In this document: piece after piece, positions 1 through 64,000 of the stretch
Layout: every line of letters starts with the position of its first letter
How positions within the stretch are numbered: the first letter of the stretch is position 1
Assembly: GCF_009829925.1 (NCBI RefSeq)
Contig: NZ_SNVJ01000001.1
Coordinates: 1 to 64,000 of the forward strand
DNA length: 64,000 nucleotides
Source: Teichococcus coralli
GTDB taxonomy: Bacteria; Pseudomonadota; Alphaproteobacteria; Acetobacterales; Acetobacteraceae
Reading direction: 5' to 3'
Notes under the pieces: model-generated
Databases searched by the model: none
The model's input: the letters and a program-made list of their open reading frames with translations, nothing else
Told to the model about the DNA's origin: nothing
Program-made: the position numbers and the translations under genes

Positions 1-267
1 GAAAACCCGATGCAATTTTCAATCAACATCAAACTTAAGCTTGTCCGCCTGTAGTGGACATCCTTAAGCTTGTCACCGCCCACTCGTTGGCGGGGCGCCG
101 TATCTAGCGACCGTCAGGTCGCTTGTCAACGCCCCGCCGCACTTTTCTGCGGCGCCTCTCGCTGCGGTCCGTCCGTTCGTCCGTCCCTCAGCGTCGGGAG
201 CCGGCTTTTAGGCCCGGCCCCCGCCCCTGTCAAACAGCTTTCACAAAAATTCCGCAGCCGGTCCGCT
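1..267. other. Intergenic region downstream of clpB with repeats and nested palindromes
   Basis: No convincing gene is seen here. A 12-bp direct repeat CTTAAGCTTGTC lies at 34-45 and 63-74, and its GCTTGTC core recurs at 121-127. A 9-bp inverted repeat (GGCGGGGCG at 89-97, CGCCCCGCC at 130-138) encloses a 6-bp hairpin with a GTCA loop at 107-122. A GTCC-rich tetranucleotide run lies near 169-187. The nested palindromes could end transcription of clpB or of a gene to the left, but there is no clear T-run. The function is unknown. Confidence 0.5.
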
Positions 268-2838
<2,571 letters not shown>

Positions 2839-2912
2839 TCTGGTCCCTCCGGTGAGGCAACCGGAGCGCGAGGTCCCTTGAAGGCGACAACGGCTCCGCT
2901 GATGCGGGGGAT

Positions 2913-2940
2913 GTGGTAAGGAGACGAAGGCTCCTTCAAG
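2913..2940 (-). promoter_or_regulatory. Candidate heat-shock (sigma-32) promoter of clpB
   Basis: Read on the minus strand, CTTGAA (2935-2940) is followed after 14 bases by CTTACCAC (2913-2920), about 75 bases upstream of the clpB start. The -35 box is an exact match to the sigma-32 consensus. The -10 box only loosely resembles alphaproteobacterial RpoH boxes. Position and the known heat induction of clpB support the call, but it is sequence inference only. Confidence 0.5.
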
Positions 2941-2970
2941 AGGGGCGTCGAAAAATTGGGAGCTGAACCG

Positions 2971-3732
2971 ATGCGCGTCGAGCACCTCTACCGCTATCCC
3001 GTGAAGGGCCTGACGGCGGAGGCGCTGGAATCGGTCGAGCTACACGCCGGCGAGTGCTTTCCGCATGACCGACGCTTCGCGCTGGTCCAGGGCGACGCGC
3101 CGTTTGACGAGGCGGCGCCCCGCTTCCTGCCCAAGCAGAACTTCGCCTGCCTGATGGCCAATGCGCGCCTCGCCCTGGTCGCCTCGGCCTACGAGCCGCG
3201 CAGCGGCAAGCTATCCTTGCGCGTGCCCGGCGCCGAGCCGCTGGTGGCGGACACCCGCACGGAAGCCGGGCGCGCGCGAATCGCGGAGGTGCTGACGGCC
3301 TATCTGGGAGCGGAAGCGCGCGGGGCGCCCCGCTTCCTGGAAGCGCCGGGCCACGCCTTCACGGACCAGAAGAAGAAGGGCGTTTCCCTCATCAACCTGG
3401 CCAGCCTTGAGGCGCTCGAGAAGGCGATCGGCCGCCGCCTGGAACCGCTGCGCTTCCGCGCCAACGTCTACTTCACCGGCCTGCCGGCCTGGGCGGAGTT
3501 CGCCTGGGTCGGGCACGAGGTGATGCTGGGCGGGGCGCGCCTGGCAGTGTTCAAGCGCACTGTTCGCTGCCCGGCCACCCAGGTGAACCTGCAGACCGGC
3601 GAGCGCGACGCCGACGTGCCGCGCCTGTTGCGCGAGCATTTCGGCCATGCCGATCTCGGGGTGCATGCCACCGTGGAGGAAGGCGGCCAGGTTGCCCTAG
3701 GCGACGCGCTGGAGGCGCTCGAACCGGCCTGA
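2971..3732 (+). CDS. MOSC domain protein (YcbX-like, N-terminal beta-barrel plus MOSC)
   Basis: Protein of 253 residues with the MOSC N-terminal module (YPVKGL at 9-14) followed by a MOSC domain. The conserved Cys at 200 sits in the RCPATQVN motif, followed by TGERD, which is typical of the YcbX/mARC group. Members bind molybdenum cofactor through this Cys and catalyse reductive detoxification or sulfur transfer; the substrate here cannot be told. ATG at 2971 is chosen because GGGAG lies 8 bases before it. An in-frame TTG at 2956 is less likely. It is divergent from clpB and convergent with the DUF4167 gene. Confidence 0.88.
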
Positions 3733-3740
3733 GCCGGCCC

Positions 3741-3772
3741 CCGGCCGGGGCGGGCCCGCACGGCCCTGCCCC
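3741..3772. terminator. GC-rich palindromes between convergent MOSC and DUF4167 genes
   Basis: The 53-bp convergent gap holds overlapping palindromes, including a GGGGC (3747-3751) / GCCCC (3768-3772) pairing around inner GGCC arms, and a CCCCGGCCGGGG palindrome just before. There is no T-run. A bidirectional stop of transcription is plausible but not certain. Confidence 0.35.
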
Positions 3773-3785
3773 GCCATGCGGGAGG

Positions 3786-4232
3786 TTACTGCACCGTCTC
3801 GCGCTGGTCGGGCACGTCGGCATTCTCGCCGTCGAAGGACGGCTGGGCATGGCCGTTCACCTCGCCCCCTTCCCCCTGCTGCTCGCCTCCCTCGGCACCA
3901 TCCGGGCCAGACTGCGGGCGGCGCGGCTGCTGCTGGGCCTGGGCGGCCTGGGCCATGGCGTTCAGGATCCGGAAGTAGTGCTCGGCGTGCTGGAAATAGC
4001 TCTCGGCCATCACCCGGTCGCCAGCGCTGGTCGCGTCGCGGCCAAGCTGCAGGTACTTCTCGAAGAGCTGCTGGGCGGTGCCCCGCAGCCGCATGTCCGG
4101 CCCGTTGGAGTCGAACACATGGTTGCGGTTCATGGGCTGGTGGCCGCTCTGGCGGAACTGCCCGCCGCCGCCGCCGCCCCCGCCGCCGCCATGGCGATGG
4201 CCGCCGCGTCCGCGCATGCGCTTCATGTTCAT
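3786..4232 (-). CDS. DUF4167 domain protein
   Basis: Basic 148-residue protein. After MNMKRMRGRGGHRH comes a run of about ten glycines, then the conserved DUF4167 core (about 28-85: NHVFDSNGPDMRLRGT, then a helix ending YFQHAEHYFRILN), then a Gln/Gly/Glu-rich disordered tail. The Arg/Gly-rich N-terminus suggests nucleic acid binding, but the function of the family is not established. DUF4167 next to prmC, with clpB nearby, is a familiar alphaproteobacterial order. The start at 4232 has no strong ribosome binding site; the Met two codons later is an alternative. Confidence 0.85.
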   Translation of the reverse strand: MNMKRMRGRGGHRHGGGGGGGGGGQFRQSGHQPMNRNHVFDSNGPDMRLRGTAQQLFEKYLQLGRDATSAGDRVMAESYFQHAEHYFRILNAMAQAAQAQQQPRRPQSGPDGAEGGEQQGEGGEVNGHAQPSFDGENADVPDQRETVQ

Positions 4233-4462
4233 CGGTGTTGCGTTCGCCGTCTCACGCTCGCGCCGTCCGGCATTCAGGGGTCCGGCATGGACCCCGGCGC
4301 ACCGGGGAGCTTGCTGATGGTGTTGCGTTGCTGCGGCGCCGGAAGCCACTGGTGATCTTTCACCAGAAAAACCTTTCCGGCGGATCCGGCCGGGTGAACT
4401 CGTCCGCCCGGGGCCGCGAAGTCACCCTAACCGCGCAGCCCCCCGCCGCCAAACGGTTTTTT

Positions 4463-5344
4463 TCACTGACGGCCTAGGATCAGGGCTCTTTCAATGCCGT
4501 TCAGATCGGCCCGGCAACCCCGGATTGCAAGCTGTGCTGAGCCTGCAAGCAGGGAAACCGCCTCCCGCTGCCCCTGCCCCAGTTCCAGCACGGCACAGCC
4601 ATGCGGCGTGAGCAGGTCGGGCAGCGCCGCGACAATGCGCCGATACGCCTCCAGCCCGTCCTCACCGCCGTCGAGCGCACGGTGTGGCTCGTGCAATGCC
4701 ACCTCCGGCATCAGTCCTGGGACCGACTCCCGGAGGATATAGGGCGGATTGGAGAGCACCAGGTCGAAGCGTCCCGCCAACGCGCCTGCCCAGTCGCCGG
4801 CCAGGAAGGCCGCACGCCCGCCAAGCCCGTTCCTCCGCGCGTTCCGGCCAGCGAGGGCCGCCGCGGCCGGCGACAGGTCCACCCCCACCCCGAACGCGTC
4901 GGGCCGCTCGGAAAGCACCGCCAGCAGCAGGCAGCCGGTGCCGGTGCCGAGATCCAGCACACGCGCCGCGGGCACCGGCAGGCTTGCGAGCGCCGCCTCC
5001 ACCACCGTCTCCGAATCGGCGCGGGGGATCAGCGTGTCGGGCGAGACCTCCAGGTCCAGCGTCCAGAAGCCCTGGTGGCCCAGGATGAAGGCCATCGGCT
5101 CATGCGCGAGGCGGCGGCGCAGCATGGCGGCGAAGCGGGCGGCCGGCTCCGGCGGCACGGGCCGGCGTGGCGAGCCGAGCAGTGCCCCCTGCTCCACACC
5201 CATGGCCTCGGCCAGCAGCAGCCGGGCCTCCAGGCGCGGGTTCTCGATGGCGGCGGCGCGCAGGTGCTGTCCGGCGCGGCAGAGGAAGGCGCCGACGGTG
5301 CCGGCCGGGTCGGGGCAGGCGCCTCCAGGCGGGCTCTCAGACAC
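4463..5344 (-). CDS. prmC: Peptide chain release factor N5-glutamine methyltransferase PrmC
   Basis: SAM-dependent methyltransferase (293 residues) that methylates the GGQ glutamine of release factors, here the product of the gene just upstream. Visible marks are an N-terminal helical domain (about 1-100), IPRADSE at 106-112, the SAM loop DLGTGTG at 131-137 and the catalytic NPPY at 199-202. It starts with GTG at 5344 and overlaps the prfA stop by 8 bases, so translation is probably coupled. The pairing of enzyme and substrate genes is conserved. Confidence 0.96.
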
Positions 5345-6392
5345 CCTCGGCCGCCATCCGCGCCGCCTCGTCCTCGGCGGTCAGCGCGTCGATGATCTCG
5401 TCCAGCTCGCCCTGCATCACGCGGTCGATCTTGTGCAGGGTCAGGCCGATGCGGTGGTCGGTCACGCGACCCTGGGGGAAGTTGTAGGTGCGGATGCGCT
5501 CGGAGCGGTCGCCGGTGCCGACCTGCGCCCGGCGGTCGGCCGAGCGGCTGGCGCTGGCCTGGCTGCGCTGCATCTCGTAGAGCCGCGCCCGCAGCACCTT
5601 CATCGCCTTGGCGCGGTTCTTGTGCTGGCTGCGCTCCTCCTGCATCGCCACCACCATGCCGGTGGGCAGGTGGGTGATGCGGACGGCGCTGTCGGTCTTG
5701 TTGACGTGCTGCCCGCCGGCGCCGGAGGCGCGGTAGGTGTCGATGCGCAGGTCGCCCTCGTTGATCTGCACGTCCACCTCCTCGGCCTGCGGCAGCACCG
5801 CGACGGTGACGGTGGAGGTGTGGATGCGCCCCTGCGTCTCGGTGGCCGGCACGCGCTGCACGCGGTGCACGCCGCTCTCGAACTTCAAGCGGGCGAAGAC
5901 CCCCTGCCCCTCGATCTCGGCCACGGCGCCCTTGATGCCGCCCAGCTCCGACTCGTCGTACTCCAGGATGCCGAAGCGCCAGCCGCGCAGCGCGGCGTAG
6001 CGCTGGTAGGCGGCGAACAGCTCGGCGGCGAAGAGTCCCGCCTCGTCCCCACCGGCGGCGGGGCGGATCTCCAGGATGGCGCTGCCGGCGTCCGCTGCGT
6101 CCTTCGGCAGCAGCATCAGCCGCACCTCGTGCTCCAGCCGGGGCACGGCGTCGCGCTGGGCGTAGAACTCGGGCTCGGCCAGCTCGCGCATCTCGGGGTC
6201 GGCCAGCAGGGCCTCCGCCTCGTCGCGGGCGCGCTCGGCGGCGCGCAGCGCCTGCACCTTCTCGACCAGCGGCTCCAGCTCGGAGAGTTCCTTGGAGAGG
6301 GCGCCGATCTGCCCGCCCTCCGCCGTTTCCAGCAGCGCCCGCACCTCGTCGGCGCGATAGAGCAGGCGATCCAGCTTCTCGGGCAGGCTCAT
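5337..6392 (-). CDS. prfA: Peptide chain release factor 1
   Basis: Translation termination factor reading UAA and UAG, 351 residues. The stop-codon discriminator tripeptide PAT at 182-184 identifies RF1 rather than RF2, and the peptidyl-tRNA hydrolysis motif GGQ is at 226-228 within [13 protein letters not shown]. The ATG at 6390-6392 overlaps the hisS stop as ATGA, so it is translationally coupled to hisS. It is followed directly by prmC, whose product methylates the GGQ glutamine. Confidence 0.97.
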
Positions 6393-7717
6393 TCCTCGTC
6401 CGACTCGTCCTCGTCGAACTCGTCGCCCTCGGCGGCCAGCTCCATCTCCTCGACCATCTGCTCCAGCATGGCGTCCACCACGCCGGCGGCGGCGAGCGCC
6501 GGCAGCAGGCCGGGCATGCCGACGCGCTCCTGCGTGCCGTCCGAAAGGTTGCGGACCACCACCACGCCTTCGGCCACCTCGCTCTCGCCGATGATGATGG
6601 CGGCCTGGCTGCCGACGCGGTTGGCGCGTTCCATCCGCTTCTTGAGGTTGCCCTTGTAGGCGATCTCGGCCGGCACGCCCGCCGCGCGCAGCATCTGCAG
6701 CAGCTCGACGGCCGGGCCTTCCTCCGCCTCGCTGACCGGCACCACCGCCACCGGACGCACCGGGTCCGGGGTTTCCTCCAGCAGCTCGGCCAGGCGATCG
6801 ACGCCCGCCGCCCAGCCGACGCAGGGGGTGGCGGGGCCGCCCATCTCCTGCACCAGCCCGTCATAGCGGCCGCCGGCCATCACCGTGCCCTGCGCGCCCA
6901 GCCGGTCGGTGACGAACTCGAAGGCGGTATGGCTGTAGTAGTCCAGGCCGCGGACGATGCGCGGGTTGTCCCGGTAGGGCACGCCGAAGCGGTCCAGGTG
7001 GCGCTTCACCGCCGTGTGGAACTCCGCCGCCTGCGGGGTGAGGTGCTGGTGGATGGTCGGCGCCTCGGCGACCAGCGCCTTGTCGCCCGCATCCTTGCTG
7101 TCGAGGATGCGCAGCGGGTTCTTCTCCAGCCGCTTCTGGCTGTCCTCGGAAAGCTGGTCGCGATGGGCGGTGAAATACTCCACCAGCGCGGCGCGGTAGG
7201 CATCGCGGCTCGGCGTGTCGCCCAGCGTGTTCAGCTCCAGCACCACGCCGTCATCGATGCCGAGCTGCTGCAGGATCTGCCAGCCGCAGGCGATCACCTC
7301 GGCATCGGCCAGCGGCTCGGCGGCGCCCAGGATCTCGGCGCCGATCTGGTGGAACTGCCGGTAGCGGCCCTTCTGCGGCCGCTCGTAGCGGAACATCGGC
7401 CCGGCATAGAAGACCTTGCGGGGCAGCGCCTGCTGCGCCAGCCCGTTGGAGACCAGCGCGCGCACGATGCCGGCCGTGTTCTCCGGCCGCAGGGTGACGG
7501 AATCGCCGCCGCGGTCCTCGAAGGTGTACATCTCCTTGGTCACCACGTCGGAGGTGTCGCCCAGGGTGCGGGCGAAGACGCTGGTGGCCTCGAAGATGGG
7601 CGTCGCCCATTCCTCCAGCCCGTAAAGTCCGGTGACGTGCCGCGCCGTCTCGATCACGTGGTGATGGCGGCGGAAGGCATCCCCGATCAGATCCCGGGTG
7701 CCACGAACCGGCTGCAT
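6389..7717 (-). CDS. hisS: Histidine--tRNA ligase
   Basis: Class II aminoacyl-tRNA synthetase of 442 residues that charges tRNA-His. The start at 7717 gives [10 protein letters not shown], the usual N-terminus. Motif 2 ([12 protein letters not shown]), the HisRS signature [12 protein letters not shown] and the GGRYDGL loop are present, followed by an anticodon-binding domain. The last 25 or so residues form an acidic tail rich in Glu/Asp that is longer than in many homologues. It lies 13 bases after the ispG stop and overlaps prfA by ATGA, so it is part of an ispG-hisS-prfA-prmC operon. Confidence 0.97.
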
Positions 7718-7730
7718 TCCGCTCAACGCC

Positions 7731-8849
7731 TTACTCCGCTGCCTGCTGGGCCTGGGAGGCGGCGATCTCCGCCGCCTTCCGCTCGACCTGTTCCACGATG
7801 TGATCGACCATGCCCGCGCCATCCACGGTGTGGTCGGTGCGGCCGGCGTGATAGACCATGTGGCGCCCGGCGCCACCGCCCGTCACGCCGATATCCGTCA
7901 TCAGCGCCTCGCCCGGCCCGTTCACCACGCAGCCGATGATGGAGAGGGTGAGCGGCGTCTCGATATGCGCCAGCCGCTCCTCCAGCGCCGCCACTGTCTC
8001 GATGACGTTGAAGCCCTGCCGGGCGCAGGAGGGGCAGGAGATGATCTTCACCCCCCGGTGCCGGATGCCGAGCGACTTCAGGATGTCCCAGCCGACATGC
8101 ACCTCCTCCTCCGGCTCGGCGGAGAGCGAGACGCGCAAGGTGTCGCCGATGCCGGCCCAGAGCAGCGAGCCCAGGCCGATCGAGGACTTCACCGTGCCGG
8201 TGCGCTTGCCGCCCGCCTCGGTGATGCCGATGTGCAGCGGGTGGTCGCAGGCCTCGGCGAGCTGCTGGTAGGCGGCGACGGCGAGGAACACGTCGCTGGC
8301 CTTCACGCTGATCTTGAACTCGTGGAAATCGAGTTCCTGCAGGTGGGCGGCGTGCCAGAGGGCGGATTCGACCAGTGCCTCCGGGTTGGGCTCGCCGTAC
8401 TTCTCCAGCAGGTGCCGCTCCAGGCTGCCAGCATTGACGCCGATGCGGATGGAGCAGCCATGGTCGCGGGCGGCCTTCACGACCTCCTTCACCCGCTCCT
8501 TGCTGCCGATGTTGCCGGGGTTGATACGCAGGCAGGCCGCCCCCGCCTCCGCCGCCTCGATGGCGCGGCGGTAGTGGAAGTGGATGTCGGCGACGATGGG
8601 GACGTTCACCTCGCGCACGATCTCATGCAGCGCGGCGGTGCTTTCCTCGGTGGGACAGGAGACGCGGACGATGTCCACCCCCGCCAGCTCCGCCCGGCGG
8701 ATCTGCGCGATGGTGGCCGCCGCATCCTCGGTGGGCGTGTTGGTCATGGTCTGGACGGAGATCGGTGCGTCTCCGCCGACCAGCACCTTGCCAACCCCGA
8801 TCTGCCGCGACTTCCGGCGCAGGATCTGCTGGTAGGGACGATAGGACAT
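7731..8849 (-). CDS. ispG: (E)-4-hydroxy-3-methylbut-2-enyl-diphosphate synthase IspG
   Basis: Radical-type [4Fe-4S] enzyme of the non-mevalonate isoprenoid pathway that converts MEcPP to HMBPP; 372 residues, the bacterial short form. An N-terminal TIM barrel starts with the [19 protein letters not shown] region. Cluster ligands are the Cys pair in [11 protein letters not shown] and the Cys in [11 protein letters not shown] near the C-terminus. It is followed closely by hisS and preceded by rodZ, a common proteobacterial arrangement. Confidence 0.97.
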
Positions 8850-8912
8850 GGCGGTCAGGCCTCCCGCTTCGGCATGCCGCCGATATGGCAGCAGACGGGC
8901 TGCCGGCCAAGC

Positions 8913-9962
8913 CTAACGGGTGGGAAGCTGGCCCGGGCGCGCCTCACGCAGCTGTGCGGGGTCGAGCAGGATGTCCCGCCGCACCCCCACCTGCGTGGCC
9001 AGGGCCTGGCTCGCAACGCCGCCCACCTCAATGGCGAGGCCTTCGGCGCGCCCGGTGGTGAGCAGCAATCCGGGCTCCTGCGGCACCTCGTAGGCTTCGC
9101 CGGGCTGCAGCACGCGGCTGACCAGCACCCGGCCGGAGCGGGCCTCGCGCACCTGCACCCAGCATTCCTGCGTGGCCCGCAGCACAATCGCGTTCCCGGT
9201 CGGTGCGGGGGGCTGGCTTGAAGGAGAGGCGACCGGTGGCGTGGCGGGCGCCTGGGGGCCGGCGCCCTGCGTCCGGCCCGATTCGGCAGCCGCCGCGGAA
9301 GCACGCGCCTCCGCGAGCGGCGGCGGCGGCGCCTGGCCCGGGGAGCCCGAGCCGGCGCGCACGCCCGTTCCGGGCGCGGCCTCGCCGCCTGTGGCGGGCG
9401 GCGGGAGAAGCGCCGGCGGCGAGCCGGAGCGCGAGGCGCCGGTGGCAGGCGCTGGCGGCTCCGGCAGCGGAGGCTGGCCAGCCTCGCGGGCTGCCTCCTC
9501 CATCCGGGGCGGAAGGGCGGGCACCGCGTCCACCGTGCGCTCGGAAGGACCGCTCCAGCGGTACCAGGCGGCATAGGCCCCGACCGCCAGCACCGCGCCC
9601 AGCATGATGATGGCTCCCGCAGGGACGCCCCGCTCGGGCACCGGCTCGGGAAAGACGAGGTCCCTGCCCCGGCTTTGCCCACCGGCGGCCTGGCGGAAGC
9701 GACGGACCAGGTCGGCGGCGTCCAGCCGCATGGCCTGGGCATAGCTGCGCACGAAGCCGGTGCCGTAGGCGAGGCCGGGAAGGTCATTCACCCGCCCGTC
9801 CTCAAGGGCGTCCAGATAGCGGCGGCTGATGCGGAGCTGCTCCGCCATCTCCTCCAGGCTGATGCCCAGGGCAAGGCGGGCCTGGCGGAGCTCGTCGCCG
9901 ACACGGACCGCCTCGGCGAGCTGGAGATCGCTGCGAGCAGTGCGTTTCAGGTCGTACGCCAC
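8913..9962 (-). CDS. rodZ: RodZ-like cell-shape protein (HTH, membrane segment, DUF4115)
   Basis: Bitopic inner-membrane protein of 349 residues. A Cro/CI-type HTH lies at about 20-90 (GDELRQARLALGISLEEMAE), a single membrane segment at about 120-137 (AGAIIMLGAVLAVGAYAAW), then a long Pro/Ala/Gly-rich periplasmic linker and a C-terminal beta-rich DUF4115 domain starting near the TQECWVQVREA stretch. RodZ links MreB to the elongation machinery. The proposed start is GTG at 9962, which leaves about 20 residues before the HTH. It sits upstream of ispG, as in many proteobacteria. Confidence 0.85.
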   Translation of the reverse strand: MAYDLKRTARSDLQLAEAVRVGDELRQARLALGISLEEMAEQLRISRRYLDALEDGRVNDLPGLAYGTGFVRSYAQAMRLDAADLVRRFRQAAGGQSRGRDLVFPEPVPERGVPAGAIIMLGAVLAVGAYAAWYRWSGPSERTVDAVPALPPRMEEAAREAGQPPLPEPPAPATGASRSGSPPALLPPPATGGEAAPGTGVRAGSGSPGQAPPPPLAEARASAAAAESGRTQGAGPQAPATPPVASPSSQPPAPTGNAIVLRATQECWVQVREARSGRVLVSRVLQPGEAYEVPQEPGLLLTTGRAEGLAIEVGGVASQALATQVGVRRDILLDPAQLREARPGQLPTR

Positions 9963-10046
9963 CCGGGGAACACCTATCGCGCCAGGGAAGGCGCGGCCAA
10001 ACGCGCTGCGAACCGCAAAGAGGAGAGCTGCCGCAGGCGCACGCGC

Positions 10047-11084
10047 TCAGCTTCGGGCGCGGCGCGCCGCCAGCGCGGCGCGGGCCTGCGCGAGCAGCTC
10101 GGCGATGATCTCGGCCACGGGCTGCTCCCGCGTCACCATGCCGACGCTCTGCCCGGCCATCACGCTGCCATTCTCGATGTCGCCCTCGACCACGGCGCGC
10201 CGCAGGGCGCCTGCCCAGAAGTGCTCGATCTCGAGCTGCGCGGCCTCCTTGCTCAGCTCGCCGGCCTGAAAGCGGCGGATGACCTTCACCTGATGCTCGA
10301 CGAAGCGGCGGGTGCCGGCATTCTGCAGGGCGCGCACGGGGATCACCGGGAAACTGGCATCCACCTGCGCGCTGGGCATCGCGTCGCGCGCCGCGCCGCG
10401 GATGAAGGCGCGCTTGAAGTCCGGATGCGCCACGCATTCGGTGGCGCAGACAAAGCGCGTGCCGAGCTGCACGCCCGCCGCGCCCATCTCCAGGTAGGAG
10501 AGGATCGCCTCGCCCCGCCCGATGCCGCCGGCGACGAAAACAGGCACGTCGCGCACCTGCGGCAGGATCTCCTGCGCCAGCACGTTCAGGCTGACAGGGC
10601 CGATATGGCCGCCCGCCTCGGAGCCCTCGATCACCAGCGCGTCGGCGCCGGAGCGCACCAGCTTCTTCGCCAGCGCCACGGCCGGGGCAAAGCAGATGAC
10701 CTGCGCGCCGCCCTCCTTGGCCTGGCGGATCGCCGGCGTGGGCGGAATGCCGCCGGCGAAGACAATGTGCCCGACCCGCGCGGCCAGGCAGACATCCACC
10801 AGCGCCGCGAGCTGCGGGTGCATGGTGATGAGGTTCACCCCGAAGGGCTTATCGGTCAGCGCCTGGGTGGCGGCGATCTCCTCCGCCAGCCGTTCCGGCG
10901 TCATCGCTCCGCAGGCGATGACGCCGAAGGCGCCGGCGTTGGAGAGCGCGGCGACCAGGTTGCGCTCGCTGACCCAGCTCATGGCGCCGCCGAGGATCGC
11001 ATGGCGCGTGCCGAGGAAAGCGGCACCGCGCGTCATCAGCGCGTCCAGCGTGTCGGCTCCACCAGGGGCGGCGAGCGCATCCAT
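10047..11084 (-). CDS. Nitronate monooxygenase / NAD(P)H-dependent flavin oxidoreductase
   Basis: FMN-dependent TIM-barrel protein of 345 residues in the 2-nitropropane dioxygenase family. Marks are an N-terminal HAILGGAMSWVSERNLVAALSNAGAF region, the phosphate/FMN motif EGSEAGGHIG, and VFVAGGIGRGE. Such enzymes oxidise nitronates or act as NAD(P)H:quinone reductases; the substrate here is not determined. It begins 4 bases after the lysC stop, so the two are probably co-transcribed. Confidence 0.88.
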   Translation of the reverse strand: MDALAAPGGADTLDALMTRGAAFLGTRHAILGGAMSWVSERNLVAALSNAGAFGVIACGAMTPERLAEEIAATQALTDKPFGVNLITMHPQLAALVDVCLAARVGHIVFAGGIPPTPAIRQAKEGGAQVICFAPAVALAKKLVRSGADALVIEGSEAGGHIGPVSLNVLAQEILPQVRDVPVFVAGGIGRGEAILSYLEMGAAGVQLGTRFVCATECVAHPDFKRAFIRGAARDAMPSAQVDASFPVIPVRALQNAGTRRFVEHQVKVIRRFQAGELSKEAAQLEIEHFWAGALRRAVVEGDIENGSVMAGQSVGMVTREQPVAEIIAELLAQARAALAARRARS

Positions 11085-11088
11085 GGGC

Positions 11089-12324
11089 TCAGCCCTCCGC
11101 GTCCAGCCCGTAGGCGCTGTGCAGGGCGCGGACGGCGAGCTCGGTGTACTCGGCGCCCACCAGCACGCTCGTCTTGATCTCGGAGGTGGAGATCACCTGG
11201 ATGTTGATCCCCTTCTCCGCCAGCGCCTTGAACATGGTGGCGGCGACGCCGGCATGGCTGCGCATGCCGATCCCGACGATGGAGATCTTGGCGACCTCCG
11301 GGTCGGTCACCATGGCCTCGAAGTTGATCTCCGGGCGGAACTTCTCCAGCACATCCCTGGCGCGCGGCAGGTCGGCCTTGCCCACGGTGAAGGTCATGTC
11401 CGTGGTGCCGTCGGCGCCCAGGTTCTGCACGATCATGTCCACGTTGACGTTGGCGGCCGAAAGCGGCCCGAACACCAGCGCCGCGATGCCCGGCTTGTCC
11501 GGCACCCGGCGCAGCGTCACCTTGGCCTCGTCGCGGGAATAGGCGACGCCCGTCACCAGCGGCTGTTCCACGATCTCATCCTCATCCACGACCAATGAAC
11601 CAGGCAGGGGCTCGCCCGGCTTGTCCTCGAAGGAGGACAGCACCTGAATCCGGACCCGCTGCTTCATCGCCAGCTCGACCGAGCGGGTCTGCAGCACCTT
11701 GGCGCCGACCGAGGCCAGCTCCAGCATCTCCTCATAGGCCACCGCCGGCAGCTTGCGGGCGCGCGGCACGATGCGGGGATCGGTGGTGTAGATCCCGTCC
11801 ACATCCGTGTAGATGTCGCAGCGGTCCGCCTTCACCGCCGCGGCGATGGCGACCGCGGAAAGGTCCGAGCCCCCCCGGCCTAGCGTGGTCACGCGGTTGT
11901 CCGGGCCGACGCCCTGGAAGCCCGCGACCACCGGCACCTGGCCCATGGCCATCCGGCCGATCAGCACCTGCCCGTCGATCTCCTCGACGCGCGCCTTGCC
12001 ATGCGCGTCGTCGGTGCGGATCGGGATCTGCCAGCCCTGCCAGGAGCGCGCGTCCACGCCGATGGTCTGCAGCGCGATGGCCAGCAGGCCGATCGTCACC
12101 TGCTCGCCGGTGGCCACCACGGTGTCATACTCGCGCGCGTCGTGCAGCAGCGAAAGCTCCTGGCACCACTTCACCAGCTGGTTGGTGGTGCCGGCCATGG
12201 CGGAAACCACCACCGCCACCTCGTTCCCGGCGTCGACCTCACGCTTCACCCGGGCGGCGACGTTGCGGATACGGTCCAGGTCGGCGACGGAGGTGCCGCC
12301 GAACTTCATCACGATGCGTGCCAT
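11089..12324 (-). CDS. lysC: Aspartate kinase
   Basis: Catalyses the first step of the aspartate family of amino acids (Lys, Thr, Met). It has 411 residues: an amino acid kinase domain ([12 protein letters not shown] at the start, [15 protein letters not shown]) and two ACT domains in the C-terminal third ([10 protein letters not shown] and [20 protein letters not shown]), which implies allosteric feedback. The start at 12324 is the canonical [12 protein letters not shown]. It is divergent from ubiG, a pairing common in alphaproteobacteria, and is followed closely by the flavin oxidoreductase. Confidence 0.96.
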
Positions 12325-12458
12325 GCGGGTCTGGGAGGCTGTGTCCAATGGGTCCGGAAACCGGGCGCGGTTGCGGCCGGCCAAGCCGTGGGACAGATAA
12401 CGAGACGCGCGCCTTGCCGCAACCGGCATGGCGCGCGCCCCAGCCCGGAGACCCCGCC

Positions 12459-13184
12459 ATGACCGCTGCCACCGCCCTGCCGGACGAGATCGCCAAGTTC
12501 GACGCCCTGGCCGCGCGCTGGTGGGACCCGAACGGCCCGATGGCCCCGCTGCACCGGATGAATCCGCTGCGTTGCCGGTGGGTGGCCAGCCGCCTCGCCG
12601 CGGCGCATGGCCGCGCCGGCACCGACCTGGGGGGGCTTTCGATCCTGGATGTGGGCTGTGGCGCCGGGCTCGCCAGCGAAGGCCTCGCCCGCTGCGGCGC
12701 CCAGGTCACCGGGCTGGATGCCGCCGGCGGCGCCCTCGCCGTGGCCCGCGCCCATGCCGAGGCCGAGGGCCTCAGCATCGGCTATCGGGAGGGCCGGCCG
12801 GAGGACCTCGCGGCCGAGGGGGCGCGGTTCGACGCCGTGGTGGCGCTGGAGGTGATCGAGCACGTCGCCGACCGCGCGGCCTTTCTGGCCGCCCTGGCCG
12901 CGCTGCTGAAGCCCGGCGGGATGCTGTTCCTGTCCACCCTGAACCGCACCCCGCGCGCCTTTCTCCTCGCCAAGGTCGGGGCGGAGTACCTGCTGCGCCT
13001 GCTGCCGCGCGGCACACATGACTGGCGGATGTTCGTCACGCCCGCAGAGCTCGGGACGGAGGCGCGCCGCGCCGGGCTGCGGGTCTGCGACATCGCCGGC
13101 ATGGTGCCGGTGCTCGGCGGCAGGGAGTGGCGGGAAAGCCGCGACGTGGCGGTCAACTACATCGCGGCGGCGCGGAAGGACTGA
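12459..13184 (+). CDS. ubiG: Ubiquinone biosynthesis O-methyltransferase UbiG
   Basis: SAM-dependent class I methyltransferase of 241 residues that carries out both O-methylations of ubiquinone. Motifs are FDALAARWWDPNGPMAPLHRMNP at the N-terminus (a UbiG hallmark, shown here as a span), the SAM loop ILDVGCGAGLASEGLA at about 65-80, and VVALEVIEHV. The start at 12459 follows a CCGGAG site by 8 bases. It is divergent from lysC, and its stop is 2 bp from the stop of the DUF1178 gene on the other strand, leaving no room for a terminator. Confidence 0.95.
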   Translation: MTAATALPDEIAKFDALAARWWDPNGPMAPLHRMNPLRCRWVASRLAAAHGRAGTDLGGLSILDVGCGAGLASEGLARCGAQVTGLDAAGGALAVARAHAEAEGLSIGYREGRPEDLAAEGARFDAVVALEVIEHVADRAAFLAALAALLKPGGMLFLSTLNRTPRAFLLAKVGAEYLLRLLPRGTHDWRMFVTPAELGTEARRAGLRVCDIAGMVPVLGGREWRESRDVAVNYIAAARKD

Positions 13185-13186
13185 CC

Positions 13187-13654
13187 TCAGCTGTCGGCGC
13201 GGGGCACCCAGGGGAGCTGCGCGATGTCGACGCCTTCCTTGCGCAGCGCCTCGGCCTCGGTGTCGCTCGTTTCGCCGTAGATGCCACGGCGCTCGCTTTC
13301 CCCGCGATGGATGCGCCGCGCCTCGTCGGCGAACTCATGGCCGACATAGTCGCAGCTCTTCTCCACTTCGGCCCGCATGCGCTGCAGCAGCGCCAGCACC
13401 TGGGCCGGCATCGGCCCGGCGGCGGCCTGGGTGGTCTTGCCGGCATCCGCGGGCGGCACCGCCGCGGGCGGCGGCGCCTCCGCCGCCCGCCCCTTGCCGA
13501 GGGCGGGCGCCATCAGGGCGCGCTCCACCTTGGTGCCGCCGCAGACGGGGCAGTCGATCAGCCCCGCGCGGGCCAGCTTCTCGAAGGCCACGCTGTCCTT
13601 GTACCATCCATCGAAGCCGTGGTTCTGGTCACAGCGGAGCTGGTAGTGGATCAT
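13187..13654 (-). CDS. DUF1178 family zinc-ribbon-like protein
   Basis: Protein of 155 residues beginning MIHYQLRCDQNHGFDGWY, the hallmark of DUF1178. The N-terminal Cys/His set (C8, H12 and a CPVCGG knuckle at about 35-40) looks like an FmdB-type zinc ribbon. A Pro/Ala linker and a conserved C-terminal helix pair (EVEKSCDYVGHEFADEAR) follow. The function is unknown. The family usually lies between a glutaredoxin/nitrilase pair and ubiG. Here a 28-bp tandem array occupies the space upstream. Confidence 0.88.
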   Translation of the reverse strand: MIHYQLRCDQNHGFDGWYKDSVAFEKLARAGLIDCPVCGGTKVERALMAPALGKGRAAEAPPPAAVPPADAGKTTQAAAGPMPAQVLALLQRMRAEVEKSCDYVGHEFADEARRIHRGESERRGIYGETSDTEAEALRKEGVDIAQLPWVPRADS

Positions 13655-13708
13655 GCCGGTTCCGGGTGCATGGGACGGAACGCCCATTCTCTCATCTGGT
13701 TTGGCCCG

Positions 13709-14352
13709 GCGCAAAGCGCCGATCTGGTTTATCTCAGCGCAAAGCGCCGATCTGGTTTATCTCAGCGCAAAGCGCCGATCTGGTTTATCTCAGCGCAAAG
13801 CGCCGATCTGGTTTATCTCAGCGCAAAGCGCCGATCTGGTTTATCTCAGCGCAAAGCGCCGATCTGGTTTATCTCAGCGCAAAGCGCCGATCTGGTTTAT
13901 CTCAGCGCAAAGCGCCGATCTGGTTTATCTCAGCGCAAAGCGCCGATCTGGTTTATCTCAGCGCAAAGCGCCGATCTGGTTTATCTCAGCGCAAAGCGCC
14001 GATCTGGTTTATCTCAGCGCAAAGCGCCGATCTGGTTTATCTCAGCGCAAAGCGCCGATCTGGTTTATCTCAGCGCAAAGCGCCGATCTGGTTTATCTCA
14101 GCGCAAAGCGCCGATCTGGTTTATCTCAGCGCAAAGCGCCGATCTGGTTTATCTCAGCGCAAAGCGCCGATCTGGTTTATCTCAGCGCAAAGCGCCGATC
14201 TGGTTTATCTCAGCGCAAAGCGCCGATCTGGTTTATCTCAGCGCAAAGCGCCGATCTGGTTTATCTCAGCGCAAAGCGCCGATCTGGTTTATCTCAGCGC
14301 AAAGCGCCGATCTGGTTTATCTCAGCGCAAAGCGCCGATCTGGTTTAACGCG
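13709..14352. repeat. 28-bp perfect tandem repeat array, 23 in-phase units (22 identical)
   Basis: The unit reads GCGCAAAGCGCCGA followed by TCTGGTTTATCTCA. Copies start every 28 bases from 13709 to 14325. Twenty-two are identical by eye and the 23rd diverges after 23 bases. Degenerate in-phase units flank it: ATCTGGTTT at 13694-13702 before, and a mutated unit at 14353-14380 plus part of another after. Each unit contains a GCGC-AAA-GCGC hairpin and is about 54% GC, well below its surroundings. All three plus-strand frames are open because 28 is not a multiple of 3 and no stop occurs, while every unit has stops on the minus strand. There are no spacers. It lies between grxC and DUF1178. Confidence 0.98.
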
Positions 14353-14403
14353 GCGTAAAGCGCCGGTCTGGCTCGGCTCCGCGCAAGGCGCCTGGTCCAA
14401 GCC

Positions 14404-14664
14404 TCAGCCGGCCTGGAGAATGGGATCGAGCTTGCCAGAACGGTCCAGCGCGAACAGGTCGTCGCAGCCGCCGATCGCCTCATCATTGATGAAGATCTGC
14501 GGCACCGTGGTGCGCCCCCCGGAGCGCCGGATCGCGTCCTTGCGCTCCTGGGAGCCGTGCGGCGCGTCGTACTCGGTGAAGCCGATGCCCTTGCGGCCGA
14601 GCAGCAGCTTGGCACGCGAGCAGTAGGGGCAGAACGCGGTGGTGTAGATTTCGACCTTGGCCAT
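14404..14664 (-). CDS. grxC: Glutaredoxin 3
   Basis: Cytosolic dithiol glutaredoxin of 86 residues with the redox motif CPYC at about 12-15 (YTTAFCPYCSRAKLLL), the TVPQIF cis-Pro loop and the GGCDDL glutathione-binding motif. It uses glutathione to reduce disulfides and mixed disulfides. The start at 14664 gives MAKVEIYTT. It lies between comF and DUF1178, the usual alphaproteobacterial position, but the 28-bp array separates it from DUF1178. Confidence 0.96.
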   Translation of the reverse strand: MAKVEIYTTAFCPYCSRAKLLLGRKGIGFTEYDAPHGSQERKDAIRRSGGRTTVPQIFINDEAIGGCDDLFALDRSGKLDPILQAG

Positions 14665-14723
14665 GACGCACAGATCGGCGCGCACCGGCGGCCGGTCAAG
14701 AGCGTTTCACCGGTGCGGCGGGT

Positions 14724-15539
14724 TCAGCCCATCTCGACCAGTTCAGGGCCCGGCGTCCGCGCCACGGCCACAACATCCACCTGCGTCGCGCCAGCGGCCA
14801 GGAGCACCGCCGCGCAGGCCGAAACCGTGGCGCCCGAGGTCAGCACGTCGTCCACCAGCAGCACCTGGCGGCCCGCGACCCGCGACCCGCCGTGCCGCGC
14901 CAGGCAAAAGGCCCCATCCAGCACCGCGAGGCGCTGCGCGGCGCCGAGGCCCGCCAGCTTCGGCGTATGGCGGGCGCGGCGCAGCAGGTTCGGTGCCCAG
15001 GGCGTGCCTGAAAGCCGCGACAGCCGTGCCGCCAGCAGCCCCGCCTGGTTGTAGCGGCGGGCAAGCAGCCGGCCGCGATGCAACGGCACCGGCAGCAGCA
15101 GGTCGGCTTCCGCCAGCAGCGCGCGGCCAGCCTGCGCCATCTGCCGTGACAGCAGGCCGGCGAGTTCCGTACGGTCGCCGTACTTGAAGGGCAGGATCAG
15201 CCGCTTGGAGCCGGCATCGTAAAGCCAGGCGGCGCGCGCCCGGCCGTAGAGGGGACGACGCTCCGCGCACCGCGCGCAATGCAGCTCGCCGCCCGGCGCC
15301 GCCGCCAGCGCCTCGCCCTGCCCCGCATGGAGGAACGGCAGGCCGCAGCAATGGCAGAGAGGTTCACCGACCGGCGTCACGGCCCGGAAGCAGTCCGGGC
15401 AAAGGGTTCCCTCCGTCAGCACCAAGGCGGCGCAGGCCGGGCAGCGTGGTGGCAGCAGCGCATCCAGCGCTGCCGAGCCCAGGCGCCGCCAACGGGCCCG
15501 CAGGGCCTGCCCCGCGGCCGGCAGATCAAGAATCACCAT
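14724..15539 (-). CDS. comF: ComF family phosphoribosyltransferase-like protein
   Basis: Protein of 271 residues with an N-terminal zinc-binding double knuckle (CPAC...CPDC, then CHCCG and CARC, about 30-100) and a type I PRTase domain carrying the PRPP loop VLLVDDVLTSGAT near 220. ComF proteins are linked to DNA uptake in competent bacteria, but their biochemical role is uncertain. The start at 15539 (MVILDLPAAG) is chosen over a longer in-frame extension. It is upstream of grxC on the same strand and divergent from a methyltransferase. Confidence 0.9.
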   Translation of the reverse strand: MVILDLPAAGQALRARWRRLGSAALDALLPPRCPACAALVLTEGTLCPDCFRAVTPVGEPLCHCCGLPFLHAGQGEALAAAPGGELHCARCAERRPLYGRARAAWLYDAGSKRLILPFKYGDRTELAGLLSRQMAQAGRALLAEADLLLPVPLHRGRLLARRYNQAGLLAARLSRLSGTPWAPNLLRRARHTPKLAGLGAAQRLAVLDGAFCLARHGGSRVAGRQVLLVDDVLTSGATVSACAAVLLAAGATQVDVVAVARTPGPELVEMG

Positions 15540-15618
15540 TTCGTGACAATACAGGGCTGCCGCACCGCGCCGCAATGGCCGCTTGCGCGCCGCGGGCGCG
15601 GGGCGCATCTGCTGCCGC

Positions 15619-16506
15619 ATGGCGGATGCAATGCAGGTTTTCGATCGCGCCCTGGTCCGGTGCCGGCGTGACCGCGCGGCGGCCGGAATCGGGCGCGTGG
15701 CGCCGGTTCTGGAGGCCGGCGCGGCCCTTCTGCTGGACCGGCTCGACGACATCAGCCGCCGCTTTCACCGGGCGCTGGATATCGGCGGCCGTGGTGCCGT
15801 GGCGCCTGCCTTGCGCGCCCGCGGCGTGGAGACGGTGGTCTCCATGGACCTCTCCGCGCCCATGGCGCGGGGCGCGGGCGGCCTGCCGCTGGCCGCCGAC
15901 GAGGAGTGGCTGCCCTTCGCCACCGGCAGCTTCGACCTCGTGGTTGCCAGCCTTTCGCTGCACTGGGTGAACGATCTTCCCGGCGCCCTGCTGCAGATCC
16001 GGCGTGCCATGGCTCCGGACGGGCTGTTCCTCGCCACGCTGCCGGCGCTTGGCACGCTGCAGCCGCTGCGCGAGGCGCTCGGCCGGGCCGAGACGGCGCT
16101 GCGCGACGGGCTCAGCCCGCGCGTCTCGCCCTTCCCGGAACTGCGTGACGGAGCCGCCCTGCTGCAGCGCGCCGGCTTCGCCATGCCGGTGGCCGACCGC
16201 GACCGGCTCGACCTTCGCTACCGCTCGCCCATGGCACTGATCGCCGACCTGCGCGCGGCCGGCGAGAGCAACGCCGTACAGGCGCGCGACCCGCGCGTGC
16301 CGCCGCGCGCCATGTTCCCGCTGGCGCTCGGCGCGCTGCCGCTGGAGGAAGGGGTGCTGGCCATGCCGCTGGAACTGCTGACGCTCACCGGCTGGGCGCC
16401 CGCCCCGGACCAGCCGAAGCCCGCCCGCCGCGGCAGCGCCGACGCGCGGCTGGCGGATGCCCTGGGCACGGTGGAGCGCAAGGCCGGCGAGCGGGCCGGA
16501 GGATGA
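15619..16506 (+). CDS. BioC/NDUFAF5-like SAM-dependent methyltransferase
   Basis: Class I methyltransferase of about 295 residues. The SAM-binding region is ALDIGGRGAVAPALRARG, with the catalytic-side segment FDLVVASLSLHWVNDLPGAL, which resembles the NDUFAF5 (complex I arginine hydroxylase) and BioC group. It is divergent from comF, a common alphaproteobacterial pairing. ATG at 15619 is chosen; an ATG at 15631 is also possible. The exact substrate is not known. Confidence 0.8.
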   Translation: MADAMQVFDRALVRCRRDRAAAGIGRVAPVLEAGAALLLDRLDDISRRFHRALDIGGRGAVAPALRARGVETVVSMDLSAPMARGAGGLPLAADEEWLPFATGSFDLVVASLSLHWVNDLPGALLQIRRAMAPDGLFLATLPALGTLQPLREALGRAETALRDGLSPRVSPFPELRDGAALLQRAGFAMPVADRDRLDLRYRSPMALIADLRAAGESNAVQARDPRVPPRAMFPLALGALPLEEGVLAMPLELLTLTGWAPAPDQPKPARRGSADARLADALGTVERKAGERAGG

Positions 16507-16579
16507 TGGCGGCCGCACCCCTGCCCTGCGGTTGCGATGCTTGCAACCGAAGGGAGGGGCGCGCATCTTGCCTGGCACC

Positions 16580-17386
16580 ATGGAAAACTCTGCTGCCGAG
16601 GCGCGGCGCATAGCCCTGCACCCGCCTGAAGATTTCGAGGGAATGCGCCGTGCGGGGCAACTGGCCGCCGCGACGCTCGACATGATCGCGCCGCATGTCC
16701 GCCCGGGCGTGACAACCGGCGAGCTGGACCGCCTCTGCGACGACTTCATCCGCGCCAACGGCGCCGTCTCCGCCTGCCTCGGCTACCGGGGCTACCCGAA
16801 GTCGGTCTGCATCTCGATCAACCACGTCGTCTGCCACGGCATTCCCGGCAACAAGGCGCTGCAGGATGGCGACATCCTGAACATCGACGTCACCGTCATC
16901 CTGGATGGCTGGTACGGCGATACCAGCCGGATGTACGTGGCCGGCACGCCCAGCACCAAGGCCCGCCTGCTGCTGGACGTGACGCATGAGAGCATGATGC
17001 GCGGCATCGCCGCCGTCCGCCCCGGCGCGCGGCTCGGCGACATCGGCCATGCCATCCAGAGCTATGTCGAGAAGCAGCGCTTCAGCGTGGTGCGCGACTT
17101 CTGCGGGCATGGCATCGGCCGCAGCTTCCACGCGCCGCCGAACATCCTGCATTTCGGCCGCCCCGGCGAGGGGCCGGCGCTGAAGCCCGGCATGTTCTTC
17201 ACCATCGAGCCGATGGTGAATGCCGGCCGGCCCGAGGTGAAGGTGCTGGACGATGGCTGGACCGCCGTGACGCGCGACCGCAGCCTTTCTGCGCAGTTCG
17301 AGCACATGGTGGGCGTGACCGAGACGGGATGCGAGGTCTTCACCTTCTCCCCCGCCGGGCTGCACAAGCCGCCTTACGCCGCCTAG
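16580..17386 (+). CDS. map: Type I methionine aminopeptidase
   Basis: Removes N-terminal Met from nascent proteins. About 268 residues, pita-bread fold. Metal ligands are visible: D103 in NIDVTV, D114 in GDTSRMY, His in GHGIGRSFH, Glu in FTIEPMV and Glu in QFEHMVGV. ATG at 16580 matches the usual N-terminus, but the strongest purine-rich site (GGGAGGGG, 16551-16558) is better spaced for a TTG at 16568, which would add four residues. A hairpin follows the stop. Confidence 0.95.
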   Translation: MENSAAEARRIALHPPEDFEGMRRAGQLAAATLDMIAPHVRPGVTTGELDRLCDDFIRANGAVSACLGYRGYPKSVCISINHVVCHGIPGNKALQDGDILNIDVTVILDGWYGDTSRMYVAGTPSTKARLLLDVTHESMMRGIAAVRPGARLGDIGHAIQSYVEKQRFSVVRDFCGHGIGRSFHAPPNILHFGRPGEGPALKPGMFFTIEPMVNAGRPEVKVLDDGWTAVTRDRSLSAQFEHMVGVTETGCEVFTFSPAGLHKPPYAA

Positions 17387-17393
17387 GCCGGGA

Positions 17394-17418
17394 CCGGGAG
17401 TGCTGGACAGCCTCCCGG
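17394..17418 (+). terminator. Hairpin after map
   Basis: A 7-bp stem CCGGGAG / CTCCCGG with an 11-base loop, 7 bases after the map stop, is followed by CTTTG but no long T-run. It may terminate map transcription or separate it from radC. Confidence 0.4.
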
Positions 17419-17455
17419 CTTTGCCCCAACCTCCGCGCGACCAGTGGAGGCTCCA

Positions 17456-18280
17456 ATGCGCAAGTTGCGCGGCATGGCGGCGACGGAAGCAGGCCTTGAC
17501 GTGCTTCTGCTCGGCCTTGCCACGCCGGAGAGTGAGCTTAGCTCCATCGACGCTGGCTCCGTTGACCCTGGCTCCGTTGACTCTGGCTCCATCGACCCGC
17601 GCGCCGTGCCCGCCGGTGCGGAGGGGCACCGTGCGCGGATGCGGGCACGGCTCCTCTCCGCCGGCCCTGACGCCCTGCTGGACCATGAGCTGATCGAGAT
17701 GCTGCTGTTCCTGGCGCTGCCGCGTCGGGACACGCGCGCCATCGCACGCCGGCTGCTGGCCCGTTTCGGCAGCTTCGGCAACGCGCTCTCCGCTTCCGTG
17801 GCGGAGCTCCGCCAGGTCGAGGGGATCGGCGAGGCCGGTATCGCCGCGCTCAAGACCGTGCAGGCCGCGGCGCTGCGCCTGATGCGGCACGAGGTGCTGG
17901 AACGCCCCGTCCTGGGAAACTGGGAGAGCCTGCTCGGCTACCTCAGCGCCGCGCTGGCGCGGGAGCGCGTCGAACACTTCCGCGTCCTGTTCCTCGATAG
18001 CCGCAACCGCCTCATCGCCGACGAGGCCCAGGGCAAGGGCACGGTGAACCACACGCCGGTCTATCCGCGCGAGGTGATCCGGCGGGCGCTGGAGCTGCAT
18101 GCCACGGCGCTGATCCTGGTGCACAACCACCCCAGCGGCGACCCCACGCCCAGCGAGGGCGACCGGGCCATGACCGCCCAGGTCCAGGCGGCGGCCACGG
18201 CCCTCGGCATCACGCTGCACGACCACCTCATCATCGGCAGCGGCCGCCACCTGTCCTTCCGCCAGGAAGGGCTGCTCTAG
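17456..18280 (+). CDS. radC: RadC/JAB domain protein with N-terminal pentapeptide repeat
   Basis: Protein of 274 residues of the RadC (UPF0758) family: an N-terminal helix-hairpin-helix region (QVEGIGEAGIAAL, 120-132) and a C-terminal MPN/JAB metalloprotease-like domain with HNHPSGD at 223-229. Despite the name, a DNA-repair role is not established. GGAGG lies 5 bases before the ATG at 17456. Residues 30-49 are four tandem pentapeptides (SIDAG, SVDPG, SVDSG, SIDPR) encoded by a 15-bp repeat, which is not usual for the family. The stop shares the tetramer CTAG with the convergent ABC1 kinase gene. Confidence 0.9.
   Translation: MRKLRGMAATEAGLDVLLLGLATPESELSSIDAGSVDPGSVDSGSIDPRAVPAGAEGHRARMRARLLSAGPDALLDHELIEMLLFLALPRRDTRAIARRLLARFGSFGNALSASVAELRQVEGIGEAGIAALKTVQAAALRLMRHEVLERPVLGNWESLLGYLSAALARERVEHFRVLFLDSRNRLIADEAQGKGTVNHTPVYPREVIRRALELHATALILVHNHPSGDPTPSEGDRAMTAQVQAAATALGITLHDHLIIGSGRHLSFRQEGLL
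17541..17600 (+). repeat. Four tandem 15-bp repeats inside radC
   Basis: Four 15-bp units (17541, 17556, 17571, 17586) beginning GCTCC(A/G)T encode the [S-I/V-D-x-G] pentapeptide repeat near the RadC N-terminus. The unit length keeps frame. The second and third units differ at a single base. Confidence 0.92.
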
Positions 18281-19656
18281 GCGGCGGTGGGGGGCACCGC
18301 CGCCTCGCGCAGCGCCTCGGCCTGCCGCGCGGCCAGCTCCTGCTCGTTGAAGCCCGCGATCAGCTCCTGGAACATGCGGTGCCAGTTCAGCTCGGCGCCG
18401 AGCCGCATGAAGGCGCTGCCCAGGCCAACCGCGCCGCGGTCCACCAGCACGAACTCGCGCGGCGGCTTCACGCCGCCGGTGCGTTTGAGGCCGGCATGCA
18501 CCTCGGCCGCCACCTTGCGGCCGAAATCCGGGTCACCGCCGGTCTGGATAGGCCGCACGCGATCGTCCAGCAGCGGTTCGTGCAGGAACTTCGCCCAGAG
18601 GCCGAGCACCGCCATCTTCTCCTTCGAGAGGTCGGTGAAGCCCCAGATGCGGTACGCCTCCGCCGCCTTCTCGTCGTCGCTGTCGCGGATCGCCTCGTAG
18701 AGCATGATCACGCCGCGCAGGAACTGCGGCGGGAAGACGCGGATGGCACCGTAGTCAAGCAGGTTGATGCCGGCTGGCTCGCCCTCGGTCGGCTGCCGCA
18801 CCTGGTAATTGCCGAGATGCGGGTCGCCGTGGATCACGCCGTAGCGATAGAAGGGCGTGTACCAGGCGTGGAACAGCGCGCGGGCATAGGCGTTGCGCTC
18901 CTCCAGCGGCGGGTCCTCCGCCAGGCGGTCCATGATCGGGCGGCCGTCCAGCCAGGTCATGGTCAGCAGGCGGCGGGTGCAGAGGCCCTCGATCGGCTGC
19001 GGCGTGCGCACATCCGGCACATCGGCCAGCATGCGGTTGTAGAGCCGCATGTGCGAGGCCTCGCGGGCATAGTCGAGTTCCTCCCGCAGGCGGTCGCACA
19101 GCTCCACATAGACGTCGTCATGCTGGATGGCGTCGTCCATGCGGGCGAAGATGCCCATGGCGATCTTGAGCTGGCGGAGGTCGGCCTCCACCACGCTCGG
19201 CATATCCGGATACTGCAGCTTGCAGGCGACCAGTCGGCCGTCCGGCAGGGTGGCGCGGTGCACCTGGCCGAGGCTGGCCGCGGCGGCCGCCTCCTGGCTG
19301 AAGCTGGTGAAGCGGGATTGCCAGCCGGCGCCCAGCTCCGAGGCCATGCGCCGGCGCACGAAGGCCCAGCCCATGGGCGGCGCGTTGGCCTGCAGCCCCG
19401 CCAGCTCCTGCGCATATTCCGGCGGCAGGGCGTTGGGAACCGTGGAGAGGAACTGCGCCACCTTCATCAGCGGGCCCTTCAGCCCGCCGAGCAGCGCCTT
19501 CAGGTCGTTGGCATGGGCCGCCTTGTCGGTGCGGAAGCCAAGATAGCGCTCGCCGGCCATGCGCGCGGCGATGCCGCCGACCGCGCCGGAGGTGCGGGCC
19601 ATGCGGCGGATCTCACCGAAAAGGGTGCGGCCCTCCTCGTCACGGGGCTCAGCCAT
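18277..19656 (-). CDS. ABC1/UbiB (AarF) family kinase-like protein
   Basis: Atypical protein-kinase-like ATPase of the COQ8/UbiB family, linked to ubiquinone synthesis or quinone transport; 459 residues. The signature loop reads LMKVAQFLS (KxAQ in place of the usual KxGQ). The Ala-rich nucleotide loop is AAAASLGQVH, followed by ACKLQYP, HGDPHLGNY and LLDYGAIR, the catalytic and metal-binding motifs. ATG at 19656 overlaps the preceding pepF stop by 8 bases; GTG at 19668 is an alternative. The stop overlaps that of radC. Confidence 0.9.
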   Translation of the reverse strand: MAEPRDEEGRTLFGEIRRMARTSGAVGGIAARMAGERYLGFRTDKAAHANDLKALLGGLKGPLMKVAQFLSTVPNALPPEYAQELAGLQANAPPMGWAFVRRRMASELGAGWQSRFTSFSQEAAAAASLGQVHRATLPDGRLVACKLQYPDMPSVVEADLRQLKIAMGIFARMDDAIQHDDVYVELCDRLREELDYAREASHMRLYNRMLADVPDVRTPQPIEGLCTRRLLTMTWLDGRPIMDRLAEDPPLEERNAYARALFHAWYTPFYRYGVIHGDPHLGNYQVRQPTEGEPAGINLLDYGAIRVFPPQFLRGVIMLYEAIRDSDDEKAAEAYRIWGFTDLSKEKMAVLGLWAKFLHEPLLDDRVRPIQTGGDPDFGRKVAAEVHAGLKRTGGVKPPREFVLVDRGAVGLGSAFMRLGAELNWHRMFQELIAGFNEQELAARQAEALREAAVPPTAA

Positions 19657-21484
19657 CGGCACGCTCAAGCTCGTCGATGAAGCCGGAAATCACGTTCAAT
19701 CCCTTGTGCCAGAAGGCGGGGTCGGAGGCGTCGAGCCCGAAGGGCGCGAGCAGCTCCTTGTGCCGCAGGGTGCCGCCGGCGCGCAGCATCTCCAGGTACT
19801 TCTCCTGGAAGCCGGGCACGCCGCCCTCCTGGAACACGCCGTAGAGCGCGTTCACCAGGCAGTCGCCGAAGGCATAGGCATAGACGTAGAAGGGCGTGTG
19901 GACGAAGTGCGGGATGTAGGACCAGTAGATCTCGTAGTCCGGCGTGAACTCGAAGGCCGGGCCGAGGCTCTCCACCTGCACCTGCATCCAGAGCGCGCCG
20001 ATCTCCTCGCGCGAGAGCTCGCCCTTGCGGCGGGCGTCGTGCAGCAGCGTCTCGAAGCGGTAGAAGGCGATCTGCCGCACCACCGTGTTCAGCATGTCCT
20101 CCACCTTGCCGGCCAGCAGCGCGCGGCGGCGGCGCGGGTCGGTCTCGGCGTCGAGCACGGCGCGGAAGGTCAGCATCTCCCCGAACACGGAGGCGGTCTC
20201 GGCGAGCGTCAGCGGCGTGCCGGACATCAGGTAGCCCTGACCGGCCGCCAGCACCTGGTGCACGCCATGGCCAAGCTCGTGCGCCAGCGTCATCACGTCG
20301 CGCGACTTGCCGTGGTAGTTCAGCAGCAGATAGGGGTGCGCCGAAGGCACGGTCGGATGCGCGAAGGCACCGGAGGCCTTGCCGGGGCGCAGCACCGCGT
20401 CGATCCAGGGCTTGTCGAAGAACTCGCGGCCGATGCGTCCCAGCTCCGGGTCAAAGGCGCTGTAGGCCTTCAGCACCCGCTCCCGCGCGGCCTCCCAGGG
20501 AATGCTGCTGTCGTCCTCGTCGGGCAGCGGCGCGTTGCGGTCCCAGTGCTGCAGCTTGGGCAGCCCGAGCCACCTGGCCTTCATCGCGTAGTAGCGGTGC
20601 GAGAGGCTCGGGAAGCTCTCGACCACGGCGGTGACCAGCGCGTCCACCACCTCGTCCTCGACCATGTTGGCGCGGTTGCGGCTGCTGCCGGGGCGCGGGT
20701 AGTGGCGCCAGCCGTCAACGATCTCCTTGTCCTTGGCCAGGGTGTTGGTGATCAGCGTGAACAGCCGCGCCTTCTCGCCGAAGGCCGCCGAGACCCCCTT
20801 GGCGGCGGCGGCGCGCACCGCCCGGTCGCGGTCGGACAACTTGTTCAGCGCGCCGGAGACGTTCAGCGTCTCCTCGCCCACCTTCACCTCCATCGCGGCG
20901 ATGGTTTCGTCAAAGAGGCGGTTCCAGGCGGCGCGGCCGGTCACCTCCTTCTCGTGCAGCAGGCGCTCGGCTTCGTCGGAAAGCTGGTGCGGGCGGAAGA
21001 CGCGGAGGTCGCGCAGGAACGGCTGGTAGTGGCGCAGCGCGGCGGAGACGGCGAACTTCTTCTCCAGCACCGCGTCCTCCAGCCGGTTCAGCTCCAGCGT
21101 GAAGAACAGGAGGTGGGTGGAGATGGCCGTCACCCGCTCCTGCATGTCCTGGTAGAAGCGGCCGTTGGCAGGGTCCTGCGCGTCGCCGGAGAAGACCAGC
21201 GAGGCAAAGGACATCACCCGCCCCAGCACCTCCTCGATCCGCTCGTAAGTCGCGATGGCCTCCGCCAGCCGGTCCCCGGAATGGGCGGCGAGCCTGCCGG
21301 CATGCGCTTCGGCGAAGGCACGGGCCTCCACCTCGGCCCGGGCGAGGTCAGCCTCCAGCTTCGGGTCGGCGGTGGTGGCGTAGAGGTCGGAAAGATCCCA
21401 GGCCGGCAGGGCCGCGCCACCTTCGCCCCCTTGCGGGCGGCCGGCGGTGTCGCGGGGAAGGAGACGAAGGTTGTTCAGCGTCAC
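19649..21484 (-). CDS. pepF: M3 family oligoendopeptidase F
   Basis: Cytosolic zinc metallopeptidase of 611 residues that degrades oligopeptides. The zinc site HELGH is at 402-406, within MTLAHELGHGVHQ, with the downstream Glu of ETASVFGEM as third ligand. Length and the helical N-terminal half fit the PepF/M3B group. The start is GTG at 21484 (MTLNNLRLLP); no better ATG is near. It is translationally coupled to the downstream ABC1 kinase gene. Confidence 0.93.
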   Translation of the reverse strand: MTLNNLRLLPRDTAGRPQGGEGGAALPAWDLSDLYATTADPKLEADLARAEVEARAFAEAHAGRLAAHSGDRLAEAIATYERIEEVLGRVMSFASLVFSGDAQDPANGRFYQDMQERVTAISTHLLFFTLELNRLEDAVLEKKFAVSAALRHYQPFLRDLRVFRPHQLSDEAERLLHEKEVTGRAAWNRLFDETIAAMEVKVGEETLNVSGALNKLSDRDRAVRAAAAKGVSAAFGEKARLFTLITNTLAKDKEIVDGWRHYPRPGSSRNRANMVEDEVVDALVTAVVESFPSLSHRYYAMKARWLGLPKLQHWDRNAPLPDEDDSSIPWEAARERVLKAYSAFDPELGRIGREFFDKPWIDAVLRPGKASGAFAHPTVPSAHPYLLLNYHGKSRDVMTLAHELGHGVHQVLAAGQGYLMSGTPLTLAETASVFGEMLTFRAVLDAETDPRRRRALLAGKVEDMLNTVVRQIAFYRFETLLHDARRKGELSREEIGALWMQVQVESLGPAFEFTPDYEIYWSYIPHFVHTPFYVYAYAFGDCLVNALYGVFQEGGVPGFQEKYLEMLRAGGTLRHKELLAPFGLDASDPAFWHKGLNVISGFIDELERADG

Positions 21485-21648
21485 GACGGGCCTTGCGGTT
21501 GTGGGTTCGCTGCTCTCGATATAATCCCCTCGCGGGGCAGGCCAAGCGCCCCCCGCCCGGTCTTCGCGCCACAGCCGCGGAAGCCGGCCGCAAAACGCGG
21601 TTATGCGACCGACGTTCCCCCTCCCTCCATAGGACGCCGCCCCGCCCC

Positions 21649-23355
21649 ATGCCTGCCGAGGACAAATGGAACAGCCTGCCCGCCCTGATGCTCGGGCTGG
21701 CCCGCTCCTGGCCCGATCGGCCCATGCTGCGCTTCTGGCGCAATGGAGGGTGGCGCAGCCTGACCTGGGCCGAGTTCGCCCTTCAGGTGACCGACATCGC
21801 CGCCGGGCTGCGGGCGCGCGGCATCTGCCCTGGTGACAGGGTTCTGATCGTGGCGGAGAACCGGCCTGAATTCCTGATCGCCGACACCGCCATCATGGCC
21901 ATCGGCGCCGTTTCCGTGCCGGCCTACACCACCAACACGGTGGCGGACCATGCGCACCTGCTGCGCGATTCAGGCGCCCGCTGCGCCATCACCTCCACCG
22001 CGAAGCTGGCCTCGGCGGTGGCGGAGGCCGCGGGCCTCGGCGGGCTCGACCTGGTGGTCTGCATGGAGGACACGCCCGGCACGGTGCCCTGGGGCACACT
22101 GGGCGCCACCCGCGGCGACCTGCCCATGCTGGCCGCCGAGGCGGACCAGATCCCCTCCGGCCGGCTCGCCTGCCTGATCTACACCTCCGGCACCGGTGGC
22201 GCGCCCAAGGGGGTGATGCTGCCCCACCGGGCCATGCTGGCGAACCGGCGGGGCATCGCGAGCTTCATTCGCCGCCTCGCCCTGCCGCGCGACGCCTGCT
22301 ACCTCTCCTTCCTGCCGCTGTCCCATGCCTATGAGCATACGGTGGCCTACCTGCTCACCTCCTTCGGCATCGAGATCGTCTTCAGCCGGGGGGCCGAGCG
22401 GCTCTCGGCGGAACTGGCGGAAGTCCGGCCGCAGGTGGTCACCGCCGTGCCGCGCCTCTTCGAGGTGCTGCGCGCGCGCATCCTGGCCGGGTTGGAGAAG
22501 CAATCCGCCCTGCAGCAGCGCCTGTTCGAGGCGACGCTGCGCCTGGGCCTGCGGCGGATGGATGGCCCTCCCCTCAACGCGCTGGAGCGGGCGGAGGACG
22601 CGGTGCTGGACCGGCTGGTGAGGCGCAAGGTCCGGCAGCGCTTCGGCGGCCGGCTGATGGCGCTGGTCTCGGGCGGGGCGCGGCTCGACCCCGACCTGTC
22701 CGGCTTCTTCCTGGCGCTCGGCCTGCCCGTGCTGCAGGGCTACGGGCAGACGGAGGCCGGACCGGTGGTCAGCGTCAACACCCCTTGGGAAAACGACCGC
22801 CGCAGCGTCGGCAGGCCCTTGCCGGGCGTCACCGTGCGGATCGCCGGGGATGGCGAGGTGCTGATTCGCGGCGCGCTGACGATGGATGGATACTGGAACA
22901 ACCCGGAGGCGACCGCGGCCGCGCTGCGGCCGGAGCTGCCGGACAGCGAGCCCTGGCTGCATACCGGCGATGTGGGGGAGATCGTGAATGGCGCGCTGCG
23001 CATCACCGATCGCAAGCGCGACTTCATCAAGACGCTGAGCGGGGAAATGGTGAGCCCGGCACGCATCGAGAGCCTGCTGATGGCTGAACCGGAAATCGCC
23101 CAGGCCGTGGTGGCCGGTGAAGGGCGCCCTGCCATCAGCGCCCTGCTGGTGCCTGCCGAGGGGCAGGACGCAGCGGCGCTGGAGGGTGCGGTCAGACGGG
23201 TGAACGGCCGGCTCACGACCGTCGAGCGGATCCGCCGCTTCGCCGCCGTGGAACCTTTCACGGTGGAGAATGGCCTGCTGACGCCCACCATGAAGGTGAA
23301 GCGCCGCATGGTGCTGCAGGTCCACGCGGCCAGGGTGGACCAGTTCTACAGCTGA
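21649..23355 (+). CDS. Long-chain acyl-CoA synthetase (AMP-binding)
   Basis: ANL-superfamily adenylate-forming enzyme of 568 residues. It shows the P-loop-like motif IYTSGTGGAPKGVML, LPLSHAYEH, the adenine motif QGYGQTEAGPVV, the hinge region GDVGEI...ITDRKRDFIKT and a C-terminal domain ending near TPTMKVKRR. Arrangement and helical insert resemble FAA1-type long-chain fatty acid CoA ligases, which activate fatty acids for beta-oxidation or lipid synthesis. Chain-length preference is not readable. It is divergent from pepF. Confidence 0.92.
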   Translation: MPAEDKWNSLPALMLGLARSWPDRPMLRFWRNGGWRSLTWAEFALQVTDIAAGLRARGICPGDRVLIVAENRPEFLIADTAIMAIGAVSVPAYTTNTVADHAHLLRDSGARCAITSTAKLASAVAEAAGLGGLDLVVCMEDTPGTVPWGTLGATRGDLPMLAAEADQIPSGRLACLIYTSGTGGAPKGVMLPHRAMLANRRGIASFIRRLALPRDACYLSFLPLSHAYEHTVAYLLTSFGIEIVFSRGAERLSAELAEVRPQVVTAVPRLFEVLRARILAGLEKQSALQQRLFEATLRLGLRRMDGPPLNALERAEDAVLDRLVRRKVRQRFGGRLMALVSGGARLDPDLSGFFLALGLPVLQGYGQTEAGPVVSVNTPWENDRRSVGRPLPGVTVRIAGDGEVLIRGALTMDGYWNNPEATAAALRPELPDSEPWLHTGDVGEIVNGALRITDRKRDFIKTLSGEMVSPARIESLLMAEPEIAQAVVAGEGRPAISALLVPAEGQDAAALEGAVRRVNGRLTTVERIRRFAAVEPFTVENGLLTPTMKVKRRMVLQVHAARVDQFYS

Positions 23356-23377
23356 GGCAAAGGCGCCTGAGCCGGGG

Positions 23378-23509
23378 TCAGCCCATGGTCTCAAGGATGA
23401 GAAGGCGGATCTCGGCCTGGGAAAGGCCGGACTTATCGGCTCCCTGCTGGCTTGCGGGGAGCGGACGCGGCGCCACGATGGGCTGCCGGAGAGCGGAAAT
23501 CGAAGACAT
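23378..23509 (-). CDS. Small 43-residue protein of unknown function
   Basis: A short ORF from ATG at 23509 to TGA at 23378. After a Pro/Ala-rich stretch it ends SGLSQAEIRLLILETMG, an amphipathic helix that looks like part of a folded conserved peptide rather than random translation. An AGAAGGA site lies about 10 bases upstream of the ATG. It sits in the 404-bp gap after the acyl-CoA ligase gene, in the convergent orientation. I do not recognise the family, and whether it is expressed is unknown. Confidence 0.42.
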   Translation of the reverse strand: MSSISALRQPIVAPRPLPASQQGADKSGLSQAEIRLLILETMG

Positions 23510-23759
23510 TTCTAGTCGTATCCTTCTGGCTGGCGCGCAGTCTGGCACCATCCATTCACTTCAAGGTTAATGAGGTCACGCCGCCAAAGAGCGCCCATCA
23601 CGCGGCACATCAACACGCCGCGCGGCACGAAGTTGCCGAGCTGACGGTTGGCCGAATTGTCTGGGACGGCGCCTTGCCATCGCACCCCGGCAAACCGCGG
23701 GCGCGGAAGCAGCCTGGACTGGCTGACGGAAGCGGATATGTGGTGGAAGGAGGCCGGGT
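23510..23759. other. Intergenic stretch with no clear gene
   Basis: Between the small ORF and the MFS gene I see no convincing coding signal. A T-arm-like hairpin (CCGGG, TTCAAGC, CCCGG) at 23754-23770 overlaps the MFS stop codon but is not part of a complete tRNA. Confidence 0.4.
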
Positions 23760-25025
23760 TCAAGCCCCGGCTTCGCGCTCCACCGCGGCTTCCTCGGCCA
23801 CCGCCACCAGCTCCGTGCCCACCGGCTGCACCGGCATGACCAGGAAGTCCTCCTTGGTTTCCGGCGCGGCGCGCTGGCTGATGCGGTAGATGCCCCAGAG
23901 GGCGATCAGCGCCTGCGCGCAGAGGATCTGCCACCCCAGGCCACGGCTGCCGAGCGTGGCCATGGCCACGCCGCCCAGCAGCGGCCCCAGCGCCGAGCCC
24001 GCGCCCCAGAGGATCAGCAACCCGCCCGAGGCCGCGGCGAACTGGCCAGGCGGAACGTGGTCGTTCACATGCGCCAGCACCAGGCTGTAGGCCGGGATGA
24101 CCAGCATGCCGAACACGCCCACCAGCAGATAGAGCACGACATGCGGCGGGTGCTCTGGCACGGCGAGCGTCATCCAGAGCAGCGCGCCCGCGGCCACCAT
24201 GGCGAGGCCGACGCTGAGCTGCCGGCGGTCCATCCGGTCGGACAGCCAGCCCATGGGCCAGGTGGCGAGAAACCCGCCCAGCGAGCCGCAGGCCATGAAC
24301 ACCGCCACCGCGCCGGCATCCAGCCCGGCACGCTGCGCGAACAGCGGCCCCAGCGAGTAGTAGGAACTGGTGCTGATGCCGACCAGGAAGGCGGCCACCA
24401 CGCCGAAGGGGGACTGCCCGTAGAGCCGCCGCAGGTCCAGCGTCGCGTCGCCCTCGCCTTGCGCCGGCGCCTGGGCGCGGGACAGCACCACCGGCACCAG
24501 GGCGAAGGAGATGATCATGGAAACGAGGCAGAACAGCACGAAGCCGGTGGGCGCGGCGGTGGTCAGCAGCAGCTGGCCGACGACGCCCGACAGCATTCCG
24601 GTCATGCCGTAGATGCTGAGGATCTGGCCGCGCACCGCGCTGGAGGCGGCGCCGTTCAGCCAGCTTTCCACCACGATGAACAGGCCGGCGAAGCAGAAGC
24701 CGGTGATCGCCCGCCCCAGGGGCCAGAGCCAGGGGCTGACCAGCATCAGGTGCAGCAGCGGCACCGAGGAGGCCACCGCCGCGAGTGCCGCGAAGGCGCG
24801 GGTGTGGCCGACGCCGCGCACCAGGCGCCCGGCATAAAGCGAGCCGAAGATCAGCCCGACATAGAAGCCCGAGCCTACCAGGCCGATGGCGGTGGCGGAA
24901 AAGCCTTCCCGTCCGCCCCGCAGCGTCAACAGGGAGCCCTGCAGCGTGTTGCCCATCTGCAGCAGCGCATAGCCGAACAGCAGGGTGACAACGGTGGCGA
25001 GGGTGGTGGCAAGCGGCGATCGCAC
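23760..25025 (-). CDS. MFS transporter
   Basis: Integral inner-membrane protein with about 12 hydrophobic segments, some 421 residues. The cytoplasmic loop-2/3 region reads GSLYAGRLVRGVGHTR, and a second-half counterpart is GWLSDRMDRRQLSVG. It resembles YcaD/UMF2-like major facilitators, but the substrate is unknown. The start is uncertain: GTG at 25025 (reading RSPLATTLATVVTLLFGYAL after the initiator) places the first membrane segment properly, while the frame stays open further upstream without a good ribosome binding site. Confidence 0.85.
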   Translation of the reverse strand: MRSPLATTLATVVTLLFGYALLQMGNTLQGSLLTLRGGREGFSATAIGLVGSGFYVGLIFGSLYAGRLVRGVGHTRAFAALAAVASSVPLLHLMLVSPWLWPLGRAITGFCFAGLFIVVESWLNGAASSAVRGQILSIYGMTGMLSGVVGQLLLTTAAPTGFVLFCLVSMIISFALVPVVLSRAQAPAQGEGDATLDLRRLYGQSPFGVVAAFLVGISTSSYYSLGPLFAQRAGLDAGAVAVFMACGSLGGFLATWPMGWLSDRMDRRQLSVGLAMVAAGALLWMTLAVPEHPPHVVLYLLVGVFGMLVIPAYSLVLAHVNDHVPPGQFAAASGGLLILWGAGSALGPLLGGVAMATLGSRGLGWQILCAQALIALWGIYRISQRAAPETKEDFLVMPVQPVGTELVAVAEEAAVEREAGA

Positions 25026-25164
25026 GGCGCGGCTCCGGATCGAGGGGCCCCGCAGTCGGCCCGCGCCGGTCACCGCCGGCCGCGCGAGGAAGGGGCGGCG
25101 CAGAAGGGGGTGGGCGGTCGGCCCGGCCCGGGGCGAGGGCGCCGCCGCCCCGCCCCGGCGCGGC

Positions 25165-25437
25165 TCACATGCCGAGCGCGCGCCGGTAAAGGTCGAGCAG
25201 CGTCTCCTGCTCCTCAACCTCGGCCGGCTCCTGCTTGCGGAGGCGGATGATCTGCCGGATCACCTTGACGTCGAAGCCGGCGGACTTGGCCTCGGCGAAG
25301 ATGTCCTTGATGTCGTCGGCAAGGGCCTTCCGCTCCTCCTCCAGCCGCTCGACCCGCTCGATGATCGAGCGCAGCCGGTCGGCGGCGATGCCGCCGACTT
25401 CGGTGTCCTGGTCCTGGGTTTCCGCCGCGTCGGACAT
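25165..25437 (-). CDS. gapR: GapR family DNA-binding protein (DUF2312)
   Basis: Protein of 90 residues. It is almost all helical: AADRLRSIIERVERLEEER, then IKDIFAEAKSAGFDVKVI, then RLRKQEPAEVEEQETLLDLY. This is the DUF2312 fold. In Caulobacter, GapR forms tetramers around overtwisted DNA and helps replication and transcription. The start at 25437 is set by GGAG 7 bases upstream; a longer in-frame ATG at 25458 is less likely. It is unusual in context only in being next to an MFS gene. Confidence 0.92.
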   Translation of the reverse strand: MSDAAETQDQDTEVGGIAADRLRSIIERVERLEEERKALADDIKDIFAEAKSAGFDVKVIRQIIRLRKQEPAEVEEQETLLDLYRRALGM

Positions 25438-25538
25438 CGCGATACTCCAATCATCCATTCCTGCCGGCGGACACGCTCCACCGGCACAGGGCGCGCGGTA
25501 TAGCCCGGCCAGGACTCCGGGCAAAGCCGATCCGCGGC

Positions 25539-25847
25539 TCAGTGGCCCGGATTGCTGGCGGCGAGCTTCGCCTTCTGCTCGGCGGTGGCCTCCTTCTGGT
25601 GCTTCGCCTGCCAATCCTTGTAGGGCATGCCGTAGACGATCTCCCGCGCCTCGGGGTCCGGCAGGGCGATGCCCTTCGCCTCGGCAGCTTCGCGGAACCA
25701 GCGGCTGAGGCAGTTCCGGCAGAATCCCGCCAGGTTCATCATGTCGATGTTCTGCACGTCGCCGCGCTCGCGCAGGTGCTCCACCAGGCGGCGGAAGGCG
25801 GCGGCCTCCAGCTCGGTGCGGGTGGCGGCGTCAATCTCGGTGGTCAT
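25539..25847 (-). CDS. DUF1244 domain protein
   Basis: Protein of 102 residues matching the DUF1244 family: helical, with the conserved stretch [20 protein letters not shown] (two Cys in FCRNC) and [11 protein letters not shown]. The function is unknown. It lies about 100 bp upstream of gapR on the same strand. Short length and conserved motifs make this a confident family call without a functional one. Confidence 0.88.
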
Positions 25848-26011
25848 GGGTCTGGCCCTCCTTCAGCCCGGCAAGGTGGGGTCTCGCCCGCCCTCCTGCC
25901 AAGCACCCCCCCTGCCCGGCCGCCACGCGGCGCCCCATATCGGCGGGAACCTCCCCCGCCCCGCGGGGCTGCCTACCTTCATTTCCCTCCATTCCGGGAG
26001 ATTCCTCGCGC

Positions 26012-27022
<1,011 letters not shown>

Positions 27023-27056
27023 GCGCCCCCCGCCCATCCAACGCGACGAGTTCCGC

Positions 27057-27632
27057 ATGACACAGCCTGACGACCTCCTCAACTTCTGGTTCGCCGAGGG
27101 GCGGACGGTCGCGCGCCCCGTCTGGTTCCAGCGGGACGAGCACTTCGACGCCGCCATCCGAACGCGATTCGGGGCGCTGCTGGCACCAGCGCGGGATGGC
27201 GAACTGGATGCCTGGGCCTCGCGCCCGGAAGGCACGCTGGCGCTGCTGCTGCTGCTCGACCAGTTTCCGCGTAACCTGTGCCGCGGCCGCAGCGACGCCT
27301 TTGCCAGCGACCCGCATGCCCGCGCCGTCGCGCGGCGGGCGGTGCTGGAGCAGCGGCAGGACCTCGCCCTGCCGCCCGTCGCACGGACGTTTCTCTACCT
27401 GCCTTTCGAGCATTCCGAGGCGATGGCCGACCAGGACCTTTCGGTCGCGCTTTTCGAAGGGCTGCGGGACGATCCGGCGCATCGGGCGCCCGGCGGCACC
27501 ATCGACTACGCCTGGCGGCACCGGCGGGTGATCCGCCGCTTCGGCCGCTTTCCGCACCGGAACGCGGTGCTGGGCCGCACCAGCACACCCGAGGAATCGG
27601 TCTACCTCACGCTTCCCGGCGCTGGTTTCTGA
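27057..27632 (+). CDS. DUF924 family protein
   Basis: Helical protein of 191 residues with the DUF924 pattern: LLNFWFAEG at the start, LLLDQFPRNLCRG in the middle, FLYLPFEHSE, then RFGRFPHRNAVLGR and TPEE near the end. The family has a TPR-like helical fold and no assigned reaction. ATG at 27057 follows the luciferase-like gene closely, so they may form a transcription unit. Confidence 0.9.
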   Translation: MTQPDDLLNFWFAEGRTVARPVWFQRDEHFDAAIRTRFGALLAPARDGELDAWASRPEGTLALLLLLDQFPRNLCRGRSDAFASDPHARAVARRAVLEQRQDLALPPVARTFLYLPFEHSEAMADQDLSVALFEGLRDDPAHRAPGGTIDYAWRHRRVIRRFGRFPHRNAVLGRTSTPEESVYLTLPGAGF

Positions 27633-27995
27633 GCGAGCTGCCCGGGCAAGGCGGCGGCGGTTGCGCGCCGAGGCGGCTTTCCCGATCACATGCGTGTGCA
27701 GCTTGAGGGTTGGAATAAGCCCAATTCACGGTGAGGCCGCGGAAAATGGTTTCTTTTCTTCTTGTGGGTTGATTCGCAGCAACGCTCCGGATCGGCTTCC
27801 CGACCCTGGGTGGGAGGAATTTATTTGTGAAATCAGGGCACTAAAAGCATAAAGCGAAATTCTGTCTCAGCTTGTTCGGTACTCTGTGGCCGATGTGCCA
27901 CAGGGACGAAAGAGCGAAAAGCGGCATCGAAACTTGGGTATAAAAGCCAATGTTGTGCCCGTACCCGATCAAATGGGTTGCTAAGGAACACGCAG
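27633..27995 (+). promoter_or_regulatory. AT-richer leader/promoter region of the OmpA gene
   Basis: About 363 bp without a gene and visibly lower in GC than the rest. A perfect 7-bp inverted repeat CTGTGGC / GCCACAG with a 6-base loop lies at 27884-27903, and a TATAAA box is at 27939-27944, about 50 bases before the ompA start. No good -35 hexamer is seen at standard spacing. The region probably holds the ompA promoter and a structured 5' leader. Confidence 0.5.
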
Positions 27996-29195
27996 ATGTC
28001 GCTTCGTCGTTACCTCCTCGCCGCCACTATCCTCGCCGCCCCGGGTGCCGCCTTCGCGCAGAGCTCCCCGTGGTACTCGCCGATGAGCTGGATGCCGACA
28101 GCCGCCCCGCAGGCGGTTGAGGGGCTTTATCTCGGCGCCGGCGTCGGCTGGAACCACTCCGATGCACGCGGCCTGACCTCCCAGGGCGCCGCTGCGAACT
28201 ACTTCAACAACCGTGGCCGCAACAACCAGGGTAACCTCGGCTTCGAGGAAGGCGGCATCGGCGTTCTCTCGCTCGGCTACGGCTTCGGCAACGGCTTCCG
28301 GACCGAGATCGAGGGCAACTACCGCTACAACGACGTGGACCGCCTCGGCGGGTTCCAGGGGCCGGGCGCTGGCGTCGGCTTCAGCAGCATCGCCGGGTCG
28401 CTGCAGCAGTACGGCGTGATGGCCAACCTGTTCTACGACTTCCAGCTGCCGCAGTGGTTCCCGCAGATGCCGTTCTACTTCGTGCCGTATGTCGGCGGCG
28501 GCGTGGGCTACATGTGGACCAACCTGAACGCCAAGGGCCGCCAGAACGACACCCGTGACTACGTCTATGTGGACGATGGCACGGGCCAGTTCGCCTGGCA
28601 GGGCATCGCCGGCATGTCCTTCCCGATCACCTCGGTGCCGGGCCTCGCCATCACCGCCGAGTATCGTTACACCGGCGTGCTGCAGAGCAAGTTCGACGGC
28701 ACCGTGACCAGCGGCGCCACCGGCGCCGTGGCGCCCGGCAAGTTCGAGGTGGACCAGGGCAACAACCACTCCGCCCTGATCGGCATCCGCTACGCCTTCA
28801 ACCAGCCGGTGCCGCCGGCTCCCACGCCGGTTGTCGCGCCCGCCCCGGCGGCCGCTCCGGCCCCGGCCCGCACCTACCTGGTGTTCTTCGACTTCGACCG
28901 CGCCGACCTGACGGACCGTGCCCGCCAGATCATCGCCGAGGCCGCGCAGAACGCCGGGCGCGTGCAGACCACCCGCATCGAGGTGGCCGGCCACGCCGAC
29001 CGCGCCGGCACGCCGCAGTACAACCAGCGCCTGTCCCAGCGCCGCGCCGACGCGGTTGCCGCCGAGCTGGTCCGTCTGGGTGTGAACCGCTCGGAGATCA
29101 CCGTGCAGGCCTTCGGCGAGAGCCGCCCGCTGGTGCCGACGGCCGATGGCGTGCGCGAGCCGCAGAACCGCCGCGTGGAGATCGTGCTGCGCTGA
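27996..29195 (+). CDS. OmpA family outer-membrane protein
   Basis: Outer-membrane protein of 399 residues. A signal peptide ends AAFAQ at about 23. An eight-stranded-type OmpA/Omp25 beta-barrel follows (about 45-268, GLYLGAGVGWNHSD ... LIGIRYAFN), then a Pro/Ala linker, then a C-terminal OmpA peptidoglycan-binding domain with FFDFDRADLT and the NQRLSQRRADAVAAELVRLG helix. The start at 27996 has AAGGA 8 bases upstream. A strong hairpin terminator follows. The AT-richer leader and codon use suggest high expression. Confidence 0.93.
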   Translation: MSLRRYLLAATILAAPGAAFAQSSPWYSPMSWMPTAAPQAVEGLYLGAGVGWNHSDARGLTSQGAAANYFNNRGRNNQGNLGFEEGGIGVLSLGYGFGNGFRTEIEGNYRYNDVDRLGGFQGPGAGVGFSSIAGSLQQYGVMANLFYDFQLPQWFPQMPFYFVPYVGGGVGYMWTNLNAKGRQNDTRDYVYVDDGTGQFAWQGIAGMSFPITSVPGLAITAEYRYTGVLQSKFDGTVTSGATGAVAPGKFEVDQGNNHSALIGIRYAFNQPVPPAPTPVVAPAPAAAPAPARTYLVFFDFDRADLTDRARQIIAEAAQNAGRVQTTRIEVAGHADRAGTPQYNQRLSQRRADAVAAELVRLGVNRSEITVQAFGESRPLVPTADGVREPQNRRVEIVLR

Positions 29196-29222
29196 GCAGC
29201 ACGGCTCACCGGCCGGAAACGG

Positions 29223-29248
29223 GAAGGGGCGCCGCAAGGCGCCCCTTC
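29223..29248 (+). terminator. Strong hairpin terminator after ompA
   Basis: Perfect 11-bp stem GAAGGGGCGCC / GGCGCCCCTTC closed by a GCAA tetraloop, 28 bases after the ompA stop. Only a weak T-rich tail (TGCGTT) follows. It separates ompA from the carboxylesterase gene. Confidence 0.75.
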
Positions 29249-29287
29249 TGCGTTCGGGCCCGCCTGAGGCGGACCGCTCTCCGGGCC

Positions 29288-30894
<1,607 letters not shown>

Positions 30895-30901
<7 letters not shown>

Positions 30902-31146
30902 AGCGCCCGCCGCATCCGCCGGGGGGGCGTGCCGGGCGGGTCGCCGATCGGCGGGATGTCCGGCGAGTCCGGCGGCGGCTCATCCGGATCGGGCGGCTCG
31001 TCGATGGGAGGCTCGGGGATGTCCGGGCGCGGCGGCTCCTCCTCCGGCGGCATCGGCGGCGGCCGCGGCGGATCTCCAGGCGGGATCGGAAGTTGCGCGA
31101 TCCATGGCGGAGCCTGCGGGTTGAAGGGCGTGCCGGTGGGCTGCAT
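30895..31146 (-). CDS. Small proline-rich acidic protein
   Basis: An 83-residue ORF with a textbook ribosome binding site: AGGAGG 7 bases before the ATG at 31146. About 40% of residues are proline, arranged as PPxx/EEPP/DEPP/DIPE blocks between about 20 and 70, with an Arg-rich end (RRMRR). There is no signal peptide or membrane segment. It overlaps the end of the carboxylesterase gene by 7 bp on the other strand. Low-complexity proline-rich proteins of this size occur in proteobacteria without known function. Confidence 0.6.
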
Positions 31147-31242
31147 CGGAAATCCTCCTGATTGGTTCTCTTCGGTAAAACGGGCCTTCCGCCGGGGTTG
31201 CGCGCCGACCTGCACTGGCGAAGCCGCGATCCGCACCAGCTT

Positions 31243-31258
31243 TTGTTGCACTGCACAA
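31243..31258. promoter_or_regulatory. TGCA-centred palindrome between divergent genes
   Basis: TTGTTGCACTGCACAA contains TGCA-C-TGCA with TTG and CAA flanks, in the 174-bp divergent region between the proline-rich gene and the DUF1194 gene. TGC-rich dyads of this kind resemble PhaR-type operators of alphaproteobacteria, but no phasin or PHB gene is adjacent. This is an inference from sequence only. Confidence 0.35.
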
Positions 31259-31320
31259 TCGCCTTGGCCTATGGTGGCGACAGGAAACCCCGGTGCATGG
31301 CCCAGCGAGCGAGGGCTCCG

Positions 31321-32082
31321 ATGCGACGACGAGAACTTCTCCGACATGCCTCGGCGGGCTTGCTGGCCGCGCCGGCGCTGTTGGCAGGCCGCCCGGCACG
31401 CGCGGGCGAGAACGAACCGGTGGACGTGGAACTCGTGCTGGCCGTGGATGTCAGCCGCTCCGTGGATGCGGAGGAGCAGGAGCTGCAGTTCCGCGGCTAT
31501 GCGGCGGCCTTCCGCGACCAGCGCCTCGCCGAGGGCATCCAGGGTGGTCCGCTGGGCGCCATCGCGGTCACCCTCTTCACCTGGTCCGACTGGAACATCC
31601 AGGATCTCGTGGTGCCCTGGACGCGCATCGACGGCCCGGCGAGCGCCGCCCGCTTCGCCGACCGGCTCGACGCCGCGCCGAGGCAGACGTATCTCTACAC
31701 CTCCATCTCCGGTGCCATCGACTACGCGGCGCGGCTGTTCGGCCAGGGCTACGAAGGCACGCGGCGGGTGGTGGACATCTCCGGCGACGGCGTGAACAAC
31801 TCCGGCCGGCCGCTGGCGCAGGCACGAACCGAGGCGCTGGCGCAGGGCATCGTGCTCAACGGCCTCGCCGTGGTGGACCACACCCCGGCCCCGAGCCAGG
31901 TCGCCCTGTTGCAGCCGCCACTCGACGACTACTACCGCCACGAGGTGATCGGCGGCCCCGGCGCCTTTCTGATGGTGGCCGAGGGCTTCCGTTCCTTCGA
32001 GGGCGCGGTGCGGCGCAAGATCATCCGCGAGATCGCCAGCAACCCGCCGCCCGGACCACTGGTGGAGCGCGCCTACGCCTGA
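31321..32082 (+). CDS. DUF1194 (VWA-like) exported protein
   Basis: Protein of 253 residues. The N-terminus MRRRELLRHASAGLLAAPAL looks like a twin-arginine signal. A von Willebrand A-like domain follows, with the metal-site motif LAVDVSRSVD (DxSxS) at about 43-52, further residues in YTSISGAIDYA, and ISGDGVNNSG. The family is DUF1194; the role is probably protein-protein interaction in the periplasm. ATG at 31321 is chosen for the signal peptide; one at 31297 is possible. Confidence 0.85.
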   Translation: MRRRELLRHASAGLLAAPALLAGRPARAGENEPVDVELVLAVDVSRSVDAEEQELQFRGYAAAFRDQRLAEGIQGGPLGAIAVTLFTWSDWNIQDLVVPWTRIDGPASAARFADRLDAAPRQTYLYTSISGAIDYAARLFGQGYEGTRRVVDISGDGVNNSGRPLAQARTEALAQGIVLNGLAVVDHTPAPSQVALLQPPLDDYYRHEVIGGPGAFLMVAEGFRSFEGAVRRKIIREIASNPPPGPLVERAYA

Positions 32083-32201
32083 GCCGCCCCCTTCCGGCCC
32101 CGCGTTTTCCGCACCCCCTTCCTGCAGGCACTCCCCCTGGCGCCCTGGTCGCACCGGGCGCAAGGTCGGAGCCCTGGCAAAATCGGAGGACGCGCCGCCG
32201 G

Positions 32202-33563
32202 ATGCAGCAAGAGGATAGGGATGGCCTGCCCCAGCCACAGCGGCGGGGTGCGGTGCTGGCCATCGCCGTCGCCATCGCCCTGGCGGTAATCGACAGTTCC
32301 ATTGCCAATGTCGCGCTTCCGGCCATCGCCGCCGATCTGCGCGTCTCGTCCGCGGACGTGATCCTGGTGGTCAACGCCTACCAGATCGCCGTCGTCGTTT
32401 CGCTGCTGCCGTTGGCCTCGCTCGGCGAGAAGCTCGGCTACGAGCGGATCTACCGCGCCGGGCTGACGCTTTTCATCCTGGCCTCCTTTTTCTGCGCCAT
32501 GGCCGACTCGCTCACCGGCCTCACCATCGCCCGCATCGCGCAGGGGCTCGGCGCCGCCGGGCTGATGAGCGTCAACACCGCCCTGGTGCGCTTCATCTAT
32601 CCGAACCGGCTGCTCGGCCGCGGCATGGGCATCAACGCGCTGGTGGTGGCCAGTTCATCGGTGCTCGGCCCGGGCGTCGCCTCCGCGGTGCTGAGCGTGG
32701 CGCACTGGCCCTGGATCTTCGCCATCAACATCCCGATCGGGCTGGCCGCCCTGGTGCTGGCGCTGCGCTACCTGCCTGCCACCCCGCGGGCGCGCCGCCG
32801 CTTCGACGTGGCGAGCGCCCTGTTCAGCGCCGCGACCTTTGGCCTGCTGATGACCGGGGTGGAGCAGTTCGCGCGGGGTGGGTCGCCGCTGGTGGCGGGG
32901 CCGCTGGTGCTGGCCGGCCTGCTCGCCGGCTTTCTGCTGGTACGGCGCCAGGCCGGCCGCACCGCGCCGCTGCTGCCGGTGGACCTGTTGCGCATCCCGA
33001 TCTTCGCGCTCTCCATCGCCACCTCGATCTGCTCCTTCGCGGCGCAGATGCTCACCTTTGTCGCCCTGCCCTTCTTCCTGCAGCACGATCTCGGCCGCAC
33101 CCAGGTCGAGACCGGGTTGCTGATGATGCCCTGGCCGCTGGTACTGATCGTGGTCTCGCCGCTGGCCGGGCGGGCTTCGGACAAGCTGCCGGCCGGCCTG
33201 CTCGGCGGCGTTGGGCTCGGCCTGATGGCCACCGGCCTGTGCCTGCTCTCGCTGCTGCCGGACGCGCCCGGCGCCTTCGACATCGGCTGGCGGATGGCGC
33301 TTTGCGGCCTCGGCTTCGGCCTCTTCCAGACGCCCAACAACCGCACCATTCTCTCTTCCGCCCCACGCGAGCGCAGCGGCGGCGCCAGCGGCATGCTTTC
33401 CACCGCCCGCCTGCTCGGGCAGACCACGGGCGCGGCGCTGGCGGCGCTGTGCCTCCGCCTGATCGGTGCGGGCGGCGCGGACACGGCCCTGCTCGTGGCG
33501 GCCGCCATTGCCGCCTGCGCCGCGGTCATCAGCTTCACCCGTCTGCGCGCCACCCCGCGCTGA
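32202..33563 (+). CDS. DHA2-type MFS drug/proton antiporter
   Basis: Inner-membrane protein of 453 residues with 12 to 14 predicted membrane segments. Motif IDSSIANVALPAIAADL at the first segment, GLGAAGLMSVNTALVRF, and GPGVASAVLSVAHWPWIFAINIPIG are hallmarks of the DHA2 (EmrB/QacA-like) family, which exports hydrophobic drugs, dyes or metabolites. The substrate is unknown. CGGAGGA lies 11 bases before the ATG. It is followed 26 bases later by the DUF3253 gene. Confidence 0.9.
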   Translation: MQQEDRDGLPQPQRRGAVLAIAVAIALAVIDSSIANVALPAIAADLRVSSADVILVVNAYQIAVVVSLLPLASLGEKLGYERIYRAGLTLFILASFFCAMADSLTGLTIARIAQGLGAAGLMSVNTALVRFIYPNRLLGRGMGINALVVASSSVLGPGVASAVLSVAHWPWIFAINIPIGLAALVLALRYLPATPRARRRFDVASALFSAATFGLLMTGVEQFARGGSPLVAGPLVLAGLLAGFLLVRRQAGRTAPLLPVDLLRIPIFALSIATSICSFAAQMLTFVALPFFLQHDLGRTQVETGLLMMPWPLVLIVVSPLAGRASDKLPAGLLGGVGLGLMATGLCLLSLLPDAPGAFDIGWRMALCGLGFGLFQTPNNRTILSSAPRERSGGASGMLSTARLLGQTTGAALAALCLRLIGAGGADTALLVAAAIAACAAVISFTRLRATPR

Positions 33564-33589
33564 CGGACCTCACGAGTTCAGGACCGCGC

Positions 33590-33862
33590 ATGAGCCATCC
33601 CTTCGAACGCCCCTCCCTGGAGGTGCTGAGCGCCGAGATCCTTCGCCAGACCGCGGCCTGCGCGCCCGGGCGGTCCATCGCCCCGAGCGAGGTCGCGCAG
33701 GCCCTGGCGCCGGAAGAGCATTGGCGCGGCCTGCTCGGGGCGGTGCGCGAGGCCGCCGTCGCCCTGCAGCGCGAGGGGCGGCTGGAGGTGCTGCGCAAGG
33801 GAAAGCCGGTGCCTCCCGAGGAAGTACGCGGGGTGATCCGCCTGCGGGCACCTGCGGCATGA
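33590..33862 (+). CDS. DUF3253 domain protein
   Basis: Protein of 90 residues with a winged-helix look: LEVLSAEILRQTAA, SEVAQALAPEEHWRGLLGAV, then VLRKGKPV and VRGVIRLR. These match DUF3253, a family without an assigned function; binding to nucleic acid is possible from the fold but unproven. Its TGA overlaps the ATG of the next gene (ATGA), so both are probably translated together. Confidence 0.85.
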   Translation: MSHPFERPSLEVLSAEILRQTAACAPGRSIAPSEVAQALAPEEHWRGLLGAVREAAVALQREGRLEVLRKGKPVPPEEVRGVIRLRAPAA

Positions 33863-34317
33863 GGCACAGCGTTCCCTTCCGCGCGCTGCTCGGCCGCGGC
33901 GCGCACCGCCTGCCCGCGCCGCAGCCGATCGCCTTCGACGCGACCTTCCGCCTACCGCCTTCGCCGAACGCCGCGTTGGCGGCACCGGCCGGCAGCGCCC
34001 TGCCGGCTCACCGGCGGCTGGAGCCCTATCGGCTGGCGCCCACCGCGCTGATGGCGGCCTTGCGGCGCGTCGCCACAAAGCGCGCACGCTGTTCCCTGCT
34101 GGCCGAGTGGCCCGAACGCGAGCAGGTGCAATGGGTGGAGCGCACCCGCTGGACCAACTTCCCGGACATCATCGCCGCCCAGGTGCTGCCCGATCCGGCC
34201 GGCGCCGCGCTGGTGCTCTATTCGCGCAGCCTGTTCGGCTGGTCCGACCTCGGCGTGAACGGCCGGCGCGTTGCGGCATGGCTGGCCGCGCTGGATGCCG
34301 AGCTGCGCGCCGGCTAA
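33859..34317 (+). CDS. DUF1499 family protein
   Basis: Protein of 152 residues. The C-terminal half carries the DUF1499 signature: TRWTNFPDIIAAQVLPD, then LYSRSLFGWSDLGVNGRRVAAWLAAL. The function is unknown. There is no obvious signal peptide; the N-terminus is Arg/Pro-rich. Start codon overlap with the DUF3253 gene supports a shared transcript. Confidence 0.82.
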   Translation: MRHSVPFRALLGRGAHRLPAPQPIAFDATFRLPPSPNAALAAPAGSALPAHRRLEPYRLAPTALMAALRRVATKRARCSLLAEWPEREQVQWVERTRWTNFPDIIAAQVLPDPAGAALVLYSRSLFGWSDLGVNGRRVAAWLAALDAELRAG

Positions 34318-34376
34318 GCGGTCGGCGCAACGGCTGAGCGACCCTGCTTCCCCTTCCGCGAGGACACCCTCCTTCC

Positions 34377-36167
34377 ATGCGTCGCATCCCGCTTTTCCTG
34401 CGTGACGCCTGGGCGCTCGCCCGCCCCTACTGGAACAGCGGGGAGCGCTGGCGCGCGCGGGGGCTGCTCGCCGTCGTCATCCTGCTCAACCTGGCGCTGG
34501 TCGGCATGGGCGTGCTGCTGACCTACTGGCAGCGCGCCTTCTACAATGCGCTGGAGGCCAAGGATTTCGGCGCCTTCACCGGCCTCATCCTCTGGGGGCA
34601 GACCACCGAGGGAGGCTTCTTCATGCCAGGCTTCACGCTGGTCGCGGCGGTGTACATCCTGGTCGGCGTCTACGCGCTCTACCTGCAGCAGGCGCTGCAG
34701 ATCCGCTGGCGCCGCTGGCTGACCGAGCGCTTCCTGTCCGGCTGGCTGGAGAAGCGCGCCTACTACCGCATCGCCCTCACCGACCAGGGCACCGACAACC
34801 CGGACCAGCGCATCTCGGACGACATGCGGCTCTTCGTGGACGACACGCTGAGCCTCGGCCTCGGGCTGATGAACGCGGTGGTGACGCTGGTCTCCTTCGT
34901 TGTGGTGCTGTGGGGATTGTCGGGGCCGATGGTGATCTTCGGCGTCTCGGTTCCCGGCTACATGGTCTGGGCGGCGCTGCTCTACTCGATGCTTGGCACC
35001 TGGCTGGCGCATCTGATCGGCCGCAAGCTGATCGGGCTGAACTTCCTGCAGCAGCGGGTGGAGGCGGATTTCCGCTACGCCCTGGTGCGGTTCCGCGAGA
35101 ACATGGAAGGCGTCGCGCTGCATGGCGGCGAGGCGCAGGAGCAGCGCAACCTGCTGCACCGCTTCGGCGCCGTGATCCAGAACTGGTGGGGCATCATGCG
35201 CGCCACCAAGCAGCTCACCTTCTTCACCTCGGGATACGGGCAGGTGGCGGTGATCTTTCCGATCGTCGTCGCGGCGCCGGCCTTCTTCGCCGGGCGCATC
35301 CAGCTCGGCGGACTGATCCAGACCTCCTCGGCCTTCGGCGAGGTGCAGGGCGCGCTGTCCTGGGTGGTCAGCAACTACGCGCGGCTGACCGAGTGGGGCG
35401 CCACGGTGGAGCGCCTGGCCGGCTTCCAGCGGGCGCTGAAGGCGGCCCAGCTCGCCGCCGGCGACGGGCCGGACCGGGTGCCGACCGACGGGACCGCGCT
35501 GCGGGCCGAGGCGCTCACCATCCGCCTGCCCAGTGGCCGCGCGCTGACGCATGACGCCGCGCTGACGCTGGAGCCGGGCGAGGCGGTGGTGATCACCGGC
35601 GCCTCCGGCAGTGGCAAGTCCACATTGTTCCGCGCGCTTTCCGGCATCTGGCCCTTCGGCAGCGGGCGCATCAGCATTCCGGCGGGCGAGGCGCTGTTCC
35701 TGCCGCAGCGGCCCTATCTTCCGCTCGGCACGCTGCGCGAGGTGGTGGCCTATCCGCGCGATCCCGCCAACTTCAGCGAGGGAAGCGTCGCCGCCGCGCT
35801 GGAGAAGGCGGGACTGGGCGCGCTGCTGCCGCGGCTGGACGAGGCGGAGGCCTGGGAGCGGCGCCTCTCGGGCGGCGAGCAGCAGCGGGTGGCCCTGGCC
35901 CGCGCCCTGCTGCTGAAGCCGCGCTGGCTGTTCCTGGACGAGGCCACCGCCAGCCTCGACCCGGAGGCCGAGGACCGTCTCTACACCCTGCTGCGGCAGG
36001 AACTTCCGGAAACCGCCATTCTCTCCATCGCCCACCGCCCCGCCGTGGTGAAGCACCACGACCGCACGCTGCGGATGCAGGAAGGCCGCCTGGTGGCGGT
36101 CGGCGCCCCCGAGGAGGCGGCCCCCGAGGAGGAGGCCCCCGGGGGGGCGGCTACGCGCTCCCGATGA
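34377..36167 (+). CDS. SbmA/BacA-like ABC transporter (YddA type), permease-ATPase fusion
   Basis: Half-transporter of 596 residues. The N-terminal membrane domain (about 1-340, six segments) has the SbmA/BacA-like features YWQRAFYNALEAKDF and WRRWLTERFL. The C-terminal ATPase has Walker A GASGSGKST (about 403-411), signature LSGGEQQRVALARAL and Walker B WLFLDEATASLD. Homologues export or import peptides or very-long-chain lipids; the substrate is unknown. The last 20 residues are an Ala/Pro/Glu repeat tail. The gene overlaps mbfA by 17 bp tail-to-tail. Confidence 0.88.
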   Translation: MRRIPLFLRDAWALARPYWNSGERWRARGLLAVVILLNLALVGMGVLLTYWQRAFYNALEAKDFGAFTGLILWGQTTEGGFFMPGFTLVAAVYILVGVYALYLQQALQIRWRRWLTERFLSGWLEKRAYYRIALTDQGTDNPDQRISDDMRLFVDDTLSLGLGLMNAVVTLVSFVVVLWGLSGPMVIFGVSVPGYMVWAALLYSMLGTWLAHLIGRKLIGLNFLQQRVEADFRYALVRFRENMEGVALHGGEAQEQRNLLHRFGAVIQNWWGIMRATKQLTFFTSGYGQVAVIFPIVVAAPAFFAGRIQLGGLIQTSSAFGEVQGALSWVVSNYARLTEWGATVERLAGFQRALKAAQLAAGDGPDRVPTDGTALRAEALTIRLPSGRALTHDAALTLEPGEAVVITGASGSGKSTLFRALSGIWPFGSGRISIPAGEALFLPQRPYLPLGTLREVVAYPRDPANFSEGSVAAALEKAGLGALLPRLDEAEAWERRLSGGEQQRVALARALLLKPRWLFLDEATASLDPEAEDRLYTLLRQELPETAILSIAHRPAVVKHHDRTLRMQEGRLVAVGAPEEAAPEEEAPGGAATRSR

Positions 36168-37107
36168 AGATGCCGGCGAGCAGCACGAGCACGCCGCCCA
36201 GCACCACCTGCACCGTTGCCGAGGCGAAGGGCGTCTCCATGTAGCGCCAGCGGATCCACGCGATGGCGAACAGCTCGATGAGCACGATGATCCCCGCCAC
36301 GGCGGTCGCCAGCCAGAAATCGGGGATGAGGTATGGCAGCGTATGGCCGAGGCCGCCGAGCGCCGTCATCAGTCCACAGGCGGTGCCGCGCACCCAGGGA
36401 TGGCCGCGCCCGGTGATGGCGCCGTCGTCGGAGAGCGCCTCGGTGAGGCCCATGCTGATCCCTGCGCCAACCGAGGCGGCCAGGCCCACGAGCAGGGCGT
36501 CGCCCGAATCCTGGGTGGCGAAGGCGGCGGCGAAGATCGGCGCAAGGGTCGAGATGGAGCCGTCGATCAGCCCGGCGAGCCCGGGCTGCACGATCTGCAG
36601 CAGCAGCAGGCGACGTGATTCCGTATCCTCCGCGCTGCGGGCTGACTCGGTGAGATAGGCGGTCTCCAGCTCGCCGGCGCGCTCCTCGTGGTGGCGCTCC
36701 GTGGCGGCGAGGTCGCCAAGCAGGCGGCGCACCTCGGTATCGCGGCTGCGCGCCGCGGCGGCGGTGTAGAAGTTGGCGGCCTGCCGTTCCATCAACTCGG
36801 CCTGGGCACGCACCGTCTCGATGCGCAGGTCGTCCATCAGCCAGACCGGACGGCGTCTGAGGAAGCCGCGCACATCCTCGCGCGTGATGTAGGGCAGCTC
36901 GGAGCCGAACTTGGCTTCGTAGAGCGTCAGGAGCCGGTCGCGATGCTCCTGCTCCTCGGTGGCCATCGCATCGAACACCGCGGCGGAGGCCGGGTAGCTG
37001 CCGCGCAGCCGCAGGGCGAAGTGGCCGTAGATGCGAGAATCCTCCTCCTCGCTGGCGATGGCCAGAGCCAGGATCTCGGCTTCGGTCAGGTCCTCGAGGC
37101 GCTTCAT
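36151..37107 (-). CDS. mbfA: Membrane-bound ferritin MbfA (ferritin-like plus VIT1 domain)
   Basis: Protein of 318 residues with an N-terminal ferritin-like diiron domain (ASEEEDSRIY, ATEEQEHRDRL, ATERHHEERA carry the Glu/His ligands, about 18-140) and a C-terminal VIT1/CCC1 transporter domain of about five membrane segments (AGLIDGSISTLAP, SMGLTEALSDDG). In Bradyrhizobium and Agrobacterium, MbfA exports iron and gives peroxide resistance, under Irr control. No good Irr box is seen upstream. An imperfect palindrome lies at 37201-37215. Confidence 0.9.
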   Translation of the reverse strand: MKRLEDLTEAEILALAIASEEEDSRIYGHFALRLRGSYPASAAVFDAMATEEQEHRDRLLTLYEAKFGSELPYITREDVRGFLRRRPVWLMDDLRIETVRAQAELMERQAANFYTAAAARSRDTEVRRLLGDLAATERHHEERAGELETAYLTESARSAEDTESRRLLLLQIVQPGLAGLIDGSISTLAPIFAAAFATQDSGDALLVGLAASVGAGISMGLTEALSDDGAITGRGHPWVRGTACGLMTALGGLGHTLPYLIPDFWLATAVAGIIVLIELFAIAWIRWRYMETPFASATVQVVLGGVLVLLAGIFIGSA

Positions 37108-37200
37108 GTGACGGTTCTCCTGCCTGCCTTTTCGCCTCGATGGACCATGCGGGCAAGAGGGCGTGCGGAGAAATACCGTTACTTTTCAGGGACTTGGCGA

Positions 37201-37215
37201 GAATGCGCCGCGTTC
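37201..37215. promoter_or_regulatory. Imperfect palindrome upstream of mbfA
   Basis: GAATGCGCCGCGTTC is a 7-1-7 dyad with one mismatched pair, about 94 bp before the mbfA start and between mbfA and the end of the GntR gene. It does not match the Irr iron-control element. It is a candidate operator only. Confidence 0.25.
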
Positions 37216-37239
37216 GCAACAGGAACTCCCGCAGGCAGA

Positions 37240-37941
37240 TCAGCCGGCGGCGAAGTAGCCGGGATGCGCGGCGCGGATTTCTTCCAGCCGCCCGAAGGTG
37301 TCGGAGAGATGCCGGCGCAGAGCCACCTCGGCGGCCACGGCGTCCCCGGCCAGTATGGCGTCCGCCAGCGCGCCGTGCTCCTGCAGCACCGTGCGCGCCT
37401 TCCCCGGGGCCGGCAGATGCAGCCGCCGCAACCGCGCCAGATGGCCGCTGCGCCTCTGCACCATGTCCCACAAACCGCTGATCCCGGCCGCCTCGTAGAG
37501 CATGGCGTGGAAGGCGTCGTCGACCGCCGAGAAGGCGGCGTGGTCGCCGCGCTCCAGCAGGTCGCCCTGCGCGGCAAGCTGCGCCTGGATCCGCTCCGTC
37601 AATCCGGGCGGCGGCGCTTCGGCCAGTTGCCGCACCATCTCGCGTTCCAGCGCGCGGCGCAGGAACAGCGTCTCGCGCGCCGAAGCGAGGTTGATGCGCG
37701 CCACATGGGTGGAGGCGCTCGGCACCACCTCCACAAGGCCTTCCGCCTGCAGCCGCACCAGCGCCTCCCGTACCGGGGTCTGGCTGAGGCCGAGGCTTTC
37801 CGCGAGGGTGGCACGCGAAAGGGGCGCTCCGGGCGGCAAAGCGAGGGTCAGAATGGTTTCCCGCAAGCTTCCATAGGCGAACTCCCCCGCGGAGGGGCGA
37901 CGCTCAAAGGGCTGCAGCGGCGCGGCGGAAAGCTTGGACAT
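37240..37941 (-). CDS. GntR family regulator, FCD (FadR) subfamily
   Basis: DNA-binding regulator of 233 residues. A winged-helix GntR domain lies at about 18-85 (YGSLRETILTLALPPGAPL, LAESLGLSQTPVREALVRLQAEGLV). An all-helical FCD ligand domain follows (about 95-220), with DDAFHAMLYEAAG and His/Asp positions typical of metal-assisted ligand binding. It is divergent from the sugar-acid operon, and a palindrome fitting the FadR-type rule lies between them, so it very probably controls that operon in response to a sugar acid or its product. Confidence 0.92.
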   Translation of the reverse strand: MSKLSAAPLQPFERRPSAGEFAYGSLRETILTLALPPGAPLSRATLAESLGLSQTPVREALVRLQAEGLVEVVPSASTHVARINLASARETLFLRRALEREMVRQLAEAPPPGLTERIQAQLAAQGDLLERGDHAAFSAVDDAFHAMLYEAAGISGLWDMVQRRSGHLARLRRLHLPAPGKARTVLQEHGALADAILAGDAVAAEVALRRHLSDTFGRLEEIRAAHPGYFAAG

Positions 37942-37986
37942 GATGAGGCGAGCCTAGCACCAAAGTCCAAAATCCGAAATATCGGT

Positions 37987-38003
37987 GGCTTGTCAGACAA
38001 GCC
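37987..38003. promoter_or_regulatory. GntR/FCD operator palindrome
   Basis: GGCTTGTCAGACAAGCC is a perfect 8-1-8 palindrome. Its core TTGTCAGACAA fits the FadR-subfamily rule TNGTNNNACNA exactly. It lies 46 bp upstream of the GntR start on one side and about 55 bp upstream of the leader ORF on the other, and covers the -35 region of a candidate promoter. Repression by the divergent GntR protein is the natural reading. Confidence 0.85.
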
Positions 38004-38018
38004 GATCCCCTTTATGCC
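37990..38018 (+). promoter_or_regulatory. Candidate promoter of the sugar-acid operon
   Basis: TTGTCA (37990-37995) and TATGCC (38013-38018) are separated by 17 bases. The -35 hexamer is inside the GntR palindrome, so operator occupancy would block RNA polymerase. The -10 match is modest. Confidence 0.5.
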
Positions 38019-38058
38019 GGTCGCAAAGGCCCCATGGAACACCGGCCGAGGAGGAAGC

Positions 38059-38172
38059 ATGACCCTGTCCCGTCTGGCATGTCCCCGTCTGGCAGGTCCC
38101 CGTCTGGCATGTCCCCGCCCGCCAGGTCTCCATCCGGCCCAACGCCGCTGCGGCTCTGGAGATCGCGCATGA
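38059..38172 (+). CDS. Leader ORF of 37 codons with CPRLA-type repeats
   Basis: A short ORF with an excellent ribosome binding site (GAGGAGGAAG, 38048-38057) just before its ATG. Its TGA overlaps the ATG of the 2-hydroxyacid dehydrogenase (ATGA at 38169-38172). Residues 5-20 are tandem pentapeptides (RLACP, RLAGP, RLACP, then RPPGL) encoded by a 15-bp DNA repeat. It has three Cys and many Arg/Pro. Placement and coupling suggest a regulatory leader peptide or a translational enhancer. No homologue is known to me. Confidence 0.6.
   Translation: MTLSRLACPRLAGPRLACPRPPGLHPAQRRCGSGDRA
38071..38130 (+). repeat. 15-bp tandem repeats in the operon leader
   Basis: Three near-identical units CGTCTGGCATGTCCC (38071), CGTCTGGCAGGTCCC (38086), CGTCTGGCATGTCCC (38101) and a degenerate fourth at 38116. 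The 15-bp length keeps the leader ORF in frame. Confidence 0.92.
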
Positions 38173-39134
38173 CCCCTGCCCTTCCCCGCATCGTCGTCTG
38201 CCGCCGGCTCACCCCGCTGGCGACGGAGCGCGCGCGCCGCGAGTTCGACGCCGTGCTGGCCGAGGAGGACATGACCGCGGAGGAGGCGATCGCCGCCGCC
38301 GCCGCGCATCGCGCGGAGGCGCTGCTGATCGGCGGCACGGCGAAGCTCGATGCCGCCGCCATCGCGCGCCTGCCCGGGCATGTGCGGCTGATCGCCAACT
38401 CCAGCGTCGGCTACGACCACATGGACGCCGCCGCCGCCAAGGCGCGCGGCATCCTGGTGACCAACACGCCGGACGTGCTGACCGACTGCACCGCCGACCT
38501 CGCCTTCATGCTGCTGCTGGCCGCCTGCCGCCGCGCGCATGAGTACGACGCGCTGATGCGCGAGGGCTGGCGCAAGCCGCTCGGCCTGCCGGACATGCTG
38601 GGCATCCAGCCCAGCAATAAGGTGCTGGGCATCGTCGGCATGGGGCGCATCGGCCGCGCCATGGCGCAGCGGGCCCGCGGCTTTGGCATGCGCATCCTCT
38701 ACAACAACCGCAACCGCCTGGCGCCGGAGCTGGAACAGGGGGCCGAGTTCTGCCCCAGCCTCGACGCCATGCTGCCGCGCTGCCAGATCCTCTCGCTGCA
38801 CCTGCCGGGCGGCGTGGAGACCGGCACGCTGATGACGGCGGCGCGCTTCGCACTGCTGCCCAAGGGCGCGGTGTTCGTGAACACCGCGCGCGGCTCGGTG
38901 GTGGACGAGGAGGCGCTGCTCGACGCGCTGAAGTCCGGCCATCTCTTCGCCGCCGGGCTCGACGTGTTCCGCAAGGAGCCGGACTACGACACGCGCTTCG
39001 CCGCGCTGCCGAACGTCTTCCTCACCCCGCATGTCGCCAGCGCCACGCGCGAGACGCGCGACGCCATGGGAATGCGCGCCCTCGACAACATCGCCGCGGT
39101 CGCATCCGGCCGCGGGCCGATCGACCCGGTCTGA
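38169..39134 (+). CDS. D-isomer-specific 2-hydroxyacid dehydrogenase
   Basis: NAD(P)-dependent dehydrogenase of 321 residues, close to the glyoxylate/hydroxypyruvate (GhrB) or D-glycerate dehydrogenase group. The dinucleotide loop GMGRIG is at 157-162, catalytic Arg at 241 (NTARGSVVDE), Glu at 270 and His at 288 (LTPHVASATRET). ATG at 38169 has GGAG 7 bases upstream and overlaps the leader ORF stop. First enzyme gene of a GntR-controlled operon, it probably handles a 2-keto or 2-hydroxy acid made from the sugar acid. Confidence 0.9.
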   Translation: MTPALPRIVVCRRLTPLATERARREFDAVLAEEDMTAEEAIAAAAAHRAEALLIGGTAKLDAAAIARLPGHVRLIANSSVGYDHMDAAAAKARGILVTNTPDVLTDCTADLAFMLLLAACRRAHEYDALMREGWRKPLGLPDMLGIQPSNKVLGIVGMGRIGRAMAQRARGFGMRILYNNRNRLAPELEQGAEFCPSLDAMLPRCQILSLHLPGGVETGTLMTAARFALLPKGAVFVNTARGSVVDEEALLDALKSGHLFAAGLDVFRKEPDYDTRFAALPNVFLTPHVASATRETRDAMGMRALDNIAAVASGRGPIDPV

Positions 39135-39152
39135 ACGGAGGTCCGGCTTCCC

Positions 39153-40904
39153 ATGTCCCAGTCTCCCCTGCCCCACGTCAAGAAGGTCGAGGATCTCCGC
39201 AGCCGCCGCTGGTTCGGCCCGGCCGACCTGCGCAGCTTCGGCCATCGCTCGCGCGCCATGCAGATGGGCTACGCGCCCGAGGAATGGACGGGCAAGCCGG
39301 TCATCGCGATCCTCAACACCTGGTCCGACCTGCAGCCCTGCCACGCGCACTTCAAGCAGCGCGTCGATGACGTGAAGCGCGGCATCCTGATGGCGGGCGG
39401 CTTTCCGGTGGAGTTGCCGGCGATCTCGGTCTCGGAGAGCTTCGTCAAGCCGACCACCATGATGTACCGCAACATGCTGGCGATGGAGGCGGAGGAGCTG
39501 CTGCGCTCCCACCCCGTGGACGGCGCGGTGCTGATGGGCGGTTGCGACAAGACCACGCCGGGTCTGCTGCTCGGCGCCACCAGCATGAACATTCCGGCCA
39601 TCTACCTGCCCGCCGGACCGATGCTGCGCGGCAACTGGCAGGGCAAGATCCTCGGCTCCGGCTCGGATTCCTGGAAGTACTGGGACGAGCTGCGCGCCGG
39701 CAAGATCACCGACCAGGACTGGCTGGGCGTCGAGGGCGGCATTGCCCGCTCCTACGGCACCTGCATGACCATGGGCACGGCGAGCACCATGACCGCGATC
39801 GCCGAGGCGGTCGGGCTGGTGCTGCCGGGCGGCTCTTCGGTGCCGGCCGCCGATGCGGGGCATATCCGCCTCGCCTCCGAATCCGGCCGCCGCATCGTGG
39901 ACATGGTGTGGGAGGACCTGACGCCGCAGCGCATCCAGACGCGCGAGGCCTTTGAGAACGCCATCGCCGTTGCCATGGCCATGGGCTGCTCGACCAACGC
40001 CATCATCCACCTGATCGCCATGGCGCGGCGCGCCAACTGCGACATCGGGCTGGAAGATTTCGAGCGCTTCAGCCGCAAGGTGCCGGTGATCGGCAACGTG
40101 CGCCCCTCCGGCAATGCCTACCTGATGGAGGACTTCTTCTACGCGGGCGGCATCAAGGCGCTGATGAACCAGATCCGCGAGCACCTGCACCTGGATTGCC
40201 TGACCGTCACCGGCCGCACGCTCGGCGAGAACATCGAGGGCGCGAAGGTCTTCAACGACGACGTCATCCGCACCACCAGCAACCCGATCTACGGCGAGGG
40301 CTCGCTGGCGGTGCTGAAGGGCAACCTGGCGCCGGATGGCTGCGTCATCAAGCCGGCCGCCATGGACCAGCGCTTCCTGAAGCATTCCGGCCCCGCCGTG
40401 GTGTTCGACGACTACGACGCCATGAAGAAGGCGGTGGACGACGAGAACTACCCCTTCACGCCGGACACGGTGATGGTGCTGCGCAATGCCGGCCCGCAGG
40501 GCGGCCCGGGCATGCCGGAATGGGGAATGCTGCCGATGCCGAAGAAGCTGCTGAAGGAAGGCCACCGCGACATGCTGCGCATCTCCGACGCGCGCATGAG
40601 CGGCACCTCCTACGGCGCCTGCGTGCTGCATGTGGCGCCCGAATCCTACATCGGCGGCCCGCTGGCGCTGCTGCGCACCGGCGACGTCGTCGAGCTGGAC
40701 GTGGACGCGCGCAGCATCAACATGCGCGTCTCCGAGGAGGAGCTGGCGAAGCGGCGCGCCGAATGGAAGGAGCCGGAACCGCGCTACGGCCGCGGCTACG
40801 GCCACATGTTCCTCAAGCACATCCAGCAGGCCAATGAAGGCTGCGACTTCGACTTCCTGAAGACCGAGTTCGGCCCCCCGGTGGGCGAGCCGGTCATTCA
40901 TTGA
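39153..40904 (+). CDS. IlvD/Edd family sugar-acid dehydratase
   Basis: Iron-sulfur dehydratase of 583 residues. The three cluster Cys are visible: C63 in LQPCHAH, C131 in GGCDKT and C204 in YGTCMTMGT. The conserved KTTPGLL and the C-terminal MSGTSYG loop also match. The sequence looks closer to pentonate/arabonate dehydratases than to IlvD of branched-chain synthesis, and the operon (GntR, RraA-like, Bug-type binding protein) supports catabolism of an aldonic or similar acid to a 2-keto-3-deoxy acid. GGAGG precedes the ATG. Confidence 0.92.
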   Translation: MSQSPLPHVKKVEDLRSRRWFGPADLRSFGHRSRAMQMGYAPEEWTGKPVIAILNTWSDLQPCHAHFKQRVDDVKRGILMAGGFPVELPAISVSESFVKPTTMMYRNMLAMEAEELLRSHPVDGAVLMGGCDKTTPGLLLGATSMNIPAIYLPAGPMLRGNWQGKILGSGSDSWKYWDELRAGKITDQDWLGVEGGIARSYGTCMTMGTASTMTAIAEAVGLVLPGGSSVPAADAGHIRLASESGRRIVDMVWEDLTPQRIQTREAFENAIAVAMAMGCSTNAIIHLIAMARRANCDIGLEDFERFSRKVPVIGNVRPSGNAYLMEDFFYAGGIKALMNQIREHLHLDCLTVTGRTLGENIEGAKVFNDDVIRTTSNPIYGEGSLAVLKGNLAPDGCVIKPAAMDQRFLKHSGPAVVFDDYDAMKKAVDDENYPFTPDTVMVLRNAGPQGGPGMPEWGMLPMPKKLLKEGHRDMLRISDARMSGTSYGACVLHVAPESYIGGPLALLRTGDVVELDVDARSINMRVSEEELAKRRAEWKEPEPRYGRGYGHMFLKHIQQANEGCDFDFLKTEFGPPVGEPVIH

Positions 40905-40941
40905 GCGTCCAGGCATTGATCGCGCAGGAGCACGAACCCCG

Positions 40942-41661
40942 ATGAGCAAGCTGAAGCCCGAAACGCGGGACAAGCTGAAGAAGGTGAGCACCGCCACGCT
41001 GGCCACGGCGCTCTACAAGCGCGGCCTCCGCAGCCAGTTCATCCAGGACGTCAAGCCGCTCGCCCCGCGCGAGGAGAGCATGGTCGGCGAGGCCTTCACG
41101 CTGCGCTACATGCCGGCGCGCGAGGACCTCAACCAGCTCACCGTCTTCCGCAACCCGGACCACCCGCAGCGCAAGGCGGTGGAAGAGTGCCCGCCAGGCG
41201 CCGTGATGGTGATGGACAGCCGCAAGGACGCCCGCGCGGCCTCGGCCGGTGGCATCCTGGTGACGCGGCTGATGAAGCGCGGCGTGGCCGGCGTCGTCAC
41301 CGATGGCGGCTTCCGGGACTCGGCCGAGATCGCCACGCTGGAGATGCCGGCCTACCATTCCCGCCCCTCGGCGCCGACCAACCTGACGCTGCACCAGGCG
41401 ATCGACATCAACGTGCCGATCGGCTGCGGTGATGCGCCGGTTTTCCCGGGCGACGTGGTGGTGGGCGACAATGACGGCGTCATCATCATCCCCGCGCACC
41501 TGGCCGACGAAATCGCCGAGGAGGCGACCGAGATGACGGCCTACGAGGACTTCGTCACCGAGAAAGTGCGCGAGGGCCGCACGATCCGCGGCCTCTACCC
41601 GGCGACGGACGAGCGCAACCTCGAAGAGTTCGCCGCCTGGCGCGAGCAGAACGGGCGCTGA
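40942..41661 (+). CDS. RraA-like protein (HMG/CHA aldolase or related)
   Basis: Protein of 239 residues of the RraA-like superfamily: VSTATLATALYKRGLRSQF at the N-terminus, GVAGVVTDGGFRDS (the GxxTDGxxRD core with substrate/metal Arg-Asp) and CGDAPVFPGDVVVGDNDGVIIIP. Members with this context act as retro-aldolases or decarboxylases on keto acids rather than RNase E regulators. In this operon it may cleave or decarboxylate the dehydratase product. AGGAG precedes the ATG. Confidence 0.87.
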   Translation: MSKLKPETRDKLKKVSTATLATALYKRGLRSQFIQDVKPLAPREESMVGEAFTLRYMPAREDLNQLTVFRNPDHPQRKAVEECPPGAVMVMDSRKDARAASAGGILVTRLMKRGVAGVVTDGGFRDSAEIATLEMPAYHSRPSAPTNLTLHQAIDINVPIGCGDAPVFPGDVVVGDNDGVIIIPAHLADEIAEEATEMTAYEDFVTEKVREGRTIRGLYPATDERNLEEFAAWREQNGR

Positions 41662-41686
41662 GCCGCACAACGCATATTCCTTGAAG

Positions 41687-41708
41687 GCCCGGCGGGCGTC
41701 CGCCGGGC
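41687..41708 (+). terminator. Hairpin between the RraA-like and Bug genes
   Basis: Perfect 9-bp stem GCCCGGCGG / CCGCCGGGC with a GCGT loop, 26 bases after the RraA-like stop. There is no T-run. It may attenuate read-through or protect the upstream mRNA, giving different levels of the enzyme and binding-protein genes. Confidence 0.5.
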
Positions 41709-41796
41709 AGGTCCATCCGGCCAGGCAGGTGCCCGGCCGGCGCGATGAGTCGCGGCCGCGCCGCAGTGACGGCGGGCCCGGAGGAGCGGATCAACC

Positions 41797-42765
41797 ATGA
41801 AGATCATCCCGAAGCTGGCGGCCGCCTGCGCCCTCGCGCTGGCCTCCGCGCCCGCCTTCGCCCAGCAGGCCAGCTATCCCACGCAGCCGATCCGGCTGAT
41901 CGTGCCCTTCAGCGCCGGTACCTCGGACACCATCGCACGCCTCGTCGGCACCGAGATGAGCAAGGCGCTCGGGCAGCCGATCGTGGTGGAGAACCGGCCG
42001 GGCGCCGGCGGCAATGTCGGCAGCGAGGCCTGCGCCCGCGCGACGCCGGATGGCTACACCATCTGCCTCGGTACCATCAGCAGCCACGCCATCAACCCGG
42101 CGATCTATCCGAAGATCCCGTACAACAACCTGAAGGACTTCGCACCGATCACCCAGCTCGCGGCGCAGCCCAACGCGCTGGCGGTGACGCAGGACTTCCC
42201 GGCGAAGACCGTGGCCGAACTGGTCGCCCTGCTGCGCGCCAAGCCGGGCGAGTACAATTTCGGCTCCTCCGGCGTCGGCACCTCCGTGCATCTCGCGGGC
42301 GCGCTGTTCTCGCAGCTCACCGGCACGCAGATGGAGCATGTGCCCTATCGCGGCAGCGGCCAGTTGATGACGGCGCTGCTGACCGGCGAACTGCCGATCG
42401 CCTTCGACAACTTCTCCTCGGCCTGGCCCTTCGCGCGGGATGGCAAGCTGCGCATCCTGGGCGTGACCTCGTTGCAGCGCGTGCCGGCGGCACCGGACAT
42501 TCCCACCGTGGCCGAGACGGTGCCGGGCTTCGAGAGCCTCTCCTGGCATGGGCTTTTCGCGCCGGCCGGCGTTCCGAAGCCGATCGTCGAGCGGCTGCAC
42601 AAGGAGGCGGTCGCGGCGCTGAACCAGCCGAACGTGCAGGCGCGGTTCAAGGACCTCGGCATCACGCCGGTCGGCAACAGCCCGCAGGAGTTCGGCGCCT
42701 TCGTCGCCAGCGAGACGCAGCGCTGGGGCAAGGTGGCGCAGCAGGCGAAGATCAGCCTGGATTGA
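41797..42765 (+). CDS. Bug/TctC family tripartite tricarboxylate transporter substrate-binding protein
   Basis: Periplasmic binding protein of 322 residues: signal peptide MKIIPKLAAACALALASAPAFAQ, then the Bug marks YPTQPIRLIVPFSAGTSDTIAR, VENRPGAGGNVGSE, FGSSGVGTSVHLAG and VPYRGSGQ. GGAGGAGCGG precedes the ATG at a normal distance. Bug proteins bind carboxylated organic acids. No TctA/TctB membrane genes follow, which is common for orphan Bug proteins. The operon suggests the ligand is the acid broken down by the dehydratase. Confidence 0.93.
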   Translation: MKIIPKLAAACALALASAPAFAQQASYPTQPIRLIVPFSAGTSDTIARLVGTEMSKALGQPIVVENRPGAGGNVGSEACARATPDGYTICLGTISSHAINPAIYPKIPYNNLKDFAPITQLAAQPNALAVTQDFPAKTVAELVALLRAKPGEYNFGSSGVGTSVHLAGALFSQLTGTQMEHVPYRGSGQLMTALLTGELPIAFDNFSSAWPFARDGKLRILGVTSLQRVPAAPDIPTVAETVPGFESLSWHGLFAPAGVPKPIVERLHKEAVAALNQPNVQARFKDLGITPVGNSPQEFGAFVASETQRWGKVAQQAKISLD

Positions 42766-42786
42766 GGGAGGCCGGGGGGAAAGACT

Positions 42787-42800
42787 CCCCCCCCCCCCCC
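42787..42800. repeat. Homopolymeric tract of 14 C
   Basis: A run of 14 C bases lies 22 bases after the Bug gene stop, preceded by GGGGGG, so it could form part of a GC-rich hairpin. Runs this long are slippage-prone in replication and hard to sequence. Confidence 0.9.
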
Positions 42801-42878
42801 AAGCCCCCCTTTCTTTTTCTTCGAGTTCCCGCGCGGGCAGGACGCGCAGCGCCAAACTGATAGAAAAAAGATGGGGGT

Positions 42879-42907
42879 CCGGGGGAATTCCTTCCCCCGG
42901 CCTTTTT
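42879..42907 (+). terminator. Intrinsic terminator, copy 1 of a dispersed palindrome
   Basis: Stem CCGGGGGAA / TTCCCCCGG with a TTCC loop, followed by CC and TTTTT. It lies between the convergent Bug and amidase genes. The surrounding GATGGGGGTCCGGG and GAATTCCTT sequences recur at 63340-63362. Confidence 0.85.
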
Positions 42908-42914
42908 GCTGCTC

Positions 42915-44405
42915 TCAGTCGAAGCTGAGGAAGCCCGGCATCTCGCTGATCGGCCGCGCCGCGCGCAGCCTGGCGAGATCCGGCACCGGCCGGGCGAGCG
43001 TTGCATCGCCTTCCACCGCCGCCTCGATCGCCGCCGCCACCGCGAGCACCTTCGCGTCCCCGCCGCGCGGTCCGACGATCTGCAGGCCGAAGGGCATGCC
43101 GGCATGATCCACGCCCAGCGGCAGGCTGATGGCCGGATGGCCGGGCAGCGTCACCGCATAGGCCAGCGCCAGCCAGTGGAAGTAGTTCTTGGTCGGCTTG
43201 CCGTCGATCTCGGCCGGGTACAGCTCGCTCCAGGGGCGCGGCGAGAGGGTGATGGCGGGCGCGATGATGACGTCCACGCCGCCGGCGAAGAAGCTCTGCC
43301 AGGCGCGGTAGATCCTGGTCTGGATCACCGAGGCGCGCGCCACGTCCTTGGCGCTGTAGCCCAGCCCCTCCTCGACGTTGGCGCGCACATTGGGGCCGAC
43401 ATCCTGCGGGCGGACCCGCACCTTCTCCTCATGCGCCGCCAGGAAGTTCAGCGCGCGCAGGATGGCAAAGGATTCATCGGCATCCGTGCAATCCGGGTGG
43501 CCGTCCTCGACGCTGCCGAAGAGCGGCGTCAGCGCCGCGACGCGCTCGGCGAAGACGTCGCGGATGTGCTTCTCGGTCGGCGCGAAGCCGAAATCCGGCG
43601 TGGCGGCGACGCGCAGGGCGGAAAGGTCCACCGCCTCGTTCAGCGGCATGCCGCGGCGCACGTCCTTGCCCGGCAGCGTGTAGGCCAGCGGGTCCACGCC
43701 GTGGTCGGCCGCCATGGCGGAGAAGAGCAGCGCCAGGTCGGCCATGTTGCGCGCCATCGGGCCGAGCACCGGCAGGCCGGACCAGCCGAGCAGCCGCCGC
43801 TCCTGCGGCACCACGCCGGGGCTTGGGCGGAAGCCGACGATGCCGTTGAAGGCCGCCGGGTTGCGCAACGAGCCGCCGGTGTCGGAGCCGCTGGCCAGCG
43901 GCACCATGCTGCAGGCCAGCGCCACGCCGGAACCGCCGGAGGAGCCGGCGGCCGACTTGCTCGGGTCGAAGGGGTTGCCCGTCGCGCCATAGACGGCGTT
44001 GCGGGTGTTGGCGCCGGCGCCGAATTCCGGCGTGTTGGTCTTGCCCAGAACGATGCCGCCCGCCGCGCGCAGGTCGGCCACCATGGTGGAGTCCTTGGCC
44101 GGCACGTTGTCCTTGAAGATCGGGCTGCCGAAGGTGGTGACCAGCCCCTCGGTGTCGTCCAGGTCCTTGATGCCGAGCGGCAGGCCGTGCAGCGGGCCGA
44201 GCTTGTCGCCGCGCATCACCGCAGTCTCGGCGGCCTTGGCCGCGCCGCGCGCCCGCTCCTCGTCCAGCGCCACCATCGCGTTGACGGCGTGGTTCACCGC
44301 GCCGATGCGCTTCAGGCAGGAGTCCAGCAGCTCGACGGGGGATAGTTTTTTCTGGCCGATCATCCGACGGAGGGCGACGGCGGAGAGGTCGCAGGCTTCG
44401 GTCAC
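42915..44405 (-). CDS. Amidase (amidase signature family)
   Basis: Hydrolase of 496 residues with the Ser-cisSer-Lys triad: Lys80 in GIKDLDD, cis-Ser155 in AAGSSGGSG and Ser179 in GSDTGGSLR. It probably cleaves an amide in the cytoplasm; the substrate is unknown and GatA function is unlikely without gatB/gatC. It starts with GTG at 44405, overlapping the stop of the macro-domain gene (GTGA), so it is the last gene of an SDR-GGT-macro-amidase cluster. Confidence 0.9.
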   Translation of the reverse strand: MTEACDLSAVALRRMIGQKKLSPVELLDSCLKRIGAVNHAVNAMVALDEERARGAAKAAETAVMRGDKLGPLHGLPLGIKDLDDTEGLVTTFGSPIFKDNVPAKDSTMVADLRAAGGIVLGKTNTPEFGAGANTRNAVYGATGNPFDPSKSAAGSSGGSGVALACSMVPLASGSDTGGSLRNPAAFNGIVGFRPSPGVVPQERRLLGWSGLPVLGPMARNMADLALLFSAMAADHGVDPLAYTLPGKDVRRGMPLNEAVDLSALRVAATPDFGFAPTEKHIRDVFAERVAALTPLFGSVEDGHPDCTDADESFAILRALNFLAAHEEKVRVRPQDVGPNVRANVEEGLGYSAKDVARASVIQTRIYRAWQSFFAGGVDVIIAPAITLSPRPWSELYPAEIDGKPTKNYFHWLALAYAVTLPGHPAISLPLGVDHAGMPFGLQIVGPRGGDAKVLAVAAAIEAAVEGDATLARPVPDLARLRAARPISEMPGFLSFD

Positions 44406-44899
44406 GCGTCCAGTTCCTTCTGGTAGAGCGCCAGCATGGCGGCGTCGAAACAGGCGAAAGTGACGTCGAGGTCGCCCTCCGCCGCGAGCTCCTCGCGCAG
44501 CGTGGCCACCGCGACGCGGGTGGCCTCCTCGCGCGGGTAGCCGTAGATGCCGGTGGAGATGGCGGGAAAGGCGATGGAACGGCCACCCGCCTCGCGCAGG
44601 CGCGACAGGGAGGCGCGGTAGCAGCCGGCGAGCTGCTCCGCCTCTCCCTGCCTGCCGCCATGCCAGACCGGCCCGACGGCATGGATGACGTGGCGCGCCT
44701 TCAGGCGAAAGCCGGGGGTGATCCGCGCCTCGCCCGTGGGGCAGCCGCCGAGCCGCGCGCAGGCGGCGGCCAGTTCCGGCCCCGCCGCGGCGTGGATCGC
44801 GCCACAGACCCCGCCGCCCGGCGCCAGGGCCGCGTTGGCGGCGTTGACGATGGCGTCCACGTCCAGCCGGGTGATGTCGGCCTGGATGGCGCGGATCAT
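44402..44899 (-). CDS. Macro domain protein (YmdB-like O-acetyl-ADP-ribose deacetylase)
   Basis: Stand-alone macro domain of 165 residues. It has the ADP-ribose-binding motifs IVNAANAAL (18-26), GGGVCGAIHAAAG (28-40) and PAISTGIYGYP (phosphate loop). Such proteins remove acetyl or ADP-ribosyl groups from O-acetyl-ADP-ribose or modified macromolecules. It begins 4 bases after the gamma-glutamyltransferase stop and overlaps the amidase start. Its presence between two amide hydrolase genes is unexpected. Confidence 0.93.
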   Translation of the reverse strand: MIRAIQADITRLDVDAIVNAANAALAPGGGVCGAIHAAAGPELAAACARLGGCPTGEARITPGFRLKARHVIHAVGPVWHGGRQGEAEQLAGCYRASLSRLREAGGRSIAFPAISTGIYGYPREEATRVAVATLREELAAEGDLDVTFACFDAAMLALYQKELDA

Positions 44900-44903
44900 G
44901 GCC

Positions 44904-46511
44904 TCAATACCCCAGCGCGCAGCCGTCCTTGCGCGGGTCGGAGCCGCCCATCAGCACGCCGCGCTGGTGGTCGATCAGGATGGCTTGGCCGCCGCCATGC
45001 GGCTTGTCGATCATCTCGCAGGCATGGCCCATGCGGTTGAGGCGGTCGATCACCTCGGTCGGGATGCCGCGCTCGATCTGCACCTTGCCCGCGTAGGGGA
45101 AGAGGCGCGGGAAATCGAGCGAGGCCTGCACGTCCATGCCGAACTCGAAGTGGTTGGTCAGGAACAGCGTCTGGCCCATCGGCTGGAAGTGCCCGCCCAT
45201 CACGCCATAGGGCATGATGGCGCGGCCATCCTTCATCACCATGCCGGGGATGATGGTGTGCATCGGCCGCTTGCCCGGCGCGATGCAGTTCGGGTGGCCT
45301 TCCTGCAGGCGGAAGCCGAAGCCGCGGTTGTGCAGCATCACGCCGCTCTTCTCGGCCAGGATGCCGGAGCCGAAGCCCTCGAAAAGCGAGTTGATGAAGG
45401 AGCAGGCGTTGCCGTCGGCGTCCACGACGCAGAGATAGACCGTGTCCTTGTGCTTCGGCAGCATCTCCGCCATCCCGGCGGGTGGCAGCTCGCGCATCGC
45501 GGCCTCGTCGCTGATCAGCGCGCGCAACTGCTTCGCGTAATCCGGGCTGGTCAGCTTCGCCACCGGCACGTCCACCTGCGCCGGGTCGGCCACGAAGGCG
45601 TCGCGATCGCGGTAGGCGAGGCGTGCCGCCTCGACATGGCGGTGCAGGCGCTCGGTGGAGAGCGGCCCCTGCTCGGGCGTCGCGCATTCACCGAGCACGC
45701 CCAGCATCTGCAGCACCAGCAGGCCGGAGCCGTTCGGCGGGCACTGGAAGATGTCGAGGCCGCGCCACTTGGACTGGATCGGCGTGACGAACTCGGCGCC
45801 GTCCAGGCCGGCGGCGAAATCCTCCTCCGTGTGGGTGCCGCCGGCGGCACGCAGCGTCGCCGCCATGTCGGCCGCGATCTCGCCTTCGTAGAAGGCGCGG
45901 GCGCCACGTTCGCCGATGGCGCGCAGCGTACGGCCAAGGGCGGGCTGCCTGAACACCTCGCCAACAGCGTAGGGCTTGCCATCCTTCAGGAAGTGGCGCG
46001 CGGTAGCCTCGTGCCTGGCGAGCTTGCCGGCCCCGGCCTCCCAGTCATGCGCCACGCGGGCATGCACGGGGTGGCCCTCCTCGGCGATCTTCGCCGCGGG
46101 CGCCAGGATCTGCGCCAGGGAGAGCTTGCCGTGCGCCTTGTTGAGCTTCTCCCAGGCGGAGACAGCGCCGGGCACGGTGACGGAATGGGCCGAGGTGTTG
46201 ACCATGGCGGTCAGCCCGTCGGCGCGCAGCTTCTCCGGCGTGGCACCGGCGGGGGCGCGGCCGGAGCCGTTCATGGCGACCACCTGGCCCGTGCCGGCGG
46301 GCGCGTAAAGGCAGAAGCAGTCGCCGCCGATTCCGGTGGACTGCGGCTCCACCACGGCCAGCACGGCGCAGGCGGCGATGGCGGCGTCCATGGCGTTGCC
46401 GCCCTGGCGCAGGATGTCGAGCGCCGTCAGCGTGGCGATCGGCATCGAGGTCGCGGCCATGGCGTGGGTGGAGAGAACCGCACTGCGGCCGGGGATATGG
46501 AAGTCGCGCAT
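44904..46511 (-). CDS. Gamma-glutamyltransferase family protein (Ntn hydrolase)
   Basis: Self-processing hydrolase of 535 residues. The predicted nucleophile Thr357 lies in KDTVYLCVVDADGNACSF, with the downstream FGSGILAEKSGVMLHNRG oxyanion region. The N-terminus has RSAVLSTHAMAATS and GGNAMDAAIAACAVL. No signal peptide is present, so it may act in the cytoplasm, unlike classical periplasmic GGT; glutathione or another gamma-glutamyl or acyl amide could be the substrate. Start 46511 is preferred; GTG at 46538 would overlap the SDR stop. Confidence 0.88.
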   Translation of the reverse strand: MRDFHIPGRSAVLSTHAMAATSMPIATLTALDILRQGGNAMDAAIAACAVLAVVEPQSTGIGGDCFCLYAPAGTGQVVAMNGSGRAPAGATPEKLRADGLTAMVNTSAHSVTVPGAVSAWEKLNKAHGKLSLAQILAPAAKIAEEGHPVHARVAHDWEAGAGKLARHEATARHFLKDGKPYAVGEVFRQPALGRTLRAIGERGARAFYEGEIAADMAATLRAAGGTHTEEDFAAGLDGAEFVTPIQSKWRGLDIFQCPPNGSGLLVLQMLGVLGECATPEQGPLSTERLHRHVEAARLAYRDRDAFVADPAQVDVPVAKLTSPDYAKQLRALISDEAAMRELPPAGMAEMLPKHKDTVYLCVVDADGNACSFINSLFEGFGSGILAEKSGVMLHNRGFGFRLQEGHPNCIAPGKRPMHTIIPGMVMKDGRAIMPYGVMGGHFQPMGQTLFLTNHFEFGMDVQASLDFPRLFPYAGKVQIERGIPTEVIDRLNRMGHACEMIDKPHGGGQAILIDHQRGVLMGGSDPRKDGCALGY

Positions 46512-46534
46512 CGAAGTCTTTCCGGGTGAAGAGG

Positions 46535-47302
46535 TCACAGCGTGCAGAAGCCGCCGTCGATCAGCAAGGAGGCGCCGCTGATCATGGCAGAGGCGGGCGA
46601 GGCGAAGAAGACGATGGCGCCCATCACGTCCTCCACCGTCATGATCTTGCCGAGCGGGGTGCGGCGCAGATGGGCGGCGCGGAACTTCTCGTCGGCCAGC
46701 AGCCCCTCGGTAAGCGGGGTCTGGACGAAGCCGGGGCAGATGGCGTTGACGCGGACCCCGTGCGGCCCCAGCTCGGCCGACATGGCCTTGGTCAGCCCCT
46801 CGATGGCGTGCTTGGTGGCCGTGTAGACGCTTCGGTTCAGCCCGCCGACATGCCCGTTCACCGAGGACAGGTTGATGATGCTGCCGCCCTTGCCGGCCGC
46901 CACCATGCCGGCCGCCACCGCCTGGGCCACGGCGAAGGCGCCGCGCAGGTTGAGGGCCACCAGCCGGTCGAAGCTCTCGTCGCGAACCTCCAGGAAGGGC
47001 TCGCGGATATTGGTGCCGGCATTGTTGACCAGGATGTCGAAGGGTCCCTCCCCCTCAACCAGATGGCGCACGGCGGCGCGGTCGGTCACGTCCAGCGCGC
47101 GGGCGCTCGCCCGCGCCTCGGGGCCGAGAGCGGCGATGGTTTCCTCCATCTCCGGCAGGGCACGGGCCGCCAGCACCACCTCCGCCCCGGCCCCGGCCAG
47201 CGCCACCGCCGCCGCCCGGCCGATGCCGCGGGAGGCCCCCGTCACCAGCGCACGCAGCCCGTCGCAGCGCAGCGGGGGCGTTTGGGGCAAGGCCTCGGCC
47301 AT
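46535..47302 (-). CDS. SDR family oxidoreductase
   Basis: Classical short-chain dehydrogenase of 255 residues: cofactor loop [14 protein letters not shown] motif, catalytic Ser in [11 protein letters not shown], and YTATK (Tyr-x-x-x-Lys). The C-terminal end GGFCTL is typical of FabG-like SDRs. The true substrate is unknown. GGAGG lies 9 bases before the ATG at 47302, so this start is better than the ATG at 47311. It is the first gene of the SDR-GGT-macro-amidase cluster. Confidence 0.9.
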
Positions 47303-47409
47303 GGGCGGCATCCTCCATTCCGTTTTCCAGGCGCCGACGCTGGCACGGTCCGGCCCCGGCATCAATCCGCCCACTTCCGCCGGCCGCCCGGCTGCGCTAT
47401 CCGAAGCGG

Positions 47410-47751
47410 ATGGAAACCACCGCCACGATCGACGACTTCAACCGGATCGACATCCGTGTCGGGACGGTGCTGGATGCCGTTCCGCTGGAGGGGGCCCGCA
47501 AGCCGGCCCTGCGGCTGGAGATCGACCTTGGGCCGGAGATCGGCGTCAAGCGCTCCTCCGCGCAGCTCACGGTGCACTACCCGGCCGACAGGCTGATCGG
47601 CCGCCAGGTGCTGTGCGTGGTGAACTTTCCGCCCCGCCGCATCGCCGGCGTCGAGAGCGAGGTCCTGACCCTGGGCCTGCCGGACGCCAATGGCGACGTG
47701 GTGCTGATCCGACCCGATTTCGCCGTCCCCAACGGCGGCAGGATGTTCTGA
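47410..47751 (+). CDS. csaA: tRNA-binding protein CsaA
   Basis: Small OB-fold protein of 113 residues of the EMAP II/CsaA type: [23 protein letters not shown] at the start, then [28 protein letters not shown], and a C-terminal NGGRMF. CsaA has export-related chaperone activity in Bacillus and binds tRNA. It is followed 2 bases later by gpt, so the two are probably co-transcribed. Confidence 0.92.
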
Positions 47752-47753
47752 GC

Positions 47754-48233
47754 ATGGCGCCTCGTTATTACACCGTCAGCTGGGACCAGCTTCACCGCGA
47801 CAGCAAGGCGCTCGCCTGGCGGCTGGTGGAGCGCGGCCCGTGGAAGGGCATTGTCGCGATCACCCGCGGAGGCCTGATCCCCGCCGCCATCGTGGCGCGC
47901 GAGTTGGATTGCCGGATGATCGAAAGCGTCTCCGTCATCACCTATGACGAGGAGAAGCTGGGCACGCCGGAAGTGGCCAAGCCGCCGGTGGCCGCCGGCG
48001 ATGGCGAGGGCTGGCTGGTGCTGGACGACCTGGTGGACACCGGCACCACCGCCAAGGTGGTGCGGGCCATACTTCCCAAGGCGCATTTCGCCACCGTCTA
48101 TGCGAAGCCGGCCGGCAAGCCGCTGGTGGACACCTTCATCACGGAGGTGAGCCAGGACACCTGGATCCTGTTCCCCTGGGACACCGAGCCGCAGTTCGTC
48201 GCGCCCATCGCGCGCTCCGGCCTGGTGAAGTAG
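47754..48233 (+). CDS. gpt: Xanthine-guanine phosphoribosyltransferase
   Basis: Type I PRTase of 159 residues that salvages guanine, xanthine and hypoxanthine with PRPP. Key motifs are [36 protein letters not shown] and the PRPP loop [13 protein letters not shown], then KPLVDTF and the specificity tail DTWILFPWD. Length is normal. ATG at 47754 follows the csaA stop by 2 bases. Confidence 0.95.
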
Positions 48234-48238
48234 GGCCT

Positions 48239-48253
48239 CCCGGCCTAGCCGGG
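48239..48253 (+). terminator. Short hairpin after gpt
   Basis: Stem CCCGGC / GCCGGG with a CTA loop, 5 bases after the gpt stop. There is no T-run. It is in the 180-bp convergent gap to the unknown membrane protein gene. Confidence 0.4.
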
Positions 48254-48413
48254 TGCGGCGCGAGCCGCGCGCCCACCTTCTCCCTCGCGCCTGAGGACGG
48301 GCCGGGCGCATCCACCGGCACGATCCGGCGTCATACGGCCGCCGCCCCTCCGCCTTCCCGTGGCGCGGGCGGCCGCAGCGACGGCTGCTTGGGCGCCCGC
48401 ACCCCCTTTCCTG

Positions 48414-49538
48414 TCAGGCCCTGAGGCGGCGAGACGCCGGCACGCTGCTCCTGGCGGCATGCCAGGCCACCTGCCCTCCGTAGCAGGCGAAGCCGAGGCC
48501 GATGAACAGCTCCTTGTACTCCGTCGGGTCCCACAGGCGGACCAGGTGGTCGCCAAAGGCGATCAGCAGCAGCTGCGAGAGCGCCAGCATGGCGGCAATG
48601 GCGGAGAAGAGCGTCGCCTCGCCCCGGTTCGGCGCGGTCCTGGCGGCTTGAACCACGATGACCAGGCTCAGGATCAACACCATCTGGATCGGCAGCAGAT
48701 GCCACATGTCGAAGTTGAAGGTCGCGATCGGCGCGCTGACCGCCAGCACGGCGCGGCCGGGGATGAGAGGTCCGACGGCTCGCAGCACCGCCGGCACCGG
48801 CGCCATCTCCTTCAGAAAGGGCAGCAGCATCAGGAACACGAAGCTTCCGCCGTAGTACAGCAGTTCGGAGCCGTTGGTGAAAAGGTTATGGAAGTTCAGC
48901 TCCTCCTGCATGTTCGTCCCGATCAGTGCCTCGGGCGTATGGATGTCGAAGACCCGCTGCATCCAGGAGATTTCCTCCATGCCGACCACAAAGAGGCAGG
49001 CGGCCAGAAGCAGCGCGCCAAGGCCGCAGAGGGAGGCTGAATAGCCGCCGGAGTTCCGCCGGCCGGCGATGAAGCGCACCGCGCTCCAGAGCAGCAGGCC
49101 GCAACCCAGGAAGAGCGCGAGCGCCGAGCCCCATTCCACGCTGTGGTCCTCACGCGCCAGCGCGCTGAACAGCTCCGGACTGGCCAGAAAGACGGCGAGG
49201 AACGCCACGGCCAGCGCGAGTGACGCCCAGGCCAGTCCCTTCTCCGCCACGCCCATGGCAAGCAGCGCGCGAGCCGGCGGGCTCCGCAGGAAGGGAAGGA
49301 TGAACAAGGCCGAAAGCAGCAGCGCCAGGGCGGATTTTGCGAGCGATGCGGCGTCGAAGGCGGGCGGCTCGTCCGCGAACCCCCAGGAGCCGTACGCGCG
49401 CTTCTCAAGGACGGCGAGGACCACCATCACCACGGCGGACAGCAGCGCCACGATGCCGGCGCGGATGTAAGGTTGTTCCGGTTTGTCGCGCACACCGCGG
49501 TGTCTGTCGATGATTTCCGCCGCGTGTGTGTTCCGCAT
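48414..49538 (-). CDS. Polytopic membrane protein of unknown function
   Basis: Inner-membrane protein of 374 residues with about nine hydrophobic segments (near 26-44, 66-84, 102-122, 133-152, 164-185, 220-240, 256-277, 286-304 and 314-332). The best conserved-looking part is VGMEEISWMQRVFDIHTPEAL followed by NMQEELNFHNLFTN, between segments five and six, with acidic, His and Asn residues that could form a site. I know of uncharacterised membrane proteins with a similar EEISW...QR motif, but no function. It stands alone. Confidence 0.75.
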   Translation of the reverse strand: MRNTHAAEIIDRHRGVRDKPEQPYIRAGIVALLSAVVMVVLAVLEKRAYGSWGFADEPPAFDAASLAKSALALLLSALFILPFLRSPPARALLAMGVAEKGLAWASLALAVAFLAVFLASPELFSALAREDHSVEWGSALALFLGCGLLLWSAVRFIAGRRNSGGYSASLCGLGALLLAACLFVVGMEEISWMQRVFDIHTPEALIGTNMQEELNFHNLFTNGSELLYYGGSFVFLMLLPFLKEMAPVPAVLRAVGPLIPGRAVLAVSAPIATFNFDMWHLLPIQMVLILSLVIVVQAARTAPNRGEATLFSAIAAMLALSQLLLIAFGDHLVRLWDPTEYKELFIGLGFACYGGQVAWHAARSSVPASRRLRA

Positions 49539-49746
49539 GAGATTCCTGTCCGAAAATGAGGCATTCGCTCATTCTCAGTAGTCCGGATTGCGCGCGGGGG
49601 TTCGTCACAAAGTGGTCATATTAACGTAGGGCGCGGGTACTCAAGACCTGCGCCGCGGCCGTTCCGCCACGAGTGGCCGCCACGTAAAAAGCGATCGGAG
49701 CCGCAAGGAATGCGCTGCCGGCACGGATCGCGGCAGCGCTCCGGCG
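49539..49746. other. Intergenic region upstream of the unknown membrane protein
   Basis: 208 bp with no gene. A 6-bp inverted repeat AATGAG / CTCATT with a 7-base loop lies at 49555-49573, just before the membrane protein start on the minus strand, where it could be an operator or leader hairpin. I see no clear promoter hexamers. Confidence 0.4.
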
Positions 49747-50739
49747 TCAGTAGCCGCGGCCCGGCTCGACACGGTTTGGGCAAGGCTGCCCGCTGCGCAG
49801 CGCGCGGATGTTCTCGAACAGGATATCCAGGCTGCGATCGTTGTAGGTGCCGGGATCGTCGGAGGACATGTGCGGCGTGACGAAGAGCCCGGGCGTGCGC
49901 CAGGCGCGGTGCTCCGGCGGCAGCGGCTCCGGCACGGCCACGTCCGTCACCGCGCCGTTCAGATGCCCGGCATCGAGCAGATCGCAGACGGCCTCCTGGT
50001 CCCACAACGCGCCACGACCGATGTTCACCAGCTTGGCGCCGCGCGGCAGCAGTTCCATGCGGCGACGGTCGAGCAGGCCCTGTGTCTGCGGCGTCAGCGG
50101 GCAGGCAAGCACGAGGAACTCGGCCTCCGGCAGCACGCTGTCGAGCGCATCCTGCGCCACCACGCGTTCACACGCCTCATGCGGCCGGGCGCTGCTGCGC
50201 ACGCCGATGACGCGCATGCCGAACTGCTTGGCGCGTTGCGCCACCGCGCCGCCAAGCGAGCCGAGCCCCACCACGCACACCGTCCGTCCCGCCAGCACCG
50301 AGGCGAAGCGCGGCTGCCACTGCCCCTCCCGCTGCCGGTCGGCGAAGAAGGGAATGTTGTTGGCCAGCATCAGCAGCGCCATGATGCCGTATTCGCCGGC
50401 CTTGGCCGCGTGGGTGCCACGGTTGTTCAGCAGCAGCACGTCATCCGGCAGCCAGTCGAAGGGCGCCAGGCGGTCGAGCCCCGCCGAGGTGCAGAAGATC
50501 ATCCGCAGCTTCGGCGCGACGCCGGGAAGCGCGCCTTTGGGAAAGCGCTCGTGCACGATGCGGGTCCAGGTGACCAGCACCTCCGCCTCGCGCATGGCCT
50601 GGGCGTAGCCGGTGTCATCGCTGGCGAAGCTGGCCTGCAGGCCCGCCATGTCGGGCGCCCGCGCGATGGCGTCGGACCATTGCCGGGGCGTGATGGGGAA
50701 GATGGCCTCGTCGGCCGGGTTCTGAACATGGATGCGCAT
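49747..50739 (-). CDS. D-2-hydroxyacid dehydrogenase (GhrA/SerA-like)
   Basis: NAD(P)-dependent dehydrogenase of 330 residues. The cofactor loop GLGSLG is at 158-163, catalytic Arg at 242 (NIGRGALWDQ), Glu at 271 and His at 290 (FVTPHMSSDDPGTY). The N-terminal catalytic domain is divergent. Probable substrate class: glyoxylate, hydroxypyruvate or other 2-keto acids. It is divergent from the M20 peptidase gene by about 110 bp, so they may share a regulator. Confidence 0.88.
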   Translation of the reverse strand: MRIHVQNPADEAIFPITPRQWSDAIARAPDMAGLQASFASDDTGYAQAMREAEVLVTWTRIVHERFPKGALPGVAPKLRMIFCTSAGLDRLAPFDWLPDDVLLLNNRGTHAAKAGEYGIMALLMLANNIPFFADRQREGQWQPRFASVLAGRTVCVVGLGSLGGAVAQRAKQFGMRVIGVRSSARPHEACERVVAQDALDSVLPEAEFLVLACPLTPQTQGLLDRRRMELLPRGAKLVNIGRGALWDQEAVCDLLDAGHLNGAVTDVAVPEPLPPEHRAWRTPGLFVTPHMSSDDPGTYNDRSLDILFENIRALRSGQPCPNRVEPGRGY

Positions 50740-50848
50740 GTTGCGGAGCCTCGCACGGCCGCGATCCGCGTCAAGTCCGCGAGGCACGGGCTGGATGACG
50801 GAGCGCCATCGCTCCACACTCGGCACCTCACCGCAGGAGTCCCGCAGC

Positions 50849-52261
50849 ATGAGCACCGCCGTCGCCGATCACCTCCTTGCCCGCAAGGACGCGGTGCTGG
50901 AACGCCTGATGGCGCTGCTGCGCCTGCCGAGCGTCAGCACCGATCCCGCCTATGCCGAGGGCATGGCCGCGACCCGGAACTTCTTGACGGCACGGCTGCG
51001 CGAGCTTGGGCTGCAGAAGGTTCAGCTGCTGGATGGCGGCGGGCAGCCGGCGGTGTACGGCGAATGGCTCGGCGCACCTGGCCAGCCCACCATCATCATC
51101 TACGGCCATTACGACGTGCAGCCGCCTGATCCGCTCGACCGCTGGGTGACGCCGCCCTTCGAGCCCGCCATCCGCGACGGCCGCCTCTACGCGCGCGGCG
51201 CCTCGGACGTGAAGGGCTCGACGCTGATCGCCGTGGAGACGGTCGGCGCCTTCCTGGCCGCCGAGGGCAAGTGCCCGGTCAACGTGAAGCTGTTCCTGGA
51301 GGGCGAGGAGGAGACCGGCAGCCCCAGCATCCGCCGCATCATCGAGCGGCACCGGGACCTGCTGGCCGCGGACGCCATGCTCTCCGCCGATGGCGGACGC
51401 GCCAGCACCTCCCTGCCCACGCTGAACACCGGCTCGCGCGGGCTGTGCAAGCTGGAGGTGACGCTGCGCAGCGCCGGCAAGGACATGCATTCCGGCCGCT
51501 ATGGCGGCGCCGTGCGCAACGCGCTGCATGAGATGGCCCGCCTCGTCGCCTCGCAGCACGACGCGCAGGGGCGCATCCAGGTCGCCGGCTTCGACGAGGA
51601 CGCCGCGCCGCTCACCGAGCGCGACCGCGCCGATGCCGCCGCGCTGGCCGGCGACGAGGCCGCCTTCTACGCCAGTACCGGCGCCCTGCCGCATGGCGAC
51701 CCGGCCTATGGCGTGCGCGAGCGCGTCACCCTGCGCCCCACCATCGACGTGAACGGGCTGTGGGGCGGCTATACCGGTGCCGGCAGCAAGACGGTCATTC
51801 CCGCCGAGGCGCAGGCCAAGATCACCGCGCGGCTGGTGCCCGGCCAGGACCCGGACCGCGCGCGCGATTGCATTGTCGCGCACCTGCGAAGCCATTGCCC
51901 CGAGGGGGTGGAGCTGTTCTTCTCCCCGCCGGGCGGCAACTCGCCCTCCGCCACCCTTCCGGAAGGGCATCCCTTGCTTGTTGCCGCCGAGGCGGTGGTG
52001 CGCGAGACCCAGGGCCGCGACCCCGTGCGCGCCCGCATCGGCGGCACCCTGCCGATCACCGGCATCTTCCGGGAGATGCTGGGCATCGACACGCTGATGT
52101 TCGGCTTCGCCATGCCGGACGAGGACGTGCACGCGCCCAACGAGTTTTTCCGCCTTTCCTCGCTGGAGGAGGGGCTGCGCGCCTGGCCGCTGCTGCTTTC
52201 CCGCATCGGCCAGAGCAGCGCGGCGGATTTCGCACCGTGGCGGCACGCGACGCAGGCTTGA
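50849..52261 (+). CDS. M20 family dipeptidase/deacylase
   Basis: Zinc-dependent peptidase of 470 residues. Metal-site motifs are IIYGHYDVQPPDP, ARGASDVKGSTL and FLEGEEETGSPS (catalytic EE), then the dimerisation domain and C-terminal FAMPDEDVHAPNEFFRL. It resembles the ArgE/DapE/CPG2 dipeptidase subgroup that hydrolyses dipeptides or N-acyl amino acids in the cytoplasm. GCAGGAG lies 9 bases before the ATG. Confidence 0.92.
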   Translation: MSTAVADHLLARKDAVLERLMALLRLPSVSTDPAYAEGMAATRNFLTARLRELGLQKVQLLDGGGQPAVYGEWLGAPGQPTIIIYGHYDVQPPDPLDRWVTPPFEPAIRDGRLYARGASDVKGSTLIAVETVGAFLAAEGKCPVNVKLFLEGEEETGSPSIRRIIERHRDLLAADAMLSADGGRASTSLPTLNTGSRGLCKLEVTLRSAGKDMHSGRYGGAVRNALHEMARLVASQHDAQGRIQVAGFDEDAAPLTERDRADAAALAGDEAAFYASTGALPHGDPAYGVRERVTLRPTIDVNGLWGGYTGAGSKTVIPAEAQAKITARLVPGQDPDRARDCIVAHLRSHCPEGVELFFSPPGGNSPSATLPEGHPLLVAAEAVVRETQGRDPVRARIGGTLPITGIFREMLGIDTLMFGFAMPDEDVHAPNEFFRLSSLEEGLRAWPLLLSRIGQSSAADFAPWRHATQA

Positions 52262-52376
52262 CGCGACGGGCGGCGGCGCGTTTCATGAGGGTATGAACAC
52301 GGCCGCGCCCTTCCTGCGCTCCTATTACCGTCGCTCGGCATAACGCGCGGCGCGGTCGTCCCTTCCAAATGACCTC

Positions 52377-52400
52377 ATGCCGCCCCCGGGCGGCATTTCC
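52377..52400 (+). terminator. Hairpin terminator after the M20 peptidase gene
   Basis: Perfect 8-bp stem ATGCCGCC / GGCGGCAT with a CCCG loop, followed by TTTCCATTTG. It lies about 115 bases after the peptidase stop and 50 bases before the tyrA-like start, so it could also be an attenuator of that gene. Confidence 0.6.
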
Positions 52401-52450
52401 ATTTGCGGACAGGCCTTCTCCCGGCGGCGGCAGCCAAGCCCGAGGATGCC

Positions 52451-53188
52451 ATGTCTCCGTCTTCCCGACCTTCGCTGGGCCTGATCGGCCTGGGTGCCTT
52501 CGGCGGCTTCTGCCGGCCACACCTGGAGCGGATCTTCACCGTCCGCGGCCATGACCCGGCGCTGCCCTGCGATGCGACGCTCGCCGAGGCCGCCAGCAAG
52601 CCCGTGGTGGTGCTGGCCGTGCCCGTCGCGCGGCTGGCCGAGGTGGCGCAGGCCATCGCGCCGCATCTGCGGCCTGGCGCCCTCGTGGTGGAGGTCTGCT
52701 CGCTGAAGCTGCACCCGCTGGCAGTGCTGCGCGCCGCCCTGCCCGACCATGTGGAGTTGCTCGGCACCCATCCGCTCTTCGGCCCCCAGAGCGGGCGGGA
52801 CGGCATTGCCGGCCTGCGTCTGGCGCTCTGCCCGCCCGCCGACGCCCGGCCCAGCGCACGGGCACGGCTGGCAGGGCGGATGCTGCGGGGCCTTGGGCTG
52901 GAGGTGGTGCGGATGTCGCCGGAGGAGCACGACCGGCAGATGGCCTGGGTGCAGGGGCTGACGCACCTGCTGGGGCGGATCGTCGCATCGCTGGAGATGC
53001 CGGAGCTGCCGCACACCACCAGCAGCTTCGATCAGCTGCTGCGGGCCGTCGGCATGGTGTCGCAGGATTCCGAGGCGCTGTTCCGCACCATCACGGAGGA
53101 CAACCCCTTCGTGAGCGAGGTGAAGGCACGCCTGCTGGCCGAGGCGGAGACGGTTCTGCGGCCCGCCCGTCCGGCGCTGGCGGCCTGA
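52451..53188 (+). CDS. Prephenate/arogenate dehydrogenase (TyrA-like)
   Basis: NAD(P)-dependent dehydrogenase of 245 residues. The Rossmann loop GLIGLGAFGGF is near the N-terminus; VVLAVPVARLAEV, VEVCSLKLHPL and GTHPLFGPQSGRDG (catalytic His) fit the TyrA family, followed by the helical domain with WVQGLTHLLGRI. It is shorter than many TyrA proteins and lacks an ACT domain. It makes hydroxyphenylpyruvate or tyrosine. GAGGA precedes the ATG. The DAHP synthase gene is nearby on the other strand. Confidence 0.88.
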   Translation: MSPSSRPSLGLIGLGAFGGFCRPHLERIFTVRGHDPALPCDATLAEAASKPVVVLAVPVARLAEVAQAIAPHLRPGALVVEVCSLKLHPLAVLRAALPDHVELLGTHPLFGPQSGRDGIAGLRLALCPPADARPSARARLAGRMLRGLGLEVVRMSPEEHDRQMAWVQGLTHLLGRIVASLEMPELPHTTSSFDQLLRAVGMVSQDSEALFRTITEDNPFVSEVKARLLAEAETVLRPARPALAA

Positions 53189-53202
53189 GGCTGGCAAAAC
53201 CG

Positions 53203-53224
53203 GCCGGGGCGCGGCGGCCCCGGC
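53203..53224. terminator. Bidirectional hairpin between tyrA-like and pncB-like genes
   Basis: Perfect 8-bp stem GCCGGGGC / GCCCCGGC with a GCGGCG loop in the 44-bp convergent gap. It could stop transcription from both sides. Confidence 0.6.
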
Positions 53225-53232
53225 ACGGCGTT

Positions 53233-54399
53233 TCAGGCGGCGCTCACCTTCTTGCGGGCGCCATTCTTGTGCAGCAGGAACTCGCGGCCGACCTTCACCC
53301 GCGCGACGCCGTCATAGGCCACGATGTCGGCGGTGGCGTAGGTCTCGCTCCAGCTGTCCGGGATGAAGCTGCCGGTGCCGACCACATCGATCGGTGCGCG
53401 CGCCTCGCGCATGACGCGGCACTTGGAGACACCGAAGCCGGAGGAGGCGATGATCCGCACCTTTGGGAAGCCGGCCTCGTCCAGTGCCTCCCGCATCCGC
53501 CAGATGGCGGCGGCGGAGACGCCGGTGCCGACGAGGTGGCGCAGCTCGGTCTCCGAGCGGTAGCGGCGGATGGCGCCCGGCGCGTGCCGCTCCAGCGCGC
53601 CATAGGAGGCGGCCGGGTCCAGGCCTTCGAGGAAGCGGCCGCCATGCGTGTCCAGCCGCACCGAGAGCCGCCCGCTGGCCGCCAGCTCCGGGAAGCGTTG
53701 GCAGACGGCCAGGCTGTCGGTGACCTCGCGGCCGAAATAGTCCACCAGGACGGTCAGCGGCTCGTCCGGATAGGTCTCGTGGAACATCTCGGCGGCGCGC
53801 ACGGTGCTGCGGGCATAGCCGATCAGGGCATGCGGCATGGTGCCGAAGCCATGCCGGTTGCCGAACCAGTGCGCCGTGGCATCGGTGGCGTTGCCGATGA
53901 AGCCCTTGGCCCCCTCGCGCCTGGCGGCGGCGCTGCCGACCGCGGCGGCATAGGCCATCATCTCCTCCATCTCGGCGCCGGCGCAGTGCCGCGCCTCCAT
54001 GGCCAGGAAGGCGGCCTCCGGCAGCTCCACGCACATCTGGTAGGCGTTGTGCGCGGCGACGCAGGCGGGACCGAGCTTCTGGAGGTAGATCGTCTCCAGG
54101 TTGACGAGCTGCTCCATGGAGCCGGAAAGATAAAGGATCGGGTCGCCGGCGCCGATCCACTCGCCCTCGGGGTGCATCAGCTCGACCTCGAAGCGGGTGC
54201 CGCGCTCGGCCGCCACCCGCTCCAGCCAATCCGTGACCAGCCGCGGCGCCGAGACGACCGGGCGGCGCATGAACACCGCATAGGTGACGCGGGCATCGCC
54301 GTAGCGGCCGACGATCTCCCGGGTGCGGTTGAAATAGGCGTCGGTCAGCCGCGCGATGCCGGCGTCGTCCACGCCGGCACCGCGCTCCGTCAAGCTCAT
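53233..54399 (-). CDS. Nicotinate phosphoribosyltransferase
   Basis: Type II PRTase of 388 residues of the NAD salvage pathway. Family marks are [13 protein letters not shown] at the N-terminus, [43 protein letters not shown] and IIASSGFGV, plus [11 protein letters not shown]. It converts nicotinate and PRPP to NaMN. Its ATG overlaps the stop of the class II DAHP synthase gene (ATGA), an unexpected coupling with aromatic amino acid synthesis. Length is normal for the short bacterial group. Confidence 0.85.
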
Positions 54400-55775
54400 T
54401 GTGCCGCCACCAGGGGGACGGGAACGCCGTCCGGCCGGCGGGCCTTCAGCTCCTCGGCCACCAGGAAGGCCAGCTCCAGCGCCTGCTCGGCGTTCAGCCG
54501 GGGGTCGCAGAAGGTGGCATAGTTGGCGGAAAGGTCGGCCTCGGTGAGGCGATGGGCGCCGCCGACACACTCCGTCACCTCGGAGCCGGTCATCTCGACA
54601 TGCACGCCGCCAGCCCAGGTGCCCTCGGCCTCGTGGCAGTCGAAGAAGCCGCGCAGCTCGGCCAGGATGGCGTCGAAGGAGCGGGTCTTGTAGCCGCCGG
54701 CGGTGTGGGTGTTGCCGTGCATGGGGTCGCAGATCCAGACCACCTCGCGCCCGGCCTGCTTCACCGCGCGCAGCAGCGGCGGCAGCTTCTCCATCACCTT
54801 CTGGGCGCCCATGCGGCTGATCAGGGTCAGCCGGCCGGGGGTGTTGCCGGGGTTCAGCAGCTCGGTGAGGCGCACCAGTTCGGCCGGGTCGCTGGTCGGA
54901 CCGACCTTCAGCCCGATCGGGTTCTTCACCCCGCGCAGGAACTCGACATGCGCGCCCTCGGGCTGCCGCGTGCGGTCGCCGATCCAGAGGAAGTGCGCCG
55001 AGCAGGCGTACCAGTCGCCGGTGGTGGAATCCACGCGGGTCAGCGCTTCCTCATAGGGCAGCAGCAGCGCCTCGTGGCTGGTGTAGAACTCCGTCTCGCG
55101 CACCTGCGGCGCCTCGGACATGCCGCAGGCGGCCATGAAGCGCAGCGTCTCGTCGATGCGGGCGGCCAGGTCGCGGTAGCGGTCGGCCAGCGGCGAGCGG
55201 GCGACGAAGCCGAGGTTCCAGCGGTGCACCTCGTGCAGGTCGGCATAGCCGCCGGTGGCGAAGGCGCGCAGCAGGTTCAGCGTGCCGGCCGACTGCATGT
55301 AGGCGAACTCCATCCGGCCGGGATCGGGGATGCGCGCCCCGGCGGTGAAGTCCGGCCCGTTGATGATGTCGCCGCGGTAGGAGGGCAGCGTCTCGCCCTC
55401 CTGCGTCTCGGTGTCCGAGGAGCGTGGCTTGGCGAACTGCCCGGCCATGCGCCCCAGCTTCACCACCGGCAGCGAGCCGCCGAAGGTCAGCACCACGGCC
55501 ATCTGCAGCAGCACGCGGAAGGTGTCGCGAATGGGGTTGGCGCGGAAATCGGCGAAGCTCTCGGCGCAATCGCCGCCCTGGAGAACAAAGGCCTGCCCCT
55601 GCCCGGCACGCGCGAGGGCCTGCTGCAGCCGCCGCGCCTCGCCGGCAAACACCAGCGGGGGAAAGCTCGCGAGCCGGCTTTCCATTGCCTTGAGCCTGGC
55701 CTGGTCCGGATAGTCCGGAACCTGCCGGATCGGCATTTCCCGCCAACTACCGGGCTGCCACCCGCGCACCGTCAT
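54396..55775 (-). CDS. Class II 3-deoxy-7-phosphoheptulonate synthase
   Basis: First enzyme of the shikimate pathway, plant/actinobacterial type, 459 residues. Start [11 protein letters not shown], then [12 protein letters not shown] (metal Cys), [15 protein letters not shown] (PEP/E4P site), [28 protein letters not shown] and the C-terminal [17 protein letters not shown] (metal ligands). The start at 55775 is chosen because the homologous N-terminus begins there; a longer frame upstream is not needed. It is coupled to the nicotinate phosphoribosyltransferase gene and convergent with tyrA. Confidence 0.95.
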
Positions 55776-55897
55776 GACACTCAGTTTCCTCAGCAGAAGT
55801 TTTTGGTCTCGCAGGATAGCAACAGCCGGGCACGGAGGGCTACGCCCGATGCGCGCCCGCGCCACATGGCAGCGTCCCGCCAGGAGTCCGGCGCGGC

Positions 55898-57430
55898 TCA
55901 GCCGGCCGCGGCGGCGGCTTGCGGAAAGGGCCGGGGGCGCAGCAGCACCGCCAGATCCGGGCGGATCGCCAGCAGGGCCACCTCCTCCGCCGCTCGCGCC
56001 GGCGGGTCGGAAACCCAGCGCCCGGTCGCATCCCGCTGCGAGGCCATCACACACCCCGGCCCGAGCTCCGGCTCCGCCGGCTGCTCCAGCTCGGCCAGGA
56101 ACCGGGCCCGGCGCCGGGGATCCTCGATCTCCCCCGCCACAAGGCGGCAGAGGTCCTCCAGCCCGGCCGCCTCAGCCGCCGTGCGCCGGACCGCGTGCTC
56201 GGCGTAGGGGCCGATATGCCGTGCCAGGGTGTCGGCCACCTTTCGCAGCGCGGCGGCGCGCCCGAGCCGCTGGATGCGCAGCAGCGGCGGCGCCGTGGCG
56301 TCGGCCAGCACACCGCTGCCGCCAAGTTCCTCATGCGCCCAGCCGGAGATGATCAGCAGCGCCCGCCCGGCGCAGCGGGCCGGCAGGACCAGGCGCTCGT
56401 CCGGGGCGTAGAGCAACAGTTCGCCCTCCCCCGCCAGCCGCCGCGCATCCACGGCGCGGTCCGGCCCGGGCAGCAGCGTCGCCACCGCCTCCGCCAGCGG
56501 CTGCCCGCCAGGCGCCAGCGCAGCGGCGCCCAGGGCGCGCTGCTCCTCGGCGTAGAGCCGCGACACCGGCCAGGGGATGCCCTCTCGCTGAAAGGCGTAC
56601 CAGATCCGGCGCAGCACCTCGCTCTCCACCTCCGGCATGTCCCAGAGGTTGCGCACCCAGTAGCGCGCCAGGTAACGGGTGACGGCGTGCTCCGGCTCGT
56701 AGGCCGCGACCATCACCATGGCGGGGTGGGAAACGTCGATCTGCGGAAAATCCACCAGCAGCGCGGTGACGAGGTCGGTGACACGCTGCGGCGGCACCGC
56801 GGCGGGGGCGGGAAAGGCGGTGTCCCGCCGGGAGGGTTCGCCGGCCGTGTTGACCATCAGCATCTCGTTGCTGATGCGCGCGTTCGGCACCACGACCAGC
56901 ATGCCGTCCTTCCGCCGGCCCACGGCGGTGCGCCAGTCCAGCCGGATGATCTCAACGCGCTGGCCGTCCAGCATGACGGCGTCGCCGACATGGAGCACGC
57001 GGTCCATGTGCAGCGCCACGCCGGAGACCAGGCTGCCCAGCGTCGGCTGCAGCGCCAGGCCGACGGCGGCGGTCAGGATGGCCGAGGTGGTGAGCACGGC
57101 GCTGATGTCGAAGCCGAAGGAGGCCAGCACCACGGCCGAGGCGGCGAAGGTGAGCAGCCCATAGGCGATGGCGCGCTGCAGGCCGGTCGGCTCCACCCCC
57201 AGCCCGGCGGCGAGGCCGAGGCCCAGCACCGCCCGGCCGCCGGAAAGCACCACCAGCAGCGCCGTCAGCAGCGTCGCGGCGATCCGCACCCCGCCATGCA
57301 CCGGGCCACTGCCGAGCAGCAGATTGTCCGCGCTGGCCCAGTAGAGAGCCCAGAGAGCCGCCGCCAGCAACGCCAGCAGCGACAGCGACCAGAGCGCGCC
57401 GGGGCCACGCCGCACCCCGCCCGTGCTCAT
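55898..57430 (-). CDS. MscS-type mechanosensitive channel with long C-terminal extension
   Basis: Membrane protein of 510 residues. About four hydrophobic segments occupy the first 140 residues, the last being the pore-like helix [23 protein letters not shown]. An MscS beta domain follows ([38 protein letters not shown]). The C-terminal 200 residues are not recognised; they may be a degenerate nucleotide-binding-like domain. Its ATG overlaps the stop of the haem-protein gene (ATGA), so the pair is translated together. Confidence 0.87.
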
Positions 57431-58356
57431 GCGCCCTCCTCATCGCGTTGCGGCGCGGGCCGCTCGCCGCGCCCGAGTTGGCCGAGCGCCTTGCCCAGCG
57501 AGGTGCGCAGCCGCTCGATGGCCTCGGCCAGGCTGCGGATCTCGCCGGCGCCGGCGCGTGGCAGGCGCAGCCGCGTGTCATGGCTCTGGCTGGCTGCCTC
57601 CGCCGCGCGGGAAAGCGCGCCCAGCGGCCGGATCACCATGGTGTCCAGCGCCAGCACCAGCGCCACATAGGCGACGCCGAAGATCACGGCGAGGCCGAGC
57701 CCCAGCATCCCCACCAGTTCGAGCGAGCCCTTCAGCCCCTCGGTGACGGGCACCGTCAGGACCTGCGCGCCCACCACCTCGTTCATCTGCCAGCCGAAGC
57801 CGTTGCTGCCGCCGTACTTGGCGAGCATGGCGGGCGGGGCGCGGTCGGGCGTGCTGTGGCAGGTCAGGCACCCCTCCTGGGTCACCCGGATCGGCCGCGC
57901 GAGGTAGAAGAGCCGGTCCGTCTCGGTTGGGCGCACGCCGCTCAGCTCATGCAGCGCGGCGTCGGCGCGGAAGCGCTGGATCAGCTCCACCTCGAAGGGG
58001 GTGGCGAGGTCGGCGCGGGAGGTCGGGTTCAGCGCCGGCTCGCGGTAGGTGTAGGCGCCGTAGTCGCTCGCCACCATCCGGAAGACGGTCTGCGCCCCGA
58101 AGGAGGGCACCGTTTCCTCGTGGAACTCGTCCAGCGGCAGGCGGGAGAGCTTGGGGAAGATGTTCTTGGCGGTGTAGCCGCGGATGGCGAGGGCGGAGGT
58201 GAGCAGGATGCGCGCCTCCGAAGCGGCCTGCCGCAGCGCACGCTCCTGCAGGAGGAAGTAGAACCCCCCGAGTCCCGCCAGGAGCCCGACAAGGAAGACG
58301 GAAATGAGGATGCGGGAGACCGTCCTCCTGACACCGGGAACCTGCAAGGCGACCAT
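57427..58356 (-). CDS. DUF3365/Tll0287-like haem-binding sensor with HAMP domain
   Basis: Membrane protein of 309 residues: a first membrane segment at about 13-35, a periplasmic DUF3365 (Tll0287-like) domain with c-type haem motif CLTCH at 163-167, a second membrane segment at about 214-238, and a HAMP-like linker (about 239-290). No kinase, cyclase or methyl-accepting output domain follows; the protein ends about 20 residues after HAMP. It is probably a redox or gas sensor. It precedes and overlaps the MscS gene. A large inverted repeat lies just upstream of its ATG. Confidence 0.85.
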   Translation of the reverse strand: MVALQVPGVRRTVSRILISVFLVGLLAGLGGFYFLLQERALRQAASEARILLTSALAIRGYTAKNIFPKLSRLPLDEFHEETVPSFGAQTVFRMVASDYGAYTYREPALNPTSRADLATPFEVELIQRFRADAALHELSGVRPTETDRLFYLARPIRVTQEGCLTCHSTPDRAPPAMLAKYGGSNGFGWQMNEVVGAQVLTVPVTEGLKGSLELVGMLGLGLAVIFGVAYVALVLALDTMVIRPLGALSRAAEAASQSHDTRLRLPRAGAGEIRSLAEAIERLRTSLGKALGQLGRGERPAPQRDEEGA

Positions 58357-58363
58357 TCCGCAA

Positions 58364-58405
58364 TTGCAACCCCGCGACTTTCCGCGAAGTGGCCGGGGGT
58401 TGCAA
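58364..58405. promoter_or_regulatory. 42-bp inverted repeat at the start of the haem sensor-MscS operon
   Basis: TTGCAACCCC (58364-58373) and GGGGTTGCAA (58396-58405) are perfect 10-bp inverted arms around a 22-base centre that itself holds ACTT / AAGT. It begins 7 bases before the start codon of the haem-protein gene, so it could be a repressor dyad or an mRNA hairpin that hides the ribosome binding site. Confidence 0.6.
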
Positions 58406-58440
58406 GGCAGGCTTCAGCGCGGCGGCCGTGGCGATGGCCG

Positions 58441-58465
58441 GGGCGGCGGCCCGGTGCCGCCGCCC
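58441..58465 (-). terminator. Hairpin after the D-aminoacylase gene
   Basis: Perfect 10-bp stem GGGCGGCGGC / GCCGCCGCCC with a 5-base loop, 12 bases downstream of the D-aminoacylase stop. There is no T-run. Confidence 0.5.
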
Positions 58466-58477
58466 GCGCCGGGTGCT

Positions 58478-59929
58478 TCAGCGCCCGCGCGTCACCAGCC
58501 GGCCCGGCTTCTCGCCCGTCTGCTTGCCGCCGGCGAAGGTCGGCACGCCGTTGGCCCAGACCTGCTCGATGCCGACGCTCATCTGGATCGGGTCCTCGAA
58601 GGTTGCGTTGTCCATCACCGTGTTGGGGTCGAACAGCACCAGGTCGGCATAGGCGCCCTCGCGGATGACGCCGCGGTCCACCATGCCGAAAACGCCCGCG
58701 GCGCGGCCGGTCATCTTGTGGATGGCGGTTTCCATGTCGAACAGGCCGAGCTGGCGGGTGTAGAGGCCGAGCACGCGGGGGAAGGTGCCCCAGAGGCGCG
58801 GATGCGGCTTCTCGTCATGCGGCAGCCCGTCCGAGCCGATCATGGAGAGGGGGTGGCGCATGATGCGGCGCACATCCTCCTCGTCCATCTGGAAGGTGAC
58901 GGCGCCGGCCGGGGTCAGCCGCTCGGCGGCGGCCCTCAGGTCGGTGTTCCAGCCGCGCGCGATCTCGGAAAGGTCCTTGCCCGCCATTTCCGGATAGGGG
59001 ACGGACCAGGTGATGATGACGCGGGTGTCGTCGCGCAGCTTCTCCGGCATCAGCACGGTGGAACCGGCGGGATAGGGATAGACGTCAAAGGCCACCTCCT
59101 GCATCGAGGCGGCGGCGTTGATCAGCGCCAGCGTCTGCACGGAGCGGCCGTAGTTCTCCGGCATGGAGCACTTGTGGTGGCTGATATGCACGGGCACGCC
59201 GATGCGGCGGCCGATCTTCAGCGTCTCCTCGATCGAGGCGCAGACGCGGTCGGCCTCGTCGCGCATGTGGGTGACGTAGATGCCGGCCGAGCCGCGCAGC
59301 GCCTCGCCCACCGCGATCACCTCCTCGGTCGGCGCCTGGGCGTTGGGCGGGTAGTAGAGGCCGGTGGAGAAGCCGGAGCCGCCCTCCGCCAGCGACTGCT
59401 TCAGCCGCGCCTGCATGCGGGCGATCTCGACATCCTTCGCCGGGCGGTACACGTCGCCCTGCATGGCCTCCACGCGCAGCGTCTGGTGGCCGATCAGCGC
59501 GTAGGTGTTCACCTCGCTGCCCTTGGTCTTGAGGGCATGGGCGTAGTCGCCGAAGCTGTCATAGGTCCACCAGGCCTCGTCGCCCAGCAGGTCGAGCGGC
59601 GCCGGCGGGCGCTTGGCGGTGTGCCGCATCGGCGAAAGGCTGATGCCGCAGTTGCCCACCACCACCGTCGTGACGCCCTGGCTGATCTTGCAGAGCGTGC
59701 ATTGCGGGCCGCAAAGCACGGCGCGGTCGTCATGTGTGTGGGCGTCGATGAAGCCGGGGGCCAGCGCCTTGCCGGTGCCGATCACCTCGCGGTCGGCGCT
59801 GGCGCCGCCGAGGTCGCCGACGCCCACGATGCGGTCGCCGGCGACGCCGACATCGCCGAGCTGGCGCGGGGCGCCGGTGCCGTCGAAGATGGTCGCGTCA
59901 CGGATGATGAGGTCGCAGCGGAGCGCCAT
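58478..59929 (-). CDS. N-acyl-D-amino-acid deacylase (D-aminoacylase)
   Basis: Zinc amidohydrolase of 483 residues of the D-aminoacylase family: DAHTHDD (metal His 64 and 66), conserved metal Cys94 in GNCGIS, HISHHKCSMPENYG and the catalytic Asp in MIGSDGLPHDEKPHPR. It releases D-amino acids from N-acyl-D-amino acids. The start at 59929 gives MALRCDLIIRDA. It is divergent from an IclR regulator, which probably controls it. Confidence 0.93.
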   Translation of the reverse strand: MALRCDLIIRDATIFDGTGAPRQLGDVGVAGDRIVGVGDLGGASADREVIGTGKALAPGFIDAHTHDDRAVLCGPQCTLCKISQGVTTVVVGNCGISLSPMRHTAKRPPAPLDLLGDEAWWTYDSFGDYAHALKTKGSEVNTYALIGHQTLRVEAMQGDVYRPAKDVEIARMQARLKQSLAEGGSGFSTGLYYPPNAQAPTEEVIAVGEALRGSAGIYVTHMRDEADRVCASIEETLKIGRRIGVPVHISHHKCSMPENYGRSVQTLALINAAASMQEVAFDVYPYPAGSTVLMPEKLRDDTRVIITWSVPYPEMAGKDLSEIARGWNTDLRAAAERLTPAGAVTFQMDEEDVRRIMRHPLSMIGSDGLPHDEKPHPRLWGTFPRVLGLYTRQLGLFDMETAIHKMTGRAAGVFGMVDRGVIREGAYADLVLFDPNTVMDNATFEDPIQMSVGIEQVWANGVPTFAGGKQTGEKPGRLVTRGR

Positions 59930-60081
59930 GGGCCGGCATGTCCTTCGGAAAGCGAGGCGAACAGGCCGGGGATCATGCGCCGAAGCCGCGGCGCGATAAA
60001 GCCACGGCCCGCGATTTCCCCAGCCGGACTTGCGCCGGCCCCGCCGCCACCGCAAACCGGAGCCGGACATGGAGGCGATGG

Positions 60082-60852
60082 ATGCCGGGGGACCGACTGT
60101 TCGTGCAATCCCTGCAGAAGGGGCTGGCCTTGCTGGAAGCCTTCGGCAAGCGCCCGGGCGAGCTGAGCCTGAACGAGCTGGCCACCCTCGCCGGCATGGA
60201 CCGCAGCGCGGCGCAGCGGATGGCGCACACCCTGCTGAAGCTCGGCTACCTGGAGCGCGGCGCGCAGGGCCGCGGCTATACGCCGGGCCGCCGCATCCTC
60301 GACCGCAGCTTCGACTTCCTGCGCAGCCGGCCGCTGATCGAGCGCGCCACGCCCCTCGTGATCGAACTGCAGCGCAGCACGGGCGAGCGCGTGGACTTCA
60401 GCCTCTTCGACGGGCATAGCATCGTCTATGCCGTGCGCCGGCAGAGCAAGCGCGAGACCTTCTACGCCACCCTGGCCGGCCGCCGCCTGCCCAGCTTCAA
60501 CACCGCCGGCGGCCGCGCCTGCCTGGCCCATCTGCCGCGCCCGGAGGTCGAGGCCATGCTCGCCCGCGCCGACCTGCTTCCCGCCACGCCCAAGACGATC
60601 CTCGACCCCGACGCCCTCCTGGCCCGCATCGAGACCGCCCGGCGCGACGGCTTCGCGCTGGCGCAGGAGGAGATGCTGCTGGGCGAGGTCGTGGTCGGCG
60701 CGGCCGTGGTGGACCAGGAAGGCCGCCCCGTCGCGGCGATGCACATCTCCGGCTCGCTTGCCGAATGGCCGGCCACGCGCTTCGCGGCGCGGTTCGCGCC
60801 CCTGGCGCTGGAGGCGGCACGCGCGCTCGCGGGCGGACGAGGAGCAGGCTGA
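60082..60852 (+). CDS. IclR family transcriptional regulator
   Basis: Regulator of 256 residues: an N-terminal winged helix (LQKGLALLEAFGKRPGELSL, AQRMAHTLLKLGYLERG, about 10-75) and a C-terminal IclR ligand domain (about 85-250) with GRRLPSFNTAGGRACLAH. GGAGGCG lies about 5 bases before the ATG. It is divergent from the D-aminoacylase gene and precedes the penicillin-acylase-like gene, so both are likely targets. The ligand may be an acylated or D-amino acid. Confidence 0.92.
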   Translation: MPGDRLFVQSLQKGLALLEAFGKRPGELSLNELATLAGMDRSAAQRMAHTLLKLGYLERGAQGRGYTPGRRILDRSFDFLRSRPLIERATPLVIELQRSTGERVDFSLFDGHSIVYAVRRQSKRETFYATLAGRRLPSFNTAGGRACLAHLPRPEVEAMLARADLLPATPKTILDPDALLARIETARRDGFALAQEEMLLGEVVVGAAVVDQEGRPVAAMHISGSLAEWPATRFAARFAPLALEAARALAGGRGAG

Positions 60853-60909
60853 GCGCGGCACCGGGCGGCGAGCCCGCGGTCTCCCCGCCGCGAAACATGG
60901 CCGGCCGGA

Positions 60910-60938
60910 TTGCGCCACAAAGGCGCGGCTTCTAGCCT
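60910..60938 (+). promoter_or_regulatory. Candidate promoter of the penicillin-acylase-family gene
   Basis: TTGCGC (60910-60915) and TAGCCT (60933-60938) are 17 bases apart, 35 bases before the ATG. A 5-bp hairpin GCGCC / GGCGC (60912-60926) overlaps the -35 region. Confidence 0.4.
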
Positions 60939-60972
60939 CGCCAGCCTGCGCCACCAGGAAGAGCCCTGCCCG

Positions 60973-63324
60973 ATGACCGAGCCTGCCCCCCTCGAAGAGA
61001 CCATCGCGCTGGAGGGGCTGCAGCAGGCGGCCTCGATCCATGTGGACCGCTGGGGCATCCCGCACCTGCGCGCCGAGAACGAGCACGACCTCTTCTTCCT
61101 GCAGGGCTTCAACGCCGCGCGGGACCGGCTCTGGCAAATCGACCTGTGGCGCAAGCGCGGCCTCGGCCTGCTCGCCGCAGATTTCGGGCCAGGCTACCTG
61201 GCGCAGGACCGCGCCTCCCGCCTCTTCCTCTACCGCGGCGAGATGCAGGCCGAGTTCGACGCCTACGCGCCCGACGCCCGCGCCATCTGCGAGGCCTTCG
61301 CCGCCGGGATCAACGCCTATGTCGCGCTGACCGAGGCCGAGCCGCAGCGCCTGCCCGCCGAGTTCCGCGCCCTCGGCACCCGCCCGTCACGCTGGGTGGC
61401 GGAGGACGTGGTGCGCATCCGCAGCCATTCGCTGACGCGCAACGCCCTCTCGGAAGTGCTGCGCGCGGTGGTGCTCTCCCGCGCCGACCTCGCCACCGAC
61501 CTGCTGCGCAAGAACCTGGAGCCGATGAAGGAGCCGGTGCGGGCGGAAAGGCTCGACCTCTCCACCCTTGGCATCGAGTGCCTCGCCACCTTCAAGCTGG
61601 CCACCGCCGGCGTCACCTTCTCGCCCGAGCGCCTCGACGCGCCACTGGGGGACTGGCGCCGCTGGAGCACGCTGACCGACCTCGGCGAGGTGGTGCAGGG
61701 CGCCGAGATGGAGGGCTCGAACAACTGGGCCATCCATGGCAGCCGCACCGAGACCGGGCGCCCCATCCTGGCCAGCGACCCGCACCGCGCTCATGCCGCG
61801 CCCTCGCTGCGCTACATCGTCCATCTCGACAGCCCCGGCTTCAACGCCATCGGGGCCGGCGAGCCGGCGGTGCCCGGCATCTCCATCGGCCACAACGGCA
61901 CCGCCGCCTTCGCGCTGACCATCCACGGTGCCGACCAGGAGGACGTCTACGTCTACGAGACCGAGGGTGACCGCTACCGCTACGGCGGCGACTGGGCGGC
62001 GATGGAGGTCGTCACCGAGCGCTTCGCGGTGAAGGGCCATCCGGACCAGGAACTGGAACTGCGCTTCACCCGGCATGGCCCGGTCATCGCGCGGGACACG
62101 GCGGCGGGGCGGGCGGTGGCCATCCGCACGGTCTGGTCGCTGCCGGGCTCGGCGCCCTATCTCGCCAGCTTCTCCACCATGCGCTCGCGCTCGCTGGAGG
62201 AGTTCCGCGCGGCCGTGGCGCGCTGGGGCACCCCCTCGGTGAACAAGGTTTATGCCGACACCAGCGGCACCGTCGCCTGGACTCCGGCCGGCTATGCCCC
62301 GCAGCGGCCGAACTGGGACGGGCTGCTGCCAGTGCCGGGCGACGGCCGCTACGAGTGGTCCGGCCTGCTGAACCCGGCCGAGCACCCCTGGCGCGTGGAC
62401 CCGCTGGAAGGCTTCGTCCACAGCGCCAACGAGATGAACCTGCCGCCGGACTGGCCGCATGCCGAGAAGACCTACGGCTACGAGTGGACCGAGGCCTCCC
62501 GCGCCCGCCGCATCCGCGAGGCGCTGACGCGGGGGCCGCTGCTGACGCTGGCCGACAGCACGGCGCTGCAGACCGACGTGACCTCCCTGCCCGCCCGCCG
62601 CCTCTGCACGTTGCTGGGCGCGCTGCCGCGCGGCAGCGCGCCGGAACTCTGGGCGGCCCAGCTGCTGCTGGAGGATTGGGACCATCGCCTGGAGGCCGAC
62701 AGCCCGGCCGCCGCGCTGTTCGAGGTCTTCATGACCAAGCACCTGAAGCCGCGCCTGCTGGCGGCGCTGGTGCCGGATGCCGCGCTGCGCCCGCTGCTGG
62801 TGCCGCAGGACACCGAAAGCCTGCTGCGCGTGCTGGAGGAGCCGGATGCCCGTTTCGGCACCGATCCCGCCGCGGCACGCGATGCGCTGCTGGCCGAGTG
62901 CCTGGTCGCCGCCGTCCGCGACTGCGGCGAGCGGATGGGGCTGTCGCCGTCGGAATGGTCCTGGGGCCGGCTGCACAAGGGCTATTTCAGCCATGCCCTC
63001 GCCGACCTGGCGCCGGAGACGGCGAGTTTCGACGTCGGCTCCTTCCCGGTCGGCGGCAGCGCCAGCACGCCGATGCACACCGGCTATCGCCCGAGCGACT
63101 TCCGCTGCAACTATGGCGCATCGGTGCGGCTGGTGATGGATGTCGGGGCCTGGGACAACAGCCTCTGCATCAACGCGCCCGGCCAGTCAGGCGACCCGGC
63201 CTCGCCACATTACGCCGACCTGGCGCCGCACTGGGCGCGAGGAGAATACGTGCCGCTGCTCTACACGCGGGAGGCCGTGGACGCGAAGGTCATGCGGCGC
63301 ATCCACCTGCAGCCCGCGACGTGA
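60973..63324 (+). CDS. Penicillin acylase family protein (Ntn hydrolase)
   Basis: Self-cleaving N-terminal nucleophile hydrolase of 783 residues. The alpha part has HVDRWGIPHLRAENEHDLFFLQGF; the linker is followed by the nucleophile Ser249 in GSNNWAIHGSRT, then SIGHNGTAAFALT and a C-terminal GGSASTPMHTGY region. Substrates of the family are penicillins, acyl-homoserine lactones or other N-acyl amides. No signal peptide is visible at the chosen start, unlike most periplasmic members. The neighbouring D-aminoacylase and IclR genes suggest an acyl-amide catabolic locus. Confidence 0.9.
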   Translation: MTEPAPLEETIALEGLQQAASIHVDRWGIPHLRAENEHDLFFLQGFNAARDRLWQIDLWRKRGLGLLAADFGPGYLAQDRASRLFLYRGEMQAEFDAYAPDARAICEAFAAGINAYVALTEAEPQRLPAEFRALGTRPSRWVAEDVVRIRSHSLTRNALSEVLRAVVLSRADLATDLLRKNLEPMKEPVRAERLDLSTLGIECLATFKLATAGVTFSPERLDAPLGDWRRWSTLTDLGEVVQGAEMEGSNNWAIHGSRTETGRPILASDPHRAHAAPSLRYIVHLDSPGFNAIGAGEPAVPGISIGHNGTAAFALTIHGADQEDVYVYETEGDRYRYGGDWAAMEVVTERFAVKGHPDQELELRFTRHGPVIARDTAAGRAVAIRTVWSLPGSAPYLASFSTMRSRSLEEFRAAVARWGTPSVNKVYADTSGTVAWTPAGYAPQRPNWDGLLPVPGDGRYEWSGLLNPAEHPWRVDPLEGFVHSANEMNLPPDWPHAEKTYGYEWTEASRARRIREALTRGPLLTLADSTALQTDVTSLPARRLCTLLGALPRGSAPELWAAQLLLEDWDHRLEADSPAAALFEVFMTKHLKPRLLAALVPDAALRPLLVPQDTESLLRVLEEPDARFGTDPAAARDALLAECLVAAVRDCGERMGLSPSEWSWGRLHKGYFSHALADLAPETASFDVGSFPVGGSASTPMHTGYRPSDFRCNYGASVRLVMDVGAWDNSLCINAPGQSGDPASPHYADLAPHWARGEYVPLLYTREAVDAKVMRRIHLQPAT

Positions 63325-63343
63325 ACTGACGGGAAGAAGATGG

Positions 63344-63373
63344 GGGTCCGGGAGAATTCCTTTCCCCGGACCC
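63344..63373. terminator. Terminator-like palindrome, copy 2 of the dispersed family
   Basis: Stem GGGTCCGGG (63344-63352) / CCCGGACCC (63365-63373), extended by a few pairs after one mismatch, with a TTCC loop, followed by TTCCTTTC. It lies between the convergent acylase and VOC genes. It shares GATGGGGGTCCGGG and GAATTCCTT with the element near 42870. Confidence 0.7.
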
Positions 63374-63379
63374 TTCCTT

Positions 63380-63766
63380 TCAGACCTTGCGGTTGACGAT
63401 GCAGAGCTTGTTCCCGTCCGGATCGCGCAGATAGGCGCCGTAGTACTCGGCGCTGTAGAGCGGCCGCAGCCCCGGCGCCCCCTCGTCCATCCCGCCGGCG
63501 GCGAGACCGGCGGCATGGGCGGCCTCCACCGCCGCGCGGTCCGGCGCGAAGAAGGCGTTCATCGCGCCGTTGCCCCAGGTGGCGGGGCGGCCATCAAAGG
63601 GGCGGCAGACGTAGAACTCGGCGGGATCCCCCGGCTTCTGCCATGAGGCCCAGCCGATCTTCGGCTCATAGGTCATCCGCCTGAGGCCGAGCGGGACAAG
63701 CACGGCGTCATAGAAGCGGACGGCCGCATCCAGGTCCCGCGCGCCGACGGTGACATGACTGAACAC
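63380..63766 (-). CDS. VOC (glyoxalase/dioxygenase-like) family protein
   Basis: Metal-binding fold protein of 128 residues with two beta-alpha-beta-beta-beta units: FSHVTVGARDLDAAVRFYDAVL at the start and YGAYLRDPDGNKLCIVNR at the end. Metal ligand candidates are His4 and the Glu in DPAEFYVCRP. The subgroup resembles uncharacterised lactoylglutathione-lyase-like proteins. Its function is not known. Confidence 0.88.
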   Translation of the reverse strand: MFSHVTVGARDLDAAVRFYDAVLVPLGLRRMTYEPKIGWASWQKPGDPAEFYVCRPFDGRPATWGNGAMNAFFAPDRAAVEAAHAAGLAAGGMDEGAPGLRPLYSAEYYGAYLRDPDGNKLCIVNRKV

Positions 63767-63775
63767 GGCGCCACC

Positions 63776-64000
63776 TCAGCCCGCGCGCGGCCTGGTCCGC
63801 AACCCCTCGCGGAGATGCTGGAAGGGCAGCGAGGAGGGATCGGCCAGGACCGGCCCCGGCGCGGCCACCACCAGCACCTTCTCGGCCATCGGCTGGAAGT
63901 CGGCGCGGAAATGGACGCTGCTCTTCACCACGACGATCTTCTCCGCCGCCGGATCGACGCCGATATGGCGGAACAGCGCCTGGTCGTGCGCCTGCATCTT
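63776..64000 (-). CDS. C-terminus of an MlrC/M81-like metallopeptidase (partial)
   Basis: The gene runs out of the window at 64000, so only the last 74 or so residues are seen. They read VVVKSSVHFRADFQPMAEKV, then VAAPGPVLADPSSLPFQHL and a short Arg-rich tail, which matches the C-terminal domain of M81/MlrC proteins (microcystinase C type). The catalytic N-terminal part is outside. It ends 9 bases before the VOC gene start on the same strand. Confidence 0.7.
   Translation of the reverse strand, partial: KMQAHDQALFRHIGVDPAAEKIVVVKSSVHFRADFQPMAEKVLVVAAPGPVLADPSSLPFQHLREGLRTRPRAG

Follow-up and report, generated by a model that had tools for sequence, protein, structure and literature searches.

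We analysed a window of 64,000 bp, the start of a 448-kb contig (NZ_SNVJ01000001.1) in the draft genome of Teichococcus coralli (GCF_009829925.1). The genome is 5.0 Mb in size, and the GC content of the contig is about 71%. On the minus strand, a comF-like phosphoribosyltransferase gene (14724-15752; Pfam DZR_2 and Pribosyltran), grxC, which encodes a glutaredoxin (14404-14664; Pfam Glutaredoxin, 1.5e-16), a tandem array and a gene for a DUF1178 protein (13187-13654; PF06676, 9.7e-50) follow one another in that order, while ubiG, on the opposite strand, converges on DUF1178. The coordinates are those of listed open reading frames; for the comF-like gene, the true start probably lies further downstream than the listed frame suggests. 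The Pfam matches confirm both genes between which the initial annotation had placed the array. The gene neighbourhood, which it described as conserved, is indeed so: grxC adjoins DUF1178 at 28 of 29 related loci, an order conserved across the family, and comF precedes the pair at 24 of the 29.

The array is centred on an exact period-28 run of 639 bp (13709-14347), within which 22 complete and identical units of 28 bp occupy positions 13722-14337 (unit ATCTGGTTTATCTCAGCGCAAAGCGCCG; on the minus strand, in the sense of the flanking genes, CGGCGCTTTGCGCTGAGATAAACCAGAT). Successive units abut exactly, with no spacers between them. Tandem Repeats Finder (TRF) extended the call to 13694-14392, with 25.0 copies, 97% matches and a score of 1293. 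The runner-up tandem repeat of the contig scored only 301, which excludes a chance origin of the array. On either side of the core lie degenerate units in the same phase. The unit on the DUF1178 side (13694-13721; gene-sense CGGCGCTTTGCGCCGGGCCAAACCAGAT) and the inner unit on the grxC side (14338-14365) each match the core at 24 of 28 positions. The most diverged unit (14366-14392), separated from the stop codon of grxC by 11 bp, matches at 20 of 28 when compared over 14366-14393. These results uphold the initial description of 22 identical units with degenerate in-phase edges and without spacers. They do not uphold its view that a 9-bp fragment at 13694-13702 (ATCTGGTTT) was the seed of the array, as these nine bases only open a complete, degenerate unit of 28 bp. 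The array was also rightly called AT-richer than its surroundings: its GC content is 55%, compared with 71% in the window as a whole, and the lowest-GC 600-bp segment of the entire contig falls inside it. The tandem repeat that ranks second in the contig (G000 contig C1:220978-221169, L073) has 3.8 copies of 42 bp and is probably coding, since its period is divisible by three.

Searches of the whole genome allowing up to three mismatches placed the unit at this one site only, so that it is tied to this locus and is not a generic repeat, a point on which the initial annotation had asked for a comparison with the genome and its relatives. The unit was absent from 18 congeners, and a 20-base part of it, searched against all 19 genomes of the genus, gave only scattered three-mismatch matches in the congeners. 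Among 299 genomes of the family there was no array; the sole match outside the genus covered 26 bp (E 8e-4, locus L129), where an intact hairpin core was not found. A degenerate form of the pattern gave 12 isolated single matches, none of them tandem, in 85,000 species genomes (GTDB species set) and one isolated match without tandem context in viral contigs, two collections that may not include the genome studied here; we treated these matches as chance. The unit had no match in plasmids and phages. The core sequence GCGCAAAGCGC occurs at 16 other, isolated sites in the genome, around which the remainder of the unit was not found. The literature on tandem repeats in Roseomonas contained nothing relevant. 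On these sequence comparisons, the array is private to this genome and species-specific.

The grxC-DUF1178 spacer is about 750 bp here, compared with 2-111 bp in the 16 readable congeners with matching gene order; two further congeners were left out of scoring, G011 because 689 consecutive N (L117:1721-2409) fill its locus across grxC and the start of DUF1178, and G017, which is 71% complete, because it gave no DUF1178 match. At four congener loci (L030, L032, L035 and L037) grxC and DUF1178 overlap by TGATG, leaving zero room for any element, while other congeners have a spacer of 48-111 bp. The overlap suggests, from the sequence, that the two genes may be translationally coupled at those loci.

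The nearest congener, G003, shares 90-92% DNA identity with the window where synteny extends over long blocks, a figure that falls to about 86-87% next to the array. At the corresponding place in its grxC-DUF1178 spacer there is a single hairpin, CGGCGC-CTG-GCGCCG. This aligns with the edge unit on the grxC side, the most diverged of the edge units being similar to it, at a nearly equal distance from the grxC stop codon. It also aligns with the DUF1178-side edge unit, after which the two sequences have a tail in common. Each of these two edge units lies next to its own conserved flank. Against shuffled G003 spacers, the similarity of the hairpin to the edge units had a P of 0.01-0.03 per unit, which is moderately significant in GC-rich DNA, and we regard homology with the array unit as probable, not certain. 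A single intercistronic hairpin such as that of G003 explains the seed of the array better than a 9-bp fragment does.

The 22 core units carry 0 substitutions in 616 bp, which limits divergence since their last homogenisation to at most 0.49% (95%). The flanks differ from G003 by 10-14%, or about 5-7% per lineage, in keeping with the recent expansion or homogenisation first proposed from the identity of the units. Provided that the assembly is correct and rates are neutral, the last homogenisation would date to about the final tenth of the period since the two species split. The edge units differ from one another at 4-10 bases and from the core at 4-8, a pattern consistent with a short older array that drifted at its ends and underwent later amplification of its inner unit.

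Taken together, we consider the array very probably to be a young, lineage-specific minisatellite, a locus of the variable-number tandem repeat (VNTR) type, in the intercistronic spacer of comF-grxC-DUF1178. In the history that we infer, the ancestral spacer would have held one GC-rich hairpin, and local tandem duplication would have yielded a few 28-bp copies, the outer ones of which have since drifted. More recently, one inner copy would have multiplied in place into about 22 identical ones through replication slippage and/or unequal recombination, a process that the hairpin-forming nature of the unit probably helped. The array is probably neutral.

The array shares with bacterial minisatellites a head-to-tail arrangement of units of tens of bp (here 28 bp, within the usual range of about 10-100 bp) in a spacer, near identity of the copies, restriction to one lineage, a single locus in place of dispersed copies, and a copy number that short reads resolve poorly. 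Copy number also differs between related genomes, with 25 units here, one probable unit in G003 and a short spacer in each of 15 further congeners, a difference that depends on the probable homology of the G003 hairpin and, with one genome compared per species, is seen between species only. In Mycobacterium tuberculosis, VNTRs lie upstream of lpdA, dop and cysG, and four copies at lpdA give 12.5-fold higher expression than one (PMC12817950). In contrast to these VNTRs, the array described here sits within a gene string, between co-directional genes, and has more units, all fully identical and each with a hairpin; the lpdA VNTR is a promoter repeat, which this array is not. It is a real minisatellite of a known kind, an ordinary but unusually clean example: it probably grew from a single hairpin, and a sister species apparently still shows the locus with one copy. 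The array could be used for typing, and as a model for the amplification of a hairpin-bearing unit within a gene string.

Two readings would place the array in some other class. The short palindromic unit, its intergenic position and a length near that of CRISPR repeats might point to the insertion here of an atypical repeat from a REP/BIME or CRISPR-like family. REPs are likewise small GC-rich palindromes in intergenic DNA, but they are dispersed and tied to RAYT genes (PMC3686654), whereas this unit has a single site with no dispersed copies, and the other GCGCAAAGCGC sites lack the rest of it; the unique spacers of a CRISPR array are missing. The sister genome, moreover, has a single-copy hairpin at the matching place, and we find such an insertion extremely improbable. 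A plus-strand gene for a protein with a 28-residue super-repeat is just as hard to credit. All three plus-strand frames are open across the array, which simply reflects a unit without plus-strand stop codons, and the longer frames continue into the conserved genes DUF1178 and grxC, to which they are antisense; relatives have no homologue of the array. Plus-strand Pfam matches were rejected as repeat artefacts, being sums of tiny repeats in which no stretch passes alone.

The GCGC-AAA-GCGC hairpin ascribed to each unit is present in the sequence, but separate hairpins are not the minimum-energy fold of the RNA. One unit has a predicted fold energy of -8.4 kcal/mol and two units together -22.7 kcal/mol, because the arms of adjoining units pair with each other. 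For 22 units, a nested rod is predicted at -288.7 kcal/mol and separate hairpins at -193.2 kcal/mol. The RNA with over twenty evenly spaced hairpins envisaged by the initial annotation thus gives way, in the model, to one long nested rod, although local hairpins may form first during transcription.

A functional, copy-number-variable regulatory element, in which DUF1178 (or grxC) expression would depend on how many units are present, by way of intercistronic RNA structure or translational uncoupling, would suit the position between co-directional genes and has a precedent in the dependence of lpdA expression on VNTR copy number (PMC12817950). The sense RNA of the whole spacer folds far better than shuffled sequences (-345.8 kcal/mol, z -11.5), yet a perfect hairpin repeat folds well whether selected or not. 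The element is not conserved in any congener. Promoter scanning of the region gave no promoter-like site, and Rfam covariance models had no match at E≤1 over 13000-15000. In the gene sense the hairpin is not an intrinsic terminator, since no U-run follows it; the only terminator-like match is on the opposite strand, in an edge unit, and is no better than expected from shuffled sequences. A test of relatives with a spacer for a common, unusually stable fold showed nothing consistent within the genus and so does not establish a conserved regulatory hairpin. We found no evidence for a function of the array, any regulatory effect is unproven, and we judge a regulatory element of this kind to be quite unlikely. 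If the array acts at all, the likeliest route, by analogy with REPs, would be as a structured intercistronic RNA that separates grxC and DUF1178 expression, either shielding the upstream message or uncoupling the gene downstream. A phase-variable form of this idea, in which gain or loss of 28-nt units alters the nested stem and reversibly shifts the grxC/DUF1178 ratio, is very doubtful.

The reliability of the copy number depends on the assembly, a draft of 76 contigs. The only N of the contig, at position 397983, lies exactly between two copies of a 45-bp sequence (C1:397938-398028, L082). This looks like a scaffold join at which overlapping contig ends were left unmerged, and a single N within a duplicated overlap suggests short-read scaffolding. 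A perfect repeat of 639 bp is hard to size with short reads. The array might therefore comprise few true units, with the 28-bp cycle unrolled by the assembler or a gap filler, or be the collapsed form of a longer one; in favour of this, exact repeats of at least 60 bp are otherwise absent from the contig, except in one further tandem array. Against this, unique sequence and graded edge units bound the array on both sides, there is no N within it, contig ends elsewhere do not carry the unit, and the distinct edge units imply that at least several copies exist. A copy-number artefact is unlikely in our estimation. The presence of several units with distinct edges is secure, unlike the exact number of 22, which is taken from one draft assembly.

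The spacer carries a different element in other genera of the family. At three loci (L036, L039 and L044) an inverted repeat, TGGCACTC-N9-GAGTGCCA, lies in the grxC-DUF1178 spacer just 5′ of DUF1178; it is absent from the window. We take it to resemble the CIRCE operator of the heat-shock repressor HrcA, TTAGCACTC-N9-GAGTGCTAA. If this likeness is true, the uncharacterised DUF1178 gene would be under heat-shock control in those genera.
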